DNA of 64,000 bases, from the NCBI GenBank assembly GCA_023667845.1, contig JAMPIU010000143.1:250574-314573 (forward strand), given 5' to 3'. A program made the translations under genes and the position numbers. Shown one piece after another: positions 1 to 64,000 of this stretch (position 1 is its first letter; the number at the start of each line of letters is the position of its first letter). The DNA is from Dehalobacter sp. GTDB lineage: Bacteria; Bacillota; Desulfitobacteriia; Desulfitobacteriales; Syntrophobotulaceae. A model generated the notes under the pieces. The model saw only the letters and a list, made by a program, of their open reading frames with translations. It was not told the DNA's origin and ran no database searches.

Positions 1-1229
1 ATGTACAGTTTGTTGACATAGAGAGCCAACCCAAGAACGACAAGGAAAAACAAGATTCTTGCCAAATAGTCTTGAGCATTGATCTCAACGTTAACCTTTG
101 GCGCTATGAACCAGCCCAGAATCTGGGTAGATATGATGGAAATTGCCAATGAAGCTAAGATAATGCGTTGATTGAACACCAGGGCAATAATTACAAAAAT
201 AATTGGAAACGCCCAAACCGTAATACTTCCGGATTCAATAAACCTTAAAGTGAAAATTGGAATGGAGAGAACACTCGCCACAAAATAAGTAATATCTTTT
301 TTATCTTCCGCTATAGGCATCCACTTCACGAACAAAATGATAAGTCCTAAAAAAAGGACAGCGATACTTGTCAATATGACGGGCGTCAAATCGTTCGTCA
401 TGTCAAAAAGAAAAAACGAAACAAAATTAATAAAGCCGCAGGCAAACATAGCATAGGCCATATAGCTGATAATATTGCCGCGGGTGGATTCATTTAAGAT
501 GGTTTCTTCATCAGTGATGATCTTTTCCGGCTTCATCAGTCCATATTTTTTAATTGCGTAGTAAATGACGATGAGCGACATCGAGATAATAAAAGGAGCC
601 AATTGGGGAAGCGGCATTTTCCAAAAAGTACTGGCGACAATATCCGTAAAGGATGCAAAGATTAAAGTCGCAATAATCCAAGATAGAATGAGCCTTGCCT
701 TTTTCTTACTATTCCAGGAAGAAGCTTTTCTCCCCCATAACCAGATCATTCCTGCGGAAACGATGCAGAAAATAATATAATAATAATTGAAAAAAGAATT
801 AAAGCCGCTATTCGGAACATTAATCCAGCCATTGGCTGTATGGATTAATTTATACTTCGATTCCGCGGAACCGGAGAGCCCATAAATATACATTGTCAGG
901 ACCGAGGGGAAATAAAGCAGAAGGTACAGCCACCATTTGTTTAGCAAATTTTTTTTCTCGGTTAGAATGATACTGAAATGAAGCAGGATGCTGAAAAACG
1001 AACCCCAACCAACGACTGAGATCCTGCGCCAGATTAAGCTAAGTTCTTGAGTCTGGGCAGAAACGCAAATGGAAAACCCGAAAGCCCATAGACTCAAGGA
1101 AATGCACAGCGCAAAAAAAGCTTTGTTCAATCCGGCTTTCGGGTCAAGATAAAGTGTATAGGCCCCAAGAAAGCTGCTCATTACACAAGAAAAGAAAAAT
1201 AAAACTGAAAAGAAATGTGATGATTCCAT
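1..1229 (-). CDS. Membrane sensor protein, N-terminal part (runs off the left edge)
   Basis: An open frame on the minus strand starts at ATG 1229 behind an AGAAGGG ribosome site and stays open to base 1, so the C-terminus is outside the window. The first 220 or so residues form several hydrophobic helices like the seven-TM sensor domain that precedes histidine kinases and GGDEF proteins (inferred from pattern). A hydrophilic linker follows, then a second block of about five membrane segments. The output domain is not visible, so kinase versus cyclase cannot be decided. No complete reading frame competes on the other strand. Confidence 0.7.
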   Translation of the reverse strand, partial: MESSHFFSVLFFFSCVMSSFLGAYTLYLDPKAGLNKAFFALCISLSLWAFGFSICVSAQTQELSLIWRRISVVGWGSFFSILLHFSIILTEKKNLLNKWWLYLLLYFPSVLTMYIYGLSGSAESKYKLIHTANGWINVPNSGFNSFFNYYYIIFCIVSAGMIWLWGRKASSWNSKKKARLILSWIIATLIFASFTDIVASTFWKMPLPQLAPFIISMSLIVIYYAIKKYGLMKPEKIITDEETILNESTRGNIISYMAYAMFACGFINFVSFFLFDMTNDLTPVILTSIAVLFLGLIILFVKWMPIAEDKKDITYFVASVLSIPIFTLRFIESGSITVWAFPIIFVIIALVFNQRIILASLAISIISTQILGWFIAPKVNVEINAQDYLARILFFLVVLGLALYVNKLY

Positions 1230-1423
1230 ATTTCCCTTCTCTGATGAAAATACTGCTAAGATCAGATTTACATCATTTTCAATAAAGTAATCAATGGCTA
1301 TTCAACAAATTATTCTACTTTTAACTACATTTTCCTTCATCATTTTTCAGAAAGCATCAACTATTTTACAGAATTGCCTTATAATGCAAATGAATGTTCA
1401 ACTTTATGTCAAAAAAATAAAGG

Positions 1424-1669
1424 CTATAAAGCCTTTACCTTGTTGTCAATAATTTTTATTTTTAAGCTATTATTTGTCAGTTCATCTCTCATTTCCCTGA
1501 TAGCTTGCCAAGTCATATCTTGTTTTTCGGAAAATTCATTTTGTTTTTTGGTAAATTCATTTTGTCTTTCAGTAAATTCATTTTGCTTGTCGCTCAGCAT
1601 TTTAATCTCTGTTCGTAAAGCCTTTTCCATGGAGTTTAGCTTTTCCAGAATTAAATCCGATTTATCCAT
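1424..1669 (-). CDS. Small heptad-repeat coiled-coil protein
   Basis: This 81-residue protein has an AGGGGGATG ribosome site just before ATG 1669. Its middle is three near-identical seven-residue units of the form (K/R)QNEF(T/S)(E/K), visible in the DNA as 21-bp imperfect tandem repeats. It has no membrane segment and no cysteine, and looks like a parallel coiled coil. Small proteins of this design are common near Firmicutes accessory genes, but I do not recognise a function. Confidence 0.6.
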   Translation of the reverse strand: MDKSDLILEKLNSMEKALRTEIKMLSDKQNEFTERQNEFTKKQNEFSEKQDMTWQAIREMRDELTNNSLKIKIIDNKVKAL

Positions 1670-1812
1670 ACGCTCATCCCCCTGCTTCTAGGATCTATCA
1701 TATCACCATGCGAATACTTCTACAAGAACTAACTTTACCATTTATAACCATTTGAGCAAAAATATTTTCTTATAGTTGATTGTTTAATAATGGTGACAAA
1801 GGAGGCGCTGGT

Positions 1813-3234
1813 TTAGCGGAACCAAACTTCACAACCATCAAATGGGTTGGCTGTTCCTAAATTCAAGTGCCCGTTTGCTGTTTTAAACAAGATCCTTGCG
1901 CCGTAGTTATGAGGATTTCCCAGGCCGTTTAAGGTAATGGGAGACCAATGAATGCCATCCTTAGACTTAAACAAATCAAATCCATTAAATGGATAGATTG
2001 CATCGCCTACTGTAAGCAGCACTGTAAGAATGATTCGCAGAAGTTCTTCTAAAAATCCCGGCAAATTTAGAATTGCAGGAATGATAGCGGGAACGAGCGG
2101 TTTAAGGAGTACAGACCAGTCAAATGTGCCCAGGAAGAACTCCCCATTGTATTCTTCCAGCTGCCAGCAGTATAAATTAAAGGGATTTCCTAAACCCGAG
2201 GGTTTATGGCTCAAAGCTTTGCCGCGTGTGCCCGTGGTGGGATTGGTAGGCTTTTTAGCCTTACTCCCGATTACCAGCTGCCAATGATCCTGCGCGTCTA
2301 TCCTTACCAGATCAAAGGGTTTAAATGCAGAGAGATTCATCGGCTGTTGAGCAAGAAGGGGGAACATAATGGCGCCAACATATAAATGATCTTGAAACGC
2401 TCCAAGTGTTAAGGGAATAATATTAAGTGCATCACCGGCCCCCTTATCAATCACCAATTTCCATTCATTAATAATTGGTCCTGTGCCTTCAGTTCTCCAA
2501 AGTTCAAATCCTTCCACCTGATTAGAGGTAGCGGCATAAAGGTGTCCTTTAAAGCTTGCCATCATCATCACTTGCCCGCTTGGGTTTTTACCTTGGATAA
2601 ATCCGGGATTGCCTGGATCCCCAGTAACCTGCTCCCATCTGCCATTTGGAAAGTGAACGGCAGGAGGGATATATTCATAAATCAGAGCAGTTAGAGTTTG
2701 AGAGATCTCATCTACAGTTGACATATAGAGTTTTTGGTTGGTATGAATCACCATCGCCCTTGTGGAAGTACCGTTAAGATTATCATTGGGTATTTCAAGC
2801 CAGGACAATCCATCTGTTGACCTAAATGTCCTTACCTTACTCTGACAATATCCACCGACATAAAGAGCCGTTTGACCGTTTAGGTCGGTATAACGGATCA
2901 TATACCGAAAACCTTGGATGATATTGAAATCAGCTGGAGCTTTAAAAACTTTCTCCCAACCGGCATGGGGAAGTGCTTTGTTATAACGCCAGATTTCTGC
3001 TCTGTTATCGACAACCTCAGGGGTTAGCTCCTTCGGGATTTCGAAATCCCCCAATATTCCTGCATTCTTAATCGTCAGGAGAATGTTATAGAGAATATTT
3101 CTTCCGGTTCCTACATAGAGATATTCTCCCATCTCAGCCATTGACCAGGCATAGTTGTTTTGCATGGCGTTGTTGGGGTTTGTATCAAAACCGTTTAGGG
3201 GAGTTATTTTTTGGAAACCATATTTATTGAACAC
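1813..3234 (-). CDS. Uncharacterised repeat-rich (propeller-like) protein
   Basis: A 473-residue protein starting at GTG 3234, chosen because GGAGGG lies 8 bases upstream. It has no signal peptide. The sequence shows recurring blocks of the type LYVGT/LYVGG/LYAAT followed by a tryptophan-rich strand (for example GEYLYVGTGRN, TALYVGGYCQ, GHLYAATSNQ, DHLYVGAIMF). This resembles the blades of a beta-propeller or Kelch/sialidase-like fold. Phrases such as SWLEIPNDNL and HWSPITLNGLG also fit Asp-box-like propellers. A hydrophobic insert lies near residue 390. The catalytic role is unknown, and the fold call is inference. Confidence 0.65.
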   Translation of the reverse strand: MFNKYGFQKITPLNGFDTNPNNAMQNNYAWSMAEMGEYLYVGTGRNILYNILLTIKNAGILGDFEIPKELTPEVVDNRAEIWRYNKALPHAGWEKVFKAPADFNIIQGFRYMIRYTDLNGQTALYVGGYCQSKVRTFRSTDGLSWLEIPNDNLNGTSTRAMVIHTNQKLYMSTVDEISQTLTALIYEYIPPAVHFPNGRWEQVTGDPGNPGFIQGKNPSGQVMMMASFKGHLYAATSNQVEGFELWRTEGTGPIINEWKLVIDKGAGDALNIIPLTLGAFQDHLYVGAIMFPLLAQQPMNLSAFKPFDLVRIDAQDHWQLVIGSKAKKPTNPTTGTRGKALSHKPSGLGNPFNLYCWQLEEYNGEFFLGTFDWSVLLKPLVPAIIPAILNLPGFLEELLRIILTVLLTVGDAIYPFNGFDLFKSKDGIHWSPITLNGLGNPHNYGARILFKTANGHLNLGTANPFDGCEVWFR

Positions 3235-3436
3235 TTAATCACCCTCCAAAAATTAGGACAGACTTTTCCCTGGTACATCATATGAACATTGTCCACTTCT
3301 GACACAATTTATGTGTATAGTTCTCGTACCAATCAGGATTACATACCGGTTCTCAACACATTCATCCGGAATTGCAGAAAGTAATTGTAAGCTGGCTAAA
3401 AGATTTGTAAAATAAGAATAAAAAGGGAGCGATAGC

Positions 3437-3760
3437 ATGTTAATCGTCACGACCGAAAATATCAAAGGTTACAAAGTAACGGATGTTAAAGGCCAGGTGT
3501 TCGGTCTCGTTGTTCGCAGCCGGGGATTAGGCGGGAATATCATAGCTGGGCTGCGCAGTCTTATCGGTGGAGAAATCCATGAATACACCGCCCTGCTTGA
3601 AGATACCCGTAAACAGGCGATAGACCGTATGGTTAAGAATGCCCAGGCTATGGGAGCAAACGCTGTTGTGATGATGCGGTTTGATTCCAGCGAAATTGGA
3701 CAGACCATGAGTGAAATTGTCGCCTTTGGGACTGCGGTTGTGGTGGAGAAAGAAGTTTAA
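3437..3760 (+). CDS. YbjQ/UPF0145-family protein
   Basis: This 107-residue protein matches the full length of the YbjQ (DUF74, UPF0145) family of small pentamer-forming proteins proposed to bind metals. Characteristic blocks are present: the glycine-rich VVRSRGLGGNIIAGLRS, GGEIHEYTALLEDTRKQA, and the GANAVVMMRFDSSE strand. An AGGGAGCG ribosome site precedes ATG 3437. The next gene starts two bases after its stop, so the two are probably co-transcribed. The molecular function of the family is not firmly established. Confidence 0.85.
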   Translation: MLIVTTENIKGYKVTDVKGQVFGLVVRSRGLGGNIIAGLRSLIGGEIHEYTALLEDTRKQAIDRMVKNAQAMGANAVVMMRFDSSEIGQTMSEIVAFGTAVVVEKEV

Positions 3761-3761
3761 G

Positions 3762-3995
3762 ATGAGAATAGCGGCTGAAATCTATATATTATTGGAAGTT
3801 GGTATATTTCTTATCATTGCCTTCCTTTCCTGGTTTCTTTGGGATAAACGTTATCGAAAAAATCAGGGAAACGATATACCCAAAGGGTATATGGCTACGG
3901 ATGAGGTTTTTATCGACCCAGTTAACGGGAAGAAACTTAAAGTCTATTATGAACCGGAAACCGGTAATCGGTTTTACAAAGAGGTTAAAGACTAA
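3762..3995 (+). CDS. Small single-pass membrane protein
   Basis: A 77-residue protein. I chose ATG 3762 over an earlier in-frame start at 3711 because the earlier one lies inside the YbjQ gene, and a GGAGAAAG site precedes 3762. Residues about 6-26 form one membrane helix (IYILLEVGIFLIIAFLSWFL), followed by a basic stretch and a soluble tail with the motif FIDPVNGKKLKVYYEPETGNRFY. The tail resembles short domains that follow membrane anchors in Clostridia. It is probably translated together with the YbjQ-like gene. Function unknown. Confidence 0.65.
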   Translation: MRIAAEIYILLEVGIFLIIAFLSWFLWDKRYRKNQGNDIPKGYMATDEVFIDPVNGKKLKVYYEPETGNRFYKEVKD

Positions 3996-4001
3996 CTACA
4001 G

Positions 4002-4045
4002 GCCGCTGATGAAGTGGGTATACGATCCTTCATCGCGGCTTTTTC
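4002..4045 (+). terminator. Rho-independent terminator
   Basis: The arms GCCGCTGATGAAG and CTTCATCGCGGC pair with one mismatch and are followed by TTTTT. It ends the YbjQ-membrane protein operon. Confidence 0.8.
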
Positions 4046-4109
4046 TCGCCTTAAGCAATTTCTATAATTTCTTAATTTATAAAGGATTATAAATTATAGG
4101 ACAATAATC

Positions 4110-4148
4110 AACTATATTAATATAATTAATTATTATATTAATATAGTT
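4110..4148. repeat. 39-bp AT-only palindrome upstream of the DUF2089 operon
   Basis: Two perfect 17-bp inverted arms starting AACTATATTAATATAAT flank a 5-base centre. The palindrome ends 10 bases before the -35 element of the next promoter. It could be an operator or a cruciform-forming site; no poly-T tract makes it a terminator. Confidence 0.7.
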
Positions 4149-4158
4149 AACACACTAG

Positions 4159-4187
4159 TTGACAAAATTAATATTTGTTGCTATTCT
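4159..4187 (+). promoter_or_regulatory. Sigma-A type promoter of the DUF2089 operon
   Basis: TTGACA at 4159-4164, a 17-base spacer and TATTCT at 4182-4187. The start codon follows about 43 bases downstream. Confidence 0.65.
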
Positions 4188-4229
4188 TAATTTGTAAAAC
4201 CTTAGAGTGGTTCCAATTTGGGGGTGAAA

Positions 4230-4616
4230 ATGATTCAATACAAAGCGCCGGGTTTGTGTCCGATTTGCGGACATAGCCTGTATGTCAGCAAACTGAACTG
4301 TATGAACTGCAACACTACCCTGGAAGGGCAGTTTATCCCATGTAAATTTTGTCAGCTCCCTCCCGACCAGCTTGAATTTATTGAAGTCTTTATTAAGTGC
4401 CGGGGTAACATCAAAGATGTGGAAAAGGAACTGGGAATTTCTTACCCTACCGTCAGGGGACGCCTGGACAGCGCCATTCAAGCATTGGGATATAAAGTGG
4501 ATGGTTCGGATCTGCAGGAGGAAAGAGAAAACCGCAAGGAAATTCTGGACGCCCTGGATCGCGGAGAAATCACTTCGCAGGAAGCCGCCAGCCGCCTGAA
4601 AAAGGCTGGAAAATAA
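4230..4616 (+). CDS. DUF2089-family zinc-ribbon/HTH protein
   Basis: This 128-residue protein starts at ATG 4230, because the GGGGGTGA ribosome site at 4220-4227 overlaps the alternative TTG at 4218. The N-terminus carries a zinc-ribbon pattern (CPICG, CMNC, CKFC). The middle is a helix-turn-helix of the sort ISYPTVRGRLDSAIQALGY, where a sigma-4-like recognition helix is expected. The C-terminal 25 residues form a SHOCT-like segment (ILDALDRGEITSQEAASRL) shared with the next gene. DUF2089 proteins are predicted DNA-binding regulators. It is first in a four-gene operon resembling B. subtilis yvl, and may regulate that operon. Confidence 0.8.
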   Translation: MIQYKAPGLCPICGHSLYVSKLNCMNCNTTLEGQFIPCKFCQLPPDQLEFIEVFIKCRGNIKDVEKELGISYPTVRGRLDSAIQALGYKVDGSDLQEERENRKEILDALDRGEITSQEAASRLKKAGK

Positions 4617-4647
4617 GAAGAGTGGAAATAAGAAAGGGAATGGTGTC

Positions 4648-5064
4648 ATGAGCAGCGAAAGGTTAAAAGTCCTGGAAATGATCCAAGAGGGTAAAATTAC
4701 TGCTGCCGAAGGGATGGAGCTTCTGAAAGCCATCGAGGAAAGTGCGCCTGAAGTCAGTCCTGCCGTGTCGGTTTTTGCGAACCGTTTTTTACGAGTCCGG
4801 GTAGAAGGGGAGAAAGCGCCGAAAGTCAACGTCAATATTCCGATGAACCTGGTTAAATCGGTGACAAAGCTGGCCAATGCGGCGATGGCCTTCATCCCGC
4901 CGGAAGCAAAAAGTGAAATCGACAAAAGAGGAATCGACCTTGAATACCTTCTGAATGAACTTATCCAGGAATTAGAACAAGGATCTTCCGGCGGTAAACT
5001 GGTAGATGTCGATGTCGATGATCCGCACGAAGGAAGGATGAAAGTTGAGGTATTTGTGGACTAA
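4648..5064 (+). CDS. SHOCT-like domain protein (YvlB N-terminal type)
   Basis: A 138-residue protein with a ribosome site AGAAAGGGAATG before ATG 4648. Residues 1-28 (LKVLEMIQEGKITAAEGMELLKAI) are the short helix pair found at the N-terminus of YvlB-like proteins and at the C-terminus of the preceding DUF2089 protein. The rest contains a beta-strand segment around FLRVRVEGEKAPKVNVNIP and ends with acidic strands. This fits a truncated adhesin-like domain. Context suggests a cell-envelope stress operon; that role is inferred. Confidence 0.7.
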   Translation: MSSERLKVLEMIQEGKITAAEGMELLKAIEESAPEVSPAVSVFANRFLRVRVEGEKAPKVNVNIPMNLVKSVTKLANAAMAFIPPEAKSEIDKRGIDLEYLLNELIQELEQGSSGGKLVDVDVDDPHEGRMKVEVFVD

Positions 5065-5413
5065 GCGGCCGCGAAAAGCTTTTCTGATCGTGGTCAGCAT
5101 CAGAAACAAAAACCGCAGGAAATGGCTGATTCCTATTCCGGTTTGGGTAGTGGAAGATACATTCGAGGCCGTACAGGATATCGCCTGGGTAGGGGAGCGG
5201 ATTCTGAAGCTTTCGGGAAAGCACGATGAGAATAAACAAGCCGACAGGGATAAACGCGCTGACAGCCAATGGCGCCAATATATCATAGGGATGCCTGTGA
5301 GCGCCGTGCTTCAAGCCGTAAGCGGCATCATCCGGGAGTTGCGCACCTGCGGCAGATTCAGGATGATTGAGGTTGAAGACAAGGCCATTCAAATTTATGT
5401 GGATTTATTTTAA
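5045..5413 (+). CDS. Unrecognised small protein in the yvl-like operon
   Basis: A 122-residue frame overlaps the end of the preceding gene by 20 bases. I use TTG 5045 as the start because AGGAAGG lies 7 bases upstream; TTG 5054 is the alternative. The product starts with a basic segment and has hydrophobic strands (FLIVVSIRNKNRRKWLIPIPVWVVEDTFEAV). It ends in IIRELRTCGRFRMIEVEDKAIQIYVDLF, which looks like the SHOCT-partner C-terminal domain of the previous protein. Lack of a stop over the full length and the tight spacing support coding. No family is recognised. Confidence 0.55.
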   Translation: MRYLWTKRPRKAFLIVVSIRNKNRRKWLIPIPVWVVEDTFEAVQDIAWVGERILKLSGKHDENKQADRDKRADSQWRQYIIGMPVSAVLQAVSGIIRELRTCGRFRMIEVEDKAIQIYVDLF

Positions 5414-5428
5414 TAAGGGGAACAGAAC

Positions 5429-5776
5429 ATGCACAAATGGGTCCTGACATGTTTAATCAATGTTTTGGCATTGATCATCGCTTCTTATATCGTACCGGGG
5501 ATTGCGGTAAGTAATCCGCTAGCACTGCTGGGGGCCGGACTGCTGCTCGGCGTAATCAACCTGCTTATACGGCCTGTGATCCTGCTGCTGACCATTCCTT
5601 TCAGCTTACTGACTTTCGGATTATTCATCCTGATCGTCAATACCTGGATGGTCATGCTGACGGCAGCCTTGATGCCCGGTCTGGGGATTCACGGGTTCTT
5701 CGCAGCCTTTGTGACCTCCCTCATTGTTTCGCTGTGTAATTGGCTGGTCAAAGATTTAAAAGAAAAGAAAAGATAA
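5429..5776 (+). CDS. Phage-holin-4-superfamily membrane protein, YvlD-like
   Basis: A 115-residue protein with four predicted membrane helices and the family signature GAGLLLGVINLLIRPVILLLTIPF followed by FGLFILIVN. These are typical of YvlD and related small integral membrane proteins. AGGGGAAC precedes ATG 5429. It closes the operon that begins with the DUF2089 gene. The family name refers to the holin fold; membrane-stress function is known only by association, so a role as a true lysis holin is unlikely here. Confidence 0.85.
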   Translation: MHKWVLTCLINVLALIIASYIVPGIAVSNPLALLGAGLLLGVINLLIRPVILLLTIPFSLLTFGLFILIVNTWMVMLTAALMPGLGIHGFFAAFVTSLIVSLCNWLVKDLKEKKR

Positions 5777-5851
5777 AGATCGTATAAGAAAAAGAGCGGA
5801 CAAAACCGCCTGCCTGAACAGAGATGTCGAATTTTGTTTGATGCAGCGTAG

Positions 5852-5881
5852 CCCTTCGGGAATATATCCTGAAGGGTTTCT
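5852..5881 (+). terminator. Probable terminator of the yvl-like operon
   Basis: CCCTTCGGGA and the complementary TCCTGAAGGG flank a short ATAT loop and are followed by TTTCTGTT. The stem is good but the T-tract is weak. Confidence 0.55.
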
Positions 5882-6191
5882 GTTATTCAGCTTACCGGAT
5901 CTTTTCTTTTGCCTGGAACAACGAGACTGCCTCTTCGATCGTATGGCAACTGTTCAAGCTCACCTGACTACAAATGTTAACTTATTCAATTGATCAATCA
6001 TAGAATAAAACCAAGATTTACATCTGGATATGGATTGTCCGAATACTTAAAAGGAATGCACAGACCGATGAAGAATGTTATAATTATAGGAAGAATGATC
6101 TTTTATTATTTTTAATGTGGATTTAAGGTTATTTTCGTATGATTTTGTAGAAATAGGGAATAACCGATCCTTTTAGGAGCGTTGATGGACA
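5882..6191. other. Intergenic stretch without an intact gene
   Basis: I see no complete gene. On the minus strand 5892-5963 reads as a 23-codon tail ending in EEAVSLFQAKEKIR and a stop, with a stop just upstream, which may be a gene remnant. A TATAAT at about 6079 could be part of a promoter for the next operon, but no convincing -35 accompanies it. Confidence 0.4.
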
Positions 6192-6929
6192 TTGGGAATG
6201 AATAAAATCCTCAAGCTGCTTGGGCTGAATATTGGCATAGCCGCCGTGCTGATTGTTATCTTTTCCCCGGGAATTGTCGGATTAAAAATAGGGGGATCCG
6301 GCGCATTTGTCACCGCTTTGAGCTGTACGATCTTATTTATCTGTGCAGTCCTGTTTCTTTATGGCAATTACAAAATGTTGATGGAAAAAGTAAAAATGGT
6401 TCAGACCAAAGAGCTTGATTCTCCGGAGGAATATGCAGCAGCCTTACGGCTTCATCGCCATAAAAAGACGTTTGCCGAAACCATCGATCTGCTGACCGGA
6501 CAAATTGAGAGAATTGAAAAGAAACAGGAAACTATTATAGATGTCCTGCAGCAGAAATTCAGCCCGTCAGAAATGAGCTTCCAAAAGTTTCAGGCAGTGG
6601 TCACCGAAGTGGGAGAAGTTTTCTATATTAATATCAAAAGCATTATCAATCGGCTCAATGCCTTTGATGAAGAAGATTACATATTTATCACGCGCAAAGC
6701 AGGAAAATCGCTTTCGGAAGAATTCAGGAAAGAAAAACTCAGTGTCTATCATGAGCATATGGCATTTGTCAGCAATGCGGCACAGCAAAACGAACAAATC
6801 TTGCTGAAACTGGATAAGCTGCTGCTTGAAATATCCAAATTAACCAGTCTGGAAAGCAGTGAAATTGAAAATATGCCAGGCATGGAAGAAATTAATAACC
6901 TGATTCAACAAGTCAAATATTATCGGTAA
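6192..6929 (+). CDS. Two-TM coiled-coil protein of a TelA-type operon
   Basis: A 245-residue protein. The start is either TTG 6192 (12 bases from AGGAG at 6175) or ATG 6198. Two hydrophobic helices occupy about residues 8-30 and 38-57. A long charged helical region follows, including a coiled coil near IERIEKKQETIIDVLQQKF. No enzyme motif is seen. It lies 18 bases upstream of a VWA protein and two genes before telA. It is therefore probably a membrane component of the same stress-response complex; its exact role is unknown. Confidence 0.7.
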   Translation: MGMNKILKLLGLNIGIAAVLIVIFSPGIVGLKIGGSGAFVTALSCTILFICAVLFLYGNYKMLMEKVKMVQTKELDSPEEYAAALRLHRHKKTFAETIDLLTGQIERIEKKQETIIDVLQQKFSPSEMSFQKFQAVVTEVGEVFYINIKSIINRLNAFDEEDYIFITRKAGKSLSEEFRKEKLSVYHEHMAFVSNAAQQNEQILLKLDKLLLEISKLTSLESSEIENMPGMEEINNLIQQVKYYR

Positions 6930-6947
6930 AGGGAAGGGATCAAAAGA

Positions 6948-8642
6948 ATGGCAAGAGTAGGTTCTCCAAAAAAGCTCCTGATTCTGCTGGGTGCTGCGGT
7001 TTTTGTCTTCACTGTTGTCTACTTCGGTATTTCGCTGACGAAGAACTTAGGGAAAGATGATGTCCAGGTAAATGCTGAAAAAGCAGGAAAGACCCTGGAA
7101 AGCATCGTCCAAGACATCAAAGTGAATCAGACTGATCTCGTCAAGGGACAAGTGAACCTGGATGCGGCTAAACTGAAAGATTCCCTGCCGAATATCTCCA
7201 AATATCCCGCGCAGGTAGACAAGACGACGGATGCCTATGTGGAAATATTCTCTTCCACGGAAAAAGCGGGCAGCGGTACGGACGGCTGGTTAACGGAAGT
7301 CGCCACAGACTTTAATAACGCTGGAATCATGGTGGACGGAAAACCGGTATCGGTCAGGATCCGGGGGATTGCCTCCGGTGTGGCTGCCGACTACATTACT
7401 TCCGGCAAGTATGTGCCGGATGCGTTTTCACCTTCCAATGAACTTTGGGGTGAAATGATAAAGTCTGAGGGCGTACAGACCCAGCTGGTAGAGAAGAAGC
7501 TGGCCGGAAATGTAGCCGGAATCCTGATCTCCAAGTCGAAAAACGAGGAACTGATCAAAAAATACGGCGCCATTAATATCAAAACAGTTACAGATGCAGT
7601 CTCGGCCAATGAACTGGCCATGGGATATACCAATCCTTTTGCCAGCTCGACAGGATTGAATTTCCTGATAACGGCCTTGGATACATTTGACAGCAGCAAT
7701 TTGTTAAGTGATAAAGCAAAAAAGGGCTTTGAAACGTTCCAGAACAATATTCCGTTCGTAGCCTATACCACCCTGCAGATGAGAGATTCTGCCAAGTCCG
7801 GTGTACTGGACGGATTCATGCTGGAATATCAGACATATGCCAATTCGCCGGAGCTGCAATCGGATTACGTCTTCACACCGTTTGGGGTAAGACATGACAG
7901 CCCGGTTTATGCCATTGGCAATTTATCTTCAGAAAAAACAAATATCCTGAAAACCTTTATTGATTTTGCCAAGCAGGACAAATACCAGAAATTGGCCACC
8001 AAGTATGGATTCAATCATTTGAATGAGTATAAGTCCGAGCTGGGACCGGTTAACGGAAGCGTCATCAGCAAAGCCCAGGAATTGTGGAAAGAAAAGAAGA
8101 ACGGTACCAAAAATATTTGTGCCGTTTTCATCGCCGATGTTTCCGGAAGCATGGCCGGGGAGCCTTTGAACAAGCTGAAACAGTCCTTGCTGCAGGGAGC
8201 AAACTTTATCGGCAAAGACAATCGGGTAGGTTTGATTTCTTATTCCAACAATGTCACGATTAATCTTCCGATCCAACCGTTTGATATCACCCAGCGTTCT
8301 TATTTTGTAGGGGCTGTCAATAGTCTGGAAGCCAATGGTAATACGGCAACATTTGATGCGATCGCAGTTGCCACTCAGATGATTCAGGAACAGACGGCAT
8401 CCAATCCGGATCTGAAACCAATGATCTTTGTCCTGAGTGACGGGGCAACCAATAGAGGCCATAGCCTGGATGAAATCCGAAGTGTGCTCGAAACGTATCA
8501 AATTCCGATTTACACGATCGGCTATAATGCCAAAATTGAGGCGCTGCAAAGCATCTCCAGTATTAACGAGGCTGCGAGTATCAACGCCGATACCGATAAT
8601 GTCGTCTATCAGCTCGGCAACCTTTTCAATGCACAAATGTAA
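6948..8642 (+). CDS. Solute-binding-domain/VWA fusion protein
   Basis: A 564-residue protein with one N-terminal membrane helix (about 9-27). An extracellular region of about 340 residues resembles an ABC substrate-binding protein fold. A von Willebrand factor A domain follows from about residue 390. The VWA metal site is intact: D397-V-S-G-S in FIADVSGSMAG, with later TATFDAI and FVLSDGATNRG motifs. The family association with TelA and Ter-type stress systems is established by genomics. The binding domain probably senses or holds a ligand outside the cell while the VWA domain uses Mg2+ for protein contacts. GGGAAGGG precedes ATG 6948. Confidence 0.85.
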   Translation: MARVGSPKKLLILLGAAVFVFTVVYFGISLTKNLGKDDVQVNAEKAGKTLESIVQDIKVNQTDLVKGQVNLDAAKLKDSLPNISKYPAQVDKTTDAYVEIFSSTEKAGSGTDGWLTEVATDFNNAGIMVDGKPVSVRIRGIASGVAADYITSGKYVPDAFSPSNELWGEMIKSEGVQTQLVEKKLAGNVAGILISKSKNEELIKKYGAINIKTVTDAVSANELAMGYTNPFASSTGLNFLITALDTFDSSNLLSDKAKKGFETFQNNIPFVAYTTLQMRDSAKSGVLDGFMLEYQTYANSPELQSDYVFTPFGVRHDSPVYAIGNLSSEKTNILKTFIDFAKQDKYQKLATKYGFNHLNEYKSELGPVNGSVISKAQELWKEKKNGTKNICAVFIADVSGSMAGEPLNKLKQSLLQGANFIGKDNRVGLISYSNNVTINLPIQPFDITQRSYFVGAVNSLEANGNTATFDAIAVATQMIQEQTASNPDLKPMIFVLSDGATNRGHSLDEIRSVLETYQIPIYTIGYNAKIEALQSISSINEAASINADTDNVVYQLGNLFNAQM

Positions 8643-8694
8643 AAAACGCCAAGATACTATAATATAGGACGGATAAATAAGGGAGGACAAGGAA

Positions 8695-9837
8695 ATGTCT
8701 TTTTCGATGGAAGTCGCCAATGAAGCGGCCATTAAACAGGAAGTGATCGAACAGGTTCAGCCGGTGCCTGAAGAGGTGGCCCAGCTGCAAACTTTAGCCA
8801 ATACTAACGTCGCGGAAATCATGTCTTTGGACGTCGCATCGCTGGAGAGCAGACGGCAGATCCTGCAGTCTCTGGATTCTTTCGGGACGGCCACCATGAA
8901 AAACTCATCTGAGAAGAATTCCCTGCTCCAGATCACTGTGGGCAATTTAGCCAAAGACGGAGACGAAGGCGGCGTCGTCGCTCAGGGATTGATGGAACTT
9001 CACCGGGAATTAAAGGACCTGGACCCGAGTATCATTGATTTTACGAAAACAGGATTCCTCGGTAAAATTTTTAACCCGATCAGAGCCTATTTTGATAAAT
9101 ATGAGAAGGCGGATTCAGCCATTGCCGATATTGTCGTTTCTTTGGAAAAAGGAAAGACGACCTTAAAGAATGACAATACAACACTGGAGATTGAGCAGCA
9201 ATCCATGCGGGATCTGACCAAGAAACTCCGCAAAGAAATTGAGCTCGGAACACTGATGGACCAGGCGATTGAGAAGCAAGCAGAAATAGCGAAGGCCAAT
9301 AACGAAGACCCGGAAAAAATCAAATTTATTACGGAAGAAGTGCTCTTCCCTCTCCGGCAGCGGCTGATGGATCTGCAGCAGATGATCGTCGTAAACCAGC
9401 AGGGCATCATGGCTATTGAAATTGTGATCCGCAACAATAAAGAGCTGATCCGGGGTGTCGACCGGGCTAAAAACGTTACAATTTCTGCTCTGCGAATCTC
9501 GGTAACGATCGCGAGCGCTCTTTATAACCAGAAGATCGTCTTGAAAAAGATCCAGCTCTTAAACGAAACCACCAATAATATCATCAGCAGTACTTCCAAA
9601 ATGCTCAAAGAACAGGGAATGGAGATCCATAAGCAGGCGATGGAAGCAAATATTTCCGTCGATACCCTGAAAAGCGCCTTTGCAGATGCTTTGTCCGCTC
9701 TGGATTCCATCAGTACCTATAAGCAAGAAGCCCTTCCCAGAATGCGGGATACGATCAATCAGTTCAAGGAACTAGCTGAAAAAGGGGAACAGCAGATCCA
9801 GCAGCTGGAAAACGGTCATAAATTGTCGTTCCTGTAA
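8695..9837 (+). CDS. TelA-family toxic anion resistance protein
   Basis: A 380-residue, almost entirely helical protein matching the TelA/KlaA family in length and composition, with the family region FLGKIFNPIRAYFDKYEKADSAI and a C-terminal LSALDSISTYKQEALPRM block. GGGAGGAC precedes ATG 8695. TelA proteins were named for tellurite resistance but are more generally linked to envelope or chemical stress. As third gene behind the two-TM and VWA genes it completes a recurring operon. Resistance to any given compound cannot be claimed from the sequence. Confidence 0.88.
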   Translation: MSFSMEVANEAAIKQEVIEQVQPVPEEVAQLQTLANTNVAEIMSLDVASLESRRQILQSLDSFGTATMKNSSEKNSLLQITVGNLAKDGDEGGVVAQGLMELHRELKDLDPSIIDFTKTGFLGKIFNPIRAYFDKYEKADSAIADIVVSLEKGKTTLKNDNTTLEIEQQSMRDLTKKLRKEIELGTLMDQAIEKQAEIAKANNEDPEKIKFITEEVLFPLRQRLMDLQQMIVVNQQGIMAIEIVIRNNKELIRGVDRAKNVTISALRISVTIASALYNQKIVLKKIQLLNETTNNIISSTSKMLKEQGMEIHKQAMEANISVDTLKSAFADALSALDSISTYKQEALPRMRDTINQFKELAEKGEQQIQQLENGHKLSFL

Positions 9838-9961
9838 GTCACAAAACTTATGAATAAAGGACATTAGCTTGATTAGGCGCACCCTGATGATGAATGATCG
9901 TTTGCGGAATGAATACTGCTTTTTTGGGAGAAAATGAAGGAAAAACCAAAGGAGAACCGTT

Positions 9962-10831
9962 ATGACAGAAGCAATCATTCCGCAGCCGACTTTCCCTGCG
10001 CAGCACCAGGATTTTCAGCCCGGACTGGAAACATTAATGAACCCGAGCCCTGCCTTTGAGGATCCCAACTATCAGCCGGGAGGCAAACTCCGGGGGAAAA
10101 TTGCCCTGATCAGCGGAGGGGACAGCGGGATCGGCAGGGCCGTTGCGATTCTCTATGCCAAAGAAGGCGCCGACCTGGCAATTATCTATTTCAATGAACA
10201 TCAGGATGCAGAAATGACCAAGGCAAGAATAGAACAGCTTGGCCGTCGCTGCCTGCTGATCGCAGGGGATGTCGGCGACGAGATGTTCTGCAATCAGGCC
10301 GTCCGGGAAACGATCCAAACCTTTGGTCATCTGGATATTCTGGTCAATAATGCCGGGGAGCAGCATCCCCAGAACTCTATTCTGGATATCACTTCCGAAC
10401 AGCTGGAAAGAACATTCAGGACAAACATCTTTGCCATGTTTTACCTGACCCGCGCCGCACTGCCTCATCTCCAAAAAGGCGCTGCGATTATCAATACGGC
10501 TTCAATTACCGCCTATCAAGGTGAAGTCCGTTTAATCGATTATGCTTCTTCGAAAGGTGCAGTCGTATCTTTTACGCGGTCTCTGTCCGAATCCTTAGCC
10601 AAACAGGGAATCAGGGTCAACGGCGTAGCACCCGGCCCGATCTGGACTCCGCTTATTCCCGCTTCTTTCAGTGCCGAGGAAGTTCATACCTTCGGCAGTA
10701 CGAACCCGATGCAGCGTGCCGGCCAGCCGGTGGAGCTTGCTCCCGCCTACCTTTTTCTGGCCGATGCCGATTCCGCCTATATGTCAGGCCAAATCCTGCA
10801 TATCAACGGCGGGACGATTATCAATAATTAG
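9962..10831 (+). CDS. Short-chain dehydrogenase (YhdF/YhxC-like)
   Basis: A 289-residue SDR-family oxidoreductase. The cofactor motif is GGDSGIGRA near residue 50, NNAG near residue 122 marks the core strand, and the catalytic set is the Ser of NTASITAY and YASSK near residue 195. The 40-residue N-terminal extension with QPGLETLMNPSP is typical of the general-stress group including B. subtilis YhdF. The GGxSGIG motif suggests NADP(H) use. The substrate is unknown. AAAGGAGAACC precedes ATG 9962. Confidence 0.9.
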   Translation: MTEAIIPQPTFPAQHQDFQPGLETLMNPSPAFEDPNYQPGGKLRGKIALISGGDSGIGRAVAILYAKEGADLAIIYFNEHQDAEMTKARIEQLGRRCLLIAGDVGDEMFCNQAVRETIQTFGHLDILVNNAGEQHPQNSILDITSEQLERTFRTNIFAMFYLTRAALPHLQKGAAIINTASITAYQGEVRLIDYASSKGAVVSFTRSLSESLAKQGIRVNGVAPGPIWTPLIPASFSAEEVHTFGSTNPMQRAGQPVELAPAYLFLADADSAYMSGQILHINGGTIINN

Positions 10832-10904
10832 AAGAAGCGAGGTTTATAGGCCTGTTCGCTTTGCAAAACAGTTTTAAGCAGGCGGCTTAATAAAAATGCT
10901 GCTG

Positions 10905-10937
10905 TTTCCGTGGAAAGGTGTTCCACGGAATTTTTTT
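10905..10937 (+). terminator. Rho-independent terminator
   Basis: Perfect arms TTCCGTGGAA and TTCCACGGAA around AGGTG are followed by seven Ts. It ends the dehydrogenase transcript. Confidence 0.9.
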
Positions 10938-10957
10938 GTCAAGACAAGGAGGAACCA

Positions 10958-10993
10958 TTGACACATATATCGTCAGATGATATATTATATATC
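10958..10993 (+). promoter_or_regulatory. Promoter with overlapping PadR-type operator
   Basis: TTGACA at 10958-10963, a 17-base spacer and TATATT at 10981-10986 form a strong promoter. The near-palindrome GATATATTATATATC at 10979-10993 covers the -10, and a related half-site AAGATATATCGG follows at 10999-11010. This is the layout expected for autoregulation by the PadR protein encoded next (inference). Confidence 0.65.
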
Positions 10994-11022
10994 GTTAAAA
11001 GATATATCGGAGGATGATTGGT

Positions 11023-11343
11023 TTGGATAATAATACACCTTTGACAGAAGCCTTGTTTTATATCTTATTGGCAGTTCGCACACCGAATCATGGCTACGGG
11101 ATTATTCAGGATATCAGCGAAATGACCGGCGGAAGAGTCACATTAGGACCGGGGACCTTATACGGGGCGATTAATTCCATGCTTTCAAAAGGGTGGATCC
11201 GTTTATACAGTGAGGATAAGGAATCCAGAAAGAAAAAAGAGTACCTTCTAACGGGCCGGGGTGTGGAAGTCTTTCAGCACGAAGTTCAAAGGCTGAATGA
11301 ACTTGTTAAGAATGCAAAAAAGATGGATGAGGGGCGGAACTAA
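11023..11343 (+). CDS. PadR-family transcriptional regulator
   Basis: A 106-residue winged-helix protein of the PadR family with the diagnostic HGYGIIQDI and GTLYGAINSMLSKGWI motifs. The start is TTG 11023 rather than ATG 11014, because GGAGG at 11009-11013 touches the ATG but is 9 bases from the TTG. The resulting N-terminus (NTPLTEALFYILLAV) matches the family. It overlaps its own putative operator region and is followed 3 bases later by a DUF2812 gene, a common partner. It likely represses both. Confidence 0.9.
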   Translation: MDNNTPLTEALFYILLAVRTPNHGYGIIQDISEMTGGRVTLGPGTLYGAINSMLSKGWIRLYSEDKESRKKKEYLLTGRGVEVFQHEVQRLNELVKNAKKMDEGRN

Positions 11344-11346
11344 AAG

Positions 11347-11862
11347 ATGTTAAAATTCAGAATGTATTATGACAAAGATGCCGAACAGGATTGGCTTCAA
11401 AAAATGTCTTTAGAAGGATGGGCTTTGAAAAGATTTTTCCTTGGATTTTATACGTTTGTGCCTTGTGAACCCGGTGAATACAATTATCAGATAGATTTAC
11501 TGGATAATTGGAACGGCGACAAGGCTGATTATGCATCTTTCATGACGGATACGGGCGTAGAAGTCATCGGTCAGTGGTGGAGATGGGTCTTTTTGCGGAA
11601 AAAGGCTGCAGACGGGCCCTTTGAGATGTATACGGATGCCCAATCTAAAATCATGCAATACAGTAAGATCAAGCGTTTTTTCACCGTTTTTTTGGCCATA
11701 GAAATCATCTGTTTCTTGGTGGAGTTGATGGCAGCCATTGATAGCGGTGAGGTTCTCTTTGGGGCTTTTACAGTGTTACTTGGGATCATTGCTTTAGCGA
11801 TGTTAAAGATCGTGTGGAAATGCCAGTGGAAAATTGAGCAGTTAAAACGTGAGGAAATATGA
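11347..11862 (+). CDS. DUF2812 membrane protein
   Basis: A 171-residue protein with the DUF2812 pattern: an N-terminal FRMYYDKDAEQDWLQKMSLEGW block and a tryptophan-rich segment. Two membrane helices lie at about 115-135 and 139-158. Proteins of this type are routinely encoded directly downstream of PadR regulators, as here, and are thought to be regulated by them. No biochemical function is known. Confidence 0.85.
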   Translation: MLKFRMYYDKDAEQDWLQKMSLEGWALKRFFLGFYTFVPCEPGEYNYQIDLLDNWNGDKADYASFMTDTGVEVIGQWWRWVFLRKKAADGPFEMYTDAQSKIMQYSKIKRFFTVFLAIEIICFLVELMAAIDSGEVLFGAFTVLLGIIALAMLKIVWKCQWKIEQLKREEI

Positions 11863-11869
11863 AGAAGTG

Positions 11870-11897
11870 ACAGCCTTGGGACAAGGCTGTTTTTTTA
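11870..11897 (+). terminator. Rho-independent terminator
   Basis: ACAGCCTTG, a GGA loop and CAAGGCTGT are followed by a run of Ts. It ends the PadR/DUF2812 operon. Confidence 0.9.
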
Positions 11898-11970
11898 TGA
11901 CAAGCGCTGATAGCATGGGGAAAATAAAGGAGAACGAATTTATTTGGAGAATTTTACTAAAATGAAGTCC

Positions 11971-12285
11971 TTATTGCATAGGGGCCTGAAAATTTTGAGA
12001 TTGCTGTTGTTGTACGGCTTGTCTTCCCTTTTCTATAGACGTCAAGTCCTTTGGACTAATCATGGATAGCAGCTGTTCTAATTCTCCGACGTGTTGTCTT
12101 TCTTCATCAGCAATATGGTGGAGAACCTTTTTTGCTCTCTCATCATTTGTTGCCATAGCATGCGATTCATAGCCGATAATTGCTTCGTACTCCCCTGCAA
12201 TATCAACCCGAAGGGCCTGGGCCAACTCCTCATTGGACATTTGCTTAGGGACATTGGCTACAAATGGATTTCCAAGTAAAGCCAT
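11971..12285 (-). CDS. Ferritin-like (rubrerythrin-type) protein
   Basis: A 104-residue protein with AGGAAGGA before ATG 12285. It has the two-helix ferritin-like signature EYEAIIGYESHA and IADEERQHVGELEQLL, which supplies glutamates and ExxH-type histidine ligands for a di-iron site. It is shorter than a full rubrerythrin and has no rubredoxin domain. The C-terminus is a glutamine-rich tail. Half-length ferritin-like proteins of this kind are frequent in anaerobic Firmicutes; oligomerisation would build the four-helix bundle. Role in iron or peroxide handling is inferred. Confidence 0.8.
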   Translation of the reverse strand: MALLGNPFVANVPKQMSNEELAQALRVDIAGEYEAIIGYESHAMATNDERAKKVLHHIADEERQHVGELEQLLSMISPKDLTSIEKGRQAVQQQQSQNFQAPMQ

Positions 12286-12431
12286 AAGATCATATCCTTC
12301 CTATGAAAATGAGTTTATCTTATAGTTTGCCTGTTTATGAAAGCGGTAATCAGGTATTTATTGGTAACGATTACGGCAGCCAGCAACGAAGGTGAGTAAA
12401 TATAAAAAATAATAGGTTTTGGGGAGATAAG

Positions 12432-13694
12432 ATGAATGTGCACCGGATGAAAAAAATGAAATATGGGTGGGTTTGCCTTGCGCTAATCCTTTTGCTGGTG
12501 TCAGGCTGCGCTGCGCAGCCTGAGTCTGCCACGGGTCCTGCCGGTGCTGCTGAACCATCTCCGGCAACTGAAAACACCGGCAGCCAAGGAGACACAGCGC
12601 CGGGGCTACAGGAGACCGGAGCTTCAAGTGAGAATAGTGCAGCTATCTCGGATGAAAAAAGTGACAGCATGCACAGCGGGAAGTTTTTCGCCAAGAACGG
12701 CAACATCCTGATTTATTATGCCGAGCTGCAGGACGGGATTTATATGGTGGATACCGTAAAGAATACAGTACGGCGACTGGTAAAGACCCACTCCGTGCAT
12801 AAGCTCTACTTTGACGGCACCTATGTCTACTATGTGCCCTACTATTATCTGGGACGGGGTATTTACCGGGTTGACCTTAAGGGAAACACAGAAAAGATCT
12901 GTACGAACTCTTCGCTGCAATTGTGGCTGACAGAAGATAAGATCTATTTTACCGATCAGATCGGTTTTGACGATATTAACCAGACCCCGCGCGGAAATTT
13001 GTGTACGATGAATAAAGACGGCACCAACATCCAGATCTTGATCAAGAATGTCGGCAATTACTTTTCCATCCAGGACGAATGGATTTATTACACCCACATG
13101 AATAACAGGGACCTTTACCGGGCGGCCTTGGACGGGAGCCGCAGTGAATTGCTGGCCGAAGGGCGCACCTATATCACTGCTGCCGACAATGACTATCTGA
13201 TTTATACGGATTACGAAGACAGTGAAACGCAGCATTTGCTGAATAACCGGACCGGTGAAAATATTATCCTTGGACAGTTTGGAGGAGGCTCCCGTTATAA
13301 CGGCCAATTCTACATTGTGACTGAAGAGCGGGGTCCGGATGGTATTCCTTCTTCCGCAGGCTGGTCGGTCTTCCGGGTCGATCAAAAAGCAGGAAAAGCC
13401 GTGAAACTTGCTTTCCTGAAAATGGACCGGTTTGGACTCGATAGCATGAGCTATGTGTATGGTGATTGGCTCTATTTTTACACGATGGATGGCGGGCCCA
13501 CCGGTCAAAGGGGGACATACCGGGTAAAATGGCCTTGCGATGATTATGAAGCCGAGTATCTCGTCGACGGATATCTTTTTTATTTGGACGGCTATGGCTA
13601 TTATATTGAGGAAGACGAAAATGCCCAGCCCCCTACTTTTGCCCGGATCAATCTGCAAATCGGGGAAGTCAGCCGCTGGCCGTTTCAGGAATAG
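12432..13694 (+). CDS. Lipoprotein with DUF5050-like propeller
   Basis: A 420-residue lipoprotein. The signal peptide ends in LLLVSGC with the lipid-acceptor cysteine near residue 26. A low-complexity Ala/Pro/Ser/Thr linker follows, then repeated blocks of the form IYYVDTV, IYRVDLKGN, IYFTDQIG and IYYTHMNNRDLYRAALDG. These repeats are typical of DUF5050-type beta-propellers in Clostridia. It is exposed on the outer face of the membrane. GGGGAG lies before ATG 12432. Function unknown; it may act with the second lipoprotein downstream. Confidence 0.8.
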   Translation: MNVHRMKKMKYGWVCLALILLLVSGCAAQPESATGPAGAAEPSPATENTGSQGDTAPGLQETGASSENSAAISDEKSDSMHSGKFFAKNGNILIYYAELQDGIYMVDTVKNTVRRLVKTHSVHKLYFDGTYVYYVPYYYLGRGIYRVDLKGNTEKICTNSSLQLWLTEDKIYFTDQIGFDDINQTPRGNLCTMNKDGTNIQILIKNVGNYFSIQDEWIYYTHMNNRDLYRAALDGSRSELLAEGRTYITAADNDYLIYTDYEDSETQHLLNNRTGENIILGQFGGGSRYNGQFYIVTEERGPDGIPSSAGWSVFRVDQKAGKAVKLAFLKMDRFGLDSMSYVYGDWLYFYTMDGGPTGQRGTYRVKWPCDDYEAEYLVDGYLFYLDGYGYYIEEDENAQPPTFARINLQIGEVSRWPFQE

Positions 13695-13861
13695 GCAGAA
13701 CCCAATGGTAGTGTAGTCATCGCCAAGCCAAGGTGGAAGTAAATTCATAAAAGAGTACTCGAAAGAGACTCGTCGATATCGCATGCAAAAGTCTCAATAA
13801 TAGTATCATTATTGATGTTAAAAAGAAGAAGGATAACTGTTCGCTAAGGGGGAAAAACAGA

Positions 13862-15733
13862 ATGAAGGAACGCTTTGCCAATTGTATAAACGCCAATAAA
13901 AGGCGCAGGTGTTTGGGTGTCTTTGGCGTTTTCTTAGCAGCAGTTTGTCTGATCGGAGGGCTCACAGCCTGCAATCAGGCATCACCGGCGATGGAGTCGG
14001 GACAGGATAAAACGTTGGATGTTTATACGAATTCTGTTACTGGCGGCAGCCTTGTTTTTCCGGAAAGCTGGCAGGGTAAATATGTCACCGCGCCGATCCA
14101 CGAATATGACGATCGAACGTTTATTCAAGTCTACAGTAAAAGTAATCACGATAAATACAAAGAATACAGACCTGACTTCGGCTTTCTGTTCAGCATTCTG
14201 CAGATCCCCGAGGATGAGCTGAGAGGCTACGGATGGGATGGCGGCGAATGGGGAACAAACATGATCCCGTTCGCTCAAAAAAAAGTAGACGGCAAAGACT
14301 GGATTTATTTTGTCCGGACCCCGACTGATAGGCAATATGATCCCGGCGATGACACCTTGAAAAACGACTATCTGCAGCTCCAAAGCGAAATTCCCCTTCT
14401 GTTGCAAAGCTTTTGTCAGAGAGGCCAACTGGAAGCATACGCAACAGACATCAAACTTCTCAAGTACCGCAATGCCGAAGTCAAAAATACGGTGGCGATT
14501 CCGCAAAGCAACAAGGAATTGGTTGAGCGGATTTCTACCTTGTTAACCGATGCTTCTCCCACCAAGATGCAGAGTATCAACGTTGTCCCCGATGCCAAAA
14601 GTTATGTCAAGGTCATACTGTCCCCGCAAAATATCTATTACCTCTATGAGAAGGGCGGCAAGTACTATGCGGAAAAGCCCTATGTCGCCATTAGCGAACT
14701 GAAGGCCAAAGCCTATCAAGAAATTCTCCTCTCAGCCTTTGGGGTGATTCCAGCCGATCCCGACACCCTGGATAAACAACAGCTTTTGAAGCCGGTTCAG
14801 GAGATGATTGCACTTTATGAGCAAGGTACGCCGCCGGAAAATGGAAGTGAACTTAAGTTTGAACAGTACCAGCTGGAAACATTTGATCCGGTCGTGAAAA
14901 CCAGCAAAGATTTTGAATTGGACGAGGGAGCACCGCCGGAATACGAATACACGGCAACCGTTCGTTTCGGGGTGCAAAAGCAAAATGAAATGATCATGCA
15001 GCTGAACCGCATTTCCGATACATCCGCTTCCGGTGGGGCAGCGCAATGGAAAATAATCGGTGTAAGCTTTCAGGTACCTGTTGCAAAGAAAGACAGTGCC
15101 TGGTTATTTGATCTGGCAATCGCCAACCGGTTCGATTATGTTCCCGAATTTGAAGAAGGGAAGGCTCCTGCCGAAAGCCCGGATTACTTGTATTATGCCT
15201 TCATTCTTTTTGACATTAACGAATGGAAAGCGGGTCACAATTATCTTACCAAGCAATACGTGGAGGATGTGATCACATCCCATTTTCCAGTGAAGAAAGT
15301 CATTCATCAGTCTTCAGACCGAGACTGGAATTTTGACGGCAAGGTCTATACGGTTAAGCCCGGCAGCTATAGACTCGAGCCGATCTACGGCTTACAGCAA
15401 GTCCGATCGTTCAAGCAGAACGGCAAAACGATCTATGATGTGGTCGTGGAACAATATGGCTTTGATGAATTTGCTTACGTCTCCATCTATGACTATCAGC
15501 TTCTCGCCCCGGATGACAAACAAACTTTAACCAAACCTATGCAATATGTGCTGGAGAAAAAAGGTGAAAAGATTAAAAGCGGTAAGCTAAAGGTCTGGCA
15601 AGCAATCCGGGAAATGATCAACGAGGGCGATACGGCTAAACTTAACAAGGTCAGTACGGAGCGTTTTAAATTCTATCTCAATGAGAAGACAAATGAAATT
15701 GTTTTTCTTGAGCATGATGTCAGAGCTTATTAA
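13862..15733 (+). CDS. Large lipoprotein of unknown function
   Basis: A 623-residue protein with a GGGGGAAA ribosome site before ATG 13862. The N-terminus is basic (NKRRRC), then a hydrophobic segment ending in the lipobox LTAC with cysteine near residue 37. The mature part has no motif I recognise. It contains two stretches resembling NTF2-like or DUF-type domains (YEYTATVRFGVQKQNEMIMQL and an IIGVSFQVPV strand) and a charged C-terminal domain. It lies 167 bases after the DUF5050 lipoprotein, with no clear terminator between them. Confidence 0.7.
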   Translation: MKERFANCINANKRRRCLGVFGVFLAAVCLIGGLTACNQASPAMESGQDKTLDVYTNSVTGGSLVFPESWQGKYVTAPIHEYDDRTFIQVYSKSNHDKYKEYRPDFGFLFSILQIPEDELRGYGWDGGEWGTNMIPFAQKKVDGKDWIYFVRTPTDRQYDPGDDTLKNDYLQLQSEIPLLLQSFCQRGQLEAYATDIKLLKYRNAEVKNTVAIPQSNKELVERISTLLTDASPTKMQSINVVPDAKSYVKVILSPQNIYYLYEKGGKYYAEKPYVAISELKAKAYQEILLSAFGVIPADPDTLDKQQLLKPVQEMIALYEQGTPPENGSELKFEQYQLETFDPVVKTSKDFELDEGAPPEYEYTATVRFGVQKQNEMIMQLNRISDTSASGGAAQWKIIGVSFQVPVAKKDSAWLFDLAIANRFDYVPEFEEGKAPAESPDYLYYAFILFDINEWKAGHNYLTKQYVEDVITSHFPVKKVIHQSSDRDWNFDGKVYTVKPGSYRLEPIYGLQQVRSFKQNGKTIYDVVVEQYGFDEFAYVSIYDYQLLAPDDKQTLTKPMQYVLEKKGEKIKSGKLKVWQAIREMINEGDTAKLNKVSTERFKFYLNEKTNEIVFLEHDVRAY

Positions 15734-15774
15734 AAGAAAATAAAATATTTAGCGGCTGCGATACGGGGAACGGT

Positions 15775-16227
15775 CTAGATGGGTACGCAAATCTCGCACA
15801 GGTGATTGTCAATCATGGCAGGTATGTATCTTTCAAGGATAGGTCTGGAAACGTCCGGCTGCTGGCCTTTGGCTGATAGCTCGGAAAAGATTTCACTCCA
15901 CGCTTCCTGAACTGCTTCGGCGGTGTGAGCAACCGTAAAAACGGCGTATCTACCGCCGGGCAGTTTCGCTTCGTTTACACCAGCATCCGTTATTGTATAG
16001 TCATCGGCGACAACAATGCAGACATCATAACGGCAACTTTCAGACGGTGTTGTTTCGGGATTATCCCGTGAAATTCCCAAAATGATTGCAGATTTTGTAA
16101 ACAGACCATTGGCCTTGACCCATACCTTGAATTTCTCCATAAGCGTATAATTCTGTACACCATAGGGGCCAACCCGCCGCATATATGCTATGCGGTTTGC
16201 CGGCATTTCTTGAAGCTGATAAGCCAT
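15775..16227 (-). CDS. GyrI-like/AraC effector-binding domain protein
   Basis: A 150-residue protein. The start is ATG 16227, with AAGGAGTGGTGACA immediately before it, rather than the upstream in-frame ATG at 16269. The sequence has the SHS2-fold GyrI-like pattern: MPANRIAYMRRVGPYG at the N-terminus, a central CRYDVCIVVADDY strand, and LPGGRYAVFTVAHTAEAVQEAWSEIF near the end. Stand-alone domains of this type bind small hydrophobic molecules or, in SbmC, gyrase. It is divergent from a broken serpin gene whose missing 5' part would lie where this gene now sits. Confidence 0.85.
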   Translation of the reverse strand: MAYQLQEMPANRIAYMRRVGPYGVQNYTLMEKFKVWVKANGLFTKSAIILGISRDNPETTPSESCRYDVCIVVADDYTITDAGVNEAKLPGGRYAVFTVAHTAEAVQEAWSEIFSELSAKGQQPDVSRPILERYIPAMIDNHLCEICVPI

Positions 16228-16277
16228 TGTCACCACTCCTTTTTCATTAACATATTTGAACGGTAACATGCTTTAAA

Positions 16278-16875
16278 ATGTATTTCAACAACTCTTTTTA
16301 TTATGTTTTTCGAGAGTTTCATGCGGCAGACGGCACGACGGACGAGATGATGATGAGCAGAACGGGGAAGGTGGGATACGGCCAGGGAGAAAATTTTCAC
16401 GCTGTCCGGCTTCCGTACGGAAAAGGCAAAGCAGCAATGTACTGCATTTTGCCGGGCGAAGACGAAACCCTCCGGGATTTTATCGCGTCACTGAACGCCA
16501 GTAAGTGGAAAGCAATAAAAGAAAGCATCTCAGAACGGGATAATGTGCTGGTGCAGCTGCCGCGTTTTAAACTGGAATACGAATCAAAAATTTAAACGAC
16601 AGCCTGACCGCTTTGGGGATGGGCGAAGCCTTTACGGAGAAAGCTGACTTTTCCGGTATCCAAAGTGACATTTGTATCAGCCGGGTACTTCATAAAGCGG
16701 TCATCGAGGTCAACGAAGAGGGCAGTGAAGCCGCCGCAGCGACTGCTGTGGAAATGACGAAGGGTTTAGCGAACCTTTGGCTTTCATCGCCGACCGGCCA
16801 TTTCTGTTCATCATTGCGGATGATGAAACGGGGACGATTCTATTTATGGGCAAGGTGCATGAAGTGAAAATATAA
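16278..16875 (+). pseudogene. Serpin remnant, 5'-truncated and frameshifted
   Basis: Three reading frames together encode the C-terminal part of a serine protease inhibitor. The first reads FHAADGTTDEMMMSRTGKVGYG through ENFHAVRLPYGKGKAAMYCILPG. After a frameshift near 16583 the second reads [23 protein letters not shown] and the reactive-loop hinge [19 protein letters not shown]. After a second shift near 16758 the third reads [34 protein letters not shown] and stops at 16875. Roughly the first half of the roughly 370-residue serpin fold is missing. No ribosome site precedes it. This is a clear pseudogene. Confidence 0.85.
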
Positions 16876-17002
16876 TAGCCCTAAGAAAAATATTCTCAAA
16901 ACCAAAGAAAAAAGAAATAACTATAAATAATGGTATAATTATGAATATTACTACCAAATGGAATAAGTGATTGGCTTCTATCATATTTACGGAGGAATCA
17001 TC

Positions 17003-17404
17003 ATGCTCTATGAAATCCATTTAAAAACGAATAAAAAGGAAGAAATGTTGGATATTACGGCTCAGATTGAAAAATATCTGGTGCAGGAAAACATCCAGGA
17101 AGGGATTGCCGTTGTCTTTTCGGTCCATACCACAGCAGGGATCACGATTAATGAAAACGCTGACCCGGATGTACAAGCGGACTTCTTGCGCAGGCTGGAT
17201 AAGATCTACCCGCAGCATGATCCTGAAGACAGGCATTATGAAGGGAACTCTGCCGCCCATCTAAAAAGCAGTACGGTAGGCCCCTCCCAAACCGTGATGA
17301 TTCAAAATGGCAAGCTCCTCCTTGGCCGATGGCAGGGAATCTACTTTTGTGAATTTGATGGTCCCAGAGAACGGACTTTTTTGGTAAAGATTCTTCCGGG
17401 GTAA
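17003..17404 (+). CDS. YjbQ/UPF0047-family protein
   Basis: A 133-residue protein starting at ATG 17003 behind GGAGGAATC; the longer frame from 16967 lacks a ribosome site. Family signatures present are [18 protein letters not shown], the [20 protein letters not shown] block with the conserved histidine, and [17 protein letters not shown] near the C-terminus. Members have been reported to have weak thiamine-phosphate synthase activity; the physiological role is uncertain. Confidence 0.9.
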
Positions 17405-17470
17405 AGCAAGAGCCTTATTGAATTCACAATCAATGAGCGGTTAGGATCAAATCGTTAAGGGGGTAGGATA

Positions 17471-18199
17471 ATGGAATTCAACAGCCTTAACCAGTACATA
17501 CGCTATATTGAATTAGACAGGGAGCGTGTCCCCTCCTTTGCGGAATACCCCTTTCATTTACCTGCCATCAAGAACTTAGACAGGTTGTCTTTTCACCCCA
17601 AAGTAACGTTCATCGTCGGGGAAAATGGTTCGGGGAAATCAACTATTTTAGAATCAATCGCGGTTGCGTTTGGTTTTAATGCGGAAGGCGGGACAAAGAA
17701 TTTCAATTTTACTTCCAGAGCGACGCATTCAGACTTGAATCAATATATCAAAATTATCAAAGGAGCCAAAAGGCCCAGAGATGGTTTCTTCTTCAGAGCA
17801 GAGAGCTTTTATAATTTTGCCTCCAATGTTGAAGATTTAATGTTGGAAGGGGCTTATGGCGGAAGATCGCTGCATGAACAGTCGCATGGCGAGTCATTTT
17901 TTGCGGTTTTTCAGAATCGGTTTTGCCGGGAGAGTATCTTTATTCTGGATGAACCGGAGGCGGCGTTATCTCCTTCACGGCAAATGTCGATGCTGACAAG
18001 GATGCATGAATTGATCAACGAAGGGTCTCAGTTTATCATTGCCACGCATTCCCCGATCATCATGGCCTACCCGGATGCCTTGATCTATCAGATTCGTGAC
18101 GGATTTGAGCAGGTACGCTATGAAGAGACGGAGCACTATCAAATCACGCGTTCTTTCTTGAATAACACGAAAAAAATGCTGGATATTTTATTGGAATAA
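17471..18199 (+). CDS. AAA/RecF-like ATPase
   Basis: A 242-residue ATPase with an ABC-like fold: Walker A GENGSGKST near residue 56, a short signature-like HGESFFAVFQNRF, Walker B FILDEPEAALSPS, and the switch histidine in FIIATHSPIIM. The length and order match the small predicted-ATPase group (COG3910-like). There is no transmembrane partner next to it, so a transport role is unlikely. GGGGGTAGG precedes ATG 17471. Confidence 0.85.
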   Translation: MEFNSLNQYIRYIELDRERVPSFAEYPFHLPAIKNLDRLSFHPKVTFIVGENGSGKSTILESIAVAFGFNAEGGTKNFNFTSRATHSDLNQYIKIIKGAKRPRDGFFFRAESFYNFASNVEDLMLEGAYGGRSLHEQSHGESFFAVFQNRFCRESIFILDEPEAALSPSRQMSMLTRMHELINEGSQFIIATHSPIIMAYPDALIYQIRDGFEQVRYEETEHYQITRSFLNNTKKMLDILLE

Positions 18200-18287
18200 A
18201 TGGAGATCGTTTTCTGGTACCAATTCAATCCGGCGGAAAAAGGGATTTGCGTTACTTCCTCCTAACGTTGAGTTAGACTCGCGAGCC

Positions 18288-18347
18288 AAAAAAAGCCCCT
18301 CCTTGTAATAAACAGTTTTTGTTATTTAAACTGTCTACACAAGGGGA
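18288..18347 (-). terminator. Terminator on the minus strand
   Basis: Read on the minus strand, CCCCTTGT pairs with ACAAGGAGGGG across a loop that itself holds ACAGTTT/AAACTGT-type complementarity, followed by seven Ts. It lies downstream of the small membrane protein at 18389-18556. Confidence 0.75.
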
Positions 18348-18388
18348 GCATATCAGTTTGATCGGTGTTCTGCTTATTTTTGTCTTTA

Positions 18389-18556
18389 TTATTCCTGTTT
18401 TGGTTTAATGTTCTCAGCGATTACTTTTACTGTTTCTGCGAGTGATTGATGGGCTTTCGATAATTTCCAAATTGCGATGATTGTAAAAACATAACTGACA
18501 ATAATTCCAATCATGAAAATAAAATACAAGCCAAGAGCAGCACCCGAAAATTCCAT
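18389..18556 (-). CDS. 55-residue single-pass membrane protein
   Basis: A short gene with an AGGGGGTG ribosome site 7 bases before ATG 18556. The product begins MEFSGAALGLYFIFMIGII, a single membrane helix, and ends in an amphipathic cytoplasmic tail SKAHQSLAETVKVIAENIKP. A terminator follows on the same strand. The strong ribosome site, clean hydrophobic segment and own terminator support a real gene. Function unknown. Confidence 0.7.
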   Translation of the reverse strand: MEFSGAALGLYFIFMIGIIVSYVFTIIAIWKLSKAHQSLAETVKVIAENIKPKQE

Positions 18557-18789
18557 AATAACACCCCCTATTATTTATTTATCAATCAATAGTTAAATAA
18601 TTCTTTCTATAAATGGAATATCCTTCAAAAAAACAAAAAAATCTCGGGTAAGATGGATACGATTCTAAATCTGGGGTTAAACGACTACTTGGGTATTCGA
18701 AGAGACTGCCGATTATCTGTGGTATGATTGATGATTTTATTATACAAATAAATGGAAATTCGAGATTTCTATCAATGAAAGGGTAAACG

Positions 18790-19482
18790 ATGAGTGGCAT
18801 AGAACAAGAGATACAGCGCCGGCTATTCGAACTGCAGGATTTGAAATACAAAGAGTTTGCGTGCAAACTTATGCCTACAGTGAACCCGGAAACCGTGATC
18901 GGCGTCCGCACACCGGATCTGCGGAAGCTCGCCCGGGAATTTGCCAAAACGCCGGAGGCTTCGGAGTTTCTCCAAATCCTGCCGCACGCCTATTATGAAG
19001 AAAATAATCTGCACGGTTTCCTGATTGAAACGATCAAGGATTATGAGACCGCAGCTCGCGCCGTTGACGCCTTTCTGCCGTACATCGACAACTGGGCAAC
19101 CTGTGATCTGATTTCACCGAAGATATTTAAAAAGCATTTACCAGAGCTCTACGCAAAAATCAAAGTCTGGCTGATATCCAACCGGACCTATACAGTGCGT
19201 TTCGGGATGGGAATGCTGATGAGCTTCTATCTCGATGACGATTTCCGGCCGGAGATGCTTGATCTGGTGGCGGGTATCCGGTCGGAGGAATATTATGTCA
19301 ACATGATGATTGCCTGGTATTTCGCAACAGCATTGGCTAAACAGTACGAAGCGGCTTTACCGTACATTCAGGAACAGCGTCTGGAGAAGTGGACGCATAA
19401 CAAAGCGATCCAGAAAGCGATTGAGAGCTACCGGATCAGCGACAAAGCAAAGGCGTACCTGCGAACGCTGAAAATAAAATAA
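18790..19482 (+). CDS. AlkD-like DNA alkylation repair protein
   Basis: A 230-residue HEAT-repeat glycosylase of the AlkC/AlkD superfamily. The start region is RRLFELQDLKYKEF, followed by GVRTPDLRKLARE. Catalytic-site residues are present: W-A-T-C-D at about 98-102 (AlkD Trp/Asp pair) and the Arg of YTVRFGMGMLM, then YVNMMIAWYFA. These proteins excise bulky or cationic alkylated bases without base flipping. AAAGGG precedes ATG 18790. It overlaps nothing and seems monocistronic. Confidence 0.9.
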   Translation: MSGIEQEIQRRLFELQDLKYKEFACKLMPTVNPETVIGVRTPDLRKLAREFAKTPEASEFLQILPHAYYEENNLHGFLIETIKDYETAARAVDAFLPYIDNWATCDLISPKIFKKHLPELYAKIKVWLISNRTYTVRFGMGMLMSFYLDDDFRPEMLDLVAGIRSEEYYVNMMIAWYFATALAKQYEAALPYIQEQRLEKWTHNKAIQKAIESYRISDKAKAYLRTLKIK

Positions 19483-19486
19483 CGGG

Positions 19487-19933
19487 TTAAATCTCAAATG
19501 TACCGTATTTTTTAAGGATGAAAGATATAATAACGCCAAAAATCGTTAAAATGATTAGCGCAAACAGATTGGTGAGAGGTTCCAATTGTATTTGAGGGGC
19601 AATATTCAATAAGGGCATAAACAATCCCATCGAAGCAAACCCAACGGCGTTGCTCACGATGATGCCTTTTAAAATGGCAAAATCCTTACCGGTCATTTTC
19701 ATGACGATAACTAATATTATGGTTGTGCCAATACCCAAGGCCATTGTTCCGACTATTCCTAAAAATATCCCGATGGGTGAATTAACTTCACTCCAATTTA
19801 GAAAAACATCTGCGGCTATATTCCATGGAGATGTCATCGGAATTCCCAAAGCGATAATTATATAGGATAAGACGTCCATGATCATTGTGCCAATAATACC
19901 TGCAATGGTAGCAGCTCCAATAGAGTCTTTCAT
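19487..19933 (-). CDS. Four-TM membrane protein of unknown function
   Basis: A 148-residue protein with four hydrophobic helices (around 8-30, 52-78, 85-107, 117-140). It is glycine-rich in the first two (IAGIIGTMIMDV and GIVGTMALGIGTTIILV). A GGGGGTATCC site lies upstream of ATG 19933. It is convergent with the AlkD gene; the stops are 4 bases apart. No family is recognised. Confidence 0.7.
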   Translation of the reverse strand: MKDSIGAATIAGIIGTMIMDVLSYIIIALGIPMTSPWNIAADVFLNWSEVNSPIGIFLGIVGTMALGIGTTIILVIVMKMTGKDFAILKGIIVSNAVGFASMGLFMPLLNIAPQIQLEPLTNLFALIILTIFGVIISFILKKYGTFEI

Positions 19934-20098
19934 TTTTGGATACCCCCATAGTATTAAAATTTGTTATTAATGTTTCTCTGTTTAAATGCTTTTTATGTAT
20001 AAGGTAGACATCGTTATTCCATGATTGGGGGCTCTGGCGTCAACTCTTTTTATCCGGGCCTACAACTTGTTCTCCAATTTTAAAAAGGAAAAACGACA

Positions 20099-20660
20099 AT
20101 GATAATAAGTGTAAGCAGGCGAACAGATATCCCGGCATATTATGCAAAATGGTTTTATAATCGCCTAAAGGAAAAGTCTGTTCTTGTCCGTAACCCGATG
20201 AATATTCATCACATCAGTAAAATTGACCTTTCGCCGGATGTCGTTGACGGTATTGTTTTCTGGACGAAAAATCCGGCGCCGATGCTTGAACGGTTGGACG
20301 AGCTGAGAGCCTACACCTATTATTTTCAGTTTACCCTTAATGCCTACGGAAAAGATATTGAACCGAATGTACCGTCAAAAAATGATATTGTGATTCCAAC
20401 ATTTCAAGAACTGTCTAGAAGAATTGGCAAGGACAAGGTGATTTGGCGGTACGACCCGATTCTGTTCAATGCGGATTATACAACGGCGTATCATCTTAAG
20501 TTTTTTAAGTCGCTTGCAGCAAAGCTCGCCGGTTACACAGAAAAATGATGCTGCGCATAATCCGGAATCTCCATTGCTGTTTGGCAGTGTCGGCGAAAAT
20601 GATGTGGTAAAGACCCGTGATCTTAAATCGTGCCGCAATTGTCAGTCCGAATTGTTTTAG
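20099..20660 (+). pseudogene. DUF1848 gene with an internal deletion
   Basis: The first 148 codons (20099-20548) encode the N-terminal part of a DUF1848 protein: ISVSRRTDIPAYYAKWFYNRL, VDGIVFWTKNPAPM, FQFTLNAYGKDIEPN, KVIWRYDPILFN. The frame then jumps to another one encoding the true family C-terminus, NDAAHNPESPLLFGS followed by DVVKTRDLKSCRNCQSELF. The central part with the iron-sulphur cysteine cluster, about 110 codons, is absent. The junction lies at about 20543, where GYTEK meets NDAAHNP. The product would not be functional. Confidence 0.8.
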
Positions 20661-20884
20661 GAGCGATTGGGAAAAGTCCATACCTTAGAGTTTTATTGCA
20701 AATTATTGTAAAAAAGAAAAGGAAATAGAAAAATAAAAGAGAATTAAACAAAATTGGGTATTTTAGCCAAGTGGAAATTCCCGAATAAATGTTCGGAAAT
20801 TCCATAGTTATACGTAATAGGATGCAATAGCCGTACATCCATGTGCGAATAGTAGTAGAAGATTTTCGCTGGGGGTTAGTTAAT

Positions 20885-21505
20885 ATGATAAGGATAACTG
20901 AAAATCAAATTGAACCAGTTGCTAAGCTTCTGACAGAGTGTTTTATTGATGACCCCTTAACTGTATTACAGATAAAAGGAATAATTTATCAGGAAGAATT
21001 TCTTACAAAGCTCTTCCAGATTCAATTAGGTGTTTTTGTAAAAACAAGAGATGTTTACTCGTTAGATGATAAGTCTAATTCAGTAATAATAGGCTATGAA
21101 AAAAAGAAATTAAAAATGTTAAAGCAAATTATACTTAGTATACAGGCAACACAAAAAATAAGGAAACAAGTTAGTAAAGAGGATTTTGAATTATACGCAA
21201 ATAACGTCAGATCAGTTTCAAAAGCTATTAATTTAAACTGGCATAAACAATTTATTAAAAAGAACTATTATCATATAAATGTTGTTGCTGTTGCCCATGA
21301 AGAACGGGGTAAAGGCAAATTAAGGGCATTGATTACCCCAATTGTTGAGAATTGCCAAGAAAAAGGTATTCCAATTATCTTAGAAACAGATAATTCCAAT
21401 CATATTCCAATGTACGAACATATGGGATTTCAACTAATTAAAACTATGGAAGATAGCCGTATCGGACTAAATCAATATTGTTTTATCAAATATTCTAATA
21501 CTTAA
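20885..21505 (+). CDS. GNAT-family acetyltransferase
   Basis: A 206-residue protein starting at ATG 20885 behind GGGGGTTAG; the frame is open upstream to 20843 without a ribosome site. The C-terminal half holds the acetyl-CoA motif VVAVAHEERGKGKLRAL (R-x-x-G-x-G type). It is followed by IILETDNSNHIPMYEHMGFQLIKT, the usual motif B of GNAT enzymes. The substrate is not predictable. The gene is clearly richer in A and T than the genes at 16-19 kb, in keeping with recent acquisition of this stretch. Confidence 0.8.
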   Translation: MIRITENQIEPVAKLLTECFIDDPLTVLQIKGIIYQEEFLTKLFQIQLGVFVKTRDVYSLDDKSNSVIIGYEKKKLKMLKQIILSIQATQKIRKQVSKEDFELYANNVRSVSKAINLNWHKQFIKKNYYHINVVAVAHEERGKGKLRALITPIVENCQEKGIPIILETDNSNHIPMYEHMGFQLIKTMEDSRIGLNQYCFIKYSNT

Positions 21506-21516
21506 AGATTTCTGGG

Positions 21517-21536
21517 AGACGCCGTCCATGGCGTCT
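21517..21536 (+). terminator. Hairpin after the acetyltransferase
   Basis: AGACGCC, loop GTCCAT and GGCGTCT form a perfect 7-bp stem 12 bases after the stop. The T-tract is weak, so termination is likely but not certain. Confidence 0.5.
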
Positions 21537-21589
21537 TAGGCTGTATTACCAAAATCTGAGATATATGAATGTAATGCAAAGAAATTTAT

Positions 21590-22798
21590 TTGCCCAAAAT
21601 TATTTACATTTACATTTCCATTTCTATAGTATACTTAATTCTAAATAGTATCTTTACGAATGAAATGAGCGAATCGAATATGACAACATCAATCAGTACG
21701 GATGTTCTAGCAATCATCATTCTTTGCTTCGCAATATATTTGGCTAAGCGGAACATTGTTGTTAATAATTATAAGAATAAAATTTATATATTTGTGTCAT
21801 TGATTACAATTATTTTGCTTCTATTAGAAATAACGACTATTTTAATGGAACTATCAAGCAACAAACACCTCGTAATACCTCACCGCATAGCTAACATTAT
21901 AGGTTTTTCTTTGTGCCCAGTAGTTCCATACATTCTATTATTCTTTAATAGCAAAAGGGAAAAAGGGATTTTCGCTAATCGTATTTTGGCCTTGCCCTTA
22001 TATTTTAATGCTTTTGTATGCATTTCAAGTTACAAAACAGGCTGGATTTTTTTCGTCGATGCTCAAAATCAATATACACGGGGGAATTTATTTCTACTGC
22101 CAACTATAATTAGTATCTTTTATTTCGTATTAATGGTCATTACAGTCATTGAAAAAAGTGCAGAATTTGAAAAGAATGATAAAATTATTTTATCTTTGAT
22201 CTGTTTTATTCCTATAATTGGGATCATTATTCAAATTTTATTTAAAGAAATACTAGTTATTTGGGGAAGTGTCTCTATTTCTTTACTGATATATTATATT
22301 TTTTTACGGGAGTCACAATTTAAACATGATGTTCAAACTGAACTTAATAATCGCTCAGCATTTGAAAAAGAGATGGATCAATTTCTTAAGGGGGATAAAG
22401 ATGCAGCAATTGTTGTGGTTGACATCAATAACTTAAAAAGTATTAATGATAAATACGGGCATAAAGTCGGAGATGAAATAATTTACCATGCCGCAAAAAT
22501 CATACAGGAAAGTTTTTCGGGCATTGGTAAAGCATTTCGGATTGGCGGTGATGAATTTTGTATTATTTGCAAGGAGACTTCGAGGGAACAAGTGGATAGC
22601 GCCTTAACGAATTTAGATCACTTCTTATTTGCAATTAATGAAAAACGCGACATTAAAATTGTTCTTGCTTATGGATATTCTTTTTATATTAAAAATGAAA
22701 ATGAAAGTATATATTCTACATTTACTCAAGCTGATAAAGCTATGTATACACACAAGGCAAAATTAAAGGGCTTCTATGGCAGGAGTGTCGATGATTAG
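21590..22798 (+). CDS. Membrane-anchored GGDEF protein (diguanylate cyclase)
   Basis: A 402-residue protein with seven predicted membrane helices in the first 245 residues, then a GGDEF domain. The active-site loop reads FRIGGDEFCII with GGDEF at about 319-323, and the preceding IVVVDINNLKSINDKYGHKVGDE motif is intact. This predicts synthesis of cyclic di-GMP from two GTP. No RxxD inhibitory site precedes the loop. The start is TTG 21590 and lacks a good ribosome site, so the N-terminus is the least certain part. The same frame continues open for 39 codons beyond the TAG stop. Confidence 0.85.
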   Translation: MPKIIYIYISISIVYLILNSIFTNEMSESNMTTSISTDVLAIIILCFAIYLAKRNIVVNNYKNKIYIFVSLITIILLLLEITTILMELSSNKHLVIPHRIANIIGFSLCPVVPYILLFFNSKREKGIFANRILALPLYFNAFVCISSYKTGWIFFVDAQNQYTRGNLFLLPTIISIFYFVLMVITVIEKSAEFEKNDKIILSLICFIPIIGIIIQILFKEILVIWGSVSISLLIYYIFLRESQFKHDVQTELNNRSAFEKEMDQFLKGDKDAAIVVVDINNLKSINDKYGHKVGDEIIYHAAKIIQESFSGIGKAFRIGGDEFCIICKETSREQVDSALTNLDHFLFAINEKRDIKIVLAYGYSFYIKNENESIYSTFTQADKAMYTHKAKLKGFYGRSVDD

Positions 22799-23019
22799 CA
22801 AAAAAATATCTTTTTGCATGATAATGAAAGTTATCAAAATTATAAGAGAAAGAACCCCAGTTTACGATTAGATATTGACGGGGATATAGAAGAAGTCAAA
22901 TTACAGCAATCAGGATAATTTTTATAGGATAATCTAGAAGGACAGCCCTTCCTATTTACTAAAAATACGATAAATATAAGTTATCTTTAAAAAATGAAAA
23001 ATCTAAAGGAGGTACTGAA

Positions 23020-23448
23020 ATGGATTTTAAGGATTGTATGCAATTTATTACGGAGAGTCAGGCGACCTGTACCCTATGTACGATTGAGGGAGACCAGCCC
23101 CGGGGTAGGGGAATGGTTCCTTTGTGGGTGAAAGATGACGGAATCTATTTTACGACTGCTGCTTCTAAGGATTTGTATAAACAACTGCGTGCCAATTCCA
23201 AGGTGGAACTTTGTTTTGTCACCTTGCAGCCCATCAAGCATTTACGGATAATGGGCGATGTGGAGTTTGTTGAGGATTCCGCTTTAAGGGAAAAGGCCCT
23301 GGAAGAAAGACCTTTTCTCAAGGCCCTTGGTTTTGATACCCCGAATAATCCGAACTTTATTCTTTTCCGGGTAGTCAACGGGGAAGCCCATTTCTGGACC
23401 TGGGGAGACAATCTTAAGGAAGCGGACATACCGAGGATCAAATTCTAG
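23020..23448 (+). CDS. Pyridoxamine 5'-phosphate oxidase-like flavin protein
   Basis: A 142-residue split-barrel protein with AAAGGAGG before ATG 23020. The features are an N-terminal FITESQATCTLCTIEGDQPRGRGM strand pair, GIYFTTAASKDLYKQLRANSKVELCF in the FMN-binding region, and a FLKALGF C-terminal helix. Members of this group bind FMN or F420/heme-type cofactors. No substrate is predicted. It is followed by its own terminator. Confidence 0.85.
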   Translation: MDFKDCMQFITESQATCTLCTIEGDQPRGRGMVPLWVKDDGIYFTTAASKDLYKQLRANSKVELCFVTLQPIKHLRIMGDVEFVEDSALREKALEERPFLKALGFDTPNNPNFILFRVVNGEAHFWTWGDNLKEADIPRIKF

Positions 23449-23502
23449 ACCGTTATACTTTTAGAGTTAAAGCATATTCCGGTAAAATAAACCATCGTTA
23501 CA

Positions 23503-23529
23503 AAAGCTGTACAAATGTGCAGCTTTTTT
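23503..23529 (+). terminator. Rho-independent terminator
   Basis: AAAGCTG and CAGCTTT around a 10-base loop, continuing into a T-run. It ends the flavin protein transcript. Confidence 0.8.
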
Positions 23530-23644
23530 GGGGTCAGGAACTATGGGAAATCAATCTTTAAAACAGGGCGGTGCTTCACAATCGCAAAAGAAGTCAAGAA
23601 AAAAATAAGCATATTTGTTATCCTTTGAACTGGCAGGTGAGAAC

Positions 23645-24559
23645 ATGGAAAACTGGGAAAAAATTAAAGCAGTACAGCGGATGCAGGAGTATATCGATGA
23701 ACATTTGACCGAACCCATTACCCTGCATTCTCTGGCCCGGGCGGCGGGGTATTCGCCCTGGCATTCAGCCAGAATGTTTAAGGATCTGATCGGAAAAGCA
23801 CCGTTTGAATACATCCGGGCTTTGAGGTTATCCCAGGCAGCTGTTACACTGAAGGACAGGGATCGGAAAATCATTGATGTTGCTTTCGACTTCGTCTTTG
23901 ATTCCCATGAAGGATTCACCCGGGCCTTTTCCAAAGAATTCGGAATTACGCCGAAAACGTACAGCCAAAACAAAGAAACGGCATCTCTTAAACTTTTCAT
24001 ACCCGGCTATGTCCGTGATTATTACCTGACGAAACAAAAAGGAGAGAGCAATATGTCTGATCATTCTCAGTTAAACACGGTCTTTGTACAAGTGGTGGAA
24101 CGTTCCGCCCGGAAACTGATCTTCAAAAGCGGCTTAAAAGCGACCCATTATTTTGAATACTGCGAAGAAGTAGGGTGTGCTGTCTGGGAACAGCTCTCCG
24201 CAATTAAAGAAGCCATCTATGAACCCATTGGGATGTGGCTGCCGGACAATTTGCGCCGGCCGGATACGTCGCTTTATGCCCAAGGGGTTGAGGTTCCGGC
24301 GGATTATACGGGGGAAATTCCGGATGGTTACGAGAGCATGAACCTGTCGCCGTGCAAGATGATGGTTTTTCAGGGTCAGCCTTTTGATGATTCGAAATTT
24401 GGCGAGGCGATCGAAGAATTATGGGAAGTCATGAAAAGTTACAATCCGGAAATCTATGGTTTTCAGTGGGCGGACGAGGACGGCCCGCGATTCCAGCTGG
24501 CGCCCATGGGCTACAGAGGGTATATCGAGGCCAGGCCAGTCAGGGAATTGAAAAAATAG
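23645..24559 (+). CDS. AraC-family regulator with GyrI-like effector domain
   Basis: A 304-residue protein; ATG 23645 follows AGGTGAGAAC and is preferred over the in-frame start at 23615. The N-terminal 100 residues hold two helix-turn-helix motifs (ITLHSLARAAGYSPWHSARMFKDLIGKAPFEYIR split over two helices, then IIDVAFDFVFDSHEGFTRAFSKEFGITPKTY). The C-terminal 150 residues form an effector-binding domain (FVQVVERSARKLIFKSGLKATHYFEY). This layout is like Rob/SoxS-type multidrug sensors. The second 15-kb-distant GyrI-like protein at 15775 shares the C-terminal fold. Confidence 0.88.
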   Translation: MENWEKIKAVQRMQEYIDEHLTEPITLHSLARAAGYSPWHSARMFKDLIGKAPFEYIRALRLSQAAVTLKDRDRKIIDVAFDFVFDSHEGFTRAFSKEFGITPKTYSQNKETASLKLFIPGYVRDYYLTKQKGESNMSDHSQLNTVFVQVVERSARKLIFKSGLKATHYFEYCEEVGCAVWEQLSAIKEAIYEPIGMWLPDNLRRPDTSLYAQGVEVPADYTGEIPDGYESMNLSPCKMMVFQGQPFDDSKFGEAIEELWEVMKSYNPEIYGFQWADEDGPRFQLAPMGYRGYIEARPVRELKK

Positions 24560-24874
24560 GTTTCACAAGGCGGGAATTCAAGCTGGAGCGATTCGTTTTG
24601 TTCCGGCTTTTTGTTTTGTTTCCCGCTAATCTTTGAGTATAATATAGGCAAAGAAGGAAAAAACGAAGAAGAAGATCCGGATGCGTGATTGAATAAGCGG
24701 AGGCTGTCTGCTGTTTGCGCAGGAATGATTGAAATAATTTATCCTACCATTTATTGTAACATAATCTCTATGATTATATTGAAAATAATCGAACCTTATA
24801 CAGGCCAAATAGACAAATAAATCCTTAAAAGTGATATAATGGATTGGAATTAGGCAGTAAGGTGAGGGGACCGG
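24560..24874. other. Intergenic region, no gene seen
   Basis: No supported gene in either direction. A TATAAT at 24835-24840 lies 35 bases before the next start codon and may be the -10 of the lipoprotein gene. Confidence 0.4.
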
Positions 24875-25837
24875 ATGTTCAGGATAAACAACAATATATA
24901 CAACGATATATACAGAGTGAGCGTAATGCTTGCTTTGATCTTTATTTTTGGATCCATATCAGGCTGCAGTTCAGCAATCAAAAATTCACAGGTCCAATCG
25001 GAGCCTGCGAATCAAGTTCCCGTATTTTCTACTACTCAAATTGATTCGCCGGCAAAATTTGCTCAGGCTTATCAAAAGGTGATTCCTTCTCTTTCCCGGG
25101 AAGAAACAGCGGCGCTGCAAAAACAAGCCGATAACGGAAAGGCAGGCTTTCTCCTGGTTCCAGACACAAGCGCCATTCGAATGTTAAACCTTTCCGGAGG
25201 GCAAGCCGAGAATCTGTATCATGGACCGGATGGGACTTCTTCATTTCTTTATGCATGGGATGATCATAATGCGGTATTTATAAACCTTGTCCAACCTGAG
25301 AAAAAAGGGGAAGGCGGTATCTGGACCGTAACAGGATATTCCAGTTTAACAGAAGACGGCCTTTATTGGTATGATGATATTGTCTGTTTTTCTGATGGCT
25401 TGGTAGAAATCATGGGAACAAAAATAGGTTATCAAAAACCTACGGAAGCTGAGGCAACCAAGCTGCTGGAATGTATTTCCCCCCGGCAGGAGGAGATAAT
25501 CATGAGCTGGGCAGTTAAGAGCTATATTGCTTCCCAAAAACAAAAATATGATAATCTTAAAGCCCTTTGCAGCAGAGAACTTGCAGATGAGATCATGGTT
25601 AACACCGAGGGCGGGGACAAAAACGAATATGGGGCTGGAGCGTTCTTGGCGTTAAAAAACTGTACTGAGGATAAACCGGCTAAAATCTATTTCCCCCGGC
25701 CAGAAATAGGAACCTCTTTATATTCTGTAACCCTTGATATTGAAAATAATCAATGTCTCGTTGTATTCTTCCAAATCGAACCCGATGGCGGTGCAGCCAT
25801 TGCCAAGGCAGTATTAAGCCCAAAAAATAAATTATAA
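24875..25837 (+). CDS. Lipoprotein of unknown function
   Basis: A 320-residue protein with GAGGGGACCGG just before ATG 24875. The signal peptide ends in SISGC with the lipid cysteine near residue 31. A Gln/Ser/Pro linker leads into a soluble domain with FINLVQPEKKGEGGIWTVTGYSS and a C-terminal NTF2-like segment (AVKSYIASQKQKYDNLKALCSREL). No family is recognised. It is the last gene before the toxin-antitoxin repeats, which begin right at its stop codon. Confidence 0.7.
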   Translation: MFRINNNIYNDIYRVSVMLALIFIFGSISGCSSAIKNSQVQSEPANQVPVFSTTQIDSPAKFAQAYQKVIPSLSREETAALQKQADNGKAGFLLVPDTSAIRMLNLSGGQAENLYHGPDGTSSFLYAWDDHNAVFINLVQPEKKGEGGIWTVTGYSSLTEDGLYWYDDIVCFSDGLVEIMGTKIGYQKPTEAEATKLLECISPRQEEIIMSWAVKSYIASQKQKYDNLKALCSRELADEIMVNTEGGDKNEYGAGAFLALKNCTEDKPAKIYFPRPEIGTSLYSVTLDIENNQCLVVFFQIEPDGGAAIAKAVLSPKNKL

Positions 25838-25953
25838 GAATACTATTAAAGAAATGTTCTTGGCATAATTAATGGAAAGGGAGTATTCGCATGATTAACA
25901 AAATTTTACATATATCTATGTATTTTAACTTAAATATGGTATATAATATAAGT

Positions 25954-26069
25954 AAAGGAATCATGCAGCTAACATGATTCCCCACAACAACAGCCGCTTT
26001 AAGGGCGGTCGGCTTTTGAAAAACGGAATAGACCGTTATCCATTGCAGAGTGGCGGTCTATTTCCTTTT
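25954..26069 (+). ncRNA. Predicted antisense RNA, copy 1 (RatA/SR4-like)
   Basis: A TATAAT at 25942-25947 sits at the right distance from a start near 25954. The predicted RNA contains the hairpin GAATCATG/CATGATTC and the hairpin GCCG...CGGTCGGC. It ends in a terminator with arms GGAATAGACCG and CGGTCTATTTCC followed by TTTT at 26066-26069. Its 3' end overlaps the last codons of the convergent toxin gene, the arrangement known for txpA/RatA and bsrG/SR4. Ends are predicted, not measured. Confidence 0.65.
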
Positions 26070-26141
26070 ATGGAATGAAAGTATTAAAACCACCAATGTT
26101 CCAAAGGATATCATCAGTGTTAGTGTTTGATATACTTCCAT
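26058..26141 (-). CDS. Type I toxin, holin-like (TxpA/BsrG family), copy 1
   Basis: A 27-residue hydrophobic peptide beginning MEVYQTLTLMISFGTL and ending in a basic tail (FHKRK). The pattern VY-x-(S/T)L-x-x-MI-x-FG is shared with B. subtilis BsrG and TxpA and the putative holin-like toxin family. It has a perfect AGGAGG ribosome site 7 bases before ATG 26141. The expected action is insertion into the membrane. It is too short for routine gene callers. Control by the convergent RNA is inferred from position. Confidence 0.8.
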   Translation of the reverse strand: MEVYQTLTLMISFGTLVVLILSFHKRK

Positions 26142-26148
26142 GGCATCA

Positions 26149-26207
26149 CCTCCTTTCCGGAGGGAATGCCGACCGCCCTGCACGCCATCTGTTGCAGGGC
26201 TATTATA
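26149..26207 (-). promoter_or_regulatory. Toxin promoter and sequestered ribosome site, copy 1
   Basis: On the minus strand an extended -10 (TGTTATAAT; hexamer at 26202-26207) is followed by a 5' leader with a GCCCTGC/GTGCAGGGC hairpin. CCCTCC (26159-26164) then faces AGGAGG (26149-26154) across a four-base loop, so the ribosome site would be hidden in a stem. This is typical of type I toxin mRNAs. Confidence 0.65.
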
Positions 26208-26244
26208 ACATAAATTACCAGATTAAACCATATACTAACAAAAG

Positions 26245-26278
26245 AAGATGCTGCACATTAAACTTGCAGCATCTTTTT
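26245..26278 (+). terminator. Terminator hairpin after repeat copy 1
   Basis: AAGATGCTGCA and TGCAGCATCTT form a perfect 11-bp stem followed by TTTTCC. No obvious gene reads into it on the plus strand apart from the antisense RNA. Confidence 0.7.
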
Positions 26279-26414
26279 CCTTTTTGCAATCTTAAGCTTT
26301 AAAAGATTCAAGCCACTAATCCATATTATCGGACACTAATCCGGAACGAACAGGGTTTATAATTCAAAGCTGAATGCAAAACCGCAATACGATTGAATTC
26401 CTTGGTTAGCGGTA

Positions 26415-28655
26415 TTATAAAAACGGGCTGATCTCCCCGGTATAAAACAGGTTCAGTCTATGCAGCGCCCGCGTACAGGCAATATATAAAAGGTTTTTAT
26501 CATCAGCGCTGTGATAATGCGCTTGATCGGCTTCACAGATGAGTACGGCGTCAAATTCCAGGCCTTTGGCCAGATAGACCGGGATCAGGAATACACCGCT
26601 TAAATCAAATTGAACGTCACCTTTTAGCAGCTGAATATCGCTTTGGTCCTTGAGCTGCGCATATAAGGAAAGGGCGTCGTGTTCCGTTTTACAGATTAAT
26701 CCGACCGATTGGTAACCCTTTTCCCGGCAGGTTTTAATTTCCGCAAGCAGGAGAGCAGTCAGAGCCGCCCGGTCTGGCGCCGTAAACACGGCAGGCACAT
26801 CTCCCGATCTTCCGAAACTATGGAGCTTAACGCTTTGGTCAAGAAACCTGGCGCTGTACGTCAAGATCTCATTGGTGGAGCGAAAGCTTTTGTCCAAAGT
26901 CACCAGCGTCGATTTAGGTCTGGCGAATATTTTGCCAATCTGTTCATAGCGTGCTGGATCAACACGTTTTCCTATGGTCTGATGAATGTCGCCCAGGATG
27001 GTATAATGCGCTTTGGGAAACAGACCGTGGAGTATTTCGAAATGCAGGGGATCATAATCCTGGGCTTCATCGACCACAACCTGCTTGATATCCCGGTAAG
27101 CGGTATACCCGAATGTTTTTAAATGGAGAAAAGTAAGGGCCAGGGCGTCATCATAGAGCAAATCATCCTTTTGCAGGTTTTCCCTGGTGTAGTCAATAAT
27201 CTCTTCCATACAATCAGGCAGCTCCAGACCTTCGGCTAAATGATAAAAATAGCTTTTATCACTGAACAGCTTCCGGTAAAGCTCCGCACAATCCAGCTCG
27301 GTAAACCTTCGTATCTTCTTCAGCAAGGCGGCGCTTTCCAGAATGGATAACCGCCGGGTAACTTCTTCCGCTTCGAATTCATGCTCGGGCTTGGCCTGAA
27401 TAAACTTTTTTAACTTTTCCAGACGGCTGGGACGCAGCTCATGGACGATTTGCAGAATCGACGCTTCCAATTGCTTTAACCGCACACTCAGCAGGAATTC
27501 CTGACCGCCCCTCAGGATTTTCGCTTTCAGCAATTGCCGGCCGGCAACAACCTTTCCGTCATAGTAAATATCAGCAAACGGAAGCCAGCGGTAAGGCAAG
27601 TCCTGAATGAAACGTTTTAAAATTTCAGCGAATACACCCGAGCCCTTGAAGGCCATGCTGCTTTTGGCGATACTCCTGCCGCTAAGGCCTACGGAGAGCA
27701 GGCCTTCCCAATATTGATTCCTGCTTTGGATAGAATCAGTCTGCAAAACCTTGCCGAATATTTCTTCAAAGACGAGCGAATGGACATTCTTTTCGCCCAG
27801 CTCAGGCAAGACATTGGCGATGTATTGTTCAAACAGCGTGTTGGGAGAAATAATCACAATCTCATTGGAAGCCAGCTTGGCCGCCAGCCCCTGATACATC
27901 AGATAAGCCGCGCGGTGCAGCGCCACCGAAGTTTTGCCGCTTCCCGCAGCTCCCTGGACCATCAGCAAATCCATTTCCAGATCGCGGATCACCATATCCT
28001 GGTCTTTCTGGATGGTTTCGACGATAGTTTTCATTTTAGGGGAAGCATTCCGGGAAAGCAGTTCGCGCAGGAATTCGTCAATGATCTGGATATCCGCATC
28101 GAAGAAATATTGCAGCTCGCCGTTTTTGATCTCGTATTGGCGTTTTAAATGAACCTCTCCCGTTATTTTGCCGCCCGGCGACTCATAGAACGCTTTCCCC
28201 GGGCCGAAGCGGTAAAAGACACTGGCGATGGGAGATCTCCAGTCATAGACGATTATATCCCGGGTAAGGCCGTCTTGAAGCGAAGACCGCCCGATATAGA
28301 CAGGCTCAAACAGTTCCTCGCCCTCGAACTGAAAATCGATCCGCGCAAAGTAGGGGGAATAGAGCAATCTTTTTAAAGCCAGGATCTTAGCGGCATCCCG
28401 TTCATAATCCGACACCCGTTCCGACACCGGATTGGCGTACTGGCTCAACTCGACAAGCTCATGAAAATTATCCATATTCCAAAGGCCGGAGATGGAGCGG
28501 GAAGTATCTTCCCACATATCTAATTTAGCCGCAATAATGGCGTCTTTATTTTCTTCGCTCTTTTGCAGGGCACAGTCTAATTGTTCCCGGGCAATAGCCA
28601 GCACCTGCTCCAGGCGCCTGACTTCAAAATCTTGATCAAGGCCGTTCCGTTCCAA
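26415..28655 (-). CDS. HelD-like RNA polymerase-recycling helicase
   Basis: A 746-residue superfamily 1 helicase. TTG 28655 is chosen because GGGGG lies 7 bases upstream, while ATG 28679 overlaps that site. The N-terminal 60 residues form the coiled-coil arm, then IYVDWRSP-type motif IIVYDWRSPIASVFY, Walker A QGAAGSGKTSVALHR at about 234-248, Walker B VVDEAQDYDP, and the C-terminal IPVYLAKGLEFDAVLI and LYIACTRALHRL motifs. HelD proteins of Gram-positives bind RNA polymerase and release it from DNA using ATP. The gene lies between two direct copies of the toxin unit. Confidence 0.88.
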   Translation of the reverse strand: MERNGLDQDFEVRRLEQVLAIAREQLDCALQKSEENKDAIIAAKLDMWEDTSRSISGLWNMDNFHELVELSQYANPVSERVSDYERDAAKILALKRLLYSPYFARIDFQFEGEELFEPVYIGRSSLQDGLTRDIIVYDWRSPIASVFYRFGPGKAFYESPGGKITGEVHLKRQYEIKNGELQYFFDADIQIIDEFLRELLSRNASPKMKTIVETIQKDQDMVIRDLEMDLLMVQGAAGSGKTSVALHRAAYLMYQGLAAKLASNEIVIISPNTLFEQYIANVLPELGEKNVHSLVFEEIFGKVLQTDSIQSRNQYWEGLLSVGLSGRSIAKSSMAFKGSGVFAEILKRFIQDLPYRWLPFADIYYDGKVVAGRQLLKAKILRGGQEFLLSVRLKQLEASILQIVHELRPSRLEKLKKFIQAKPEHEFEAEEVTRRLSILESAALLKKIRRFTELDCAELYRKLFSDKSYFYHLAEGLELPDCMEEIIDYTRENLQKDDLLYDDALALTFLHLKTFGYTAYRDIKQVVVDEAQDYDPLHFEILHGLFPKAHYTILGDIHQTIGKRVDPARYEQIGKIFARPKSTLVTLDKSFRSTNEILTYSARFLDQSVKLHSFGRSGDVPAVFTAPDRAALTALLLAEIKTCREKGYQSVGLICKTEHDALSLYAQLKDQSDIQLLKGDVQFDLSGVFLIPVYLAKGLEFDAVLICEADQAHYHSADDKNLLYIACTRALHRLNLFYTGEISPFL

Positions 28656-28837
28656 AAGTTTACCCCCTAAGTTTGGCATAAGTATGATAATCTCTATCTT
28701 ACACAAAATATAGGATAAATATAAGAATGTTATTAGAGAAATGTTTTTGGTATAATTAATGTAGAGGAAAGCCTGTGGTTAACAAAATTTTACATATAAC
28801 TATGTATTTTAACTTAAATATGGTATATAATATAAGC

Positions 28838-28950
28838 AAAGAGGAATCATGCTGAAGACATGATTCCTCACAACAGCCGCTTTAAGGGCGGTCGGCTTTG
28901 GTAAACGAAATAGACCGTTTACTTTGCAGTGTGGCGGTCTATTTCCGTTT
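28838..28950 (+). ncRNA. Predicted antisense RNA, copy 2
   Basis: TATAAT at 28826-28831 precedes an RNA with the same hairpins as copy 1. It ends in a perfect 11-bp terminator stem GAAATAGACCG (28907-28917) and CGGTCTATTTC (28935-28945) followed by CGTTT. It overlaps the 3' end of toxin copy 2. Compared with copy 1, the terminator stem has lost its one-base bulge. Confidence 0.6.
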
Positions 28951-29022
28951 GTGGAAAGAAAGTATCAAAACCACCAATGTCCCGAAGGATATCATCAGTG
29001 TTAATGTTTGATATACTTCCAT
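28939..29022 (-). CDS. Type I toxin, holin-like (TxpA/BsrG family), copy 2
   Basis: It encodes exactly the same 27 residues as copy 1. Seven codons differ between the two copies and all seven changes are synonymous (for example CTA/TTA, GGA/GGG, TTT/TTC, CAT/CAC, AGG/CGG). AGGAGG lies 7 bases before ATG 29022. This pattern shows that the peptide itself is under selection and that both copies are probably functional. Confidence 0.82.
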   Translation of the reverse strand: MEVYQTLTLMISFGTLVVLILSFHKRK

Positions 29023-29029
29023 GGCATCA

Positions 29030-29088
29030 CCTCCTTTCCGGAGGGAATGCCGACCGCCCTGCACGCCATCTGTTGCAGGGTTATTATA
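29030..29088 (-). promoter_or_regulatory. Toxin promoter and sequestered ribosome site, copy 2
   Basis: The -10 TATAAT on the minus strand is at 29083-29088. CCCTCC at 29040-29045 can pair with the ribosome site AGGAGG at 29030-29035, as in copy 1. The leader hairpin GCCCTGC/GTGCAGGG(T) has one changed end base. Confidence 0.6.
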
Positions 29089-29119
29089 ACATAAATTACC
29101 ATAATAAACCATATATTAA

Positions 29120-29288
29120 CACAAATTTACAATTACTCTTTATTTTTACTTTAATATGGTATATAATACAAATAGAGGAATCGTGCTGGAGACATGATTC
29201 CCCGCAACAGTTGCTTTAAGGGCGGTCGGCTGTTGTAACGGAATAGACCGTTATTCATCTGAGTGGGCGGTTAATTTCTTTTTATGGA
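29120..29288. repeat. Decayed third copy of the toxin-antitoxin unit
   Basis: It retains the antisense promoter (TATAAT 29162-29167), the GAATCGTG/CATGATTC hairpin and the GGGCGGTCGGC motif. Only the last few toxin codons remain (CTTTCGTTCCATAAAAAG), and the toxin stop has changed to a sense codon. The toxin start, ribosome site and promoter are missing. If still transcribed, the RNA could act on the intact copies. Confidence 0.7.
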
Positions 29289-29338
29289 ACGAAAGAAAAA
29301 AACATAGTCATAAACTGTGTTTTTTTCTTTCGTTTTTT
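29289..29338 (+). terminator. Strong terminator
   Basis: A 16-bp perfect stem, ACGAAAGAAAAAAACA at 29289-29304 with its complement at 29318-29333, is followed by more Ts. It separates the toxin repeats from the defence genes. Confidence 0.85.
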
Positions 29339-29446
29339 AGTTTATTTTTGGAAAAATTAACAGGATATGAAAGATTTAGGGAGAATAATAACGTATATGG
29401 TGAATTTACCCATATTATGTTTGTTTCAATATACAGGAGACAACCT

Positions 29447-30007
29447 ATGCTAAAAACCGGTCTCTATGAACAACTGATTAATAAGCTTCTTCGTCAAGAA
29501 CTTTCCGCCTCCAATGAAAAGCTGATTAAAACATCAGCAATCGACCAGGAAGAAGCTCCGAGAATACTCTCCAAATATCTGGCTGAAGTCCTGGAAACAG
29601 CCTTGTCCAATGTTAAGGACAATGGCGGCGGTATTAAAGACCAAGCGGCACTGGCCAACCGGATGATTGACCTTCTGGCTAATGATCTTCCCGAAGACAG
29701 ACTCACAGCATTATCTGTTGATGAGAAAGCAGAGCTGTTACTTGTTTTGCTCGATAAAGAAAACAGTATCTATGCCTTAAAGTTAAATGATAAAGCGGAG
29801 GTCGTGCGTCCGGTGACTTCCCTGGCGGCAAGCTCCTTATTCACCGGAGTAGGGCATGAGCCCAGCATGTTCGCTGAACTAAAAAGAGAAATCTTATCCT
29901 GCGACCGGATCGATATGCTCGTCTCCTTTATTAAATGGAGCGGGCTTCGTTTGCTTATTGAGGAATTTAAATTTATTAAGAAAACCAATCAATTGATTGT
30001 GGGTTGA
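29447..30007 (+). pseudogene. DUF3427-type helicase, truncated to its N-terminus
   Basis: An AGGAGACAACC ribosome site precedes ATG 29447. The 186 codons match the N-terminus of large DUF3427/PLD-DEAD helicases: LYEQLINKLLRQEL, AEVLETALSNVKD, RPVTSLAASSLFTG, HEPSMFAELKREILSCDRIDMLVSFIKWSGLRL. After LIEEFKFIKKTNQLIVG the frame stops, where a full-length member would continue with the phospholipase-D and helicase domains for some 850 more residues. A deletion has joined this stub directly to the mutT gene. Confidence 0.75.
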
Positions 30008-30011
30008 GACG

Positions 30012-30413
30012 ATGGAAGAGAAGAAAATAACGCAGGTTACTGCGGCAATTCTACGGCAGGATGGGAAAATCTTAATCTGTCAGCGAGACAACAGCGGTAG
30101 CTGTCCACTGCTTTGGGAATTCCCGGGCGGAAAGCTGGAGGAAGGGGAGAGCTTGGCGGAATGTCTGGTTCGGGAATGCCGGGAGGAACTGGGAGTGACG
30201 ATACAGGTCGAAGAGGTGTTCGCGGAGACTCGGCATACATATGGGGATAAAGAGATGAGCTTTACTTTCTTTGAGGGACGGATTGTTGAGGGGGAGTTGC
30301 AAAGAAAGGTTCACCGGGATATTCGGTGGGTTAGGGCGGAGGAGTTGGGACAGTATGCGTTTTGTCCGGCAGATGTCGAGGTAGCGGAGAGGTTGGGGAA
30401 GGTGCAAGAATGA
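30012..30413 (+). CDS. NUDIX hydrolase, MutT/8-oxo-dGTPase type
   Basis: A 133-residue protein with an intact Nudix box, GGKLEEGESLAECLVREC followed by REELGV (G-x5-E-x7-REUxEExGU). It is preceded by QVTAAILRQDGKILICQRD, typical of (deoxy)nucleoside triphosphate pyrophosphohydrolases. It probably cleans oxidised nucleotides. It starts 4 bases after the stop of the truncated helicase; these two families are often neighbours in Firmicutes. The ribosome site is weak, which suggests translational coupling. Confidence 0.88.
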   Translation: MEEKKITQVTAAILRQDGKILICQRDNSGSCPLLWEFPGGKLEEGESLAECLVRECREELGVTIQVEEVFAETRHTYGDKEMSFTFFEGRIVEGELQRKVHRDIRWVRAEELGQYAFCPADVEVAERLGKVQE

Positions 30414-30530
30414 TACGATTAGTCCTTAAAGGGAAGTAGGAGTATGTCTATAATGCGCACCAAAATTGGATTCGTATAAAAGAATAAAATGGAAACATCA
30501 AGATATTGCAAAGGAATGGGAGGGTAACAA

Positions 30531-31532
30531 ATGGCAATAACAGTTAATTCTGCTTTTTCGGAATTTATGAGAGATATAGTAAACCTCGACCCAAACGTGA
30601 CTACCAATGCTAGACAAAGTCGGGACAATCTGCTTTCAAATATAGCAGAGTTTGATAACATTGATGGCTTTTTTGATTTATGCGAATCATTTAATATCCA
30701 TTTTGGGTCATTTGCCAGACATACAAAATGTAGAGAACTTAACGATATTGATCTCATGGTTGGTATTGCAGCCAATGGAGCTACTTACAATTCTTATGAT
30801 AATTGGGATAATGTTAGAATTACAGCTAGTACTACTAATCAGGCGCAAAAAGATTGTACAAGAGATGATAAAACATTAAACAGCACGCAAGTTGTTAACA
30901 AATTCAAGAAACAACTTGAAAATGTTCGAGAATATTCAAGATCAGAAGTTAAACGAAGCGGTGAAGCTATAGTTCTAAATCTAAGATCCAAAGATTGGTC
31001 GTTTGATATTATACCATGTTTTCATACAGTTACTGAGAGTGACGGACGCGCATATTACTTAATTCCAAATAGTAAGGGAAATTGGAAAAAAACTGATCCT
31101 ACTATTGATAAGGAAAAAGTCACAAGCACAAATCAAAATAAAGATGAACGAGTATTAGAACTCATACGACTGTTTAAGAAGTGGAACAAGGTAAAAAATG
31201 CCACAACATTGCCTTCATATCTATTAGAAACGCTTTTAATAGATTATTGTCAAACAGTTTCAAGTCTCTCAGAATATATTGATCTGCGCTTCAGAGATGC
31301 CTTGCCTTATGTATCTCAGCATATTTACAATCCTATTTATGATATGAAGAATATTCAGGGAGATATCAATGCCCTTTCATATGCAGATAGAGTAGTAATA
31401 AGTAATAAAGCGCTTACAGATTATGATAAGGCATGCAAAGCTTCATATGCAGAATTAACAGAAAAGGATCAAAAAAAGGCTATAAATCTTTGGGGAGAAG
31501 TGTTTGGGAGTGATTTTCCGGCCTATGGATAA
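30531..31532 (+). CDS. CD-NTase (cyclic oligonucleotide synthase, CBASS-type)
   Basis: A 333-residue nucleotidyltransferase of the OAS/cGAS-like class. The active site is intact: G59-S60 in HFGSFARHTK, D72-x-D74 in LNDIDLMV, and a third acidic residue D159 in WSFDIIPCF. A helical C-terminal domain follows. GGGAGGG precedes ATG 30531. Such enzymes make cyclic di- or trinucleotides on phage infection. The adjoining gene encodes a membrane effector overlapping its stop, so the pair forms a minimal CBASS-like module. I cannot assign the clade or the nucleotide product. Confidence 0.8.
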   Translation: MAITVNSAFSEFMRDIVNLDPNVTTNARQSRDNLLSNIAEFDNIDGFFDLCESFNIHFGSFARHTKCRELNDIDLMVGIAANGATYNSYDNWDNVRITASTTNQAQKDCTRDDKTLNSTQVVNKFKKQLENVREYSRSEVKRSGEAIVLNLRSKDWSFDIIPCFHTVTESDGRAYYLIPNSKGNWKKTDPTIDKEKVTSTNQNKDERVLELIRLFKKWNKVKNATTLPSYLLETLLIDYCQTVSSLSEYIDLRFRDALPYVSQHIYNPIYDMKNIQGDINALSYADRVVISNKALTDYDKACKASYAELTEKDQKKAINLWGEVFGSDFPAYG

Positions 31533-32394
31533 AAAATTTATTTATAAACAACAGAATAAACGAGATATGCTATTGCTACTTATGGCACAGCAAGAATTTT
31601 ACAACAAGGCAAAAAAAATATTGTATATAGGTATAATACTAAGTACTATCGGAACTGCAGCGTTTGCGGTTCTCACAACTAAATGTTCTTCAGATACAGT
31701 AAATGCTTTATCTATTTTGTTTTCTATGATTTTGTTGGCAGTCAATTTTTGTTGTGGAATTATCTCGAATAATTTGAAAGAAATTGGTGCCAAAATCCAG
31801 CAGACTTTTGATGTTAAATTATATGGTATGCATATGAATTTTGGGATACTCAATAGAGATGATATTGCCAATGTAACAGCTGACTATGCTTCTCTAGATT
31901 TAAAAAAAGTTGAAAATTGGTATAGTGATTATTATAGCCTTTCAATCTCAGAACAGATATTTCACTGCCAGCAAGAGAATATCAGATGGGACGGCAAACT
32001 TCGTAAAAATTATTTATGGTTTAATATTGCGGCTTGCATGATATTGTCAGTTGCAATTTTACTAATTGCTATTCTGGCGAAATCAAGCTTATTCCAGTTC
32101 TTTGCAATGTTGGCATGGGCTATCCCTATATGGCAGTTTTTCTTAAATCAGTGCAAAGATATTTATTGTGATTTAGGTACGTTAAAAGAGCTGAAAAATG
32201 AGTATGAATTGATTCTAAACAATAAAGTAAATTATTCTGATTCAGAATTATATGCCCAACTCGAAACTCTACAATCTTTTATTTTTGATCATCGAAAGAA
32301 AGCTGTGCTCATTCCCAACTGGTTCTATCGCTGTTTTCAAAGAAAATTTCAAACACACGAAGATGCTATAGCGTTACAACACAAGAAGAAATAA
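31525..32394 (+). CDS. Four-TM effector (S-4TM-like) of the CBASS-like pair
   Basis: A 289-residue protein starting at ATG 31525, overlapping the CD-NTase stop by 8 bases. It has two N-terminal membrane helices (about 32-51 and 60-80), a cytoplasmic segment of about 80 residues, two more helices (about 164-184 and 188-207) and a charged C-terminus. The 2+2 helix layout and the position behind a nucleotidyltransferase fit the S-4TM class of putative pore-forming effectors. It is expected to damage the membrane when bound by the nucleotide signal. No toxin motif beyond the helices is visible. Confidence 0.7.
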   Translation: MDKKFIYKQQNKRDMLLLLMAQQEFYNKAKKILYIGIILSTIGTAAFAVLTTKCSSDTVNALSILFSMILLAVNFCCGIISNNLKEIGAKIQQTFDVKLYGMHMNFGILNRDDIANVTADYASLDLKKVENWYSDYYSLSISEQIFHCQQENIRWDGKLRKNYLWFNIAACMILSVAILLIAILAKSSLFQFFAMLAWAIPIWQFFLNQCKDIYCDLGTLKELKNEYELILNNKVNYSDSELYAQLETLQSFIFDHRKKAVLIPNWFYRCFQRKFQTHEDAIALQHKKK

Positions 32395-32455
32395 TCAAGT
32401 ATATTACTTAATAGTCTTTTATACCAATAGGCTAATAATAAGAAGTTCCTATATA

Positions 32456-32886
32456 TTGGAGACTATCGAAGCCGAAGATATTATCTCAATTAAGAAAGCA
32501 GTCCAAAACCAGTCCGAATTGGTCATGGAAGCAAAATTTAATTATGACATAGAAGATAAAACCGCGAGCATTCTTGAAGATGAAAGAATAGTAAAATTTC
32601 GCAAGCTAAACCGGAAAATCGGAGAGAACTTAAAACTGCTCTATGGTTACAGGTGCCAAATCTGTGGGCAGTATGTCGGCGCAGAATATGGTGCAAAAGT
32701 TGCCGAAGCGCATCACATTGATTATTTTGTCCAGAGCCTTAACAATGACGCGAATAACCAGCTCATCGTTTGCCCTAATCATCACAGTATTATTCATAGA
32801 CCAATCCGGTATTTAACCGAAAGAAGCTAATTTATTTGTACCCTAACGGAGTCCAGAAAGGCCTGATGCTTAATCACCATTTGTAG
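32456..32886 (+). pseudogene. HNH endonuclease with a frameshift near the 3' end
   Basis: The frame from TTG 32456 reads FRKLNRKIGENLKLLYGYRCQICGQYVG, then AEAHHIDYF, NNDANNQLIVCPNHHSIIHR, an intact HNH/ββα-metal core with CxxC. After about 32805 it runs out into a short unrelated tail. Another frame continues the family ending NPVFNRKKLIYLYPNGVQKG to TAG 32884-32886. One missing base explains this. No ribosome site is seen at the start, so the 5' end may also be lost. The catalytic core could still be made as a 124-residue protein. Confidence 0.7.
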
Positions 32887-33039
32887 GAGGAAAAATTATC
32901 CGACGAAAAAAGTTGGCTTATCTCTAAATCAGTTTTGCACTTAAAAGGAGGTACGTCAACGATTGTCTACATTTCGCTTCTGCGATATACTAAAACAAAT
33001 ATTACAACAGGACTAACATACGAATTGGAGAGCACAAGC

Positions 33040-34509
33040 ATGATAACAGGCGAACCGAAAAACAAAGTAGACAAACTCTGGGAGATGTTTTGGACAGGGG
33101 GACTGACGAACCCGTTGGACGTCATTGAACAGATTACATACCTAATGTTTATCCGTGACCTCGATCAAACCGATAATACTCGTCAGAAAGAAGTCAGTAT
33201 GCTGGGTATTCCTTATACCAGCATGTTTGCCGGAAAAGAACATCTGAAATGGACTGTCCTGCGGGATAAGCCTGCAGAATCCATGTATCAGACAATGCAG
33301 GCCGAAGTGTTCCCGTTTATAAAGGAATTAAACGGAAATAGCGGGACTTACGCCAAATACATGGCCGATGCGATTTTCAAGGTGCCTACTCCGCAGTTGC
33401 TTGAGAAAATCGTAACAGCTCTTGATGAGATGTATGCTCTGATTGACAAGTTGCCGGATAAGCGGGATGCTCGGGGCGACCTGTATGAATACATGCTCTC
33501 CAAGCTCTCCACAGCGGGCACCAATGGTCAGTTCCGTACACCGCGGCATATTATCCGCATGATGGTGGAGCTTCTTGACCTGAAACCGATTGATATCATC
33601 TGCGACCCGGCCTGCGGTACAAGCGGCTTTTTGGTTGCAGCGGGCGAATATCTGAAAGAACATTATCTGAACGAAATTTTCTATAACAAAGAAGCCAAGA
33701 CCCATTACGATAGTACCATGTTCACCGGCTACGACATGGACCGCACCATGCTGCGCATCGGTGCCATGAACATGATGACCCACGGCATTTCCAATCCGCA
33801 GATCGTGTATAAGGACAGCCTTTCTGACCAGAACAACGATACTGGAATATATACAAAGATCCTGACTAATCCGCCCTTTAAGGGCAGCTTGGATTATGAT
33901 ATTGTATCTAACGACCTTATTAAAGTGACAAAAACAAAAAAGACTGAGCTTTTATTTCTGGCGCTGTTTCTCAGGATGCTTAGAAACGGCGGACGTTGCG
34001 CCTCCATCGTGCCGGACGGCGTGCTGTTTGGTTCATCTACGGCGCATAAGGCCATCCGTAAGGAAATCGTTGAAAACCACAGGCTGGAGGCGATTATCTC
34101 CATGCCCTCCGGTGTGTTCAAGCCCTATGCCGGAGTGAGCACTGCCGTCATCATCTTTACCAAGATGGGCGGCGGTACCGACAAGGTGTGGTTTTACGAT
34201 ATGCAGTCCGACGGCTACAGCCTGGATGACAAGCGTACGCCGATCGAGCAGAGCGATATCCTTGATATCGTGGCGCGTTTTCATGCGCTGGATCAAGAAG
34301 AAGGCAGAGCGCGCACCGAGCAGAGTTTCCTTGTGCCCAAGGACGAAATTGTAAGTAACGATTATGATCTTTCCATCAACAAATATAAGCAGAGCGCCTA
34401 TGTGGAGGAGGAGTACCTCCATCCTCTGGAGATCATGACGGAGATTAACGAGCTGGAAATGGAGATTACCGCTGGGCTTGCGGAGCTGGAGGAGATGCTC
34501 CATGGGTAG
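33040..34509 (+). CDS. hsdM: Type I restriction-modification methyltransferase subunit
   Basis: A 489-residue protein; ATG 33040 is preceded by TTGGAGAGCA, and the frame upstream lacks a ribosome site. The N-terminal HsdM helical domain is followed by the SAM-dependent adenine methylase core: motif I DPACGTSGF at 189-197 and catalytic NPPF at 277-280. It methylates adenine in the target set by HsdS. It overlaps hsdS by 8 bases (ATGGGTAG), a sign of tight coupling. GC content here is higher than in the flanking CBASS genes and hsdS. Confidence 0.95.
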   Translation: MITGEPKNKVDKLWEMFWTGGLTNPLDVIEQITYLMFIRDLDQTDNTRQKEVSMLGIPYTSMFAGKEHLKWTVLRDKPAESMYQTMQAEVFPFIKELNGNSGTYAKYMADAIFKVPTPQLLEKIVTALDEMYALIDKLPDKRDARGDLYEYMLSKLSTAGTNGQFRTPRHIIRMMVELLDLKPIDIICDPACGTSGFLVAAGEYLKEHYLNEIFYNKEAKTHYDSTMFTGYDMDRTMLRIGAMNMMTHGISNPQIVYKDSLSDQNNDTGIYTKILTNPPFKGSLDYDIVSNDLIKVTKTKKTELLFLALFLRMLRNGGRCASIVPDGVLFGSSTAHKAIRKEIVENHRLEAIISMPSGVFKPYAGVSTAVIIFTKMGGGTDKVWFYDMQSDGYSLDDKRTPIEQSDILDIVARFHALDQEEGRARTEQSFLVPKDEIVSNDYDLSINKYKQSAYVEEEYLHPLEIMTEINELEMEITAGLAELEEMLHG

Positions 34510-35689
34510 GTGGGATATATCTAAAGTTAGAAATTGTTTTTCATGTGTAATGCGCGGAAAATCCCCTACCTATGTGCCAGAATCTAGAATAAGAGTGATA
34601 AATCAAGCCTGTGTGTACTGGGATGGTATTAGGATAGATAATGTGAAGTATCAAAACGAGAATAATGCAGATAAAGTTGTTTTTCTGCAACCACAAGATG
34701 TGTTGATTAATTCAACAGGTACTGGTACTTTAGGAAGATGTAATGTCTTTAATATAGAAGATGCTTTTATTTATTCAATAGATAGCCATGTAACGCTGTT
34801 AAGACCTTATGATCATATCAATTCTTTGTTTGTTCGTTATTATTTTATGATGGACGAGACACAACGAGAATTATACAAAAAGTGTGTTAATGGCTCAACA
34901 AATCAAATCGAGTTATCAAAGAATCAATTGCTAGAGTTTCCTATCCCTGTGCCACCGCTGGATGTCCAACAAAAGATAGCTGATGTGCTGAACAAAGCCT
35001 CCGCGCTTATTGAACTGCGCAAGGCTCAACTGGACAAGCTGGATTTGCTCATAAAATCGCAATTTATCGAGATGTTCGGCGACCCGGCGACCAACCCGAA
35101 GGGGTGGGAGATTGGGGCGATTCGAGATCTGGTAAGGGATGTGAAGTATGGCACAAGTAAGCCCGCAGAAGCAGATGGGGTATACGTCTATTTACGGATG
35201 AACAATATCACCTATAGTGGTGGTATTGACTTAACCGATTTGAAATATATCAATGTTGATGAGAAGGAATATGAGAAATATGTTATTCGTAAAGGCGATT
35301 TGTTGTTTAACCGAACTAATAGTAAAGAATTAGTTGGTAAAACCGCGATTTTCAAAGAAAATACTCCTATGATTATTGCTGGGTATATTATTCGTGTTAG
35401 AACAAATGAAAAAGCTAATCCTGAGTATATCTCCGCATTTCTAAATTCGAGATATGGCAAAGAATTGCTTTATGATATGTGTAAAGCAATTGTTGGTCAG
35501 GCCAATATAAATGCACAGGAATTACAAAATATTAAAATCCCAATAACGCCTATTTCTCTGCAGAATGAATTTAAAGCTTTTGTAGAAAAAACCGAAGCGC
35601 AAAAATCTCTGCTCCAAAAATCCCTCAAAAAGATGAGACTCAACTACAAATCCCTAATGCAAAAGTGCTTTAGAGGGGAGGTTTTCTGA
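34502..35689 (+). CDS. hsdS: Type I restriction-modification specificity subunit
   Basis: A 395-residue protein; ATG 34502 has GGAGGAG upstream. It has two target-recognition domains (about 1-145 and 200-340) separated by the conserved helical spacer PVPPLDVQQKIADVLNKA and LRKAQLDKLDLLIKSQFIEMFGDP. A second spacer at the C-terminus ends in SLMQKCFRGEVF. Each recognition domain is AT-rich while the spacer is markedly GC-richer, so the recognition parts have probably been exchanged. It determines the bipartite DNA target; the sequence read cannot be predicted here. Confidence 0.95.
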   Translation: MGRWDISKVRNCFSCVMRGKSPTYVPESRIRVINQACVYWDGIRIDNVKYQNENNADKVVFLQPQDVLINSTGTGTLGRCNVFNIEDAFIYSIDSHVTLLRPYDHINSLFVRYYFMMDETQRELYKKCVNGSTNQIELSKNQLLEFPIPVPPLDVQQKIADVLNKASALIELRKAQLDKLDLLIKSQFIEMFGDPATNPKGWEIGAIRDLVRDVKYGTSKPAEADGVYVYLRMNNITYSGGIDLTDLKYINVDEKEYEKYVIRKGDLLFNRTNSKELVGKTAIFKENTPMIIAGYIIRVRTNEKANPEYISAFLNSRYGKELLYDMCKAIVGQANINAQELQNIKIPITPISLQNEFKAFVEKTEAQKSLLQKSLKKMRLNYKSLMQKCFRGEVF

Positions 35690-35691
35690 TT

Positions 35692-36252
35692 ATGATCAAT
35701 TGGTTAAACACAAATCAAGGATTTGTAATGTCCCTGCTAACATTAATATACGTTATTGCTACAGTGATCATTGTTTTATATAATCGTAAAACTATCAAAG
35801 AAATGAAGGAAAGCAGAGAGGCGGAGTCTCGGCCATATGTTTTTGTTTATTTAGATAAAGACCCCAGAGACTTATGCTTTTATTTACGTATTAGGAACTA
35901 TGGGAAAAGTGGTGCAAAGTTTGATAATGTCTCGATAACGCCAAATCTCAAATTGTGTGATGGGGCATTGCCAGAGAACTTCCTTAAAAATGTTATTTTA
36001 GCTCCATCTCAAACACTTGAGTTCATTGTATTAGAGAAAAAAGATGAAACTTTAAAAAATGATTACGCGGTCAGTATTCAGTATACATCTGTTGACGGAA
36101 GAGGAAAGCAATACAGTGAAAAATATATGCTGACATTACAATATGCTCATCAAATGGGGTATACGGACAACAAGCAGAGCAATCTTAGCGATGAAGCAAA
36201 TGCGTTGAGGAACATTTCATACCATCTGGATTCTATGCGACGCAAATTATAA
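35692..36252 (+). CDS. Membrane-anchored accessory protein inside the hsd operon
   Basis: A 186-residue protein starting 2 bases after hsdS and ending 14 bases before hsdR. One membrane helix lies at about 11-31 (VMSLLTLIYVIATVIIVLYN), followed by a basic stretch. A soluble beta-rich domain follows, with RPYVFVYLDKDPRDLCFYLRIRN and NYGKSGAKFDNVSITPN, and the C-terminus is helical. No nuclease or kinase motif is seen. Its place inside the operon with tight spacing suggests a role with the restriction system, perhaps tethering or regulation. This is inferred; the family is not recognised. Confidence 0.75.
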   Translation: MINWLNTNQGFVMSLLTLIYVIATVIIVLYNRKTIKEMKESREAESRPYVFVYLDKDPRDLCFYLRIRNYGKSGAKFDNVSITPNLKLCDGALPENFLKNVILAPSQTLEFIVLEKKDETLKNDYAVSIQYTSVDGRGKQYSEKYMLTLQYAHQMGYTDNKQSNLSDEANALRNISYHLDSMRRKL

Positions 36253-36266
36253 TGAGGTGACCCGCC

Positions 36267-39200
36267 ATGCGCACCAACTTTGATTTCCTATTAAATGATC
36301 CACAATTTAAACCCTTTGCCGAGGCAGCCGTCTCGGCGGAGCGGGTGCTGCCCATTTCGCCAGCATTGTGCGCTACCGCGTGCCGGACGGCCTTGGAATT
36401 TGCGGTCAAGTGGGTCTACAGTGTGGATGGGTCACTTCAAAAGCCCTATGAGGATAAGCTGGTTACCCTGATCAGCACCGAGGATTTCAAGGATTTAATT
36501 CCCCCAGGTATGCTTGCCAAGTTGGACTATCTGCGCAAAGTTGGCAATAACGCCACTCACAATGCCAAGAGCGTCAGCCGCGACCAGGCGGTACTTGCTT
36601 TGCAGAATTTGCACAGCTTTCTGGATTTCGTTGCCTACTGTTACGGAACAAAGTACACCGAGGTTACGTTTGACAAAGCCTTATTGGAAGCAAAACCGGA
36701 ACCGGCAGTCGTCACAGTAATGCCGCCAGATGCTGATGAGGTGGACTTCCAGACCCTGTTGGATGAGAACTTCCCCAAACGCGAAAAGCTCACTGCCAAG
36801 CGTGTGCAACAGCTCAAGCAGGGCTATACCGTCAAACCCATGGATATGACGGAAGCGCAGACCCGCAAGGCATATATCGATGTCATGCTTCAGGATACCG
36901 GCTGGCAGCGCGGCCCTAATTGGATTGACGAGTATCCCATCGATGAGATGCCAAATAAATCTGGCAAGGGTTCCGCCGACTATGTTCTTCTTGGAGATAA
37001 CGGCCTGCCGTTGGCAGTCATTGAGGCCAAGCGCACCAGTGTCAATGTGGAAAAGGGACGTCAGCAGGCTGTATTATATGCTGACTTTCTGGAAAAGAAA
37101 CACGGCCAGCGGCCGGTCATCTTTATGACCAATGGCTACGAAACCCGCATCTGGAGTGACAAATATTATCCTGAGCGTCCAGTCTCAGGTATCTATTCCA
37201 AGCGGGATTTGGAAAAAGAGTTTAATAAAATGAAAAGCCGTACTGCTCTAAGGGCGGTACGGATCAGTGATGAACTATCAAACCGTTACTATCAGAAAGA
37301 GGCCGTACAAGCAATCTGCGATGCATTTGACGAACGTAACCGCCGTAAAGCGCTGCTTGTCATGGCTACCGGTAGCGGTAAGACGAGGACAGTTATTTCC
37401 CTTGTAGATGTACTCATCCGCCATGGATGGGTGAAAAATCTGCTGTTTCTGGCCGACCGCAATGCATTGGTAACCCAGGCTAAACGTACCTTCCATAATC
37501 TTATGCCAAACCTTTCGCTGTGTAACCTCACCGAGGGAAAGGAGGAGGCCAGCGCACGTGCGGTGTTTTCCACCTATCAGACGATGATGAACTGTATCGA
37601 CGCTACCCGGGATGAGAACGATAACCGATTGTTTACGCCGGGGCATTTTGACCTGATTATCGTCGATGAGGCCCATCGCAGTATCTATAACAAATACAAG
37701 GATATCTTTACTTATTTTGATGCGCTGCTGGTAGGGTTGACGGCCACGCCAAAGGATGAAATAGACAAAAACACCTATGGGATTTTTGATTTAGAAAGCG
37801 GCGTGCCTACTTATGGCTATGAACTTTCCCAGGCGGTACAGGATGGTTATCTGGTAGACTTTGTCTCCATCGAAACCGAGCTGAAATTTATGAGCGAAGG
37901 CATCACTTATGAGGATCTTTCGCCGGAAGAAAAGGAAGAGTATGAGAACACCTTTGCCGATGAAGAAGGCAATCTGCCTGCCACCATCGATTCCAGCGCC
38001 CTCAACGAGTGGATTTTTAACAGCGACACCATCAAAAAGGCGCTGCATATTCTGATGCAACATGGACAGCGGGTGGAGTTTGGCGAAAAAATTGGCAAGA
38101 CCATCATCTTTGCTAAGAATCATAATCATGCCGAAAAAATTCTGGAGGTGTGGAATCGGGAGTTCCCCGATTATCCCAACCATTACGTGCGGGTGATCGA
38201 TAACTATACTAATTACGCCCAGAGCATTATTGACGACTTTTCGGATAAAAACAAAATGCCGCAAATATCTATCTCTGTGGACATGCTGGATACCGGTATC
38301 GATGTACCGGAAATTCTCAACCTTGTCTTTTTTAAAAAGGTCATGAGCCGGGCTAAGTTCTGGCAAATGATCGGACGTGGTACCCGTACATGCGCAGGGC
38401 TTATCGACAGTGGGGACAAACGCCTGTTTTATATTTTTGACCTGTGCAGAAACTTTGAATTTTTCCGTCTGCATGTCAAAGGGCGCGAGGCAGGGACGGT
38501 CAGCACGCTCCAGGAGCGTATGTTCAATATAAAGCTCGAGCTGGTGTACAAGCTGCAAGAACTCCCTTACCAGACAGATGCGCTTAAAGCATACCGTAAA
38601 GAGCTTGTGCAGGATCTGGCGGCGCAGGTGAAGGCCTTGCCGCGGGACAACTTTGCCGTAAAACAACACCTGCGCATTATTGATAAATACCAGTCCGAGG
38701 ATGATTTTGATACCCTGACTTATGAAAACACCCTGCAGATTGCCGAGCATATTGCTCCGCTTGTACTGCCTACAGCCGACGATATTGCGGCGGCGCGGTT
38801 TGACATGCTCATCTATCAGATTGAGCTGGCTATGTTGTCTGAAAAAAGCTGCAAACGGGCAAAAAACGATGTGGTTCACAAAGCGGCGGAACTATCAAAA
38901 TACGGTACGATTCCGGCCATTGCCCAGCAGCAGGAGCTAATTGAGCAAATCATACATAACGATTATTTGGATCGCGCGGGTATTTCGGACTATGAGGATA
39001 TCAGGCTGAAGCTGCGGGATTTGATAAAGTTCATACCGGAAAGGGTCCGGGTACGTTATGATACCGACTTCACGGATGATGTTTTATCCATGGAATGGAA
39101 AGAATCCCAATTGGACAACGATGATTTGGCAAACTACAAGAAAAAGGTCAACTACTATATCCTTCAGCATCAGGATATTCCGGCTATTGCCAAGCTCAAG

Positions 39201-39590
39201 AGCAACCAGCCGTTGACTTCGGATGATGTACAGGTGCTCGAATGCATCCTGTGGAACGAGTTGGGTACAAAAGAACAGTATGACGCCCAGTATGGAAAAG
39301 CCCCACTTGGCGAGTTGGTGCGATCCATTGTGGGGCTTAGCCAGAAAGCCGCCAACGAAGCCTTTTCCGGCTTCCTAAATGAAGCTGGGTTGGACAGTAG
39401 ACAGATGTATTTTGTACGGCAGGTTGTTAATTACATCGTGAAAAACGGCATGATGAAAGACCTGTCGGTGCTGCAGGAAAGCCCATTCACAGATATGGGA
39501 AGTATCAGCGAATTGTTTGATGATGTGGCGGTGTTCATCAACCTGCGGACTGTTATTGAAAGCATCAACAAAAATGCACAGGCGGCGTGA
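36267..39590 (+). CDS. hsdR: Type I restriction endonuclease/translocase subunit
   Basis: A 1107-residue protein with GAGGTG before ATG 36267. Domains in order: a DUF4145-like N-terminal domain (about 8-110), then the HSDR_N nuclease with PD-ExK residues near D238 (ADYVLL) and ExK about 253-255 (VIEAKR). Helicase motifs follow: Walker A MATGSGKT about 366 and DEAH about 466 in IIVDEAHRS. Further motifs are LLVGLTATPKD, MLDTGIDVPEI and QMIGRGTRT. It ends with an EcoEI-type C-terminal domain. It cuts unmodified DNA after ATP-driven translocation. No inactivating mutation is visible. Confidence 0.95.
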   Translation: MRTNFDFLLNDPQFKPFAEAAVSAERVLPISPALCATACRTALEFAVKWVYSVDGSLQKPYEDKLVTLISTEDFKDLIPPGMLAKLDYLRKVGNNATHNAKSVSRDQAVLALQNLHSFLDFVAYCYGTKYTEVTFDKALLEAKPEPAVVTVMPPDADEVDFQTLLDENFPKREKLTAKRVQQLKQGYTVKPMDMTEAQTRKAYIDVMLQDTGWQRGPNWIDEYPIDEMPNKSGKGSADYVLLGDNGLPLAVIEAKRTSVNVEKGRQQAVLYADFLEKKHGQRPVIFMTNGYETRIWSDKYYPERPVSGIYSKRDLEKEFNKMKSRTALRAVRISDELSNRYYQKEAVQAICDAFDERNRRKALLVMATGSGKTRTVISLVDVLIRHGWVKNLLFLADRNALVTQAKRTFHNLMPNLSLCNLTEGKEEASARAVFSTYQTMMNCIDATRDENDNRLFTPGHFDLIIVDEAHRSIYNKYKDIFTYFDALLVGLTATPKDEIDKNTYGIFDLESGVPTYGYELSQAVQDGYLVDFVSIETELKFMSEGITYEDLSPEEKEEYENTFADEEGNLPATIDSSALNEWIFNSDTIKKALHILMQHGQRVEFGEKIGKTIIFAKNHNHAEKILEVWNREFPDYPNHYVRVIDNYTNYAQSIIDDFSDKNKMPQISISVDMLDTGIDVPEILNLVFFKKVMSRAKFWQMIGRGTRTCAGLIDSGDKRLFYIFDLCRNFEFFRLHVKGREAGTVSTLQERMFNIKLELVYKLQELPYQTDALKAYRKELVQDLAAQVKALPRDNFAVKQHLRIIDKYQSEDDFDTLTYENTLQIAEHIAPLVLPTADDIAAARFDMLIYQIELAMLSEKSCKRAKNDVVHKAAELSKYGTIPAIAQQQELIEQIIHNDYLDRAGISDYEDIRLKLRDLIKFIPERVRVRYDTDFTDDVLSMEWKESQLDNDDLANYKKKVNYYILQHQDIPAIAKLKSNQPLTSDDVQVLECILWNELGTKEQYDAQYGKAPLGELVRSIVGLSQKAANEAFSGFLNEAGLDSRQMYFVRQVVNYIVKNGMMKDLSVLQESPFTDMGSISELFDDVAVFINLRTVIESINKNAQAA

Positions 39591-39612
39591 GTAAATAAAT
39601 CGGGGGGAATGA

Positions 39613-39717
39613 ATGCCTAAAAAGTCTGCTGATCCATTTGAACTGCTTCGAGATAAAAAGATATAAGCTATCTTGGATGAAGATACTGATTTTGGCGAAA
39701 TTGAACCTGATGACTGA
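39613..39717 (+). pseudogene. Small ORF with an in-frame stop after hsdR
   Basis: A GGGGGGAATG ribosome site precedes ATG 39613. The frame reads MPKKSADPFELLRDKKI, then TAA at 39664-39666. It then continues in the same frame as AILDEDTDFGEIEPDD to TGA 39715-39717. Either the protein is 17 residues or a 34-residue acidic small protein has been interrupted. No family is recognised. Confidence 0.4.
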
Positions 39718-39771
39718 GGAGCAAAGATTAAGTTATCTATACCATATTTGAGCGGCCCAGAACGTACTTCT

Positions 39772-40011
39772 TCATACGGTTAAGCCCTTGAAAAATTCCT
39801 CATAATCAACATTGAGAATCTCTTTTAATAAAATAAGGTCGCTGACATAGATGTTCCTGACTCCTTGCTCAATATGGGCATAATTGGCTCTTGACATGGA
39901 ACGGCCTAATAATTGCAGCTTGGTTATCATATCAGTTTGTGAATAGTTCCGGCTTTTTCTCAAACGTTGAATATTCACGCCAATGTGTACATCTTGTAAT
40001 AATTTTTGCAT
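39772..40011 (-). CDS. XRE-type HTH regulator
   Basis: A 79-residue single-domain regulator with AGGAGGAG 6 bases before ATG 40011. The helix-turn-helix reads GVNIQRLRKSRNYSQTDMITKL followed by the recognition helix region RANYAHIEQGVRN. It is divergent from the small gene at 40192, and two matching palindromes lie between them. It probably represses its own gene and possibly the divergent one. Confidence 0.85.
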   Translation of the reverse strand: MQKLLQDVHIGVNIQRLRKSRNYSQTDMITKLQLLGRSMSRANYAHIEQGVRNIYVSDLILLKEILNVDYEEFFKGLTV

Positions 40012-40030
40012 TGCACGCTCCTCCTGTTAC

Positions 40031-40100
40031 GATACTATATAGTATCCTTTTTTATTGATTTTATCAGGAAGAAAAAGTAAAATAGATACCGAATGGTATC
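40031..40100. promoter_or_regulatory. Two operators of the XRE regulator
   Basis: GATACT-ATAT-AGTATC at 40031-40046 is a perfect palindrome. GATACC-GAAT-GGTATC at 40085-40100 has the same arms with one transition, again perfectly symmetrical. Spacing is 54 bp start to start. The first lies 20 bases upstream of the regulator start. Both are inferred binding sites of the 79-residue XRE protein. Confidence 0.7.
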
Positions 40101-40191
40101 GTACGAGAATTATTAATAACCGAACCAAAGGGGTCTGATCCCAAGGGACCGCAAGAATCTGAAAAATATTCAATTATTAAGGTGATACAAA

Positions 40192-40368
40192 ATGGCGGAC
40201 TACAAGAAGATGTATATGGAACTGTTCAATAAGGTAGTAACCGTTATTATTGAGCAGCTGCAGGAGGTTCAGCGGCAAACAGAGCGCATATACATAGAAA
40301 GCTCCGAACCAAAAATGATTCTGTTAGCGAGGGAAGATGATGTGATAAGTTCAGAGCATAAAGAATAA
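40192..40368 (+). CDS. 58-residue helical protein
   Basis: A short gene with TAAGGTGAT 5 bases before ATG 40192. The product begins MADYKKMYMELFNKVVTVI and continues as a helical IEQLQEVQRQTERIYIESSE segment. Proteins of this shape appear near mobile elements and phage-like regions in Clostridia. It is divergent from the XRE regulator and next to its operators. Function unknown. Confidence 0.6.
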   Translation: MADYKKMYMELFNKVVTVIIEQLQEVQRQTERIYIESSEPKMILLAREDDVISSEHKE

Positions 40369-40396
40369 GTGGCTTATACTCAAATGGAAAAATTAA

Positions 40397-40522
40397 TTTA
40401 ACCGGCAGGAAACGAGATATGCCCATCATGGCAGTAAGTTGCTTGCTTTGCCGGAGCGGAAGGATCAGCTGCCCGATCCCTATTATCTGGAGTGGCATAA
40501 TCAAAATGTTTATTTGGGGTAG
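40397..40522 (+). pseudogene. 3' remnant of an unidentified gene
   Basis: An open frame without a start codon reads RQETRYAHHGSKLLALPERK and DPYYLEWHNQNVYLG before TAG 40520-40522. The composition is protein-like and distinct from the other two frames. It looks like the surviving C-terminus of a gene, but I do not recognise the family. Confidence 0.35.
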
Positions 40523-40545
40523 ACAAATAATTGTTCATAATTCTC

Positions 40546-40594
40546 TTGCTAAACTATCGCCAATGGTATAAAATACCAATAGAACATATGTTCG
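40546..40594 (+). promoter_or_regulatory. Promoter with a LexA box, no gene downstream
   Basis: TTGCTA at 40546-40551, a 17-base spacer, TAAAAT at 40569-40574, then AGAACATATGTTCG at 40581-40594, which contains the perfect palindrome GAACATATGTTC. This matches the Firmicutes SOS box (consensus CGAAC-N4-GTTCG). No intact gene follows before the IS66 element; a ribosome-site-plus-ATG at about 40662 encodes only three codons. Confidence 0.6.
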
Positions 40595-40797
40595 TAACGA
40601 ACTGTGAAAGCAACAGTTTCCAGAATGGAAATAGTATAAGAAGAAGGTTGGTGGAAAGAGAGATATGAACAAATAAATTCCACTCTCAAATCTGTGAACA
40701 GGTGGTCTGGCGCAGCTCATTCTGAAATACCCGGTTGAGCTGGCCTACTGCTTGGCTTACTAAAGGTATCACTGCATATAAGTAATGGAATTTATTA

Positions 40798-40805
40798 GTT
40801 GAATT
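40798..40805. repeat. Target-site duplication, left copy
   Basis: GTTGAATT, identical to 43619-43626. Eight base pairs is the usual IS66 duplication length. Confidence 0.9.
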
Positions 40806-40833
40806 GTAAGCGTCAAACAGATTCAGACGTGAG

Positions 40834-41118
40834 CTACATTAAATCAGGCTCATCCACTCCAAGAAGATCGCAAAGAGCATTGTTAACCATTATCCTAAAA
40901 TCATCATCAGATATGTTGTTAGCTTGAGCATATTCGAAGACATCATCGACAGTGCTGACGAATTTTTGCGCTAAACGAGCATTCTCCCTTTTCATCTTCG
41001 GAAAATGCTCAATAACATAGCCTGAATAATCCATTTCGAAGAGATATCTTGATATCTTTCCGTCAGCAAAATCAGAGATAAAATCTATCATAAACGCCGT
41101 ATGTTTTCCAACCTTCAT
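40834..41118 (-). CDS. IS66 passenger gene, coupled to tnpC
   Basis: A 94-residue protein whose ATG at 41118 shares its A with the TGA stop of tnpC (TGATG), so it is translated by reinitiation. The product is acidic and helical (MKVGKHTAFMIDFISDFADG, FPKMKRENARLAQKFVSTVDD, DDFRIMVNNALCDLLGVDEPDL). It lies inside the inverted repeats and is not needed for the standard IS66 mechanism. It has no motif I recognise. Confidence 0.75.
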   Translation of the reverse strand: MKVGKHTAFMIDFISDFADGKISRYLFEMDYSGYVIEHFPKMKRENARLAQKFVSTVDDVFEYAQANNISDDDFRIMVNNALCDLLGVDEPDLM

Positions 41119-42719
41119 CAGTCTTCCTCCCACGCATATTTTTCCGGACTTCCGTTACCGGGCTGCGGGGTGAATACTTTCTCCGGCAAGGCTGCACTAC
41201 CAGGTAAAAAGTCTTTAATTTCAGATATGTAACCCGCTCTTCCTAAGTTAGGGGCATTTGTAAAAATCCATGTTAAATATTCAAATGGATTCAAGCCATT
41301 TTCTCTCGCACTCACAATTAGGCTGTAATAAATCGCACTGGCCCTGGCGCCGTTTGGTGTGTTAGTAAAGATCCAGTTCTTTCGACCGATTACAAAAGGT
41401 TTAATACTACGTTCCGCACGGTTGTTTGAAATTTCAAGACGTCCGTCCAGCAGGTATCTCTTAAGATATTTTTGTTGGGACTTGGCATAATGTACCGCCT
41501 TACCAAGAAGTGTGTTAGGCAAAGCAGCAAGCCCATTGATCCAATTGTAAAAGTCATCAAATACAGGCTTTGACAAGCGTTTGCGCTCTTGAAGGCGTTT
41601 ATACGGGGTAAGGGAAGCAAACTGTTTTTCAAGGTGGAACAGCTTGTCACAATAGGTAACCCCTTTTGCCGCACTGGATTCCGGTTGTTTCTCCTTGGGC
41701 AGGGTTTTAAAGGCATCGAAAAACTTCCGCCTAAGATGTGCCAGGCAGCCCACAACGATTATGTTTTCAGGAAGCTTATGATAACCTTCGTATCCATCTG
41801 TATGAAGGTAACCTGTAAAATCTTTTAAGAATTTTCCAGGATGGGTATGTTTTCTGTCAACTTGATAGTCATAAATTACAATCTGGTGTTTTGTATCTCC
41901 GCTGGTGCGGTACAGCCACATGTAACTCTTTGACTGCGCCGTCTTTCCCGGTTCTTTCAACACCTGCAGCGTGGTTTCATCTGCGTGGAGCACTTCATGC
42001 TCACATAATCTAAGCTTCATCTCTTCATATATCGGTTCCAGCCAGTCCTCACTGGCTTTGATCATCCAGTTTGACATCGTCTGCCGGGAAAGCAGGATGC
42101 CGTTTTGTTTCCACTCCTGCTCCTGTCGGTATAGTGGGGATGCCATCATGAATTTCTGTACCGCTATATGGGCAATTGTCTCGGGGGAAGCAAATCCGCC
42201 TTTGATGACAGGTTCCGGCATATCTGCTTTTATGATAGGAACATGCTCGGCAGTTCCTTCACAATTACGGCAGGCGTAAATATGCCGTACGTGCCGTACA
42301 ATGATTGCTTTGGCAGGAATGACTTTGAGTTCTTCGCGAGTTTCCCTGCCCATTGTATGTAACTGACTGCTGCAATTCGGACAAATACACTCTTCTGCCG
42401 GAAGCTCGTGTTCAATTACCTCAACAGGTAAATCCTTCGGCAATTTGTCAGTTGTAAGGCGTGTCCGTTTACGATAATGCGCTTTTACCTCGGCAAGCTT
42501 CGGTTCCGGCTTGCTTATATCGGCGCTTGATTCGGCCTCGTTGAATATGAGCATCTGAATACCGTCTGTCTTTTCACTTGATGCGCCAAATTGTTTATGC
42601 TTAGCAAGGCGGATCTGTGACATAAACCACTGTACTTGTTGCTCTAATTCAGCAATTTTGCGGTCCTTTTCTTCAATTATTCCAAGCAGTTGTTCTGCTG
42701 AAGTTTCTTGCGTTTTCAT
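41118..42719 (-). CDS. tnpC: IS66 transposase, TnpC-type (DDE)
   Basis: A 533-residue transposase; ATG 42719 is the start. The N-terminal leucine-rich helix (KDRKIAELEQQVQWFMSQIR) and the zinc-finger ECICPNCSSQLH precede the DDE domain. Motifs include HADETTLQVLKEPG (first D), GYLHTDGYEGYHKL (second D) and LEISNNRAERSIKPFVIGRKNW (catalytic E region). A C-terminal IS66_C segment is present. It appears intact. The upstream TATAAT at about 42730 is close to the start, suggesting a separate weak promoter. Confidence 0.95.
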   Translation of the reverse strand: MKTQETSAEQLLGIIEEKDRKIAELEQQVQWFMSQIRLAKHKQFGASSEKTDGIQMLIFNEAESSADISKPEPKLAEVKAHYRKRTRLTTDKLPKDLPVEVIEHELPAEECICPNCSSQLHTMGRETREELKVIPAKAIIVRHVRHIYACRNCEGTAEHVPIIKADMPEPVIKGGFASPETIAHIAVQKFMMASPLYRQEQEWKQNGILLSRQTMSNWMIKASEDWLEPIYEEMKLRLCEHEVLHADETTLQVLKEPGKTAQSKSYMWLYRTSGDTKHQIVIYDYQVDRKHTHPGKFLKDFTGYLHTDGYEGYHKLPENIIVVGCLAHLRRKFFDAFKTLPKEKQPESSAAKGVTYCDKLFHLEKQFASLTPYKRLQERKRLSKPVFDDFYNWINGLAALPNTLLGKAVHYAKSQQKYLKRYLLDGRLEISNNRAERSIKPFVIGRKNWIFTNTPNGARASAIYYSLIVSARENGLNPFEYLTWIFTNAPNLGRAGYISEIKDFLPGSAALPEKVFTPQPGNGSPEKYAWEED

Positions 42720-42794
42720 AAGAAAATTATACCATAAAAACCGCAAAAAAGCTAGATTTCATGCGGTTCTAAACGCTGTTTCGAGATAAATATT

Positions 42795-43145
42795 TCAAGA
42801 GATTTGCCGCTCGAAAACTTCTTCTCGTTTCAGCTTTTTCTCCAGTTTCGCACCTTCAATAAGATAAGATAATTCTTTGGTTTCAAGAACCATGGTGGCA
42901 GTGTCTCCCTTTGCCGGCCAGCGAAAATGTCCGCGCTCCAGACGTTTGAAATACAACCAGAATCCGTCGCCGTCCCATTCCAGGATTTTTATTCTGTTCC
43001 GATGCCGGTTGCAGAATACAAACAATGCTTCTGAAAACGGATCGATGGAAAAGTTGTCTTTAACCAGCGCCATGAGTCCGTTGATTGATTTCCTCATATC
43101 GGTATGCCCGCAGCATAGGTACACGGGTTTGTCACTCCATCTCAT
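42795..43145 (-). CDS. tnpB: IS66 accessory protein TnpB
   Basis: A 116-residue protein with the IS66 Orf2 signature: VYLCCGHTDMRKSINGLMALV, FVFCNRHRNRIKILEWDGDGFWLYFKRLERG and FRWP. ATG 43145 overlaps the stop of tnpA by one base, so the two are translationally coupled. It is required with tnpA for efficient IS66 transposition. Confidence 0.95.
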   Translation of the reverse strand: MRWSDKPVYLCCGHTDMRKSINGLMALVKDNFSIDPFSEALFVFCNRHRNRIKILEWDGDGFWLYFKRLERGHFRWPAKGDTATMVLETKELSYLIEGAKLEKKLKREEVFERQIS

Positions 43146-43498
43146 TACAGCACCCTCAATATGCGGCAGACTTTTTTCAGAAGTTCAGGATCCGTCTCCG
43201 CATACACGGTGACGTGACAGCCACCGACTTCAATATCCAGCGTTGATTTTATTTCTTGACCTTGGGAAAGTTGCATCCACCCTTCCGGGACACAGCTTAC
43301 GATGGTTTCTTCTTTCCGTTTTGAAAGTTCCATACATGCAACCTTTCGTAACTGTCGCTGCCAATAAAAGTATGCATGCTTACTTATTCCTTTCTCCTGG
43401 CAGAAATCCTTAATGCTCTGTCCGCTGCATTGCCGGTCCTGTATCACCTGCATCCACTGTGATAGTCGGTACTCTGTTGTGACTTTTTGTATATTCAT
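43145..43498 (-). CDS. tnpA: IS66 accessory protein TnpA
   Basis: A 117-residue protein starting at ATG 43498 after GCGGAGTGG; the in-frame start at 43555 lacks a ribosome site. It has the helix-turn-helix DFCQEKGISKHAYFYWQRQLR of the IS66 Orf1 (transposase_8-like) family and a C-terminal strand IEVGGCHVTVYAETDPELLKKV. It probably binds the element ends. Confidence 0.9.
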   Translation of the reverse strand: MNIQKVTTEYRLSQWMQVIQDRQCSGQSIKDFCQEKGISKHAYFYWQRQLRKVACMELSKRKEETIVSCVPEGWMQLSQGQEIKSTLDIEVGGCHVTVYAETDPELLKKVCRILRVL

Positions 43499-43618
43499 AC
43501 AACCACTCCGCTTTGGTTGAAAAAGTGTGCAAACTTTTTCAACTTTTTCAACCATATTTATTGTGATTGTACTATCTTCAAGGCTACAATTCTATGTGAT
43601 GGTGTCTTTGACGCTTAC

Positions 43619-43626
43619 GTTGAATT
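43619..43626. repeat. Target-site duplication, right copy
   Basis: GTTGAATT repeats the bases left of the element. Its TTGAAT (43620-43625) also serves as the -35 of the dinD promoter. Confidence 0.9.
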
Positions 43627-43648
43627 AGAACGTATGTTCGTTTATAAT
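43620..43648 (+). promoter_or_regulatory. SOS promoter of dinD with LexA box
   Basis: -35 TTGAAT at 43620-43625, 17-base spacer, -10 TATAAT at 43643-43648. The LexA box AGAACGTATGTTCG (43627-43640) fills the spacer, so LexA would block RNA polymerase. The -35 lies within the IS66 target duplication. Confidence 0.8.
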
Positions 43649-43671
43649 TGTCTCAGAGGAGGAGAGCTCAT

Positions 43672-44508
43672 ATGACTGAGATTGAAAGATATTCGGAAAA
43701 AACTTTTGAAGCCATCAAACATTTTACTGCAGAAGGTATAGAGTTTTGGTATGCCAGAGAGTTAAAGGCTGTTTTGGAATACAAGCAATGGCGCAGGTTT
43801 AGTGAAGTTATCGATAAAGCAAAAATTGCTTGCCAAAACAGTGGCAATATTTTGTCTGACCATTTTGCCAACGTTGGCAAAATGGTTGATATCGGTTCAG
43901 GTGCTGAACGAGAGATAGAAGATATAATGCTTTCCCGTTACGCATGTTATTTAATTGTTCAAAATGGAGACTCTCGTAAAAAAGTGATTGCAATCGGACA
44001 AACCTATTTTGCCGTAAAGACACGTCAACAAGAATTAATCGAAAACTATGACCAGTTGACCGAAGAACAGAAGCGTTTTGCAATCCGTAACGAGATTATT
44101 GCCCATAATAAGTCTTTAGCTGAGGCGGCAAAAGGGGCCGGCGTTGTTGAAGCAAAGGATTATGCGATTTTTCAGAATAAAGGGTACCAAGGGTTGTATG
44201 GCGGCTTAGGGGTGAAAGAAATCCATGAACGCAAAGGCTTAAAGAAAAGCCAAAAAATACTCGACCATATGGGAAGCACGGAACTGGCGGCAAATCTATT
44301 CCGGGCCACTCAAACCGATGAAAAATTGAGAAGAGAGAATGTTAAAGGAAAAGAAAAAGCCAATCAGACTCATTTCCAAGTAGGGAAAAAGGTACGGCAA
44401 ACGATCAAAGAATTGGGAGGAACCATGCCGGAGGATTTACCGACACCTGGGAAGAGCATTCAGCAAATTGAGAAAGAACATAAGAATAGGTATAAGGAAA
44501 TAGAATAA
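43672..44508 (+). CDS. dinD: DNA damage-inducible protein D
   Basis: A 278-residue protein matching DinD along its length: a BRO-N-like start (FTAEGIEFWYARELKAVLEYKQWRRF), then VDIGSGAEREIEDIMLSRYACYLIVQNGD and FAVKTRQQELIE. It continues with KDYAIFQNKGYQGLYGGLG and ILDHMGSTELAANLFRATQTD. ATG 43672 is chosen for the AGAGGAGGAG site; an earlier in-frame start at 43648 overlaps the -10. E. coli DinD disrupts RecA filaments in vitro. A LexA box upstream predicts SOS control. Confidence 0.92.
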   Translation: MTEIERYSEKTFEAIKHFTAEGIEFWYARELKAVLEYKQWRRFSEVIDKAKIACQNSGNILSDHFANVGKMVDIGSGAEREIEDIMLSRYACYLIVQNGDSRKKVIAIGQTYFAVKTRQQELIENYDQLTEEQKRFAIRNEIIAHNKSLAEAAKGAGVVEAKDYAIFQNKGYQGLYGGLGVKEIHERKGLKKSQKILDHMGSTELAANLFRATQTDEKLRRENVKGKEKANQTHFQVGKKVRQTIKELGGTMPEDLPTPGKSIQQIEKEHKNRYKEIE

Positions 44509-44586
44509 GAAACGATTCCTTTGTTTTGCAGCGGCAACGTTCAGGTTCGAGAATACGTTCTGTAATTGGCTCTGCACTACGCGCAT

Positions 44587-44694
44587 TAAATTATATGGAC
44601 CGAGAACACCTGGAATCCGGTGACGGGCTGCACCAAAATATCTGACGGCTGTAAGAATTGCTATGCTTATCGTATGACCAGAAGAAATAGTTGA
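44587..44694 (+). pseudogene. DUF5131 (phage Gp37/Gp68) fragment
   Basis: A 36-codon open frame without a start reads [20 protein letters not shown] and [12 protein letters not shown] before TGA 44692-44694. This is the N-terminal radical-SAM-like C-x3-C-x2-C motif region of DUF5131 proteins. The rest of the roughly 240-residue protein is missing. Confidence 0.7.
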
Positions 44695-44714
44695 TATAAA
44701 AAAGTGTTTCTTCA

Positions 44715-45245
44715 TCATTTAGTAGCTTCTTTTTTTTCATTAGATATTTGCTTTTGATCATTATTTAGTTTTTTGTTCTCAGTAAATATTTTCTGGTTCT
44801 TTATAGATTCTTCGTCTATAAATATTGTGTATGTAGCTTCTTTCAACATAGGTTTATCAGCCAAAAGAATAAACTTGTTAGTTGAATTCTTTATTATATA
44901 GAGTCTATCATGTTCCTTGTCTTCTATATAGAAGTTTTTACCATAACCAAGCCTTTCCGCAATAGGAATAAACAAGAAGTAGAGAACTTCTAATGCAAGG
45001 AAAAAACATAATATTGAGACTGTAACAAATGCTGTTGCATTTTGTAAATCTTGTTGAAGATAAAAATTATAGATAACCAAAGAAATTGGAAATCCAATAA
45101 ATGTACCTAATACAAAATCTAAAAGTACCTTCTTTTTATCATCAATAAGTTTTCGTTCAAGAGGTTCTATTTTAAATAGAATAATTGCTTGAACAAACAG
45201 GCCACCTATAAACACTATTGCTGCCCAGCTAAATATTTCATTCAT
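44715..45245 (-). CDS. Membrane protein of unknown function
   Basis: A 176-residue protein with ATG 45245 behind GGGGTGTT; GTG 45254 overlaps that site. Three hydrophobic helices occur at about 5-25, 44-62 and 72-95. The C-terminal third is soluble and ends in a highly charged Lys/Asn/Gln/Glu tail. It is AT-rich like its neighbours. No family is recognised. Confidence 0.65.
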   Translation of the reverse strand: MNEIFSWAAIVFIGGLFVQAIILFKIEPLERKLIDDKKKVLLDFVLGTFIGFPISLVIYNFYLQQDLQNATAFVTVSILCFFLALEVLYFLFIPIAERLGYGKNFYIEDKEHDRLYIIKNSTNKFILLADKPMLKEATYTIFIDEESIKNQKIFTENKKLNNDQKQISNEKKEATK

Positions 45246-45384
45246 AAATAACACCCCGATATCATGTTATCATTGATAAATCGCAGATAGAAAAATGGGT
45301 GCTCTCTCGAAAGTAAGCTCCCGTTAAATGATTATTTCGAAAAATACACTGTAGCGAGTTTCATTAAGTATATCACTGTTGTGA

Positions 45385-45597
45385 TTAACGGTAAGGTTTT
45401 CTATTATCAGTAAGCCCGAGCAAATAGTCAATACTTGTACCGTAGAATTTCGCGAGTTTAATCAGCGAGACACTGGGAATATCCAAAGTTCCGCTTTCAT
45501 ACCTGGAATAGGTTGTCTGGCTGACATTTAACAAATCAGCGAGCGTTTGTTGATTGAGGTCACGGTCTTCTCTTAAATCTCTGAGTCGTTGGTACAT
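45385..45597 (-). CDS. XRE-type HTH regulator
   Basis: A 70-residue protein. ATG 45597 is chosen because AGGTGAT precedes it by 6 bases. It is a single helix-turn-helix domain: LRDLREDRDLNQQTLADLLNVSQTTYSRYESGTLDIPSVSLIKLA. Such proteins are small repressors. Two 17-bp palindromic sites lie upstream, one of them overlapping a divergent promoter. Confidence 0.9.
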   Translation of the reverse strand: MYQRLRDLREDRDLNQQTLADLLNVSQTTYSRYESGTLDIPSVSLIKLAKFYGTSIDYLLGLTDNRKPYR

Positions 45598-45624
45598 AAT
45601 AATCACCTGGGTACTATTGTAAAT

Positions 45625-45670
45625 TATGCAATAAGCGCATATTGATTTTTATGCGCTTTTCGCATAAAAT
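45625..45670. promoter_or_regulatory. Divergent promoter region with two operators
   Basis: TATGCA-N5-CGCATA at 45625-45641 and TATGCG-N5-CGCATA at 45650-45666 lie 25 bp apart centre to centre. A plus-strand promoter, TTGATT (45642-45647), 17-base spacer, TAAAAT (45665-45670), is overlapped by the second site. The XRE protein at 45385 is the likely ligand. Confidence 0.65.
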
Positions 45671-45783
45671 AGTATTTGCTGAATCATCTCATAGTATGAA
45701 TACCGAAGAATCATTTATTGAGTTAGCAATGACCGTCCTGATGATTCAAGTAACCCTAAAGAATTTATGAGGAGCGGGAAAAG

Positions 45784-46122
45784 ATGCAAGAAGGCAAACA
45801 TAAGCAAATGGATGATACGATCCGGCTCGTAAGGTGGTTATCCGAACATCCCAAAATCCAAAGCAGGCTGTGTGATGGGGAATTTGAATCGACAGCGGGA
45901 GAGTGTATCGAAATGATCGAAATGCTGGAGAAATATTCATTCTACGATATGATCTTCATTCTTTTGATGAAGAATCGCCACGATCCGGTGATCGATGAGG
46001 CCCTTACCAAGACTGTTACGGAAAAGATCGCAAATGAATGGGAGAGAATCGGAACGGAGCAAATGTGCCGAGATATTAAAGAACGGATCAGAAAGGAAAT
46101 AAAGATAAATGAGGTTTCATAA
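45784..46122 (+). CDS. Small helical protein of unknown function
   Basis: A 112-residue protein with a GAGGAGCGGG site before ATG 45784. It is mostly helical and charged (RLVRWLSEHPKIQSRLCDGE, CIEMIEMLEKYSFYDMIFILL, IANEWERIGTEQMCRDIKER). No domain is recognised. It is divergent from the XRE regulator, and its promoter carries that regulator's putative operator, so it is probably the repressed target. Confidence 0.65.
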   Translation: MQEGKHKQMDDTIRLVRWLSEHPKIQSRLCDGEFESTAGECIEMIEMLEKYSFYDMIFILLMKNRHDPVIDEALTKTVTEKIANEWERIGTEQMCRDIKERIRKEIKINEVS

Positions 46123-46205
46123 TAACGGGACCTAAAGTGAATTTATCATCAGTTGTTAAAAAATCGAAACGGGGGATCATGGTTAAGTTAATTTATAGGA
46201 GTTCT

Positions 46206-46871
46206 TTATTTTTTCTTTTTTCTTAATAGAAACCAAGCCACAATAGCAGCTACAACACCATAGCCGAGAACAGAAGAACCGGATTCATCTTGATTGCTAT
46301 TTGTCTCTATCATTTCTTGAGTTTCTTGTTCCGAAGAAGCTTGTTCTTCAGTGACTGTTGAAACAGGCTTTGCTTTTTCGTCAATATTTAAAGTGATACT
46401 ATTTGTTTTTCCATTACTTGATTTAGCTGTTATGATCGCGGAACCAGGATTTATTGCTGTAACCATACCATCTTCACTAACTATAGCAACATTGATATCA
46501 CTTGATGACCAAGTAATAGATTTATTCTCTGCATCTGAAGGGTAAATAGCAGCACTTAATACAGTTTCGGCTCCAACTTCTAATACAGTGTTATCCATAG
46601 AATTGATCATTACAGAGCTAACGTCAACTGGTTCAGGGATTGTTGTTTTTTCTGGTGTTTCATATGGGCAGACTCCATTAGGATGTAAGTGAGGGCCGTA
46701 ACCATGATGATAATGGTAATAACCTAATCCACTAGCATTTTTGTTATCTCTGTGTCCACCGTTTGAATCAGTTCTTCCTGAATGGGCAAAAGTATTAGAT
46801 GAAAATAACAACAAAATAATTACGATAGATAATAGGATTCTTCCAATTGTTTTTGTTTTTTCTCTTATCAA
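46206..46871 (-). CDS. Secreted YHYH/Ig-like surface protein
   Basis: A 221-residue protein. The signal peptide (IGRILLSIVIILLLFSSNTFAHS) is followed by a YHYH domain: HSGRTDSNGGHRDNKNASGLGYYHYHHGYGPHLH, with histidines likely binding metal. A BIG2 Ig-like domain follows (LSAAIYPSDAENKSITWSSSD, GSAIITAKSSNGKT). A Ser/Thr/Glu linker and a C-terminal membrane helix ending in KKKK anchor it. It is expected on the outer surface, fixed by its C-terminus. AGATG upstream is a weak ribosome site. Confidence 0.85.
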   Translation of the reverse strand: MIREKTKTIGRILLSIVIILLLFSSNTFAHSGRTDSNGGHRDNKNASGLGYYHYHHGYGPHLHPNGVCPYETPEKTTIPEPVDVSSVMINSMDNTVLEVGAETVLSAAIYPSDAENKSITWSSSDINVAIVSEDGMVTAINPGSAIITAKSSNGKTNSITLNIDEKAKPVSTVTEEQASSEQETQEMIETNSNQDESGSSVLGYGVVAAIVAWFLLRKKKK

Positions 46872-47160
46872 CGAAACATCTCCCTAGTAATAGTAAAGAA
46901 TGAGCCTAGTTAAGTGTTGAAAATTGTAAATTTCTATATAAAAAAGTCGAAACCCCTTAACAACATAAGAACCATTATTCTTTCAAGAATAACAGTTCAA
47001 ATTATGGATACATTTTTTGATTCAATTGCTAAAAATTCCGATTTTAGAAAATTACAAGTTTATTTTAACATAATTTACTAAATATTTGTGAAAAAATTTG
47101 GGAATTTAGAAAAACAGTAATTCAAAAAATTCGAATAACTGTTTCTGGTGGAAAAAAATT
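46872..47160. other. AT-rich intergenic stretch
   Basis: No gene is seen on either strand. A near-perfect inverted repeat AAACAGTAATTC/GAATAACTGTTT lies at 47113-47143. Confidence 0.4.
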
Positions 47161-47251
47161 TCTTTAAAAGTTTCTGTCGGCTATCGTGTAAAATCCCTTC
47201 GGGGTACGCAGTTCCGCCGTTGGGCGCTGGAAGTGCTGAAGGTGCAGAATT
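47161..47251 (+). pseudogene. RhuM-family fragment
   Basis: The frame reads KVSVGYRVKSLRGTQFRRWALEVLK, the most conserved motif of RhuM/virulence-type proteins found in mobile islands. The N-terminal frame is AT-rich noise, and the frame after it runs into GC-rich unrelated sequence. Only about 30 codons of a roughly 330-residue protein remain. Confidence 0.6.
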
Positions 47252-47351
47252 ACGTAAAGCTCATTGTACTAGGGCGGCCTTGCGGCCGCCAATCCCTCAA
47301 AATGATGCCTTGGAACCAGCCATGCTCTCCGGACAGCTTAGCCGGAATATT

Positions 47352-47591
47352 TTATTCTTGGGGGGGATCGTAGAGGTCGTCCGTGGTAGTATCTACCACT
47401 TTAATATCTCTCTTGCTTGCCAGATCCCCACTGGGAGTTGCAAAAATATTTTTTGCCGTGATGAGGTCCATGACCGCCCCGACTTGGGTAAGCGTAAGGC
47501 CTGTCTTTGGCTGGGGAAGGGTAATGGTAAACGCATTACCACCTGCGGTCGTGAATACCATTCTTAAAACTTTCTGGTTAGTGATTGCCAT
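47352..47591 (-). CDS. DUF2922 protein
   Basis: A 79-residue protein with the DUF2922 pattern: an N-terminal LRMVFTTAGGNAFTITLPQPKTGL, TQVGAVMDLITAKNIFATPSGD and the C-terminal strand KVVDTTTDDLYDPP. It is encoded 38 bases downstream of a DUF1659 gene, the pairing seen throughout Bacillota. Function unknown. Confidence 0.85.
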   Translation of the reverse strand: MAITNQKVLRMVFTTAGGNAFTITLPQPKTGLTLTQVGAVMDLITAKNIFATPSGDLASKRDIKVVDTTTDDLYDPPQE

Positions 47592-47629
47592 GCTCTGTCA
47601 CCACCCTGGAATTATTTGCTCCGGCCGGT

Positions 47630-47854
47630 TTATTCATCGGTCAGCTCGAAAATTTTCAGGCGGCGGATATCTGTCAATGGATAATCCACCAGGCTTGATA
47701 AAGCGACAGCCACATCGTATACGTCCTGATCGGTTGCCGTTGCTTTAACGCCGGTCAGGCTTTTTTGCCGGAGAACAGGCGCACCGCCGGCGGTAGTCCC
47801 TGTCTGATAGCGGGTTGCCAGCACTGAATCCAATGTGTTTACCACTAATGTCAT
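47630..47854 (-). CDS. DUF1659 protein
   Basis: A 74-residue protein with AGAGGTAAGC before the ATG at 47854. It has the DUF1659 features NTLDSVLATRYQTGTTAGG, PVLRQKSLTGVKATATDQDV and VAVALSSLVDYPLTDIRRLKIFEL. It is first in the DUF1659-DUF2922 pair. Function unknown. Confidence 0.85.
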   Translation of the reverse strand: MTLVVNTLDSVLATRYQTGTTAGGAPVLRQKSLTGVKATATDQDVYDVAVALSSLVDYPLTDIRRLKIFELTDE

Positions 47855-47946
47855 AAGCTTACCTCTTTTCCTGGTTTTCTGCTTGTCCGAAGAGCATGTC
47901 CTTTTTAGTATATGCCCATCGTTTTCCGGGGGTGACTGTAAAGAAA

Positions 47947-48837
47947 TTAATCTTTTACATCAATTACTTGATTTACCTGTACTTTCGAAGCTGCCCGGGA
48001 AGCTTTCTCTATTCGCGTTAACTTGTTGATTGTCTTTGTCATTAACTGATTGGCATGGGCTATATATAAGCTACACGCGTCCGGGTCCGCTGCGGCCATT
48101 TCTTTGATGGCGACAAAGAGTTCCTCCAGTCCTTTGGTTATCAGCTCAAAGCGGGCATCTGCCTGGCTCATGGAGAGGTTGAGCTTTAAGAGTTTGCTTT
48201 CGTTTTCTATCTCGGCGATGTGTTTGGCTGTCGTATTTTCATTTTCCAGGACATCAAGCTTACGCTGCAGCTTCAAAACATTTCCTTGCTCGGCCCATAC
48301 GGCTTGCAGGTTATCCGTGGCTTCTTTTTTCGCCCGATCGCGCTCATCTGATAATTTGGAGATTTTATCTTTTTGCTCATCACAGATTTTCTGCAGCTCT
48401 TCTTTCCCGGCAAGCTCCTGGTTCCTCACATATACCGCCTGCTGCAGCTGCTGCTTGCTCATGCTGCCTGCATCATTCTCAGCGATAAACGCATCCCGCT
48501 GATCTTCCGGGAGCCCAAGAAGAATGAGGGCCTGGGTGTAGGTTAGATTCGTCACCGGTGACGAATCTGACATTTCCTGATCTTCGGATGAGACAAGCAG
48601 TTTAGCCCCATATTCATCAAAGATTTGCATCATCCTATCTGCAGTTCTTTGAGAATAACTTACCGATTCCTCCAGCCACTTGCCCCATTCCCCATAGGGC
48701 AGCAGCGCTTTGGCTTCCTTCAGGCGTTTTCCTACTTCGACGGCGCTGGCCAGCAGAATTTTACTGGTTTGTTGTTTAATCGTATTGATTTCAGCCGCGA
48801 TGACAGGCGGCGTGCGTTCTGTCAGCAAATCGCTCAT
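47947..48837 (-). CDS. DUF3102 protein with long coiled coil
   Basis: A 296-residue protein. ATG 48837 is used because the upstream frame lacks a ribosome site, whereas GGAAAGACGG precedes 48837. The N-terminal DUF3102 domain reads KILLASAVEVGKRLKEAKALLPYGEWGKWLEESVSYSQRTADRMMQIFDEYG. A coiled coil of about 100 residues and a helical tail follow. DUF3102 proteins are common on plasmids and phages and resemble ParB/KilA-type DNA-binding proteins. No catalytic motif is present. Confidence 0.85.
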   Translation of the reverse strand: MSDLLTERTPPVIAAEINTIKQQTSKILLASAVEVGKRLKEAKALLPYGEWGKWLEESVSYSQRTADRMMQIFDEYGAKLLVSSEDQEMSDSSPVTNLTYTQALILLGLPEDQRDAFIAENDAGSMSKQQLQQAVYVRNQELAGKEELQKICDEQKDKISKLSDERDRAKKEATDNLQAVWAEQGNVLKLQRKLDVLENENTTAKHIAEIENESKLLKLNLSMSQADARFELITKGLEELFVAIKEMAAADPDACSLYIAHANQLMTKTINKLTRIEKASRAASKVQVNQVIDVKD

Positions 48838-48981
48838 ATTGATACCGTCTTTCCTGTACTTTATTGGCATCATATGGGATAAGCTTGACAACAGTGACAA
48901 CAGGTTTGTAACCTTAAAGGCAAAGCGCTTACCCTATGTAAAATTTGAACACTTATGATAGACAAGTCATATAATAATATT

Positions 48982-49016
48982 GGGTCATATAGGTCATTGG
49001 TAGTAGTGTCAATCAT
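48982..49016 (-). pseudogene. DUF2922 tail fragment
   Basis: On the minus strand the codons read MIDTTTNDLYDP, nearly the same as the end of the intact DUF2922 protein at 47352 (VDTTTDDLYDP). This is the remnant of a second DUF2922 gene, now lying upstream of the DUF3102 gene. Confidence 0.45.
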
Positions 49017-49057
49017 AAGCAGGAATCCGGCTGCGTAGAACAGCTGGATTCCTGCTT
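49017..49057. terminator. Strong hairpin, probable terminator
   Basis: AAGCAGGAATCCGGCTG pairs with CAGCTGGATTCCTGCTT with one mismatch, then GTTTTC. It can act for transcription from the left and lies beside the DUF2922 fragment. Confidence 0.65.
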
Positions 49058-49202
49058 GTTTTCGAGTATGCGCATACAATTTATTCGGTTATTGAAGGCA
49101 TTCATCTGAACAAGCCTTGGATTTCTTTGTATGGATAAAGCCTATGCTTCGGGAGTATTATATAATCATCTGATGTTCACCTAATGTCATGGAGGGTCTG
49201 TT

Positions 49203-50153
49203 ATGTCTGAGATTTATCTTGCGGGCGGCTGTTTTTGGGGTGTGGAAAAATTGATTGCGTCTATTCGCGGGGTTCATTCCACGCAAGTGGGCTATGCCAA
49301 TGGCAAGACCGCGAACCCGACCTATGAGGATGTGTGTCAGCGCGGCAGCGGACATGCCGAGACGGTGTATGTAGACTATGATCCGGAGATTGTGCCGCTG
49401 GAATTCTTGCTGGAATTATATTATCAGGCGATTGATCCGGTCTCGCTCAACCGGCAGGGCGGCGACAAGGGGACCCAATACCGTACCGGGATTTATTATG
49501 TGGATATTAATGATCTGCCGGTGATAGAACGATCCGTGGCCAAGCTGCAAAAAAGCTACGATAAACCTGTCGTGATCGAGATAAAAGCAATGGAGAACTT
49601 TTGTCCGGCGGAAGAGTACCACCAAAAATATCTGGATAAAAATCCGGATGGCTACTGTCACATCGGCAAGGATAAATTCACGAAGGCGGCAGCGGCCATT
49701 ATCAACCCGGCCGATTATCATGCGCCGGATCCTGACAGGCTGCGCCAAACCCTGACCGGAACGCAGTACGAAGTGACGCAGAATAATGCCACCGAGCCGC
49801 CGTTTCATAACGCGTTCTGGGACACTTTCCGGCCGGGCATTTATGTGGATATTACAACAGGCGAGCCGCTTTTTGCCTCCTCGGATAAATTCGAATCAGG
49901 ATGCGGCTGGCCGAGCTTTACCAAGCCTATTGACCCCAATGTGGTCTGGGAAAAGACCGATACTTCCCATAGCATGCTGCGGACCGAGGTCAGGAGCCAC
50001 GCCGGCGACGCTCATCTGGGGCATGTGTTTGCTGATGGACCAAGGGAATCCGGCGGTCTGCGATACTGTATCAACAGCGCCTCGCTGCGGTTCGTGCCCA
50101 AAGAAGATATGGAGCGGGAAGGGTACGGAAATTTAATTGGACTTGTGAAGTAG
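49203..50153 (+). CDS. msrAB: Methionine sulfoxide reductase A/B fusion
   Basis: A 316-residue bifunctional enzyme. The MsrA domain (about 1-155) has catalytic C10 in [10 protein letters not shown] and the [15 protein letters not shown] motif. The MsrB domain (about 175-310) has [22 protein letters not shown] and catalytic Cys in [11 protein letters not shown]. Together they reduce both S- and R-methionine sulfoxides in proteins. GGAGGGTC precedes ATG 49203. The usual CxxC zinc pair of MsrB is not evident. Confidence 0.96.
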
Positions 50154-50352
50154 AGGTCAGCAATGGTCGATGGCTGGAAATGGTCCTGACCAAACTGAAA
50201 AATCAAACAGGAATGCGTACATTGATGGAAGCTGCCAACGACATGGTGCAGATGCATGCGCCATCTGTCATTCGGCGCCTATGCCCAGGCCATTATGCCC
50301 GGAAAGATCAATTCTGTCATTTTATTTCACAAAAAGTAATTCCTACCAGAAA

Positions 50353-50538
50353 TTCGGAACTGTAGGAAGCTTTGTTACACCCTTTAATGACAAAGTCAAT
50401 CAAGCAAGAAGGGGTGACTTGATGCTGGAGATAGATAAACTTGTCTCAGAGCTTGCCTACATGAATATACCCAAAGAGCGGCTTATCTCCAGGATCGAAG
50501 AAATATATTTTAAGAAGGAGGGCAAGAAAATTGATTGA
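50353..50538 (+). pseudogene. GntR (YtrA-type) regulator, C-terminal remnant
   Basis: The frame that ends at TGA 50536-50538 reads FGTVGSFVTPFNDKVNQARR and GDLMLEIDKLVSELAYMN, IPKERLISRIEEIY. This corresponds to the wing and C-terminal helices of YtrA-type GntR regulators, which normally sit directly before an ABC ATPase gene as here. The DNA-binding winged helix is missing; upstream 50154-50352 carries no matching sequence. Confidence 0.6.
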
Positions 50539-51055
50539 GGTTAAAAATCTGACCAAATGTTTTGACAAAAATAAAGTTTTGGATGACTTAAATATTCATG
50601 TCAGGAAAGCATCGGTATATGGCCTGCTTGGGCCGAATGGCGCCGGGAAAACGACGCTGATTAAGCATTTAACCGGATTATACCGCCAGGATCAAGGAAC
50701 AGTGACGATTGACCATAAGCCGGTCTACGAAAATCCTGAGGTTAAGGCTCAAATGGTTTACATACCTGACGATTTGTATTTCTTTTCTCAATACAGTATT
50801 GATGAAACAGCAAAGTTCTACGCAAAAATATATCCCAAATGGAATTGGAACAGATACGAGCAATTAAAGCAGGTATTTCCTATCGACAGCAAGAAATTAA
50901 AGGGATATCTCAGGGAGTTGGAAAATAATCAAATTCAGTCAGACCTCACAGGCTCAGTTTCCTGGAGCTTGGGCAGGAAATTGGTAAGATCTATATTCGG
51001 CTTTAAGCTTAACGGAAGATTGGTGCCGTCTGAGTTTATTCTATCCGACTGTTAG
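50531..51055 (+). pseudogene. ABC ATPase N-half fused to an unrelated tail
   Basis: The 174-codon frame from TTG 50531 (GGAGGG upstream) begins as an ABC ATPase: MIEVKNLTKCFDKNKVLDDL, Walker A GLLGPNGAGKTTLIKHLTGL, and the region up to VFPIDSKKLKG. Signature and Walker B motifs are absent. From about residue 128 it reads RELENNQIQSDLTGSVSWSLGRKLVRSIFG, which resembles the C-terminal segment of some glycosyltransferase-type proteins (LTxSxSWxLGRKLxR). A deletion has joined two genes in frame. The product cannot hydrolyse ATP as a transporter subunit. Confidence 0.7.
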
Positions 51056-51066
51056 ACAGGAGGCGC

Positions 51067-51747
51067 ATGATGAACCGCATTTTAATCGTTGAGGATGATA
51101 TCACCTTAAGCAAAGGCATTGTCCTGGCCCTCAAAGAAGATCATTGTGACTTTGTACAGGCCTATGATATCGCTTCCGCCAAGAAACAGCTGCAAAGCAA
51201 GGCCTTCGATCTGGTAATACTCGATGTCAATCTACCGGATGGAAACGGTCTTGACCTTTTGGCGGAAGTCCGTAAGACGCTTGTGTTGCCTGTTATTGTC
51301 CTGACTGCCAATGATCTGGAGACGGATATTGTAACCGGGTTAGCGCTTGGGGCGGATGATTATATCACAAAACCTTTCAGTCTGATGGTGCTGCGGGCCA
51401 GAGTGGGCGTCCAATTGCGGAAGTTGAGGCAGCAGCTTTCTGATACCGTAATGATTGACGGGTTTTCTTTTTCCTTTGAAAAGATGGCGTTTTGGCGAGA
51501 CGGCAATCCTATTGAACTCAGCAAAACCGAGCAGAAACTACTCCGGATTTTGATCGAAAACAGAGGGAAGACTGTTCCCCGTGCCGATTTGGTGGACAGG
51601 ATTTGGACCGACGGGGCTGAGTATGTTGACGAAAATGCCCTGTCGGTGACGATCAAAAGACTGCGTGCGAAATTGGAAGATCTTCCGTCTTCACCGCGAT
51701 ATATCAAAACAGTCTATGGCCTTGGCTACACATGGGCGGTACGGTGA
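51067..51747 (+). CDS. OmpR/PhoB-family response regulator
   Basis: A 226-residue protein with AGGAGG upstream; ATG 51067 or the adjacent ATG 51070 is the start. The receiver domain has the acidic pair ED near residue 9, phospho-acceptor D in VILDVNLPDG, T in VIVLTAND and K in DDYITKPF. A winged-helix DNA-binding domain follows (LSKTEQKLLRILIENRGKTVPRADLVDRIW, KTVYGLGYTW). It pairs with the kinase encoded one base downstream and probably controls the ABC transporter genes at 52795-56009. Confidence 0.95.
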   Translation: MMNRILIVEDDITLSKGIVLALKEDHCDFVQAYDIASAKKQLQSKAFDLVILDVNLPDGNGLDLLAEVRKTLVLPVIVLTANDLETDIVTGLALGADDYITKPFSLMVLRARVGVQLRKLRQQLSDTVMIDGFSFSFEKMAFWRDGNPIELSKTEQKLLRILIENRGKTVPRADLVDRIWTDGAEYVDENALSVTIKRLRAKLEDLPSSPRYIKTVYGLGYTWAVR

Positions 51748-51748
51748 G

Positions 51749-52666
51749 ATGAATACACTTGCTTGCATCTGTATCGGGTTTGCCCTTGCTGCGGCAGGCG
51801 CAGCCGCGATGGCGATTGTCTTTTACCACCAAAGAACAAAGAAAACGCTCGCAAGAATAGCGAACATGTTGGACACAGCCATAAACGGCAGCTTTGCCCA
51901 AGGTATTTTTGATGAATCTGCTTTATCGGCGGTGGAAGCGAAGTTGGCCAGGTACCTTTCCATCTGTACAGTATCTTCGCAGAACCTGCTTGCGGAAAAG
52001 GATAAAATAAATAGCCTGATTTCAGACATTTCCCATCAAACCAAAACACCCCTTGCCAATATCCTGCTTTATGCCCAGCTGCTCAGCGAACACGAATTGC
52101 CGGAAGACGGTAAAGCTTGTATGCAAGCTTTGTCCGCCCAGGCGGAAAAGCTCAATTTTCTTATCAGTGCTTTGGTGAAAACCTCAAGGCTGGAAACGGG
52201 CATTATGACTGTTTCACCGAAAGAGGAAGTCATTCAAAAGCTGCTGGATGAAGTACGGGCGCAAATCAGGCCAAAGGCAGAGGCCAAAGGCATTTTGATT
52301 GATCTGGAAGATACAGCGAGTTGGGCCTATTTTGATCTGAAATGGACGACGGAAGCTGTGTATAATATCATCGATAACGCTGTAAAGTATACGCCAAGCG
52401 GTGGCCGTATTCATATAAAAGTCATACCCTATGAACTGTTCTGCCGCATCGATATTACCGATAATGGAATTGGGATTGCCGAGGATGAACAAAGTAAAAT
52501 ATTTACCCGGTTCTATCGCTCGCGAGCCGTGGACAATCAGGAAGGGGTTGGCCTTGGACTGTTTTTGGCCAGAGAGATCATCTCAGCCGAGGGCGGTTAT
52601 ATTAAGGTGTCATCACAGCTGGGCAGCGGTTCTACCTTTTCGGTATTTTTACCGGGAGTAAAGTGA
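51749..52666 (+). CDS. Sensor histidine kinase
   Basis: A 305-residue kinase starting at ATG 51749, one base after the regulator stop. One N-terminal membrane helix (residues about 4-27) is followed by a short linker and the phosphorylation site SDISHQTKTPLANILLYAQLL. The ATP-binding domain contains NIIDNAVKYTPSGG (N box), DNGIGI and GVGLGLFLAREI. It has no sizeable extracellular sensor, so signal input may come from the transporter, as for BceS-like systems (inference). Confidence 0.93.
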   Translation: MNTLACICIGFALAAAGAAAMAIVFYHQRTKKTLARIANMLDTAINGSFAQGIFDESALSAVEAKLARYLSICTVSSQNLLAEKDKINSLISDISHQTKTPLANILLYAQLLSEHELPEDGKACMQALSAQAEKLNFLISALVKTSRLETGIMTVSPKEEVIQKLLDEVRAQIRPKAEAKGILIDLEDTASWAYFDLKWTTEAVYNIIDNAVKYTPSGGRIHIKVIPYELFCRIDITDNGIGIAEDEQSKIFTRFYRSRAVDNQEGVGLGLFLAREIISAEGGYIKVSSQLGSGSTFSVFLPGVK

Positions 52667-52734
52667 AGCAGGAATAAAATGAAATCTGTCAAAACTGTTA
52701 GACTTTAGAAAGAACGTTGAAAGATTGTTGTGAT

Positions 52735-52769
52735 ATAGTCAATATTGCAGGCACTGCAATATTGACTAT
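52735..52769. repeat. Perfect 16-bp inverted repeat before the ABC genes
   Basis: ATAGTCAATATTGCAG, a GCA loop and the exact complement CTGCAATATTGACTAT, then TTTCG. The hairpin sits between the kinase stop and the ABC ATPase ribosome site. It could be a regulator-binding site or an attenuator; the T-tract is only partial. Confidence 0.8.
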
Positions 52770-52794
52770 TTTCGATTTGGGGGAGGAGAACATC

Positions 52795-53472
52795 ATGCCC
52801 ATACTTGAAACCTGCAAATTGCAAAAATATTACGGTGGCGGAGAGACAATCGTTAAAGCCTTAGACGGTGTCGACCTCGCGGTGGAAAACGGGGAATTTG
52901 TTGCGATAGTAGGCACATCAGGCAGCGGAAAGTCGACGCTTCTGCATATGCTGGGTGGGCTTGACCGTCCTACAAGCGGAACAGTCACGGTAGACGGAAA
53001 GGAGATCTTTTTGTTGAAAGACGAAGAACTGACGATTTTCCGCCGTAGAAAAATCGGTTTTGTCTTTCAGAATTATAATCTGATTCCTGTATTAAATGTG
53101 TACGAGAATATGATCCTGCCGATTCAGCTCGACGGCAATGAGCCGGATAAACACTATATTGATAAAATCATCCGGACATTGGGGCTTGAAAGCAAATTGA
53201 ACAATCTGCCCAACAATCTTTCCGGCGGGCAGCAGCAGCGGGTAGCAATTGCCAGAGCTTTGGCGGCTAAGCCTGCTATCGTTCTTGCCGATGAACCGAC
53301 AGGAAATCTCGACAGTAAAACCAGCCAAGATGTCCTGGGTCTGTTAAAAGTTACAGGCAAGAAGTTTAGTCAAACCATTGTTATGATTACCCATAACGAG
53401 GAAATCGCCCAGTTGGCCGACCGCGTCATCCGGATTGAAGACGGGAGAATCTTGGGCGGTGAAAGCAAATGA
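52795..53472 (+). CDS. ABC transporter ATPase, MacB/LolD-type
   Basis: A 225-residue protein starting at ATG 52795 behind GGAGGAG. It has Walker A GTSGSGKSTLLHML, the Q-loop FQNYNLIPVLNVYENM, signature LSGGQQQRVAIARAL, Walker B IVLADEPTGNLDS and the switch H in MITHNEEIA. It is the MacB/LolD/BceA subgroup. It overlaps the permease gene by 4 bases and follows the two-component genes, the layout of peptide-antibiotic detoxification modules. Confidence 0.95.
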   Translation: MPILETCKLQKYYGGGETIVKALDGVDLAVENGEFVAIVGTSGSGKSTLLHMLGGLDRPTSGTVTVDGKEIFLLKDEELTIFRRRKIGFVFQNYNLIPVLNVYENMILPIQLDGNEPDKHYIDKIIRTLGLESKLNNLPNNLSGGQQQRVAIARALAAKPAIVLADEPTGNLDSKTSQDVLGLLKVTGKKFSQTIVMITHNEEIAQLADRVIRIEDGRILGGESK

Positions 53473-56009
53473 TCAAAGTAGAAAACAAAAAAGCGATTCG
53501 CCATTTGGCCGAGAAGAGTTTTCGGGCCAATAAAGCCCGCAATATCATTGCGATCATTGCCATTGCCTTGACAACGGTGCTTCTTACCTCCCTTTTTACT
53601 ATGGGGATCGGTACGGTGGAGAGTATTCAGCAGGCCACAATGAGGCAGGCAGGCGGTGACGGTCACGCTGTGCTCAAATATATCACCGACGAGGAATATG
53701 ACAATATCAAAGGACATCCGCTGATCAAAGAAATTGCCTATAACCGTATACTGTGCGATGGTGTGGAAAACAAAGCGTTTGTAAAGCGCCGTGCCGAGTT
53801 TTGGTATTACGATGATGTCGGGTTGAAACTCGGATTTTGCGAACCCACAAGCGGACACAAACCTGTAGCTGAAAAGGAAGTGATTGCCGATACCAGGACT
53901 TTGGAGCTAATGGGTGTTCCACTTGAGGTCGGCGCGCCGCTTACGCTGACACTGAATATCCGTGGGAAAGAAATACAGCGCAATTTTTTCCTTGCCGGCT
54001 GGTGGGAGAGCGATCCCGTCTTTAACGTGGGACAGATTTTTGCTTCCCGGGCTTATGTGGATGCCCATTTGGCTGAATTGCATAATACCTATAAGGAAGA
54101 TAGCTCGCTTGCCGGTGCCATTAATGCGTATATTATGTTCAAAAATAGTATGGATTTAGAGGGGAAGCTTAGCAAAGTCATTACCGACAGCGGTTATTCG
54201 ATTGACGAAAATGCGCCGAATTATTTGGCGCATAATGTGAACTGGGCATACCTCTCCACAAACTTTGGTATGGACGCAGGTACTGTTATGGCACTGCTTT
54301 TGGGTTTACTATTAATCGTTTTTACCGGCTATCTGATTATCTACAACATCTTTCAAATTTCCGTCATTCGGGACATCCGCTTTTATGGCCTCTTAAAAAC
54401 CATCGGCACAACCGGGACGCAGATCCGCCGGATTATCCGCAGACAGGCGCTGATCCTTTCCGCTATGGGCATTCCAATCGGACTGATTATCGGTTTCTTC
54501 ATCGGCAGATCGATTGTTCCTATCATCATGAACAATACCGCCTATGCCGGGAGTACGGTCTCTGTCTCAGCAAACCCCCGGATTTTTATCGGTTCTGCGC
54601 TGTTTGCCTTGGTCACGGTGCTCATCAGCACCTTTAAGCCGGGCAGGATCGCCGCCGCTGTTTCACCGGTGGAGGCAGTACGCTATACTGACGGAAATAT
54701 AATACAAAACGGCAAACTGAAAAAGACTACGGATGGCGGGAAAATGCCCAGGATGGCCCTGGCTAATTTAGTACGTAACAAAAGGCGTACCGTTTTGGTC
54801 GTGATTAACATGGCCTTAAGCCTTGTGCTGCTGAACACGGTGTTTACGTTGTCTCAGAGTATTGACATAAATAAGTTCCTTGCTAAATTTGTAGACACCG
54901 ATTTTCTGATTGCCCATGCCGATTATTTTCAAAATGACTTCTCCGGTTCCGAAAATCAGACCACCGAGAGCTTTATCCAGGCGGTGAAAGCGCAGCCCGG
55001 TTTTGAGGAAGGTGGAAGACTGTACGGAGGCAGAGAGGAAGGATTTGCCGTCGAGGACGAAAAAAACACCGCCCAGGATTATAATAAAAACCCTTATGGT
55101 CACTTCTTTGCTGCGGGCTATGGTCTTGAAGACCTGCCGCTTCAGCGGCTGGAGCTGATCGACGGGGAACTGGATGATGCTAAGCTGGCCACCGGCAAGT
55201 ATATTCTGGAAGGCGTTCAACTTGATGACAACAGCATTCCGAAAATGGACAGCGCGCATTTTGCAGTGGGTGAAACGGTCACGCTTCATAACTATAAGGG
55301 AACGTCGGAAGCATTTACTGATAGAGAGTACACGACGCAGGAGTTTATCGTGCTGGGCCATGTAGCCATTAAACATTTTTCCAATTCCGACCGCACAGGA
55401 TGGGACTATAACTTCTATCTTCCGGCGGATGTCTACAAAAAATTAGTCACAATGCCTGCTATAATGAGCTATGCTTTTAATGTTTCCGAAGATCAGGAAG
55501 CAGCGATGGAGCGTTTTTTGCAAAGCTACACTGGTCTGGTGGAACCTGTTATGAATTACACCTCAAAATTTACTTCCCTCAAGGAGTTTTCCGGTATGCA
55601 AATGACTGTTGTGATGATTGGCGGGGCACTCAGCTTAATCATCGGATTGATTGGCATTCTCAATTTTGTCAATGCCATTCTCACCAGCATTCTGACTAGA
55701 CGCAAGGAATTTGCGATGCTGCAAAGCATTGGCATGACACGCAAGCAGCTGCGCCGCATGTTAATGTTTGAAGGTTTTTATTATACGTTTGGCACTTGCA
55801 TCCTGTCGTTCGTATTCACCACGCTGTTTTCACTTTTGATTGTCAAAGCATTTTGTCGCCTTCTGTGGTTCTTCAGTTATCATTTTATCTTATGGCCGGT
55901 TTTGAGCGTACTGCCTTTCCTGCTTGTGCTTGGCGTGATGATTCCTCTGGTATCGTATGCCCTGACTGACAAGCAAAGTATTGTCGAGCGGCTTCGGGAG
56001 GCGGAATAA
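53469..56009 (+). CDS. FtsX-like ABC permease
   Basis: An 846-residue permease with ATG 53469 overlapping the ATPase stop. It has an N-terminal helix (about 23-45), a large extracellular domain, three helices in the FtsX domain (about 270-400), then a second helix near 440-460 with another extracellular domain. A final three-helix FtsX domain lies near 700-840. The two-domain layout with 8-10 helices fits lipoprotein or peptide export/defence permeases. It is about 200 residues longer than BceB. Confidence 0.92.
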   Translation: MIKVENKKAIRHLAEKSFRANKARNIIAIIAIALTTVLLTSLFTMGIGTVESIQQATMRQAGGDGHAVLKYITDEEYDNIKGHPLIKEIAYNRILCDGVENKAFVKRRAEFWYYDDVGLKLGFCEPTSGHKPVAEKEVIADTRTLELMGVPLEVGAPLTLTLNIRGKEIQRNFFLAGWWESDPVFNVGQIFASRAYVDAHLAELHNTYKEDSSLAGAINAYIMFKNSMDLEGKLSKVITDSGYSIDENAPNYLAHNVNWAYLSTNFGMDAGTVMALLLGLLLIVFTGYLIIYNIFQISVIRDIRFYGLLKTIGTTGTQIRRIIRRQALILSAMGIPIGLIIGFFIGRSIVPIIMNNTAYAGSTVSVSANPRIFIGSALFALVTVLISTFKPGRIAAAVSPVEAVRYTDGNIIQNGKLKKTTDGGKMPRMALANLVRNKRRTVLVVINMALSLVLLNTVFTLSQSIDINKFLAKFVDTDFLIAHADYFQNDFSGSENQTTESFIQAVKAQPGFEEGGRLYGGREEGFAVEDEKNTAQDYNKNPYGHFFAAGYGLEDLPLQRLELIDGELDDAKLATGKYILEGVQLDDNSIPKMDSAHFAVGETVTLHNYKGTSEAFTDREYTTQEFIVLGHVAIKHFSNSDRTGWDYNFYLPADVYKKLVTMPAIMSYAFNVSEDQEAAMERFLQSYTGLVEPVMNYTSKFTSLKEFSGMQMTVVMIGGALSLIIGLIGILNFVNAILTSILTRRKEFAMLQSIGMTRKQLRRMLMFEGFYYTFGTCILSFVFTTLFSLLIVKAFCRLLWFFSYHFILWPVLSVLPFLLVLGVMIPLVSYALTDKQSIVERLREAE

Positions 56010-56175
56010 GACGGCGTGGAAAAAGACGGCATCAATAAACTCAATTTAGGTTTTTTCGTATATAATAATAAATTCTCAATAACAAAGAAAGTTAATACGT
56101 ATCCTTTCGGCGGGCCTAACAGCCCGCTTAATTATTAAGTACCGCAATGCTATGGAGAATCATCGTCGAAAATGC

Positions 56176-56697
56176 TTATAGTCCCCCGTTTTTAAGGAAA
56201 TCTTTAACCTGATGGTGTACAATCAGGTTCCGGAGGAAATACAGGATGATTAATAGCCCTGCAATCTCCGGTACATAAGATGCCGGATCGGTCATCAGCT
56301 TGATCCAATCCGCCTGAAGCCATGACGCTTCGGTTGAAGCATAAAATTTTGGGCCGTAAAGCGGCCAATAAAATGTCTGAGGAATCACCCACATGGCGTC
56401 AAAAATGTCATGGCAAAGACAGCTTCCAGCCAGCACCAGCCAGCCATTCTTTCGGTACCGCTGCCAACGGTAGTATCCGATCCCCAATAAGAGAAATAGA
56501 AACAATACGGTGTGCGCAAATACCCTGCCGGTATGAAAGGTTTCCGCGAACAAAAAGCGGCCGATCGGCTTATCAATCAAATCGGGCAAAATGGACCCGA
56601 CAAAGACGATTCGATAATCAATTTGAATATTTCCTAAGGATTTTTCGGCTGCTTTGGCAGCCAATCCTGTCAATCCCAAATGTCCAAAGAAAATCAT
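56176..56697 (-). CDS. YdjM-like membrane-bound metal-dependent hydrolase
   Basis: A 173-residue protein with the YdjM/DUF457 pattern: MIFFGHLGLTGLAAKAAEK, GSILPDLIDKPIGR, FHTGRVFAHTVLF and GSCLCHDIFDAMWV, which supply His and Asp residues for a metal site. Four hydrophobic segments are present. The ribosome site (GGTAAGG) is weak. Some members bind membrane lipids as hydrolases; the substrate is unknown. It is convergent with the ABC permease. Confidence 0.85.
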   Translation of the reverse strand: MIFFGHLGLTGLAAKAAEKSLGNIQIDYRIVFVGSILPDLIDKPIGRFLFAETFHTGRVFAHTVLFLFLLLGIGYYRWQRYRKNGWLVLAGSCLCHDIFDAMWVIPQTFYWPLYGPKFYASTEASWLQADWIKLMTDPASYVPEIAGLLIILYFLRNLIVHHQVKDFLKNGGL

Positions 56698-56866
56698 TGT
56701 GTATACCTTACCATTCTAATATCATTTAAGGTCGGTCTGCTTGGTGGGGCAAACCGTAAGGACTATATTCTAACATAAAATAAAAGTAATTCACAAAAAA
56801 ATTGAACCAATAAGCAAGACAGGCCATATGATGTAAGTGCCATGAGAAGCGCCTCTTAATATAAAA

Positions 56867-56900
56867 GAAGAAACCTGGTGCTGGATAGCCAGGTTTCTTC
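56867..56900 (-). terminator. Terminator-like hairpin
   Basis: GAAGAAACCTGG and CCAGGTTTCTTC form a perfect 12-bp stem. On the minus strand it is followed by TTTTAT, so it would stop transcription coming from the right. Confidence 0.6.
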
Positions 56901-56950
56901 TCCATAGAATATTTGAAGAATATAAGATACAATTTATAAGAGCTGGATAA

Positions 56951-57271
56951 GATTGTTCTGTTTGTGGTTACGTTCATGAGGGAAGCGAGGCCCCCAATTT
57001 TTGTCCGAAATGTGGAGCGCCGAAGGAAAAATTCAACGTCTTATCTGAAGAAGATGCCAAAAAGATCCTGAATTCAGACCGAACCAATGACATCCACATG
57101 GAAATCATCAAATTAGCGATGAGAATAAAAGATTTAGCAAAAGAAGGTATTGAAATCAATCTTGACCCGCCATGCGTTGCTTTGTTTAAACAAGCTCATG
57201 ACGAGGCTTGGGTCATCAAACAAAGAAGCAAAGCAGAAATCGCAGGCCATGTTGGACGAGGCAAGTGGTAA
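56951..57271 (+). pseudogene. Rubredoxin-domain protein remnant
   Basis: An open frame without a start codon encodes a rubredoxin-like iron site, CSVCGYVHEG then CPKCGAPKEKF. A helical region of about 70 residues follows (EEDAKKILNSDRTNDIHMEI, IKDLAKEGIEINLDPPC) to TAA 57269-57271. A stop sits directly before the first cysteine, and the preceding W-I codons are in another frame, so an N-terminal frameshift is likely. A GC hairpin at 57310-57328 (GGCGGCC/GGCCGCC) follows. Confidence 0.55.
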
Positions 57272-57440
57272 GTTTGAAACGATAAGAGGAGATTTTGTAA
57301 TCAGGATTTGGCGGCCTACTGGGCCGCCATTAAGCATTTTCCCAGTAATTTCAGAAGGAAATAAAACATTATTCCATATATAATTCTTCTTGGTGTCATT
57401 TTTTTATTTTTATCTTTTCAATTTTAAGGAGGAAAAAGAA

Positions 57441-58955
57441 TTGAACTTTCGTAAAAATTGGCTGAAATTTCTACTTTCTATTGCACTGGTAATCACAATT
57501 ACGATTCCTGCGATGCCTTTACAAGCGTATGCTGCCCAGGCAGTAGAAAATAAAAGACTTGCTGGGGATAGCAGGACGCTAACTGCGATTGAAATCTCCA
57601 AGGAGGGATGGGCTGCAGGTTCAAATGCCGTGATCCTGGTCCGTGATAACAATTTTCCGGACGCTTTAGCCGGTGCTGTCCTGGCGGCAGCCTATGATGC
57701 CCCGATACTTTTAACGAACAGTAAATCACTCTCTCCTGACACTGCGTTGGAGATCGAACGGCTCCAAGCGCAAACGATCTATATCCTTGGCGGTACCGGT
57801 GCGGTATCCGCAGCGATTGAAGAGGATCTGTCTGCGGACTATACGGTCGAGCGTATCACAGGCGGCAACCGTTATGAGACTTCGGCAAATATTGCCAAAT
57901 ATCTGCAAGACAATCATAAACTGCTGACGAAAAAGGCTGTCATCGCCTATGCACAGAATTTCCCGGATGCCTTGGCGATCTCATCCTGGGCAGCGCAAAA
58001 CGGCGTACCGATTCTGTTATCCGAAACAAATTCCCTGCCGGCAGCGACAAGCGAAGCTTTAACTACGCTGCAAGTAACCGATACGATTATTACCGGCGGG
58101 ACTGGCGTCATCAGTGCGCAAGTCGAATCCATACTTCCGAATCCAACCCGTTATGGCGGAAATAATCGCTATGAAACAGCAGTCAACATTATTAACGGCC
58201 TTGGTCAAGCGACGGATACCCTCTTTGTTGCCACAGGGCTCAACTTCCCCGATGCCTTGGCAGGTTCCGCGTTAGCGGCAAAGCAGGGGAAAGCCATTCT
58301 GCTCGTCGGCAATGGCATTGATCCTTCCGTAGAAACTTTTTTAGCAGGTAAGGTAGGACAAATCAATAAAATTTATTCTGTCGGTGGTACCAGTGTTGTG
58401 AAGCCACTCACCCTGAACCAGATCTATTCTTGTATCGTTTTGGAGCAACCCGCCGAAGCATTTGCCAACGCGATGAACGCGATCAAAACGCTGGATCAGG
58501 ATACCGCTGACCGGTATTTCAGCTACGACGGACTCATGAATTCTGATGAATCGACCAGCACCACGATCACCGATGAAAATATTGCCTCTTTCTTTGCGAA
58601 ACTCGATTACAACATTGTGTCCTCAGCCATAAACGGTGATACGGCAACCGTGACAGCGGAAATCACCAATACCGATTTCGCGGCGGTCTTGGATGCTTAC
58701 CTCGATGCGGTCATAGAATTGGCGATTGAACAGGGATTATTGCCTGAAGAGGAACAATTAAGCGATGAAGAAGCTGAACAGGCGATACAGCAGCTCTTAT
58801 TTGACGCCATTGCCAATGAGGACCAGACAACAACAGTCACAATCGAAGTGAATCTTGTGAAGAATAATAATAGCTGGACAATTACCATGGATGACAAATT
58901 CGCAGATGCGATCCTGGGTGGATTCATCAGTGCATTTGAAGATCTGCTGCAATAA
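57441..58955 (+). CDS. Secreted cell wall-binding repeat 2 protein
   Basis: A 504-residue protein. TTG 57441 is the start because AAGGAGG lies 8 bases before it. The signal peptide is NFRKNWLKFLLSIALVITIT and ends near AYAAQ. Three cell-wall-binding (CWB2) repeats follow, each with an ALA(G/I) motif and an ILGGTGAVS or IITGGTGVIS strand: FPDALAGAVLAA, FPDALAISSWAA, FPDALAGSALAA. They anchor the protein to teichoic-type polymers. A C-terminal domain of about 170 residues with a conserved TVTAEITNTDF strand carries the unknown function. Confidence 0.92.
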   Translation: MNFRKNWLKFLLSIALVITITIPAMPLQAYAAQAVENKRLAGDSRTLTAIEISKEGWAAGSNAVILVRDNNFPDALAGAVLAAAYDAPILLTNSKSLSPDTALEIERLQAQTIYILGGTGAVSAAIEEDLSADYTVERITGGNRYETSANIAKYLQDNHKLLTKKAVIAYAQNFPDALAISSWAAQNGVPILLSETNSLPAATSEALTTLQVTDTIITGGTGVISAQVESILPNPTRYGGNNRYETAVNIINGLGQATDTLFVATGLNFPDALAGSALAAKQGKAILLVGNGIDPSVETFLAGKVGQINKIYSVGGTSVVKPLTLNQIYSCIVLEQPAEAFANAMNAIKTLDQDTADRYFSYDGLMNSDESTSTTITDENIASFFAKLDYNIVSSAINGDTATVTAEITNTDFAAVLDAYLDAVIELAIEQGLLPEEEQLSDEEAEQAIQQLLFDAIANEDQTTTVTIEVNLVKNNNSWTITMDDKFADAILGGFISAFEDLLQ

Positions 58956-58979
58956 AGAAAAAGCAGGATAAATAAATAG

Positions 58980-59010
58980 AATGGCGGCCATTTAGGGCGC
59001 CATTTTTTTT
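58980..59010 (+). terminator. Rho-independent terminator
   Basis: AATGGCG and CGCCATT form the outer stem with GCC/GGG inside, followed by eight Ts. It ends the CWB2 transcript. Confidence 0.85.
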
Positions 59011-59152
59011 ACAAACTCATTACTGCCAAAAATAATTAAATGTGAAAGTAATAGGAAGTATTATGGTATAATATGGGACGATCAATTCTTTTGTCACAAA
59101 ACTTCCTTTAGCGGTTTCCAAAGAATGAAACCATTTAAAGGAGGATCGTCGA

Positions 59153-59695
59153 ATGGAGGGTATAACCTTGAGCAAGAAACTGCCCCATCCTGATTTTCAA
59201 ACGATCTTCAGGATGCACTATCCGAAGGTTGTCCGGCAAATTTCCGGTTTTACCGGAAGCACCGCTACAGCCGAAGACCTTGCTCAGGAGGTTTTTCTCC
59301 GCTTATACAATGTGGATTGGGCCCAAATCCAGAACCTGAATGCCTGGCTTACGAAATGTAGTTTTCATGCCGCCTGCAATTATGTCCGCGGAGAGAAAAG
59401 AAGAGTGGCCCGGGAGGCCTTGGATTACCAGATGAATTATCCGAATCTGAAGTCGGATGAAGAAACCCAGCTCGAAGCGTTGTTGATCCGGGAAGAAACA
59501 AGACATGCCGTATTTGAGACGCTTTCTGAACTCGAAGAACGGGACCGGCTGCTCCTTTTGCTGAAGTATGAGGATTACAGCTACCGGGAAATCGCTGAAA
59601 CCTTAGCGCTGAACCCCGCTTCCGTTGGCACACTGCTGGCCCGGGCCAGAAAACAGTTTCAAAATCTATATCAGAAAGGAAGGGAAGATGCATGA
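59153..59695 (+). CDS. ECF-type RNA polymerase sigma factor
   Basis: A 180-residue sigma-70 family protein with AGGAGGATCG before ATG 59153. Region 2 reads DLAQEVFLRLYNVDWAQIQNLNAWLTK and region 4 LLLLLKYEDYSYREIAETLALNPASVGTLLARARK. There is no region 1 or 3, as in the extracytoplasmic function class. Its stop overlaps the start of the anti-sigma gene by 4 bases (ATGA), so the two are made together. A TATAAT at about 59066 is a possible -10. Confidence 0.94.
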   Translation: MEGITLSKKLPHPDFQTIFRMHYPKVVRQISGFTGSTATAEDLAQEVFLRLYNVDWAQIQNLNAWLTKCSFHAACNYVRGEKRRVAREALDYQMNYPNLKSDEETQLEALLIREETRHAVFETLSELEERDRLLLLLKYEDYSYREIAETLALNPASVGTLLARARKQFQNLYQKGREDA

Positions 59696-60948
59696 CCTGT
59701 TCATTTGAAAACCAACTGCAAGCGTATCTGGACGGAGAACTGAATAAAGAAGAGCGCAAAGCGATCATGATCCATCTCGAACAATGCTCTTCCTGCCGTG
59801 ATCAGCTCGTAGAATTGGACGGCCTTGCCAAATGGTCCGACCAAGTTTTCGATCAAGCTTTTTTTCCTGATGCGTCTGTATTGTCTGCGGAACAGACCAA
59901 TCCTGAATTCGCCTGGACAAGATTCAGCCAAAAAATCAGCGCGGGCGATTTCGGCACGGACACCCTGGATTCCGCCTCTTCACCCATAGAGCCTTGCTCG
60001 TCGCAGATTCCTTCTTTAACGACTGGTTCACCCACCTATCTTGAAAGGAGTTGGAAAACCCTTATGAAAAAATACCGTAAACTGGCGACAGGTCTCGCTG
60101 CCGCTGTCTTGTTCGTTACTTTCCTGATGATCCCGCAGGTTCAGACGTTCGCCGGAGAAGTATTGGCGTTATTCAGAGTGGATAAGATTGAAATTGTAAC
60201 TTTTACCCCTGAGGATCTTCAGCAAATCGAAAACTTTTTTGAATCCGGGGAAAACGCCCAGATTGACATGGATGATATCGGCACGATCACGATCACCGAA
60301 GGTGATTTCAAACAAACTGTCTATGCTTCCGCCACCGAAGCCAAAGCGGCCGGTGTCAGTCTCCCGGCATCTCCTGATGGTTACACGGTAGGCAATGTCG
60401 TTGTGCAATCGGCGGCCAAAGTAGATATGAAGCTCAATACGGAAACGATCAATGCTGCCATGAAAAATTTAGGCTCCGAGGCGACCTTCGATGAAAGCCT
60501 TAACGGCAAGACGTTCAGTGTCGCTTGGCCCGGCTTTACCGATATAACGTATCAGGGAGACTCGGATCAAACCTATACAGATTTGACATACACCGTCATG
60601 AACTCTCCGGAAATTCAGGCGCCATCTGTGACCGATATTGAAAAGCTCAGAACCACCTTGCTGCAGCTTCCGTTTATTCCGGAAAATATCCGCAGCCAAC
60701 TCGCCGGTATCGACGACTGGCAGAATACGCTTCCTGTCCCGGCAATTCAGGGAACGACAGAAATTGACCGCACCGAAAAAGTCACGGTGAACGGCGGGAA
60801 CGGCGCCTATATGCTGGCCAAAGACCATTCCGCGATCCTTCTCTGGGAAGACGCCGGTCAGCTGCATTCTCTACGGGCAAACCTCACCGCGGGAGCAGAT
60901 GGAAACTCTGTGAAAGCGGATTTACTGAAACTTGCTGAAAATTTCTAG
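59692..60948 (+). CDS. Membrane anti-sigma factor
   Basis: A 418-residue protein. The cytoplasmic N-terminus has a zinc-binding anti-sigma domain, HLEQCSSCRDQL (H-x3-C-x2-C). One membrane helix lies at about 130-150 (LATGLAAAVLFVTFLMIPQV). The large extracellular domain (about 155-418) resembles DUF4367-type domains, with DLTYTVMNSPEIQAPSVTDIEKLR and GAYMLAKDHSAILLWEDAG. It should hold the ECF sigma factor until an envelope signal acts. It overlaps the sigma gene by 4 bases. Confidence 0.92.
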   Translation: MTCSFENQLQAYLDGELNKEERKAIMIHLEQCSSCRDQLVELDGLAKWSDQVFDQAFFPDASVLSAEQTNPEFAWTRFSQKISAGDFGTDTLDSASSPIEPCSSQIPSLTTGSPTYLERSWKTLMKKYRKLATGLAAAVLFVTFLMIPQVQTFAGEVLALFRVDKIEIVTFTPEDLQQIENFFESGENAQIDMDDIGTITITEGDFKQTVYASATEAKAAGVSLPASPDGYTVGNVVVQSAAKVDMKLNTETINAAMKNLGSEATFDESLNGKTFSVAWPGFTDITYQGDSDQTYTDLTYTVMNSPEIQAPSVTDIEKLRTTLLQLPFIPENIRSQLAGIDDWQNTLPVPAIQGTTEIDRTEKVTVNGGNGAYMLAKDHSAILLWEDAGQLHSLRANLTAGADGNSVKADLLKLAENF

Positions 60949-61152
60949 TTTCCTACGCTCATCTTGCCGTCAGCAGGCAAACGAGTATACCGTTCTCTAA
61001 ATAACTAGACATTAAAACCTTCATAGCTGGGCCTGTGTGCTACAGCTCCAGCGTAAGCGGAATGCGGCGCGCAGACCAGATCCAAATGAATATTTTTGTA
61101 TTTGGATAACTGCGCAAAACACGACATGCATACCTGCTCAAAGCTTAAAATC

Positions 61153-61262
61153 AGTCTGTGGGTCACAAGTACTGCGGCAAGCGTAGTATGGAGTGCGTAG
61201 CGCGGCTGTTTGCGCCATGGAGGGCGCAAACAGCCGAAAAGCAGTATTGTGACACACAGACT
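61153..61262. repeat. Nested 110-bp palindrome in the 60949-61326 gap
   Basis: Outer arms AGTCTGTGGGTCACAAGTACTGC (split in text: 61153-61175) and 61241-61262 pair with three mismatches. Inner arms CGGCTGTTTGCGCC (61203-61216) and GGCGCAAACAGCCG (61223-61236) are perfect. About 27 unpaired bases lie between the two stems on the left side. No gene is seen in the surrounding 378 bases. It resembles a small non-coding mobile or structured RNA/DNA element. Confidence 0.75.
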
Positions 61263-61326
61263 AACCCAGATGATATATCCTGCTGTCCTGCTGCGGCTAT
61301 TTATTGTTTAGGAAAGGAGACCTTTG

Positions 61327-62289
61327 ATGACGGATTCGGCAATCAATACCGCCGCCTTAAGCAAGCTATACAACGGCAAAGGAGGCTGCCAAAACATTAC
61401 CCTCCATGTCCCTAAAGGTGTGGTGTATGGATTTATCGGCCCCAATGGTGCCGGCAAGAGCACTTTTGTCCGTACGCTTTTAGGTTTACTGAAGCCAACC
61501 GGCGGCAAGGCCGAACTCTTAGGTAAGCCGCTCGGGGACCTCGAAGCACGCCGAAAAATTGGCTATCTGCCGGAGCTTTTTCGTTATCCGGATTGGTTAA
61601 CCGGACTCCAGCTTTTACATACGCATGCCGATCTGATCGGGATGAAATCGTCGTTGCGCCCCCAGCACTTTCAGACATTACTGGAAAGGGTAGGTCTAAG
61701 CGGCAGCGAAAAACAAAAAATCGCTAAATACAGCAAGGGCATGCAGCAAAGAATCGGTTTGGCTTGTGCGTTGCTTGGGGATCCGGAATTAATCTTTCTG
61801 GACGAACCGACTTCCGCGTTGGATCCGCTGGGGAGGATGGATGTTCGCAACCTCCTGGCAGAGCTAAGGCGCGAAGGCAAAACGGTCTTTTTGAACAGCC
61901 ACTTGCTGCAGGAAATCGAAACGGTCTGTGACCAGGTCGCGATCATCGATCGCGGAAAGCTGATCACGCAAGGAGATTGGCGTAAACTTTGCCATTTTCA
62001 AAACCGGTACAAGTTGATCGCTTCCGGTCTGGACCCGAAAGTCTTAAGCACACTTCCGAGCGTCCTTCGTGCAGAGCAGCGTCAAACATTCGAAGCTGAA
62101 GCAGGGACGGCCCGAAAAACGGAATGGCAGATTGAGATCGAAAGCACCGAAGAACTTCCGGCTTTGGTTCGGACACTCAGTGAGCACGGGATCGGGGTCT
62201 ACGAGCTCACGCCGCTGGAACCGCATCTGGAAGAAATCTTCCTGTATTGGATGAACCGAAAGGAGCCGGAAAATGTGGACCATCGCTAA
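61327..62289 (+). CDS. ABC-2 exporter ATPase
   Basis: A 320-residue protein; ATG 61327 is preferred over TTG 61324, with AAAGGAGACC upstream. It has Walker A GFIGPNGAGKSTFVRTLLG, signature YSKGMQQRIGLACALL, Walker B LIFLDEPTSALDPLGR and the switch H in LNSHLLQEIE. The C-terminal 90 residues are the DrrA/CcmA-type extension. It overlaps the permease gene by 17 bases and will act with it to export an unknown substrate. Confidence 0.95.
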   Translation: MTDSAINTAALSKLYNGKGGCQNITLHVPKGVVYGFIGPNGAGKSTFVRTLLGLLKPTGGKAELLGKPLGDLEARRKIGYLPELFRYPDWLTGLQLLHTHADLIGMKSSLRPQHFQTLLERVGLSGSEKQKIAKYSKGMQQRIGLACALLGDPELIFLDEPTSALDPLGRMDVRNLLAELRREGKTVFLNSHLLQEIETVCDQVAIIDRGKLITQGDWRKLCHFQNRYKLIASGLDPKVLSTLPSVLRAEQRQTFEAEAGTARKTEWQIEIESTEELPALVRTLSEHGIGVYELTPLEPHLEEIFLYWMNRKEPENVDHR

Positions 62290-63142
62290 ACTTTCTTTCA
62301 AAGAAATCCTCTATAAACGCATCTTCCTGATTGCTCTGATCATGACGTTGGCCTACTTGCTGCTGTATGGAATCGCGACCCATTATGCCGCGGCGTCATC
62401 GTTGGAATCGCTGAATCAAATGGATCCGGACCAAAAAGCAGCCATGAGCCTGCAACTGAAAATGGTCGGTTCACAGCTTTTGAGTATGGGCCTCTTTTTT
62501 GCCAACTTTATTATTGGTCTGCTGACGATTCTGGCAACGGTAGGCAGTATTGCCGGTAATATCGAAAGCCATCAAATCGATCCGATCCTAACCCGGCCCA
62601 TCCGGCGTATGGATTTTGTGTTAGGTAGATATCTTGGATATGGAATCCTTTTGATGGGATATACGTTGTTTTTCTTTCTTGCGATCATTCTCGTGAATCA
62701 TCTGTTTGGAGGTCTGCTGCAAGCGAATCTGCTCTTCAGCAACATCCTGAAAGCAAGTTTTGTTTTCGCCTGCGTTCCCTTGATCATGATTGCTCCGGCG
62801 TTGTTCTTCAGTGCGAATTTCGGTACGATGAATAGCGGGATCATTCTGATCGTTCTCTATGGCATGAGCTTTATCGGCGGTTTTGTGGAACAACTGGGAA
62901 ACATTCTGCAAAACACAGCCTTAGTGAATATTGGGGTCGTATCCAGCCTGCTGTTTCCCGCCGATACGCTGTTCCGCTATATGAACACCCTCCTGGACGC
63001 CGGCAATGCCGGATCTTTTAATCCGGCTTCCCTTCTCTTTGGCACCGGTTCGCCGAGTACCCTGATGCTCGTTTACTGTGTTGTTTATGTACTCTTGATT
63101 CTGCTGCTCGGGATTCAGTCATTTGGGCGCAGAGATATATAA
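62273..63142 (+). CDS. ABC-2 type permease
   Basis: A 289-residue membrane protein with six predicted helices (around 18-38, 75-97, 124-145, 160-182, 190-212, 260-282). The conserved SHQIDPILTRPIRRMDFVLGRYLG segment between helices 2 and 3 is typical of ABC-2 permeases of the NosY/CcmB-like group. It overlaps the ATPase gene by 17 bases. Substrate unknown. Confidence 0.92.
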   Translation: MWTIAKLSFKEILYKRIFLIALIMTLAYLLLYGIATHYAAASSLESLNQMDPDQKAAMSLQLKMVGSQLLSMGLFFANFIIGLLTILATVGSIAGNIESHQIDPILTRPIRRMDFVLGRYLGYGILLMGYTLFFFLAIILVNHLFGGLLQANLLFSNILKASFVFACVPLIMIAPALFFSANFGTMNSGIILIVLYGMSFIGGFVEQLGNILQNTALVNIGVVSSLLFPADTLFRYMNTLLDAGNAGSFNPASLLFGTGSPSTLMLVYCVVYVLLILLLGIQSFGRRDI

Positions 63143-63320
63143 GCAAGGTGGATCATACATTGTACTGCAGCTGGACGGGGATAATCCGGGATATGTCATT
63201 GTCAACGGCAAATCCCCGGCAGAAACCGAGGCCCTGTACGAGTCCATTTTTCATATAGGTCAGATTGACGCTGTGTATCCAGCTTGGCTTTTTCATAAGC
63301 CGGCTGGATTTTTATTATGA
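63123..63320 (+). CDS. Possible small protein after the permease
   Basis: A 65-codon frame from TTG 63123 overlaps the permease end by 20 bases. The middle, GGSYIVLQLDGDNPGYVIVNGKSP and ETEALYESIFHIGQIDAVYPA, looks like real protein. The start has no ribosome site, and the last dozen codons are the terminator stem. It may be a short gene whose 3' end was replaced, or a remnant. No family is recognised. Confidence 0.4.
   Translation: MGAEIYKQGGSYIVLQLDGDNPGYVIVNGKSPAETEALYESIFHIGQIDAVYPAWLFHKPAGFLL
63277..63316 (+). terminator. Rho-independent terminator
   Basis: ATCCAGC-TT-GGCTT pairs with AAGCC-GG-CTGGAT and is followed by TTTTTATT. It ends the sigma-distal exporter operon. Confidence 0.8.
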
Positions 63321-63415
63321 TCGCAGGATTTTTGTACAGATACTAAAAAAGGGATATGCAGAAGGATAGAGAATTATAAAACGAACTTATCGATTGCAGT
63401 AAAGGAGATTAATAT

Positions 63416-64000
63416 ATGATTGACGTCCGGAACATGACCAAAAAATACGGCAAGCTGGCGGCCAATGACAACATTAACCTGTCCGTGGGACGCGGCGAGC
63501 TGGCCGTACTGCTCGGCCCCAACGGGGCGGGTAAATCAACGCTGATCAAATCTGTTTGCGGTCTGCTGCGTTTCCAAGGTACCATCACCATCGACGGGCA
63601 TAAGAATCATACGGTGGAGGCCAAACGGATACTAGGGTATGTGCCGGAGTTTCCTGTGTTGTACCCGATGCTGACAGTGGCGGAGCACCTGGAGTTCATT
63701 GCCAAAGCATACCGGCTGGTGGCTTGGGAGGAAAGAGGGGAGGCCTTGCTTCGCCGTTTTGAGCTGGACGATAAAAAAATGAAGCTTGGTAAAGAGCTTT
63801 CCAAAGGAATGCAGCAAAAGGTCAGTGTCTGCTGTGCGCTCCTGCCCCAGCCCAAGGCTGTTATTCTGGATGAACCGCTGGTCGGTCTGGACCCGCATGG
63901 GATCCGTGAACTGAAAGCGGTCATTGCGGGGCTGCGGGACAGCGGCTGCGCGCTGCTTGTCAGCACCCATATGATCGAAAGCCTGGAGGAAAACTGGGAT
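63416..64000 (+). CDS. ABC transporter ATPase, N-terminal part (runs off the right edge)
   Basis: AAAGGAGAT precedes ATG 63416, and the frame is open to the window end (195 codons). Walker A LLGPNGAGKSTLIKS, signature LSKGMQQKVSVCCALL, Walker B AVILDEPLVGLDP and the switch H in LLVSTHMIE are present. It belongs to the ABC-2/CcmA-like group, like the ATPase at 61327. Its partner permease is presumably just beyond the edge. Confidence 0.92.
   Translation, partial: MIDVRNMTKKYGKLAANDNINLSVGRGELAVLLGPNGAGKSTLIKSVCGLLRFQGTITIDGHKNHTVEAKRILGYVPEFPVLYPMLTVAEHLEFIAKAYRLVAWEERGEALLRRFELDDKKMKLGKELSKGMQQKVSVCCALLPQPKAVILDEPLVGLDPHGIRELKAVIAGLRDSGCALLVSTHMIESLEENWD

Follow-up and report, generated by a model that had tools for sequence, protein, structure and literature searches.

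The gene between hsdS and hsdR in a type I restriction–modification operon of Dehalobacter sp. (positions 35692–36252, + strand, of a 64,000-nucleotide stretch of contig JAMPIU010000143.1, the whole of which is here called the window) encodes a 186-residue single-pass membrane protein by prediction, here termed X, that matches the prophage family phrog_9607. It is best explained as an acquired accessory cargo gene, probably for an independent membrane-level anti-phage protein (probability about 0.6). That X is independent cargo and not a part of the restriction enzyme appears very probable; that it would act in the manner of superinfection exclusion has about an even chance, judged by analogy, its anti-phage role being argued from position. 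Embedded cargo in type I loci is itself already known, and X is a new instance of it, from a family without assigned function. X thereby links a prophage gene family of unlabelled function to a bacterial defence locus, so that a likely role for the family becomes testable in a plaque assay.

The operon and the predicted protein

The gene order is hsdM–hsdS–X–hsdR, all on the plus strand and in the same operon, with the three hsd reading frames open: hsdM at 32935–34509 (Pfam N6_Mtase, E = 6.5e-63, and HsdM_N), hsdS at 34478–35689 from a listed TTG start at 34478 (Pfam Methylase_S, E = 5e-23), and hsdR at 36267–39590 (Pfam ResIII and EcoEI_R_C, with an N-terminal DUF4145). X starts with ATG 2 bp from the end of hsdS (35689) and stops 14 bp before the start of hsdR (36267). 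A ribosome-binding-like sequence (gaggggagg) lies just 5′ of X within the 3′ end of hsdS, and the hsdR leader (36253–36266, + strand) carries a ribosome-binding-like site of its own. The GC content is 35.1% in X and 37.7% in hsdS, against 48.1% in hsdM and 48.4% in hsdR. The sequence-only reading had described a membrane-anchored product, tightly packed between hsdS and hsdR and sharing the low GC content of hsdS; the open frame with its one hydrophobic segment, the Pfam assignments of its flanks, the two short gaps and the composition bear this out. No terminator-like site was found on the plus strand between hsdS and hsdR, and we infer that X is co-transcribed with the hsd genes, a point that the promoter scan does not settle (28 promoter-like sites where 15.4 would be expected, including one that overlaps the X start and another within the gene).

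Several other elements surround the operon. Just upstream of hsdM (30531–32394) lies a CBASS pair of low GC content (34% and 32%), made up of a SMODS-type cyclase (PADLOC Cyclase, E = 6.4e-128) and an S_4TM effector (Pfam, E = 6.5e-48); it was set aside as a partner of X, CBASS having its own 4TM effector. A 124-residue open reading frame (ORF) at 32456–32830 gives weak HNH matches and partial similarity to a phosphorothioate-DNA restriction enzyme (E = 2.4e-7) and to ZorE (E = 1.6e-4), all below the cut-off where one exists, and three ORFs downstream of hsdR (41118–43555) resemble, by reading, an IS66-type transposon set.

X is supported as a real protein by five invariant columns (P48, N69, G71, P105 and Y131) in a 17-row family alignment, and none of 2000 composition-matched shuffles was open across 186 codons. 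Its membrane association is predicted both by hydropathy, which gives a single, N-terminal hydrophobic segment at residues 11–29 (35722–35778, + strand), and by AlphaFold2; one such segment is present in each of the 17 aligned rows. The AlphaFold2 model, built from nine sequences (mean pLDDT 75.8, pTM 0.61) and usable for outline, not detail, places residues 4–46 in one long helix, followed by strands at residues 50–148 and a C-terminal helix. Together with the conserved columns, these strands mark out a predicted β-sandwich region at residues about 48–148 (35833–36135, + strand), which carries the family motifs PY, N-G-A and AP-Q. The positive-inside rule suggests an N-out, C-in orientation with a cytoplasmic C-terminal domain: in all 17 rows, lysine and arginine are more numerous in the 25 residues that follow the helix than in the shorter N-terminus. 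The prediction is soft, as the compared stretches are of unequal length and, in several rows, acidic residues are as numerous as basic ones beyond the helix.

X gave no PADLOC match and nothing above cut-off in Pfam or NCBIfam, its two sub-cut-off Pfam matches having E values of 0.037 and 0.21. A fold search returned no confident solved relative (best PDB match E = 3.4e-3, with low TM-scores). Weak matches to Kir channel, MSP and EAR domains were rejected as fold relatives, fitting the general sandwich fold only, and the two BFVD matches below 1e-3 are both uncharacterised viral proteins.

The phrog_9607 family and its surroundings

In a PHROGs v4 profile search, X matches phrog_9607 (E = 4.9e-22; X residues 9–174 to positions 8–169 of 179), a family labelled there as of unknown function, and by this match it is a divergent member. 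It resembles the family in length, in its N-terminal membrane helix and in the conserved P, N-G and P-Y positions; it differs in its low identity to aligned relatives (just 12–26%) and in lying in an hsd operon instead of a prophage. A tblastn search of X against phage records (E up to 1) gave 17 records (12 Streptococcus, 3 Gordonia, 1 Flavonifractor and 1 further), of which 11 reached E = 1e-4 or better, with weaker matches in the three Gordonia and three of the Streptococcus records. The surroundings of the family gene were read in 6 of these 17. In all four annotated streptococcal prophages read (4 of the 17 records), it sits in the lysogeny region, co-directional with the repressor and with a terminal recombinase-like gene (variously annotated as integrase, mobile element protein, phage integrase domain or DNA invertase) and opposite to the replication genes; in the Flavonifractor phage Cormatin, the gene is close to the record's end, in opposite orientation to the replication genes. 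The sixth record read carries no annotation. Beyond these, IMG/VR viral contigs and two Enterococcus megaplasmids have members, and some stand alone in chromosomes. The E. raffinosus megaplasmid member is 100% identical to a protein on a viral contig and is therefore probably inside a prophage on the plasmid.

The family is sparse among bacterial genomes. X has a match in 4 of 61 kin genomes, its own included. Across 398 genomes of the phylum, matches were found in six with X as a single protein (one of them anchor-only), in four with phrog_9607 and in nine with the 17-row profile, the genome of X being included each time; four of the nine are strong (E = 1.6e-50 or better) and five are weak (7e-8 to 4e-4), one of the weak ones (G221) being a partial match to a multi-domain protein. 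Single-protein scans of genome contigs and viral contigs found no relative of X, probably because short exact patterns cannot follow so divergent a family; the PHROGs and phage tblastn searches did find relatives. Of 14 named control genomes, phrog_9607 matched one, Escherichia coli. A literature search, with most subscription papers and all bioRxiv preprints outside it, found no paper on the term phrog_9607 and no phrog_9607 protein reported in an hsd operon, and we know of no phage assay for any member of the family.

Members of the family stand apart from restriction genes. When 31 stretches around relatives and lookalikes were searched with hsdM, hsdS and hsdR profiles (E = 1e-4), hsd genes were found in L014 only, a stretch fetched for an anchor-only match and not for a family member; the independent cases number fewer than 31, several stretches being near-identical copies. 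The profiles found no hsd genes around the other X-family members in the stretches read, and the family thus does not need the restriction enzyme as a partner. The sequence-only reading had named homologues scattered with no hsd association as the finding that would speak against it, and for the family this is what was observed. The family phrog_9607 was found in none of 17 genomes with examined hsd loci (16 from set A, described below, and G369).

The first 46 residues of X, used alone as a query, matched 4 of 319 genomes beside its own (E ≤ 0.01). The match in G251 (stretch L014) is to another kind of membrane protein, encoded in the hsdS–hsdR gap of a second type I system. Two more appear to be membrane proteins unrelated to X, and the last (L196), a helix with a β-rich part, has no shown relation to X. 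A shared anchor family is not claimed. The L014 operon (L014:469–8013) itself has three embedded genes, one upstream of hsdS for a nucleotidyltransferase-binding protein and two in the hsdS–hsdR gap, for a membrane protein and a nucleotidyltransferase.

The hsdS–hsdR gap as a variable cargo slot

Two sets of loci were compared with the window: set A, the best 80 of 333 loci with related HsdR and as such not a random sample, and set B, 28 more distant stretches picked by HsdR score, of which 21 were readable. Recognition of hsdS and hsdR relied on profiles built from the loci themselves, and a gap was called filled above 250 bp, a line that we set (17 values reach up to 242 and the next is 300). 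Fifteen of the 80 set A loci were unreadable (14 without an upstream hsdS in the stretch, one without a called hsdR). Among the 65 that could be read, 48 were filled and 17 empty; in set B, 11 of 21 were filled and 10 empty, three of the filled ones lacking any ORF of 80 residues. One set B locus (L152) and one set A locus (L041) are apparently the same, having contigs of equal length and the same insert. The gap is a variable cargo slot: the 48 filled set A gaps hold 80 cargo ORFs of at least 80 residues, which fall into 67 clusters at E = 1e-3 (the largest of six), and 29 of the 48 hold a single such ORF. These ORFs were called mechanically, and some may not be genes. That the site may be a recombination hotspot for defence systems has been put forward as a suggestion (PMC12255303); the survey puts numbers on this idea, about three quarters of the readable loci among the closest HsdR relatives being filled.

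By the simple hydropathy rule also applied to X, an N-terminal hydrophobic segment occurs in a cargo ORF in 9 of the 48 filled set A slots, and the earlier statement that transmembrane proteins are rare in type I systems is thus too strong for this type of locus. For family assignment, 79 cargo ORFs (one of the 80, in L088, was dropped as an hsdR fragment) were scanned together with X, members being counted per family. Among the best 25 of 26 Pfam families were AbiH and AbiU2 (two each), SieB, PycTM, TIR, SIR2, Mrr, OLD-type TOPRIM and Schlafen (one each), as well as FRG and AAA ATPases. The best 25 of 197 PADLOC names included PtuA, GajA, AriA, Old and candidate families, the four named ones probably representing just two or three ATPase ORFs between them; for PHROGs, the best 25 of 47 families were taken. 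The slot of L033 holds a Pycsar pair (L033:2407–3748; PycTM, E = 1e-29, and PycC, E = 1.2e-89, in PADLOC), and that of L053 a lone SieB ORF (E = 7.2e-20, above the Pfam cut-off). The cargo of L026 is, by reading, not defence-like, and much slot cargo has no assigned function.

X itself is confined to the window in this comparison. The family profile, run on ORFs of at least 50 residues, found no member in the other 108 hsd stretches (80 of set A and 28 of set B), so that the same insertion, which the sequence-only reading had proposed looking for in other hsd operons, is absent from them; the related loci have the same place empty or occupied by other genes. A subunit of a type I enzyme would be present in all or most systems of its type, and X is in none of these 108. 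Where HsdR is 78–85% identical, five of six readable slots are empty (L020, L023, L024, L032 and L151), while the sixth, L021, holds other ORFs; L022 could not be read. In L151, with an HsdR 83% identical, the junctions set side by side show an hsdS ending in the same TTC-stop as in the window and an hsdR leader that is nearly the same, one base shorter; with both sides matching, X is placed after the hsdS stop and ahead of the hsdR leader. We infer that it arrived there by insertion or exchange, loss in L151 being a conceivable alternative from the junction sequences.

Candidate roles

Embedded cargo in type I loci is, from the accessible parts of several reports, a known kind. DarTG2 lies between hsdS and hsdR (PMC12255303), RloF between hsdR and hsdS, and TgvAB within a type I cluster, where it still protects when the nuclease of HsdR is mutated; on its own, TgvAB gave weaker protection than the complete operon did, so such cargo may gain from its operon (PMC11411939). 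As far as these sources go, DarTG2, TgvAB, RloF and PrrC share with X the position of accessory genes inside a type I hsd operon; they are toxins, nucleases or restriction proteins, whereas X is a small membrane protein from a different family. A second likeness is to superinfection-exclusion proteins: in the text available, small membrane-associated Sie proteins are encoded in lysogeny modules (PMC7693887), as is ltp (PMC3952083), and X resembles Sie2009, Ltp and SieB in being a small membrane-associated product. Genes of the Sie2009 type and ltp thus have, on these accounts, the same kind of place as the X relatives in prophage lysogeny regions, and a SieB protein fills in L053 the slot that X fills here. 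Unlike Ltp, which by the accessible text works outside the membrane (PMC3952083), X has its domain on the inside by the soft prediction given above. Between characterised Sie proteins and X no sequence relation was found, the direct comparison covering SieB: Pfam SieB is absent from the matches of X at E up to 1.

Two interpretations had been offered by the sequence-only reading, a membrane tether that positions the restriction complex and a separate defence component, and it is the second that fits better. A tether would make sense of the membrane helix and the operon position, and the predicted C-in topology would put the X domain on the enzyme's side. However, the examined sister systems do without X, both across the other 108 hsd stretches and in five of the six readable closest relatives, and members of the family stand without hsd, so the tether is a poor fit and very unlikely. 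EcoKI subunits are reportedly at the membrane, a location on which a literature search gave nothing of use. As a separate defence component, X would be in keeping with a slot that holds several known defence proteins and with relatives in prophage lysogeny regions, its anti-phage activity being putative.

A further candidate is an enzyme-gated guard, in which HsdR and HsdS would keep X inactive; a phage anti-restriction protein that blocks the enzyme would set X free, and X would then damage the membrane. There is a precedent in PrrC, whose gene lies inside a type IC locus and whose product the enzyme sequesters, according to the accessible text of two reports (PMC3874165, PMC12707154), and the tight packing of X in the operon would suit such control; yet the other family members have no hsd gene in the stretches read, and the model of X, with one helix, a β-sandwich and a C-terminal helix, offers no recognisable enzyme or pore domain. 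A guard of this kind is possible by analogy, not needed, and on the whole unlikely. Somewhat less improbable, although still doubtful, is that X is a passenger without an anti-phage role, for instance a prophage lysogenic-conversion gene left behind by recombination: just one hsd-embedded family member was found, namely X, its GC content is low and the family is labelled as of unknown function. Against this reading, the frame is intact, the family motifs and a ribosome-binding-like site are kept, the gene is cleanly placed between the hsdS stop and the hsdR leader, and the slot holds several known defence genes.

On the favoured explanation, independent anti-phage cargo, X would have been acquired into the variable hsdS–hsdR slot and be co-transcribed with the hsd operon; its product would sit in the cytoplasmic membrane with an Ig-like domain in the cytoplasm and act alone against incoming phage at the membrane, as prophage superinfection-exclusion proteins do, complementing restriction. 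An exclusion-type role is the likeliest because relatives of X occur in the lysogeny regions of prophages, where known Sie genes are also encoded, and because SieB occurs as cargo in the same slot. A bolder version, put forward only tentatively and improbable as it stands, would have the slot serve as a loading dock for single prophage immunity genes, with phrog_9607 a membrane superinfection-exclusion family deployed by phages against one another, here put under restriction-operon control, so that a block to entry would be followed by restriction, possibly with the state of the enzyme gating X. Neighbours in hsd operons should in any case not be read as restriction-enzyme parts by default.

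Many cargo ORFs of the slot have no known function and are worth screening. Two cargo proteins, of L099 and L095, are similar to X in outline, with no profile relation to it. The commonest cargo is the cluster of six ORFs, of 410–431 residues, a candidate defence protein whose L025 and L065 members, scanned singly, gave no Pfam match at E = 1e-3; its members are at L025:3793–5088, L065:4752–6017, L068:4689–5984, L069:4738–5970, L071:3348–4637 and L095:3637–4875.
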